A stretch of 11,153 bases of DNA, taken from assembly GCA_016201085.1 (NCBI GenBank), contig JACQDO010000062.1:1-11153 (forward strand), read 5' to 3'. Positions 1 through 11,153 of this stretch are shown piece after piece (position 1 is the first letter of the stretch; the number at the start of each line of letters is the position of its first letter). The stretch comes from Hyphomicrobiales bacterium. GTDB taxonomy: Bacteria; Pseudomonadota; Alphaproteobacteria; Rhizobiales; Xanthobacteraceae. The notes under the pieces were generated by a model. It saw only the letters and a program-made list of their open reading frames with translations. It was not told the DNA's origin and made no database searches. The position numbers and the translations under genes are program-made.

Positions 1-1
1 G

Positions 2-700
2 CTGGTGATCAATACCGGCTCCAAGCTGGTGCTGATCGATACCGGCGTTGGCCCAGGCCTCTATGAGAAATCCAAAGGCGCGGTCGGGCAACTGCACACC
101 AACATGGCGGCGGCCGGCATCGACCGCAACGCCATCGATATCGTCATCATCTCGCATTTCCATGGCGACCACATCAACGGGCTGCGTATGGCCGACGGTG
201 GACTGTCGTTCCCGAACGCGGAGATCAAGGTGCCCGGCGTCGAGTGGGACTTCTGGATGAACGAAGCGAACGCCGCGAAAGTGACCGGCTACAACAAAGG
301 TGCCTGGGCCGTTCCAAAAGGCATATTCGCCGGGCTTGAAAATAAAGTGACTAAGTACGAAGCGGGCAAGGAGGTCGCGCCCGGCATTTCCTCGATCGCC
401 ACGCCCGGTCATACGCCGGGGCACATGTCATTCACCGTTGCGTCGGGTTCGGCGCGCGCGCTGGTGCAATCGGACGTCACCAATATTCCGCAGTTCTTCA
501 TGCGCCATCCGGATTGGCACGTCGAATACGATGTCGATCCGAACATGGCGGCGCAGACGCGCCACAAGTTCTACGACATGGCAGCGGCGGAAAAGACGCT
601 GGTGATCGGCTTCCACTTCTCGTTCCCGGCCGCCGGCTATGTCGAGAAGGACGGTACGGGCTATCGGCTGGTGCCGATTGTGTGGAACCCGTCGATCTGA
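2..700 (+). CDS. MBL-fold metallo-hydrolase, 5' end cut off by the window edge
   Basis: This is the C-terminal part of a metallo-beta-lactamase-fold hydrolase; the reading frame is already open at the first bases, so the true start lies outside the window. The zinc-binding set is complete: SHFHGDH (HxHxDH, codons at 155-172), a later His in TPGHTPGH (around 400-425), the bridging Asp in QSDVTN and the last His in GFHFSFP (around 610-620). The fold hydrolyses esters, lactones, thioesters or related bonds; the substrate cannot be told from sequence. The layout resembles the lactonase-like MBL proteins common in rhizobial genomes, many of which are exported, but the part that would carry a signal peptide is missing. 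A strong terminator follows 26 bp after the stop, so this gene closes its transcription unit. Confidence 0.9.
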   Translation: MVINTGSKLVLIDTGVGPGLYEKSKGAVGQLHTNMAAAGIDRNAIDIVIISHFHGDHINGLRMADGGLSFPNAEIKVPGVEWDFWMNEANAAKVTGYNKGAWAVPKGIFAGLENKVTKYEAGKEVAPGISSIATPGHTPGHMSFTVASGSARALVQSDVTNIPQFFMRHPDWHVEYDVDPNMAAQTRHKFYDMAAAEKTLVIGFHFSFPAAGYVEKDGTGYRLVPIVWNPSI

Positions 701-725
701 GACGGTCGGAACAACCTAATCAGAG

Positions 726-753
726 GGCCGCCCGCGAGGCGGCCTTCTTTTTT
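726..753 (+). terminator. Rho-independent terminator after the MBL hydrolase gene
   Basis: A perfect 7-bp GC stem (GGCCGCC at 726-732, GGCGGCC at 738-744) with a 5-base loop is followed by TTCTTTTTT (745-753). This is the only textbook intrinsic terminator in the window. It separates the hydrolase from the Fe-S protein gene, whose promoter must lie in the next 45 bp or whose transcription depends on read-through. Confidence 0.9.
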
Positions 754-797
754 CGGGCCGCTGGCAGGAAGGCGGGTGCACGGCTAGGATAGATTTG

Positions 798-2138
798 ATG
801 CCACAAACAGATTTCGAATCGGCCTTGTCCGCGCGCACCAACGAGATGTGCGATGCCTGCACGCGTTGCGGCAAATGCGTGGAGATCTGCCCGGTAACGG
901 GGCCGGCCGGTGTCGGCGCGGCCGCGCCGAAAGACGTGATCTCCGGCGTGATCGAGCTCCTGCACGGCGGGGAGGGGCTGCCTGCCGCGAAAGCCTGGGC
1001 GAGCGGCTGCGCGCTCACCGGCGACTGCATCGCGGCTTGCCCGGAAGGCATCAACCCGCGCTTCCTGCTGGCGATGGCGCGCGTGACGCTGGCGCAGCAG
1101 TCGTCCGACTTGCGCGCGCGGCGGCGCAAGGGCATCGAAAACTTCCGCGCCGTCGCCGACGGCGTCAACGTGCTGGCGCGCATGCAGCTTTCCGACGCCG
1201 AGCTGGCGCGGCTCGGCCAGCAGGTCAACGACCGGCTCGATCACGGCTCGACCGCCAAGCCGGGCGAGCGCCCGGATTTCGTCTTCTACACCGGCTGCAA
1301 CGTGCTCAAGACTCCGCACATGGCGCTCACCGCGCTCGATATCATGGACGCGCTCGGCGTCACCTACAAAGTCATGGGCGGGCCGACGCATTGCTGCGGC
1401 GTGGTGCAGTTGCGCACCGGCGACACCGAAGTCTCCGGCCGCGCCGCCACCTCATCGCTCGACAAACTGGCCGAAGGCAAGGCCGGCGTGATCTCCTGGT
1501 GCGCCAGCTGCCACGTGCAGTTCACCGAGACGACCATTCCGACCATCGAGAAAATCCGCGGCGCCCGGCCATTCGAGATGACGCCGTTCATGCTGTTCCT
1601 GCGCGCGCGTTTCGAGGATTTGCGGCCGATGCTGAAGACGCCCGTGCCGATGCGCATCGCGCTGCACAAGCATCCGGGGGTGAAAGGCGTCGTCGAGGCC
1701 GGCACCGCGCTGCTGCGCATGGTGCCCGGCATCGAGATCGTCGATCTACAGCAGCCGGCGGTCGGCCTGATGAGCAATGCGCTCAACGCGCTGCCGGAAT
1801 ACAAGCGCGGACTGCAACTGGCGGAGCTGGAAGCGGCGGCAGCGGCGAAAGTCGATACGCTGGTCGCGATCTATCACGTCGATCATCGCGAACTGTGCGC
1901 GCATGAGCGCGACTGGCCGTTCCGCATCGTCAATATCCTCGACATTGTCGGCGCCAGCATGGGCCTGCATCACGACGACCGCTTCAAGCGGCTGAAGATC
2001 ATGCAGGACGCCGACGCCATCGTGGCCGACTGCCAGGATATGCTGGCCGCCCGCGGCATCGAGCCGGCCATGGCGCGCGAGGTGGTGGTCAAGGCCATGT
2101 TGGCCGAGCAGCCGCTGCCGTTGGGCCGGCCAGGTTGA
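798..2138 (+). CDS. Iron-sulfur protein with one 4Fe-4S motif and a CCG (HdrB/GlpC/GlcF-like) domain
   Basis: A 446-residue soluble protein related to the heterodisulfide reductase, GlpC and GlcF iron-sulfur subunits that relay electrons from a partner oxidoreductase. The N-terminus has an extended ferredoxin motif, C18-x2-C21-x2-C24-x2-C27-x3-C31-P. A second, shortened cluster motif follows (GCALTGDCIAACPEG, three Cys before the Pro). A full CCG domain comes next: C167, C199-C200 and C235-x2-C238, the spacing expected for a non-cubane 4Fe-4S site. The C-terminal half has the length of a second CCG domain but lacks its CC and CxxC, keeping HKHPG (H290, H292) and one Cys, C367, in a His-rich YHVDHRELCAHE stretch. 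ATG at 798 is preferred to the TTG at 795 because AGGAT (787-791) lies at proper distance. No flavin or membrane partner gene is next to it, so its physiological partner is unknown. Confidence 0.85.
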   Translation: MPQTDFESALSARTNEMCDACTRCGKCVEICPVTGPAGVGAAAPKDVISGVIELLHGGEGLPAAKAWASGCALTGDCIAACPEGINPRFLLAMARVTLAQQSSDLRARRRKGIENFRAVADGVNVLARMQLSDAELARLGQQVNDRLDHGSTAKPGERPDFVFYTGCNVLKTPHMALTALDIMDALGVTYKVMGGPTHCCGVVQLRTGDTEVSGRAATSSLDKLAEGKAGVISWCASCHVQFTETTIPTIEKIRGARPFEMTPFMLFLRARFEDLRPMLKTPVPMRIALHKHPGVKGVVEAGTALLRMVPGIEIVDLQQPAVGLMSNALNALPEYKRGLQLAELEAAAAAKVDTLVAIYHVDHRELCAHERDWPFRIVNILDIVGASMGLHHDDRFKRLKIMQDADAIVADCQDMLAARGIEPAMAREVVVKAMLAEQPLPLGRPG

Positions 2139-2162
2139 CGGAAGATGGGCCACGCCCTATAT
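2134..2162 (+). promoter_or_regulatory. Housekeeping-sigma promoter for the argC leader
   Basis: GTTGAC (2134-2139), a 17-bp spacer and CTATAT (2157-2162) match 11 of 12 positions of the alphaproteobacterial consensus CTTGAC-N17-CTATAT. The -35 box overlaps the stop codon of the Fe-S protein gene. The bases after the -10 box are GCGCGCCC and then A at 2171, so the first suitable purine for initiation is the A of an ATG. This predicts a leaderless transcript; the start point is inferred, not observed. Confidence 0.65.
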
Positions 2163-2170
2163 GCGCGCCC

Positions 2171-2245
2171 ATGACGAAGCTTGTTGCAGCGAATGATTTC
2201 CGCCGCCGCCGTATCGCCACGGCACGGGAACGCTTGCGCGTCTAG
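2171..2245 (+). CDS. Putative arginine-rich leader peptide (24 aa) upstream of argC
   Basis: A short ORF from ATG at 2171 to TAG at 2243-2245 encodes 24 residues, of which seven are Arg: R11-R14 in a row (codons CGC CGC CGC CGT at 2201-2212), then R19, R21 and R23. There is no Shine-Dalgarno in front of it, but the predicted promoter would place the transcript's first base on its A, so it would be translated leaderless, as described for the trpL leader of rhizobia. Its end overlaps the left arm of a hairpin (2220-2228). It precedes an arginine-biosynthesis gene, and such regulatory cis-acting peptides are typically rich in the end-product amino acid. In GC-rich DNA, Arg codons are common by chance, so this is a hypothesis supported by position, promoter and RNA structure together. 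No function beyond regulation is suggested. Confidence 0.45.
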   Translation: MTKLVAANDFRRRRIATARERLRV

Positions 2246-2313
2246 AACTCCCCGTGCCGCCGGAGCAAAGGCCGCGGCACTTGTCCCCCGATAAAATCCG
2301 CCCTGTTGGCCTT
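2220..2313 (+). promoter_or_regulatory. argC leader: Alternative hairpins in the argC leader (possible attenuator)
   Basis: Arm 1 CGGCACGGG (2220-2228) pairs perfectly with arm 2 CCCGTGCCG (2251-2259). Arm 2, as GTGCCGC (2254-2260), also pairs perfectly with arm 3 GCGGCAC (2274-2280), so the two hairpins exclude each other. Arm 3 and its left flank, AAGGCCGCGG (2268-2277), can in turn pair with CCGC (2298-2301) and GGCCTT (2308-2313), with a 6-base bulge. The chain 1:2, 2:3, 3:4 is the usual architecture of ribosome-mediated attenuation, and arm 1 lies inside the Arg-rich ORF. There is no T-run after any stem, so a classical intrinsic terminator is not evident; Rho-dependent or translational control would be alternatives. 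Confidence 0.4.
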
Positions 2314-2353
2314 GTTCCGGTAGTCCTTTAAGACTCTGGATAAGGATCGATTC

Positions 2354-3412
2354 ATGGCCACAAAAGCGAAAATCGGCGTCTTGGGCGCTTCCGGCTATAC
2401 CGGCTCCGAGCTGGTGCGGATGCTGTTGCGCCACCCGCGTGCGGAGATCGTGCTGCTCACCGCCGAGCGCAGCGCCGGCAAGGCGATGCGCGACGTGTTC
2501 CCGCAGTTCTCGCCGTTCGCGCTGCCGCAACTGGTCGCCATCGAGGGGCTCGACTGGGCCAAGGCCGGGCTCGACGTGGCGTTCTGCGCGCTGCCGCACG
2601 CCACCACGCAGAAGGTGCTGAAGGAACTGCTGGCGCAGGCGCCGGTCACCAAGGTAGTCGACCTGTCGGCCGACTTCCGGCTGCACGACACCGGCGCCTA
2701 TGCGAAATGGTACGGCCACGAGCATCATGCGCCCGAATTGCAAAAAGAGGCGGTCTACGGCCTGTGCGAAATCCACCGGCGCGAGATCAGACGCGCGCGG
2801 CTGGTGGCCAATCCCGGCTGCTATACATCTTGCGCGCAATTACCGCTGCTGCCGCTGATCAAGGCCAAGGCCATCGATCTCGACGAGATCGTGGTCGACG
2901 CCAAGTCGGGCATGACCGGGGCCGGGCGGGCGGCCAAGGAGGCCATGCTGTTCTCGGAAGTGTCGGAAGGCTTCCATGCTTATGGGGTAGGCCACCACCG
3001 GCATATGGCCGAACTCGACCAGGAGTTTTCGCTGGCCGCCGGGCGGGAGGTGATCGTCACCTTCACCCCGCATCTGGTGCCGATGAACCGGGGCATCCTC
3101 TCGACCATCTATGTGCGGGGCAAGCGCGGGCGGACGGCGGAAGAGCTTCACGCGATACTTTTAAAGTTCTACGCGAAGGAGCCGTTCGTGCATGTGCTGC
3201 CGTTCGGCGAGACACCGCAGACCCGGCACGTGCGCGGCTCCAACATGACCTTCATCGGGGTGGCCAAGGATCGCGTCGCCGGCCGCGCCATCGTGGTCTC
3301 GGCGCTCGACAATCTGGTGAAAGGCGCCTCCGGCCAGGCGATCCAGAACATGAACCTGATGCTGGGCTGGCCGGAAACGATGGGGCTGGAGCAAGTGGCG
3401 CTGTTCCCATGA
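2354..3412 (+). CDS. argC: N-acetyl-gamma-glutamyl-phosphate reductase (type 1)
   Basis: ArgC reduces N-acetyl-gamma-glutamyl phosphate to N-acetylglutamate semialdehyde with NADPH, the third step of arginine (ornithine) synthesis in the cytoplasm. The 352-residue protein has the NADP-binding GASGYTGSELVRML motif near residue 10, the active-site NPGCYTS with nucleophile C156, and GVGHHRHMAELDQE (H214-E220), which carries the catalytic His region of the family. Length and motifs fit the long type 1 form. ATG 2354 is preceded by AAGGA (2342-2346). The Arg-rich leader and hairpins just upstream suggest regulation by arginine supply. The gene stands apart from other arg genes, as is usual in this group, and is followed 4 bp after the stop by a REP-like element that could end or stabilise its mRNA. 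Confidence 0.96.
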   Translation: MATKAKIGVLGASGYTGSELVRMLLRHPRAEIVLLTAERSAGKAMRDVFPQFSPFALPQLVAIEGLDWAKAGLDVAFCALPHATTQKVLKELLAQAPVTKVVDLSADFRLHDTGAYAKWYGHEHHAPELQKEAVYGLCEIHRREIRRARLVANPGCYTSCAQLPLLPLIKAKAIDLDEIVVDAKSGMTGAGRAAKEAMLFSEVSEGFHAYGVGHHRHMAELDQEFSLAAGREVIVTFTPHLVPMNRGILSTIYVRGKRGRTAEELHAILLKFYAKEPFVHVLPFGETPQTRHVRGSNMTFIGVAKDRVAGRAIVVSALDNLVKGASGQAIQNMNLMLGWPETMGLEQVALFP

Positions 3413-3416
3413 GGCT

Positions 3417-3522
3417 GTCATTCCGGGGCGCGGGCTTTCGCCCGCGAACCCGGAATCCAGCTACACTCGCCGAGTCTTCTTCTGGATTCCCGGTCCGGCG
3501 CTTCGCACCGTCCCGGAATGAC
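3417..3522. repeat. REP-like palindromic element, two-unit form
   Basis: The outer ends GTCATTCCGGG (3417-3427) and CCCGGAATGAC (3512-3522) are perfect 11-bp inverted repeats. Inside are two units facing each other. The left unit is a hairpin with CGCGGGC/GCCCGCG arms closed by GGAATCCAG. The right unit begins CTGGATTCC, the exact complement of that last 9-mer. The whole 106 bp can therefore fold as two small hairpins or one long cruciform. GTCATTCCGG-type repeats of this kind are frequent in Bradyrhizobium-like genomes. This copy fills the gap between argC and aidB and carries an ATG (3518-3520) in frame with aidB. Confidence 0.85.
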
Positions 3523-3532
3523 GGAGAGAGCC

Positions 3533-5143
3533 ATGTTCGAAGTCCAGAACCAGCCGCCGCCGCTCGAGCCGTACAATCTTTTCACCGGCGATGCTTGCTT
3601 GCGCGAAGCGGTCAAACGCGAGCGGGCCTCCTGGGCGGAAACCGAGCTGACGGCGCTAGGGCAAACGCTTGGCCGGCCGGAGACGATCCAGCTTGGCTTC
3701 GACGCCAACACGAATACGCCGAAACTGCGCACGCTCGACCGCTACGGCCATCGCCTCGACGAGGTCGAGTTCCACCCGGCCTGGCATGCGTTGATGGATA
3801 TCGCACTCAAAGCCGGTCTGCATTCGGGCCCGTGGGCCAAGCCGCAAGCCGGCGCGCATGTCACGCGCGCCGCCGGTTTCTATCTGCTCAACCAGATCGA
3901 GAGCGGGGTTTGCTGCCCGCTCGCCATGACCTATGGCTCGGTGCCGACGCTGCGCCGTGCGCCTGCGATCGCGGCCGAATGGCTGCCGCGCATCTTCGCG
4001 CGCGACTACGACCGCCGCTTCCGCCCGGCTCAAGAGAAAACCGCGGCGCTCATCGGCATGGGCCTGACCGAGAACCAGGGCGGTTCCGATCTGCGCACCA
4101 ATACGACACGCGCCGAGCGGGTCGCCGACGGCAGCTTCCGTCTCACCGGCCATAAATGGTTTCTGTCGGCGCCGATGTGCGACGCCTTCCTGGTGTTGGC
4201 GCTGGCGGGCAAGGGCCTGAGCTGCTTCTTCATGCCGCGCTGGACGCCTTCCGGCGAACGCAATGCCATCCATATACTTCGGCTCAAGGACAAACTCGGC
4301 AACCGCTCCAATGCCTCAAGCGAGGTGGAATTCGACGGCGCCTATGCGCAGTTGGTCGGCGAGGAGGGGCGCGGCATCCCGATTATCATCGAAATGGCCG
4401 GTTACACCCGGCTCGATTGCGCCGTCGGCTCGTCGTCGCTGATGCGGCAGGCGGTGACGCAAGCCGTGCATCACGCCAGCCACCGCACCGCCTTCCAGCG
4501 CCGGCTGATCGACCAGCCGCTGATGAGCAATGTGCTGGCCGACCTGGCGGTCGAGTGCGAAGCCGCCACCGTGCTGTCGATGCGGCTGGCGCGTGCCTAT
4601 GACGAGAGCGACGAGACCTCGCAGGTATTCCGCCGCGTGGTGACGCCGGCGGCGAAATTCTGGATTTGCAAGCGCACGCCTTACGTCGCGTTCGAGGCGA
4701 TGGAGGTGCTGGGCGGCTCCGGTTATATCGAGGAAAGCGTGCTGCCGCGGCTCTACCGCGAGGCGCCGGTGAATTCGATCTGGGAGGGCTCCGGTAATGT
4801 GATGTGCCTCGACGTGCTGCGCGCCATCGAGCGCACACCGCATGCGGTTGAGGTGTTGCGGCACGAACTCGCGGACGCCGGCGATGCGCGCCTGGAGAAT
4901 TTTGCCGAGCGGCTGGCGCAACGCCTGCGCAGTCCCGACCGCAACGACGAAACACAGGCGCGCGCGCTGGTGCGCGAGCTGGTGCTGGCTTTGCAAGCGG
5001 CGCTGCTGGTGAAGCATTCGCCGCCGGCGGTGGCGGATGCGTTCTGCGCCTCGCGGCTGACGGCCGAGAGCGGCGGCGCCTTCGGCCTGCTGCCGCGCGG
5101 TCTCGATCTGGCGGCGATTGTGGATCGCGCTGCGCCGAAATAG
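3533..5143 (+). CDS. aidB: AidB-type acyl-CoA dehydrogenase family flavoprotein
   Basis: A 536-residue FAD-binding protein of the acyl-CoA dehydrogenase superfamily, AidB branch. In E. coli AidB is induced in the Ada adaptive response to DNA alkylation and binds DNA. Signatures are MGLTENQGGSDLRTNTTRAE (about residues 175-195), LKDKLGNRSNASSEVEFDGA (about 250-270), KFWICKRTPYVAFEAMEVLGG, and the C-terminal PVNSIWEGSGNVMCLDVLR, all close to E. coli AidB and longer than ordinary acyl-CoA dehydrogenases. ATG 3533 is chosen because GGAGAG (3523-3528) precedes it; the in-frame ATG at 3518 lies inside a REP-like repeat and would put that ribosome site within the gene. No ada or alkA neighbour is visible, so a role in alkylation response rather than acyl-CoA or isovaleryl-CoA oxidation rests on family resemblance alone. 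Confidence 0.88.
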   Translation: MFEVQNQPPPLEPYNLFTGDACLREAVKRERASWAETELTALGQTLGRPETIQLGFDANTNTPKLRTLDRYGHRLDEVEFHPAWHALMDIALKAGLHSGPWAKPQAGAHVTRAAGFYLLNQIESGVCCPLAMTYGSVPTLRRAPAIAAEWLPRIFARDYDRRFRPAQEKTAALIGMGLTENQGGSDLRTNTTRAERVADGSFRLTGHKWFLSAPMCDAFLVLALAGKGLSCFFMPRWTPSGERNAIHILRLKDKLGNRSNASSEVEFDGAYAQLVGEEGRGIPIIIEMAGYTRLDCAVGSSSLMRQAVTQAVHHASHRTAFQRRLIDQPLMSNVLADLAVECEAATVLSMRLARAYDESDETSQVFRRVVTPAAKFWICKRTPYVAFEAMEVLGGSGYIEESVLPRLYREAPVNSIWEGSGNVMCLDVLRAIERTPHAVEVLRHELADAGDARLENFAERLAQRLRSPDRNDETQARALVRELVLALQAALLVKHSPPAVADAFCASRLTAESGGAFGLLPRGLDLAAIVDRAAPK

Positions 5144-5148
5144 CGTTC

Positions 5149-5190
5149 GTCATTCCGGGTCCGCGCGCTACGCTCGCGTTCCGGAATGAC
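5149..5190. repeat. REP-like palindromic element, single-unit form
   Basis: GTCATTCCGG (5149-5158) and CCGGAATGAC (5181-5190) form perfect 10-bp inverted repeats around a GC-rich core that can extend the stem (CGCG...CGCG). The ends are the same as those of the 106-bp element at 3417-3522. It starts 5 bp after the aidB stop and ends 6 bp before the stop of the convergent MAPEG gene. Its hairpin would therefore lie at the 3' end of both transcripts, where it could protect or terminate them, although no T-run is present on either side. Confidence 0.85.
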
Positions 5191-5196
5191 AGAAAA

Positions 5197-5595
5197 TTAC
5201 AGCTTCCCGAACACCGCCAGCACCAGCGCCACCTGCGCCAGGAATCCGACGGTGAAGGCAAGCGTGCGCAGCACCGCGATGCCGAGCGTGTAGATGACGG
5301 CATGCGCCAGCCGCGCCCAGAAATAGACCGCGCAGGCGATTGCCGTGCTCTCGGTCTGGTGACCCATGCTGTCGAGGATCAGCACCAGCGGCGCGAAGAT
5401 CACCAGGTTCTCGACCGCGTTGCTGTGCGCGAAATAGAGCCGCTGCGCCCACGCCGATTGCGGCTTGTCGTTGCGCGAAGGATTGGCCATCGAGCCCATC
5501 AGCCCGCGCACCATGGCGCGGTCGACGATGTAAGGCACCCACATCAGCCCGGTCAGGATGACCGTCAGCGTCAGCCACATCAATTCCCTGGACAT
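5197..5595 (-). CDS. MAPEG-family membrane protein
   Basis: A 132-residue integral membrane protein with about four hydrophobic segments: WLTLTVILTGLMWVPYIV at the N-terminus, then ENLVIFAPLVLILDSM, AIACAVYFWARLAHAVIYTLG, and TLAFTVGFLAQVALVLAVFG at the C-terminus. The RLYFAHSNAVENLVIFAP and FWARLAHAVIY motifs match the MAPEG (microsomal glutathione transferase/FLAP-like) family, whose bacterial members are mostly of unknown substrate. The frame is open further upstream (to 5667), but that extension is not hydrophobic. ATG at 5595 is favoured because it puts the first membrane helix at residues 6-24, gives a family-typical length and has GGGGA upstream on the minus strand. It lies 105 bp downstream of phaC on the same strand and is convergent with aidB; a hairpin sits between phaC and this gene. 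Confidence 0.85.
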   Translation of the reverse strand: MSRELMWLTLTVILTGLMWVPYIVDRAMVRGLMGSMANPSRNDKPQSAWAQRLYFAHSNAVENLVIFAPLVLILDSMGHQTESTAIACAVYFWARLAHAVIYTLGIAVLRTLAFTVGFLAQVALVLAVFGKL

Positions 5596-5647
5596 GCGCC
5601 GTCCCCATTCATGATTGCCAGCGGGTGGGAGAATAGTGGATGTCGGC

Positions 5648-5684
5648 GCCGCTGTCGCGCCCGGCAATAGCCTGCCGCAGCGGC
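5648..5684 (-). terminator. Stem-loop between phaC and the MAPEG gene
   Basis: Read on the minus strand, GCCGCTG (5684-5678) and CAGCGGC (5654-5648) form a 7-bp stem with an inner CGGCA/TGCCG stem separated by a one-sided bulge. It starts 16 bp after the phaC stop. There is no T-run, so it is at best a weak terminator or an mRNA-processing or stability structure. Confidence 0.35.
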
Positions 5685-5700
5685 TTTACGGCGCTGAGCC

Positions 5701-7530
5701 TCAGTTCCAGTTGCGCACTTTCACATAAGAGCCGGGCGCGTCTTCGATCGGCTTGAGCTTGCCTTTGCCGATCTTGCGCGCCGGGACGGTCTTGGGATCT
5801 TGGGACTTGAGCCATTCGAACCAGTCCGGCCACCAGGAGCCGGGATGTTCGGTGGCCTTCGCCCGCCAAGCTTCGACATCGTCGCCGCGTGGCTCGGCGC
5901 CGGTCCAGTAAGGGTATTTCGCCTTGGCCGGCGGATTGATCACGCCGGCGATGTGCCCGGAGCCGGCCAGCACGTATTTCACCGGCCCGCCGAAATATTG
6001 CGAACCGTACAGCACCGATTTCGCCGGCGCGATGTGATCCTCGCGGGTGGCGAGATTGTAGACCGGCAATTTGACCTTCTTCAGGTCGAGTTTGACGCCG
6101 CCGAGCTTCAGCTCGCCTTTGGCGAATTTGTTTTCCAGGTAGAAGTTGCGCAAATAGAACGAATGATTGGCGGCCGGCATGCGGGTTGAATCGGCATTCC
6201 AGTACAGGATGTCGAACGGATACGGCTTCTTGCCGCGCATGTAATTGTTGATCACGTAGGGCCAGATCAGATCGTTGGCGCGCAGCATGTTGAAAGCCGT
6301 CGCCATGCGCGAGGCTTCCAGGTAGCCCTGTTCGTTCATGTGCGCTTCCAATTGCTGGAGGCGCTCCTCGTCGATGAACACCTTGAGGTCGCCGGCATAG
6401 GTGAAATCCACCTGCGCGACGTACATGGTGGCCGACAGCACGCGATTGTTCTTTTTGGCGGCCAGATAGGCGAGGGTGACCGCGAGCAGCGTGCCGCCGA
6501 CGCAATAACCGATGGCGTTGATCTTGCGTTCACCGGTCGCCGCTTCGATGGCGTCGAGCGCGGCAAGCGGACCCTCGAACATATATTGTTCGAAGTTCTT
6601 GTTGGCCATATTGGCGCCGGGATTGACCCACGAGACCACGAACACCGTGATGCCTTGATCGACGGCCCATTTGATGAAGGATTTTTCCGGCCCGAGATCG
6701 AGAATGTAGTATTTGTTGATCCACGGCGGCACGATCAGCAGCGGAACCTTGAGCACCTCCGCCGTGGTCGGCTCGTATTGGATGAGCTGGAACAGATCGT
6801 TCTGGAACACCACCTTGCCGGGCGTGGTCGCGAGGTTGCGGCCGACCTCGAATTTGTCGAAGTCGGTCTGGGTGATCTTGAGATGGCCGTGGCCGGCCTT
6901 GATGTCGTCGCCCAGCATGCGCATGCCGCGCACGAGATTTTCGCCGTTGGCGGCCAGCGTCTCGCGCAGCAGTTCCGGATTGGTCAGCACGAAATTCGAC
7001 GGCGCCATCGCGTTGGCGATCTGCTTGACGTAGAACTCGGCTTTCGCCCGGGTGTGCTCGTCGACGCCGGCGGCATCCTTGACCAGCCGGTCGGCCCATT
7101 GCGAGGTGAGCAGATAGGCCTGCTTGAGGAAATCGAAAAACTGGTTCTGCGACCATTCCGGGTCGGCGAAGCGCTTGTCCTTCGGATCGGCGGCAATCAC
7201 CGGCGCGGCCGGCTCGCCGGCCATGCGCTTGACGGCGCCGGCCCACAGATCGAGATAGGCACGGCCCAGGCTCGCTTGCACCTCGACCGCGCGCTGCGGA
7301 TCGGCGAGCCAGTATTCCGCCACCTGGCCGACGGTCTTGACCACGTCGGTGACGTTGTCGGCCATCTCGCCTTTGATCTTGCCTTCCTCGCGCGGCTTCA
7401 TATAGGCGGCGAGCGCCTTGCCGCCTTCCTCGATCATGCGCGCGAGATTATGGGCAAAAACCTCGATATCGACGGAGCCGAGCTTGGCCGGTCCTTTGTC
7501 CACAGGCTTGGCTTCGTCGTTGGCTGGCAT
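5701..7530 (-). CDS. phaC: Class I poly(3-hydroxyalkanoate) polymerase (PHB synthase)
   Basis: PhaC polymerises (R)-3-hydroxyacyl-CoA, normally 3-hydroxybutyryl-CoA, into polyester storage granules and stays on the granule surface. The 609-residue length fits the stand-alone class I enzyme. The alpha/beta-hydrolase core holds the lipase-like box GYCVGG with nucleophile C343, then D498 (TREDHIAP) and H526 (GSGHIAGV); the D-H spacing of 28 equals that of the Ralstonia enzyme (C319, D480, H508). The N-terminal PhaC domain (about 90-270) and the [19 protein letters not shown] region also match. ATG at 7530 ([10 protein letters not shown]) is preferred over the open frame to 7608, whose extra 26 residues look unlike the family; its ribosome site is weak. 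phaA, phaB, phaR and phaZ are not in the window. The gene is transcribed away from a lipoprotein gene across a 221-bp intergenic region. Confidence 0.96.
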
Positions 7531-7666
7531 GTTGATCCGTATGGCAGGTCGTTTTCCAGCCAGACAAGTGGCCCGGTCTGCGCCGCATCGCAAGGCATGC
7601 TTTAGCATACGGTGCCGTCGATATTGCGACCGACGTGGCGTCCGTTACCGGCCGATAACCTTGCTG

Positions 7667-7681
7667 CGGCCATAATGGCCG
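7667..7681. promoter_or_regulatory. Inverted repeat, candidate operator upstream of the lipoprotein promoter
   Basis: CGGCCA (7667-7672), a TAA spacer and TGGCCG (7676-7681) form a perfect dyad. It sits 16 bp before the -10 box, where the -35 box would normally be, and in the gap between the divergent phaC and lipoprotein genes. A repressor or activator bound there could act on either gene; no factor can be named. Confidence 0.35.
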
Positions 7682-7694
7682 GATAGTGGGCTTA

Positions 7695-7703
7695 TGGTAT
7701 AAT
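7695..7703 (+). promoter_or_regulatory. Extended -10 promoter of the lipoprotein gene
   Basis: TGGTATAAT (7695-7703) is TGN followed by a perfect TATAAT. No -35 hexamer is found at the usual distance, which fits an extended -10 promoter. Predicted initiation near A7710 would leave a 5' untranslated region of about 42 bases before the ATG at 7752. Such an AT-rich consensus box stands out in this GC-rich region. Confidence 0.55.
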
Positions 7704-7751
7704 TACTTGAGTCTGCATCGCTTTTCGTACAATCGGTAGGTTCTGAGCAGC

Positions 7752-8165
7752 ATGGCGCGCGCCTTTCCAGCAGTGACCCTGGCAACTTTGGGGCTGGCGG
7801 CCGCGCTTGCCGGCTGCGCGCCAGGGGCGGTGATCGACAAGTTGCCTGGGGAAGTGGGTCTGCCTGCCGGCGCCCCGGCTCGGCCGGCGACCGCCTACCA
7901 GTACCCGGCGGTGCACGATATGCCGCCGCCGCGGTCGGCCACGCCCTTGAGCGAAGAAGAGCAGGTAAAGCTGGAAAAGGACTTGGCCGCCACTCGTGAC
8001 CGGCAGGCACGCGAAGCCACTGAGGACCCTGACAAAAAAGCCGCGGCGCCGCCGCCACCGCCAAAAACCCAGGCGGCGAAGGGCCCGGCGAAGAGCCCGA
8101 CGGCGAAAAAGAAGCCGGCGGAGGTCATTGTCGTCCCGCCTGCTGGCGCCAAAGCCAACCCGTGA
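7752..8165 (+). CDS. Small proline/lysine-rich lipoprotein, function unknown
   Basis: A 137-residue predicted lipoprotein. The signal peptide has a short charged start, a hydrophobic core (about residues 7-18) and the lipobox LAGC with the lipidated Cys at residue 22, so it should be anchored in a membrane facing the periplasm. The mature part has no recognisable domain. It runs from a segment rich in Gly, Pro and Ala to a charged, probably helical stretch (SEEEQVKLEKDLAATRDRQA, about 67-86), then a low-complexity tail with a PPPPP run and the lysine-rich segment TAKKKPAE, ending in VIVVPPAGAKANP. Basic, Pro-rich tails of this sort can contact peptidoglycan, but that is a guess. A consensus promoter lies just upstream and a weak GTAGG ribosome site at 7736-7740. 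The next gene follows after 72 bp and a hairpin. Confidence 0.8.
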   Translation: MARAFPAVTLATLGLAAALAGCAPGAVIDKLPGEVGLPAGAPARPATAYQYPAVHDMPPPRSATPLSEEEQVKLEKDLAATRDRQAREATEDPDKKAAAPPPPPKTQAAKGPAKSPTAKKKPAEVIVVPPAGAKANP

Positions 8166-8171
8166 TAAAAG

Positions 8172-8199
8172 CCAGCCGGGGTTACCGCCTGCCGGCTGG
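8172..8199 (+). terminator. Stem-loop between the lipoprotein and aminotransferase genes
   Basis: CCAGCCGG (8172-8179) and CCGGCTGG (8192-8199) form a perfect 8-bp stem with a 12-base loop, 6 bp after the lipoprotein stop. No T-run follows, so it may be a partial terminator or a 3'-end stabiliser rather than a full stop; it sits in the only gap that could hold a separate promoter for the aminotransferase. Confidence 0.4.
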
Positions 8200-8237
8200 A
8201 GAAGGCAGCTAGCGCAAGGTTTTGAAGGTTTGAGCCG

Positions 8238-9455
8238 ATGGAAGATTTCTACCGCATCCGCCGATTGCCGCCTTATGTGTTCGAAGAGGTGAACAAGGCC
8301 AAGGCACGTGCGCGCAATGCCGGCGCCGACATCATCGATCTGGGCATGGGCAATCCGGATTTGCCGGCGCCCGCTCATGTCATCGAGAAGATGAAGGAAG
8401 TGCTGGGCAAGCCGCGCACCGACCGCTATTCCGCCTCGCGCGGCATTCCCGGACTGCGCAAGGCGCAAGCCGCCTATTACGACCGCCGCTTCGGGGTGAA
8501 GCTCAATCCTGAAACCCAGGTCGTCGCCACGCTCGGCTCCAAGGAAGGCTTCGCCAATGTGGCGCAGGCGATCACCGCGCCGGGCGACGTCGTGCTGGTG
8601 CCCAATCCGAGCTACCCGATCCACGCCTTCGGCTTCCTGATGGCGGGCGGCGCGATCCGCTCGGTGCCGTCGGAGCCGACGGCGAACTTCTTCCATACCA
8701 TCGAGCGCGCCATCACCCACTCGATCCCGAAGCCGCAGGTTCTGGTGGTCTGCTATCCGGCCAATCCGACGGCCTATGTGGCGACGCTCGACTTCTACAA
8801 AGACCTGGTCGCCTTTGCGAAAAAGCACAGCTTGCTGGTGCTGTCCGACCTCGCTTATGCGGAAGTCTATTTCGACGACAATCCGCCGCCCTCGCTGTTG
8901 CAGGTGCCGGGCGCCAACGATATCGCGGTCGAATTCACCTCGATGTCGAAGACCTATTCGATGCCGGGCTGGCGCATGGGCTTTGCCGTCGGCAACGAGC
9001 GCATCATCGCGGCGCTCGGCCGCGTGAAATCCTATCTCGACTACGGCGCCTTCACGCCGGTGCAGGTGGCGGCCACCGCCGCGCTCAACGGTCCCGACGA
9101 CTGCATCAAGGAGATGCGCGAGACCTACAAGCGCCGCCGCGACGTGCTGGTGGAGAGCTTCGGCCGCGCCGGCTGGCATGTGCCGAGCCCACACGCCTCG
9201 ATGTTCGCCTGGTCGCCGATCCCGGAGCCGTTCAAATCGCTCGGCAGCGTGGAATTCTCCAAGCTGCTGGTCGAGAAGGCCGATATCGCGGTGTCGCCCG
9301 GCATCGGCTTCGGCGAATATGGCGAAGGCCATGTCCGCATCGCGCTGGTGGAGAACGAACAGCGCATCCGCCAGGCCGCGCGCAACGTCCGCCGCTTCCT
9401 CGACACGGCGCCGGAACAGCTTCACAACGTCGTCCCGCTCGCCACGCGCCGTTAA
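8238..9455 (+). CDS. alaC: PLP-dependent class I/II aminotransferase, AlaC / LL-DAP aminotransferase-like
   Basis: A 405-residue fold-type I aminotransferase close to E. coli AlaC (YfdZ): FYRIRRLPPYVFEEV, DIIDLGMGNPD, YSASRGIPGLRKA, LGSKEGFANV and VPNPSYPIHAFGF follow the same order. Cofactor-site residues are D204 and Y207 (LSDLAYAEVYFDD), the Schiff-base lysine K238 in SMSKTYSMPGWRMGF, and the carboxylate-binding R367 in GHVRIAL. AlaC makes alanine from pyruvate and glutamate. Homologues in this group are often annotated as LL-diaminopimelate or aspartate aminotransferase, and the exact donor and acceptor cannot be settled here. The gene has GAAGG at 8224-8228 and ends only 4 bp before hom, which ties it to aspartate-family amino-acid synthesis or general transamination feeding it. 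Confidence 0.85.
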   Translation: MEDFYRIRRLPPYVFEEVNKAKARARNAGADIIDLGMGNPDLPAPAHVIEKMKEVLGKPRTDRYSASRGIPGLRKAQAAYYDRRFGVKLNPETQVVATLGSKEGFANVAQAITAPGDVVLVPNPSYPIHAFGFLMAGGAIRSVPSEPTANFFHTIERAITHSIPKPQVLVVCYPANPTAYVATLDFYKDLVAFAKKHSLLVLSDLAYAEVYFDDNPPPSLLQVPGANDIAVEFTSMSKTYSMPGWRMGFAVGNERIIAALGRVKSYLDYGAFTPVQVAATAALNGPDDCIKEMRETYKRRRDVLVESFGRAGWHVPSPHASMFAWSPIPEPFKSLGSVEFSKLLVEKADIAVSPGIGFGEYGEGHVRIALVENEQRIRQAARNVRRFLDTAPEQLHNVVPLATRR

Positions 9456-9459
9456 TTCC

Positions 9460-10836
9460 ATGAGCCAGCCTCTCAGAGTTGGCGTCGCCGGATTGGGCAC
9501 GGTCGGCGCCGCCTTAATCGCCCAGGTGGCACGCCAGCGCGAGCAGTTGGCAGCGCGTTGCGGCCGTTCGATCGAGATCGTCGCGGTCTGCGCGCGCTCG
9601 CGCGTCAAGAACCGCGGCGTCGATCTTAAGGCGATGAAATGGTTTTCCGATCCGGTCGCGCTCGCGCGTGCGCCCGATATCGACGTGTTCGTCGAACTGA
9701 TCGGCGGTGCCGGCGATCCGGCCAAGAGCGCGGTTGCCGCGGCGCTTGACGCCGGCAAGTCGGTGGTCACCGCCAATAAGGCGCTACTCGCCAAGCACGG
9801 CGTCAAGCTCGCCGCGCTGGCGGAGAAGCGGCATGTCGCGCTCAATTTCGAGGCGGCGGTCGGTGGCGCCATTCCGATCGTGAAGACCTTGCGCGAGGGA
9901 TTGGCCGGCAATGCCATCGACCGCATCTACGGCATCCTCAACGGCACCTGCAATTACATCCTGACGCGGATGGAGCAGGACAAAATGGCGTTCGCCGAGT
10001 GCCTGAAGGAGGCGCAGCGCCTGGGCTATGCCGAGGCCGATCCGACCTTCGACATCGAGGGCCACGACACCGCGCAGAAGCTGTCGATCCTGGCGAGCCT
10101 CGCCTTCGGCAGCAAGGTCGACCAGCGCGCGATTTATGTGGAAGGCATTTCCTCGATTGCGCCGGCCGATCTTGCCGCCGCCGACGAGCTCGGCTACCGG
10201 GTGAAGCTTCTGGGCGTCGCCGTGAAGACGCCGATTGGCATAGAGCAGCGCGTGCATCCCACGATGGTGCGCAAGGATTCGGCGATCGCACAGGTGATGG
10301 GCGTGACCAATGCCGTCACCGTGGACGCCGACGGTATCAATCCACTGACATTGGTCGGGCCGGGCGCCGGCGGGACCGCCACCGCCTCGGCGGTATTATC
10401 TGACATTGGCGACGTGGCGCGCACGCAAGTCGGGTATACCCGACTTGCGCATGATAGATTGCAGAACTCGGGTAAACCCGAGTTCTGTGTGCGCACGGAG
10501 CCGTTCGGGCGGCCGACCGCGCGGCTCACCAGCGTGCGCAAGGCCCCCATGCAGCGGCACGCCGGCGGCTACTACATCCGCCTGCAAGCGCGTGATAAGC
10601 CGGGAACCGCGGCGACCATCGCCAAACGGCTCGCGCAGCAGGATATTTCGTTGGAATCCATCGTGCAGCGGCATGCCAAGGACGGCAGCGGTCCGGCGCC
10701 CAAGATCGGCTCCGTCCCCGTTATCCTCATTACCTATGCGACCAGCGAAGATGCCGTGCGCAAAGCCCTTGCGGCGGTGGGTCGCGATAGGGTCATCTCT
10801 GGCCGACCGCAGGTTATCCGAATAGAGAAGAATTGA
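9460..10836 (+). CDS. hom: Homoserine dehydrogenase with C-terminal ACT domain
   Basis: Hom reduces aspartate semialdehyde to homoserine, the branch point to threonine and methionine. The 458-residue protein has the NAD(P) motif GVAGLGTVG (residues 8-16), K107 in TANKALLA, the signature GILNGTCNYILTRM, and GYAEADPTFDIEGHDTAQKL with D203 and K207, spaced as the catalytic Asp/Lys pair of the yeast enzyme. The C-terminal ACT domain (GGYYIRLQARDKPGTAATIA and ISLESIVQRH) is the usual site of threonine feedback inhibition. The frame is open further upstream, but that would run back through alaC; ATG 9460 gives the family N-terminus. No ribosome site is seen, so translation is probably coupled to alaC. 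Residues of about 323-346 are an extra segment encoded by a palindromic insertion in the linker before the ACT domain. Confidence 0.95.
   Translation: MSQPLRVGVAGLGTVGAALIAQVARQREQLAARCGRSIEIVAVCARSRVKNRGVDLKAMKWFSDPVALARAPDIDVFVELIGGAGDPAKSAVAAALDAGKSVVTANKALLAKHGVKLAALAEKRHVALNFEAAVGGAIPIVKTLREGLAGNAIDRIYGILNGTCNYILTRMEQDKMAFAECLKEAQRLGYAEADPTFDIEGHDTAQKLSILASLAFGSKVDQRAIYVEGISSIAPADLAAADELGYRVKLLGVAVKTPIGIEQRVHPTMVRKDSAIAQVMGVTNAVTVDADGINPLTLVGPGAGGTATASAVLSDIGDVARTQVGYTRLAHDRLQNSGKPEFCVRTEPFGRPTARLTSVRKAPMQRHAGGYYIRLQARDKPGTAATIAKRLAQQDISLESIVQRHAKDGSGPAPKIGSVPVILITYATSEDAVRKALAAVGRDRVISGRPQVIRIEKN
10419..10497. repeat. In-frame double-palindrome insertion within hom, flanked by 7-bp direct repeats
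   Basis: Palindrome A (10424-10449) is a perfect 26-bp dyad, CGCAAGTCGGGTA followed directly by its reverse complement. Palindrome B (10462-10487) has 12-bp arms, CAGAACTCGGGT and ACCCGAGTTCTG, around AA. The two share the core CGGGTA/TACCCG-like sequence and lie 12 bases apart. GCGCACG occurs at 10419-10425 and again at 10491-10497, exactly 72 bp apart. One repeat plus the palindromes therefore equals 24 codons, leaving hom open and duplicating Arg-Thr (321-322 and 345-346). This is the pattern of a small mobile palindromic element with a target-site duplication. Confidence 0.75.
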
Positions 10837-10877
10837 GTTCTGGCTGGCAAGCCGGATTTGTCTAGGGGGCGTTAACA

Positions 10878-11153
10878 ATGGCGTTGGTGACCGAGACTAC
10901 CAAGCAGGTGCTGGACCGCATCCTGTCTATCGAGATCGTGCGCGTGACCGAGCGCGCGGCGGTCTCTGCGGCCCGCCTGCGCGGGCGCGGCAACGAGAAG
11001 GAAGCCGACCAGGCCGCCGTCGATGCCATGCGGCGCGAACTCAGCAAGTTGCCGATCGGCGGCACGGTGGTGATCGGCGAGGGCGAGCGCGACGAGGCGC
11101 CGATGCTGTTCATCGGCGAGACCGTCGGCACCGGCAAGGGACCGAAGGTCGAC
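10878..11153 (+). CDS. glpX: Class II fructose-1,6-bisphosphatase, 3' end cut off by the window
   Basis: The first 92 residues of a GlpX-type phosphatase, which removes the 1-phosphate from fructose 1,6-bisphosphate in gluconeogenesis (and from sedoheptulose 1,7-bisphosphate in some autotrophs). The N-terminus ([20 protein letters not shown], about residues 19-38) and the metal-site loop [18 protein letters not shown] (about 66-83) are family signatures; the acidic residues in the loop belong to the divalent-metal site. ATG 10878 has a clear AGGGGG ribosome site at 10864-10869. It follows hom by 41 bp with no terminator in between, so it may be in the alaC-hom transcript. The alaC-hom-glpX order recurs in Hyphomicrobiales. 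The missing part holds the rest of the active site. Confidence 0.94.

Follow-up and report, generated by a model that had tools for sequence, protein, structure and literature searches.

An in-frame segment of hom in a Hyphomicrobiales bacterium is likely a copy of a dispersed two-hairpin repeat

The hom Locus and Its Insert

The 11,153-nt stretch of DNA analysed here (the window) carries the homoserine dehydrogenase gene hom, the single match to this gene in the genome (G000) at E ≤ 1e-60. Within hom lies an in-frame insert made of two hairpins joined by a spacer, and the whole is enclosed by a short outer stem (Table 1). The initial annotation of this DNA had described two palindromes, one perfect and one of 12+2+12 nt, 12 nt apart and in frame in the coding sequence, and all of this is borne out. 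It had also counted 24 extra codons duplicating Arg-Thr; alignment with relatives gives instead 22 codons replacing one. The filled site reads AR-[22 residues]-VRT, so that 66 nt replace the 3 nt of a typical empty site (net +21 codons).

Table 1. Coordinates of hom and of the parts of its insert in the window
Feature	Position	Strand	Description
hom, homoserine dehydrogenase	9460..10836	+	458 aa, insert included; Pfam PF03447, PF00742, PF01842
In-frame 66-nt insert TQVGYTRLAHDRLQNSGKPEFC	10423..10488	+	22 codons replacing one codon of relatives (Gly in 27/28); from alignment
Hairpin A	10424..10449		Perfect 26-nt palindrome (13+13; 13 bp, 0-nt loop); core AAGTCGGGTATACCCGACTT
AT-rich spacer, 12 nt	10450..10461	+	Holds both differences between the two hom inserts
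Hairpin B	10462..10487		12+2+12 palindrome (12 bp, 2-nt loop); core AACTCGGGTAAACCCGAGTT
Outer stem, 5' arm	10417..10423		Pairs with 10488–10494: 7 pairs, one G-U; encloses hairpins A and B
Outer stem, 3' arm	10488..10494		Also present in RNA fold

The insert occupies residues 322–343 of Hom, in the linker between the Pfam matches to Homoserine_dh (residues 139–316) and ACT (371–440), which agrees with the earlier placement before the ACT domain. An AlphaFold model of the protein has a mean pLDDT of 62.4, falls below 50 over residues 324–355, and is too weak for further use. Hairpin B is an imperfect inverted copy of hairpin A (77% complementarity over 35-nt arms), and both are palindromic in themselves. 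A degenerate pattern covering both cores, allowing up to three mismatches, occurs twice in the window, where 0.10 occurrences are expected; one of 200 shuffles reached two. The predicted RNA fold of positions 10412–10500 has an energy of −56.4 kcal/mol, compared with a shuffle mean of −27.9 (n = 200; z = −8.35), and takes the shape of an outer stem bearing two long hairpins and a 3-bp spacer helix. Rfam has no family at gathering score in 10200–10700, where matches are sub-threshold only (19 bits for a threshold of 45, and 17.2 for one of 114).

The heptamer GCGCACG is present on both sides, at 10419–10425 and 10491–10497, 72 bp apart, as had been noted. These repeats are not a target-site duplication, since the 3' copy is native coding sequence, the codons for Val-Arg-Thr, and is missing in a second carrier of the insert (G027; L050/L175), which has the 5' copy. 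Native V-R-T follows the site in seven of 28 empty loci, one of which (G015) has the exact 7-mer. The flanking 7-bp duplications that the initial annotation had proposed looking for are thus not supported at hom.

Empty and Filled Sites in Relatives

We found one hom match each in 41 of 43 genomes of the same genus, and examined the site in 30 of these 41 loci. Twenty-eight of the 30 are empty and two are filled, G000 and G027, the hom of the latter being the same gene, by coordinates and sequence, as that of L050, a Pseudolabrys draft genome. The residue at the empty site is Gly in 27 cases and His in one. A genome-contig set of 80 hom loci, which overlaps the same-genus set, contains 78 with the empty spacing (31 residues), one filled (L050, 52 residues) and one that was not measured. 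A protein search with the insert region returned two proteins, those of G000 and L050, from three candidates. A comparison with relatives had been suggested earlier, with presence of the segment in all of them as the adverse outcome; that outcome did not appear.

The two carriers do not group together. In a 30-protein Hom tree built after removal of the insert, G000 and the empty G010 are sisters (support 100/95), while G027 belongs to a nine-member clade (100/100) whose other eight members are empty. Gain and loss of the insert need two changes in all 200 bootstrap trees; this kinship is that of a tree of one protein. The empty sites and the non-sister carriers support the earlier suggestion that the element may be mobile.

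At this one codon the inserts of G000 and G027 are identical at 64 of 66 nt. Their flanks agree at 757/945 and 271/345 positions (79.7%), and the difference between insert and flank has a P of 4.9e-5 with sites treated as independent. Right beside the insert the two carriers share 23/30 and 22/30 positions, and G000 shares 24/30 and 26/30 with its empty sister G010. When 391 genomes of the family were scored by their best two matches each, no other match among those listed exceeded 89% identity to the hom insert. For the pair, this leaves either a second insertion at that codon or the transfer of a tract that barely exceeds the insert in length.

A Dispersed Repeat Family

The first further copies in the window's own genome were found by BLAST of the hom segment. 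An alignment (A2) and a covariance model (R1) were built from 11 copies, ten from this genome and one from L050. R1 finds 11 places in G000 at E ≤ 1e-12, ten of them in the training set, and three weaker ones. Matches occur in 37 of the 43 genomes of the genus at E ≤ 0.01 (0 to 91 per genome), and in 149 of 296 genomes and 38 of 47 genera across the family at E ≤ 1e-6. The single-contig genome G042 has 96 matches, both strands counted. Copies of the palindromes elsewhere in the genome, whose absence the initial annotation had regarded as adverse, are thus present there and across the family.

For comparison we collected 102 elements and excluded L147, which lacked a flank, and three with duplicate flanks, leaving 98 (97 with 60-nt flanks); they are among the best-scoring loci and not a random draw. 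Length varies from 62 to 69 nt and is 64 nt in 47 of the 98, and the mean pairwise identity of these distinct elements is 77%. In nine copies for which hairpin dimensions were taken, hairpin A, spacer and hairpin B keep a fixed order, stems are 12–14 bp and loops 0–4 nt. In G042, two copies stand head to tail 1 nt apart (L213:1436–1564), are 98% identical, and are followed by more hairpin A-like sequence. Searches of the open-licence literature gave us no description of the family.

In-Frame Copies in Other Genes

Ten of the 98 elements lie in frame in conserved genes (hom, two; dnaE2, three; uvrD, three; folC, one; hrpB, one). The resemblance to the protein-coding palindromes of Rickettsia noted earlier is apt, given in-frame copies in five unrelated conserved genes. 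The hrpB copy (L296; G210, from another genus in the family) lies in a gene for an HrpB-type helicase, where the opposite strand of the element is the one read in frame.

In dnaE2 a single site is filled in three of 30 loci (G037, G041 and G032) and empty in 25, and two were unmatched by the reading motifs; in folC the site is filled in one of 30 and empty in 29. The dnaE2 copy falls inside the span of the Pfam HHH_6 match rather than in a clear linker. Identity of the element and of the upstream flank is 64/64 and 273/300 for G037–G041, 61/64 and 270/300 for G037–G032, and 61/64 and 286/300 for G041–G032. The element is thus more conserved than its flank in two of the three pairs and equal in the last, which leaves room for constraint on the element. 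Comparison of L232 with L227 shows that the outermost pair of hairpin A in the G032 copy has changed from C-G to T-A on both sides and that another pair is broken, so the palindrome is kept only in part there. The DnaE2 proteins of L151 (G041) and L232 (G032) have additional in-frame repeat-like segments, PPPLWGR and PLPNPPP, downstream of the element.

The three uvrD copies, two of them with Pfam support, sit within larger insertions after L-x-Q, between helicase motifs II and III; the G025 protein has 74 residues where PcrA, the protein used for comparison, has two. The insertions are at the same place in L145 (G039), L154 (G024) and L170 (G025), whose genomes are apart in the Hom tree. Di Nocera et al. 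2013 (PMC3733652) had already described, in other species, REPs within genes for UvrD/Rep helicase and DnaE2, so a preference for such genes is known from other repeats.

Copies Nested in Other Inverted Repeats

Outside the ten copies in genes there are 88 elements, which need not all be intergenic. An outer stem of at least 6 bp within 6 nt of the element is present in 39 of them and missing from 49. Exchanging flanks among elements gave a mean of 6.8 (largest 16 in 300 trials), and shuffling letters a mean of 2.1 (largest 6). Six of the outer-repeat patterns are also found free of any element, with 6 to 28 distinct examples each and loops of 2–40 nt, as the pattern allowed. The inner subtype tracks the outer class: 13 of 14 copies in the TTCCC/TCCCC class have the hairpin B core GACAT (eight commonest subtypes per class, the classes being bins chosen by eye). 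This suggests that composites are also copied as whole units.

Among the ten copies in genes, only two or three Watson-Crick outer pairs flank the three dnaE2 copies and those in folC, hrpB and the second hom carrier; counted with wobble, the last has four pairs, versus the seven (one wobble) that flank the insert in the window. With wobble allowed, the flanks of the replaced codon in the 28 empty hom relatives reach at least six pairs in none and at least four in one, which has five; the remainder have 0–3. We also considered the hom site as the apex of a pre-insertion hairpin, GCGCGC-GGC-GTGCGC, and rejected it, as none of the 28 empty relatives has this string (15 have GCGCGC-GGC, and three have GTGCGC after the site). 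In view of the weak pairing in empty relatives, we read apex placement as a tendency of copies outside genes; as an explanation of the hom site it finds no support.

Relation to Known Repeats and Candidate Mobilisers

The repeat belongs with protein-coding palindromes and intragenic REPs, as a variant of those, and lengthens the short list of known protein-coding palindromes by one that is family-wide. Like it, GTAG and CGTC REPs are short dispersed palindromes, mainly intergenic and in some cases intragenic; PMC3733652 covers Bradyrhizobium and R. palustris and gives 20–30 aa for dimers or groups within genes. Looking on both strands and up to 6 nt from the element ends, we found a GTAG or CGTC tag in none of 97 elements. 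According to that paper, CGTC REPs have stems of 8–9 bp and loops of 4–5 nt, unlike the nine copies measured here; GTAG REPs have stems of 5–13 bp and loops of 2–20 nt, a range that takes in hairpin B but not hairpin A, whose loop is 0 nt. Because GTAG stems reach 13 bp, length alone cannot set the present repeat apart from them. Fifteen of 87 copies that are not in genes lie within hairpins fitting the CGTC-stem pattern (CCA tail not required).

The palindromic elements of Rickettsia (Ogata et al. 2002, as cited in PMC3733652) are likewise in-frame palindromes in unrelated protein genes, a property shared by the copies in hom, dnaE2, uvrD, folC and hrpB. They are from other bacteria, and the likeness drawn here is one of placement in genes.

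Y1/IS200-like transposases are the partners in REP-RAYT systems, which the present repeat resembles in its dispersed hairpin pairs. It differs in that a Y1 transposase (PF01797), the one transposase family searched for, is found in just one of the 43 genus genomes, neither G000 nor G042; a control search was positive in five of 14 genomes, E. coli included. Mobilisation by Y1/RAYT was rejected on this ground, and carriage by plasmids or phages was rejected because neither collection has a match to the repeat at E ≤ 0.01.

Spread of the Repeat and Alternative Explanations

The repeat forms a family with empty sites, in-frame copies in five genes and frequent placement at apices, and we think it likely that the hom segment is a genuine in-frame copy of this dispersed, family-wide and apparently non-autonomous two-hairpin repeat (~64 bp), spread by capture or within composite repeats and near-neutral where it lies. 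We propose capture at apices because copies are placed at the apices of other inverted repeats. The two-hairpin module would be taken up by a hairpin loop that had been opened, or copied wrongly, at the replication fork, and the hairpin nuclease SbcCD is a candidate opener of such apices. Alternatively, the repeat may travel with whole composite repeats; neither route would involve a Y1-type transposase. Copies in genes would survive where length and frame allow, and the carrier proteins probably tolerate them there at close to no cost. The wider question is by what route palindromes of the REP kind spread in the absence of a known transposase, and why single-copy genes and genes for DNA repair keep them in frame; this family, with in-frame copies in five genes and empty sites read for hom, dnaE2 and folC, lets modes of spread be tested. 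Its surprising features are the nesting in other inverted repeats and the recurrence at one hom codon in two non-sister species. A more specific version, which we regard as unlikely, would have the module come back independently, as if homing, to one and the same codon of hom in different species, through transposase-free cellular capture of palindromes (at hairpin apices where these exist), building nested hairpins and in-frame segments.

Several of these observations could also be read as the work of a MITE or similar element, moved by an IS transposase that acts in trans and recognises either the hairpin ends or repeat targets. Match numbers do differ widely among genomes, and hairpins A and B could be taken for terminal inverted repeats, yet each is itself a palindrome. 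REPs are reported as targets of IS elements from five families (IS3, IS110, IS4, IS256 and IS5; PMC1525189). With no target duplication at hom, the only site where this was assessed, with Y1 so rare and with the plasmid and phage collections free of matches, such an origin is possible but doubtful. Somewhat less plausible is horizontal transfer between the two species of a hom segment carrying the insert. The inserts are 97% identical and had no rival above 89% among the matches listed (best two per family genome), but identity is low right beside them, where G000 resembles its empty sister instead; any transferred tract would therefore be little longer than the insert itself.

An origin of the hom insert in one event in an ancestor, after which selection on the DNA or the protein preserved it and many lineages lost it, would account for the shared codon and the near-identical inserts, and the conservation of the dnaE2 element above its upstream flank in two pairs, though not in G041–G032, would fit it. 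It is improbable nonetheless: the carriers are not sisters, two changes were needed in every bootstrap tree, hairpin A is altered in the G032 dnaE2 copy, and losses would need precision to leave a plain Gly codon in G010 and 26 other empty loci. A role of the segment as a functional RNA element, with control over how hom and the gene after it are expressed or translated, draws on its very stable fold; we consider this very unlikely, as the segment is absent from 28 of the 30 same-genus loci, has copies in unrelated genes and outside genes, and lies where Rfam reports no family at gathering score. An assembly artefact is scarcely credible. The two carrier genomes are draft assemblies of 526 and 680 contigs, but the same insert stands between different flanks and in an open frame in two separate assemblies, and the repeat family recurs in the single-contig genome G042.
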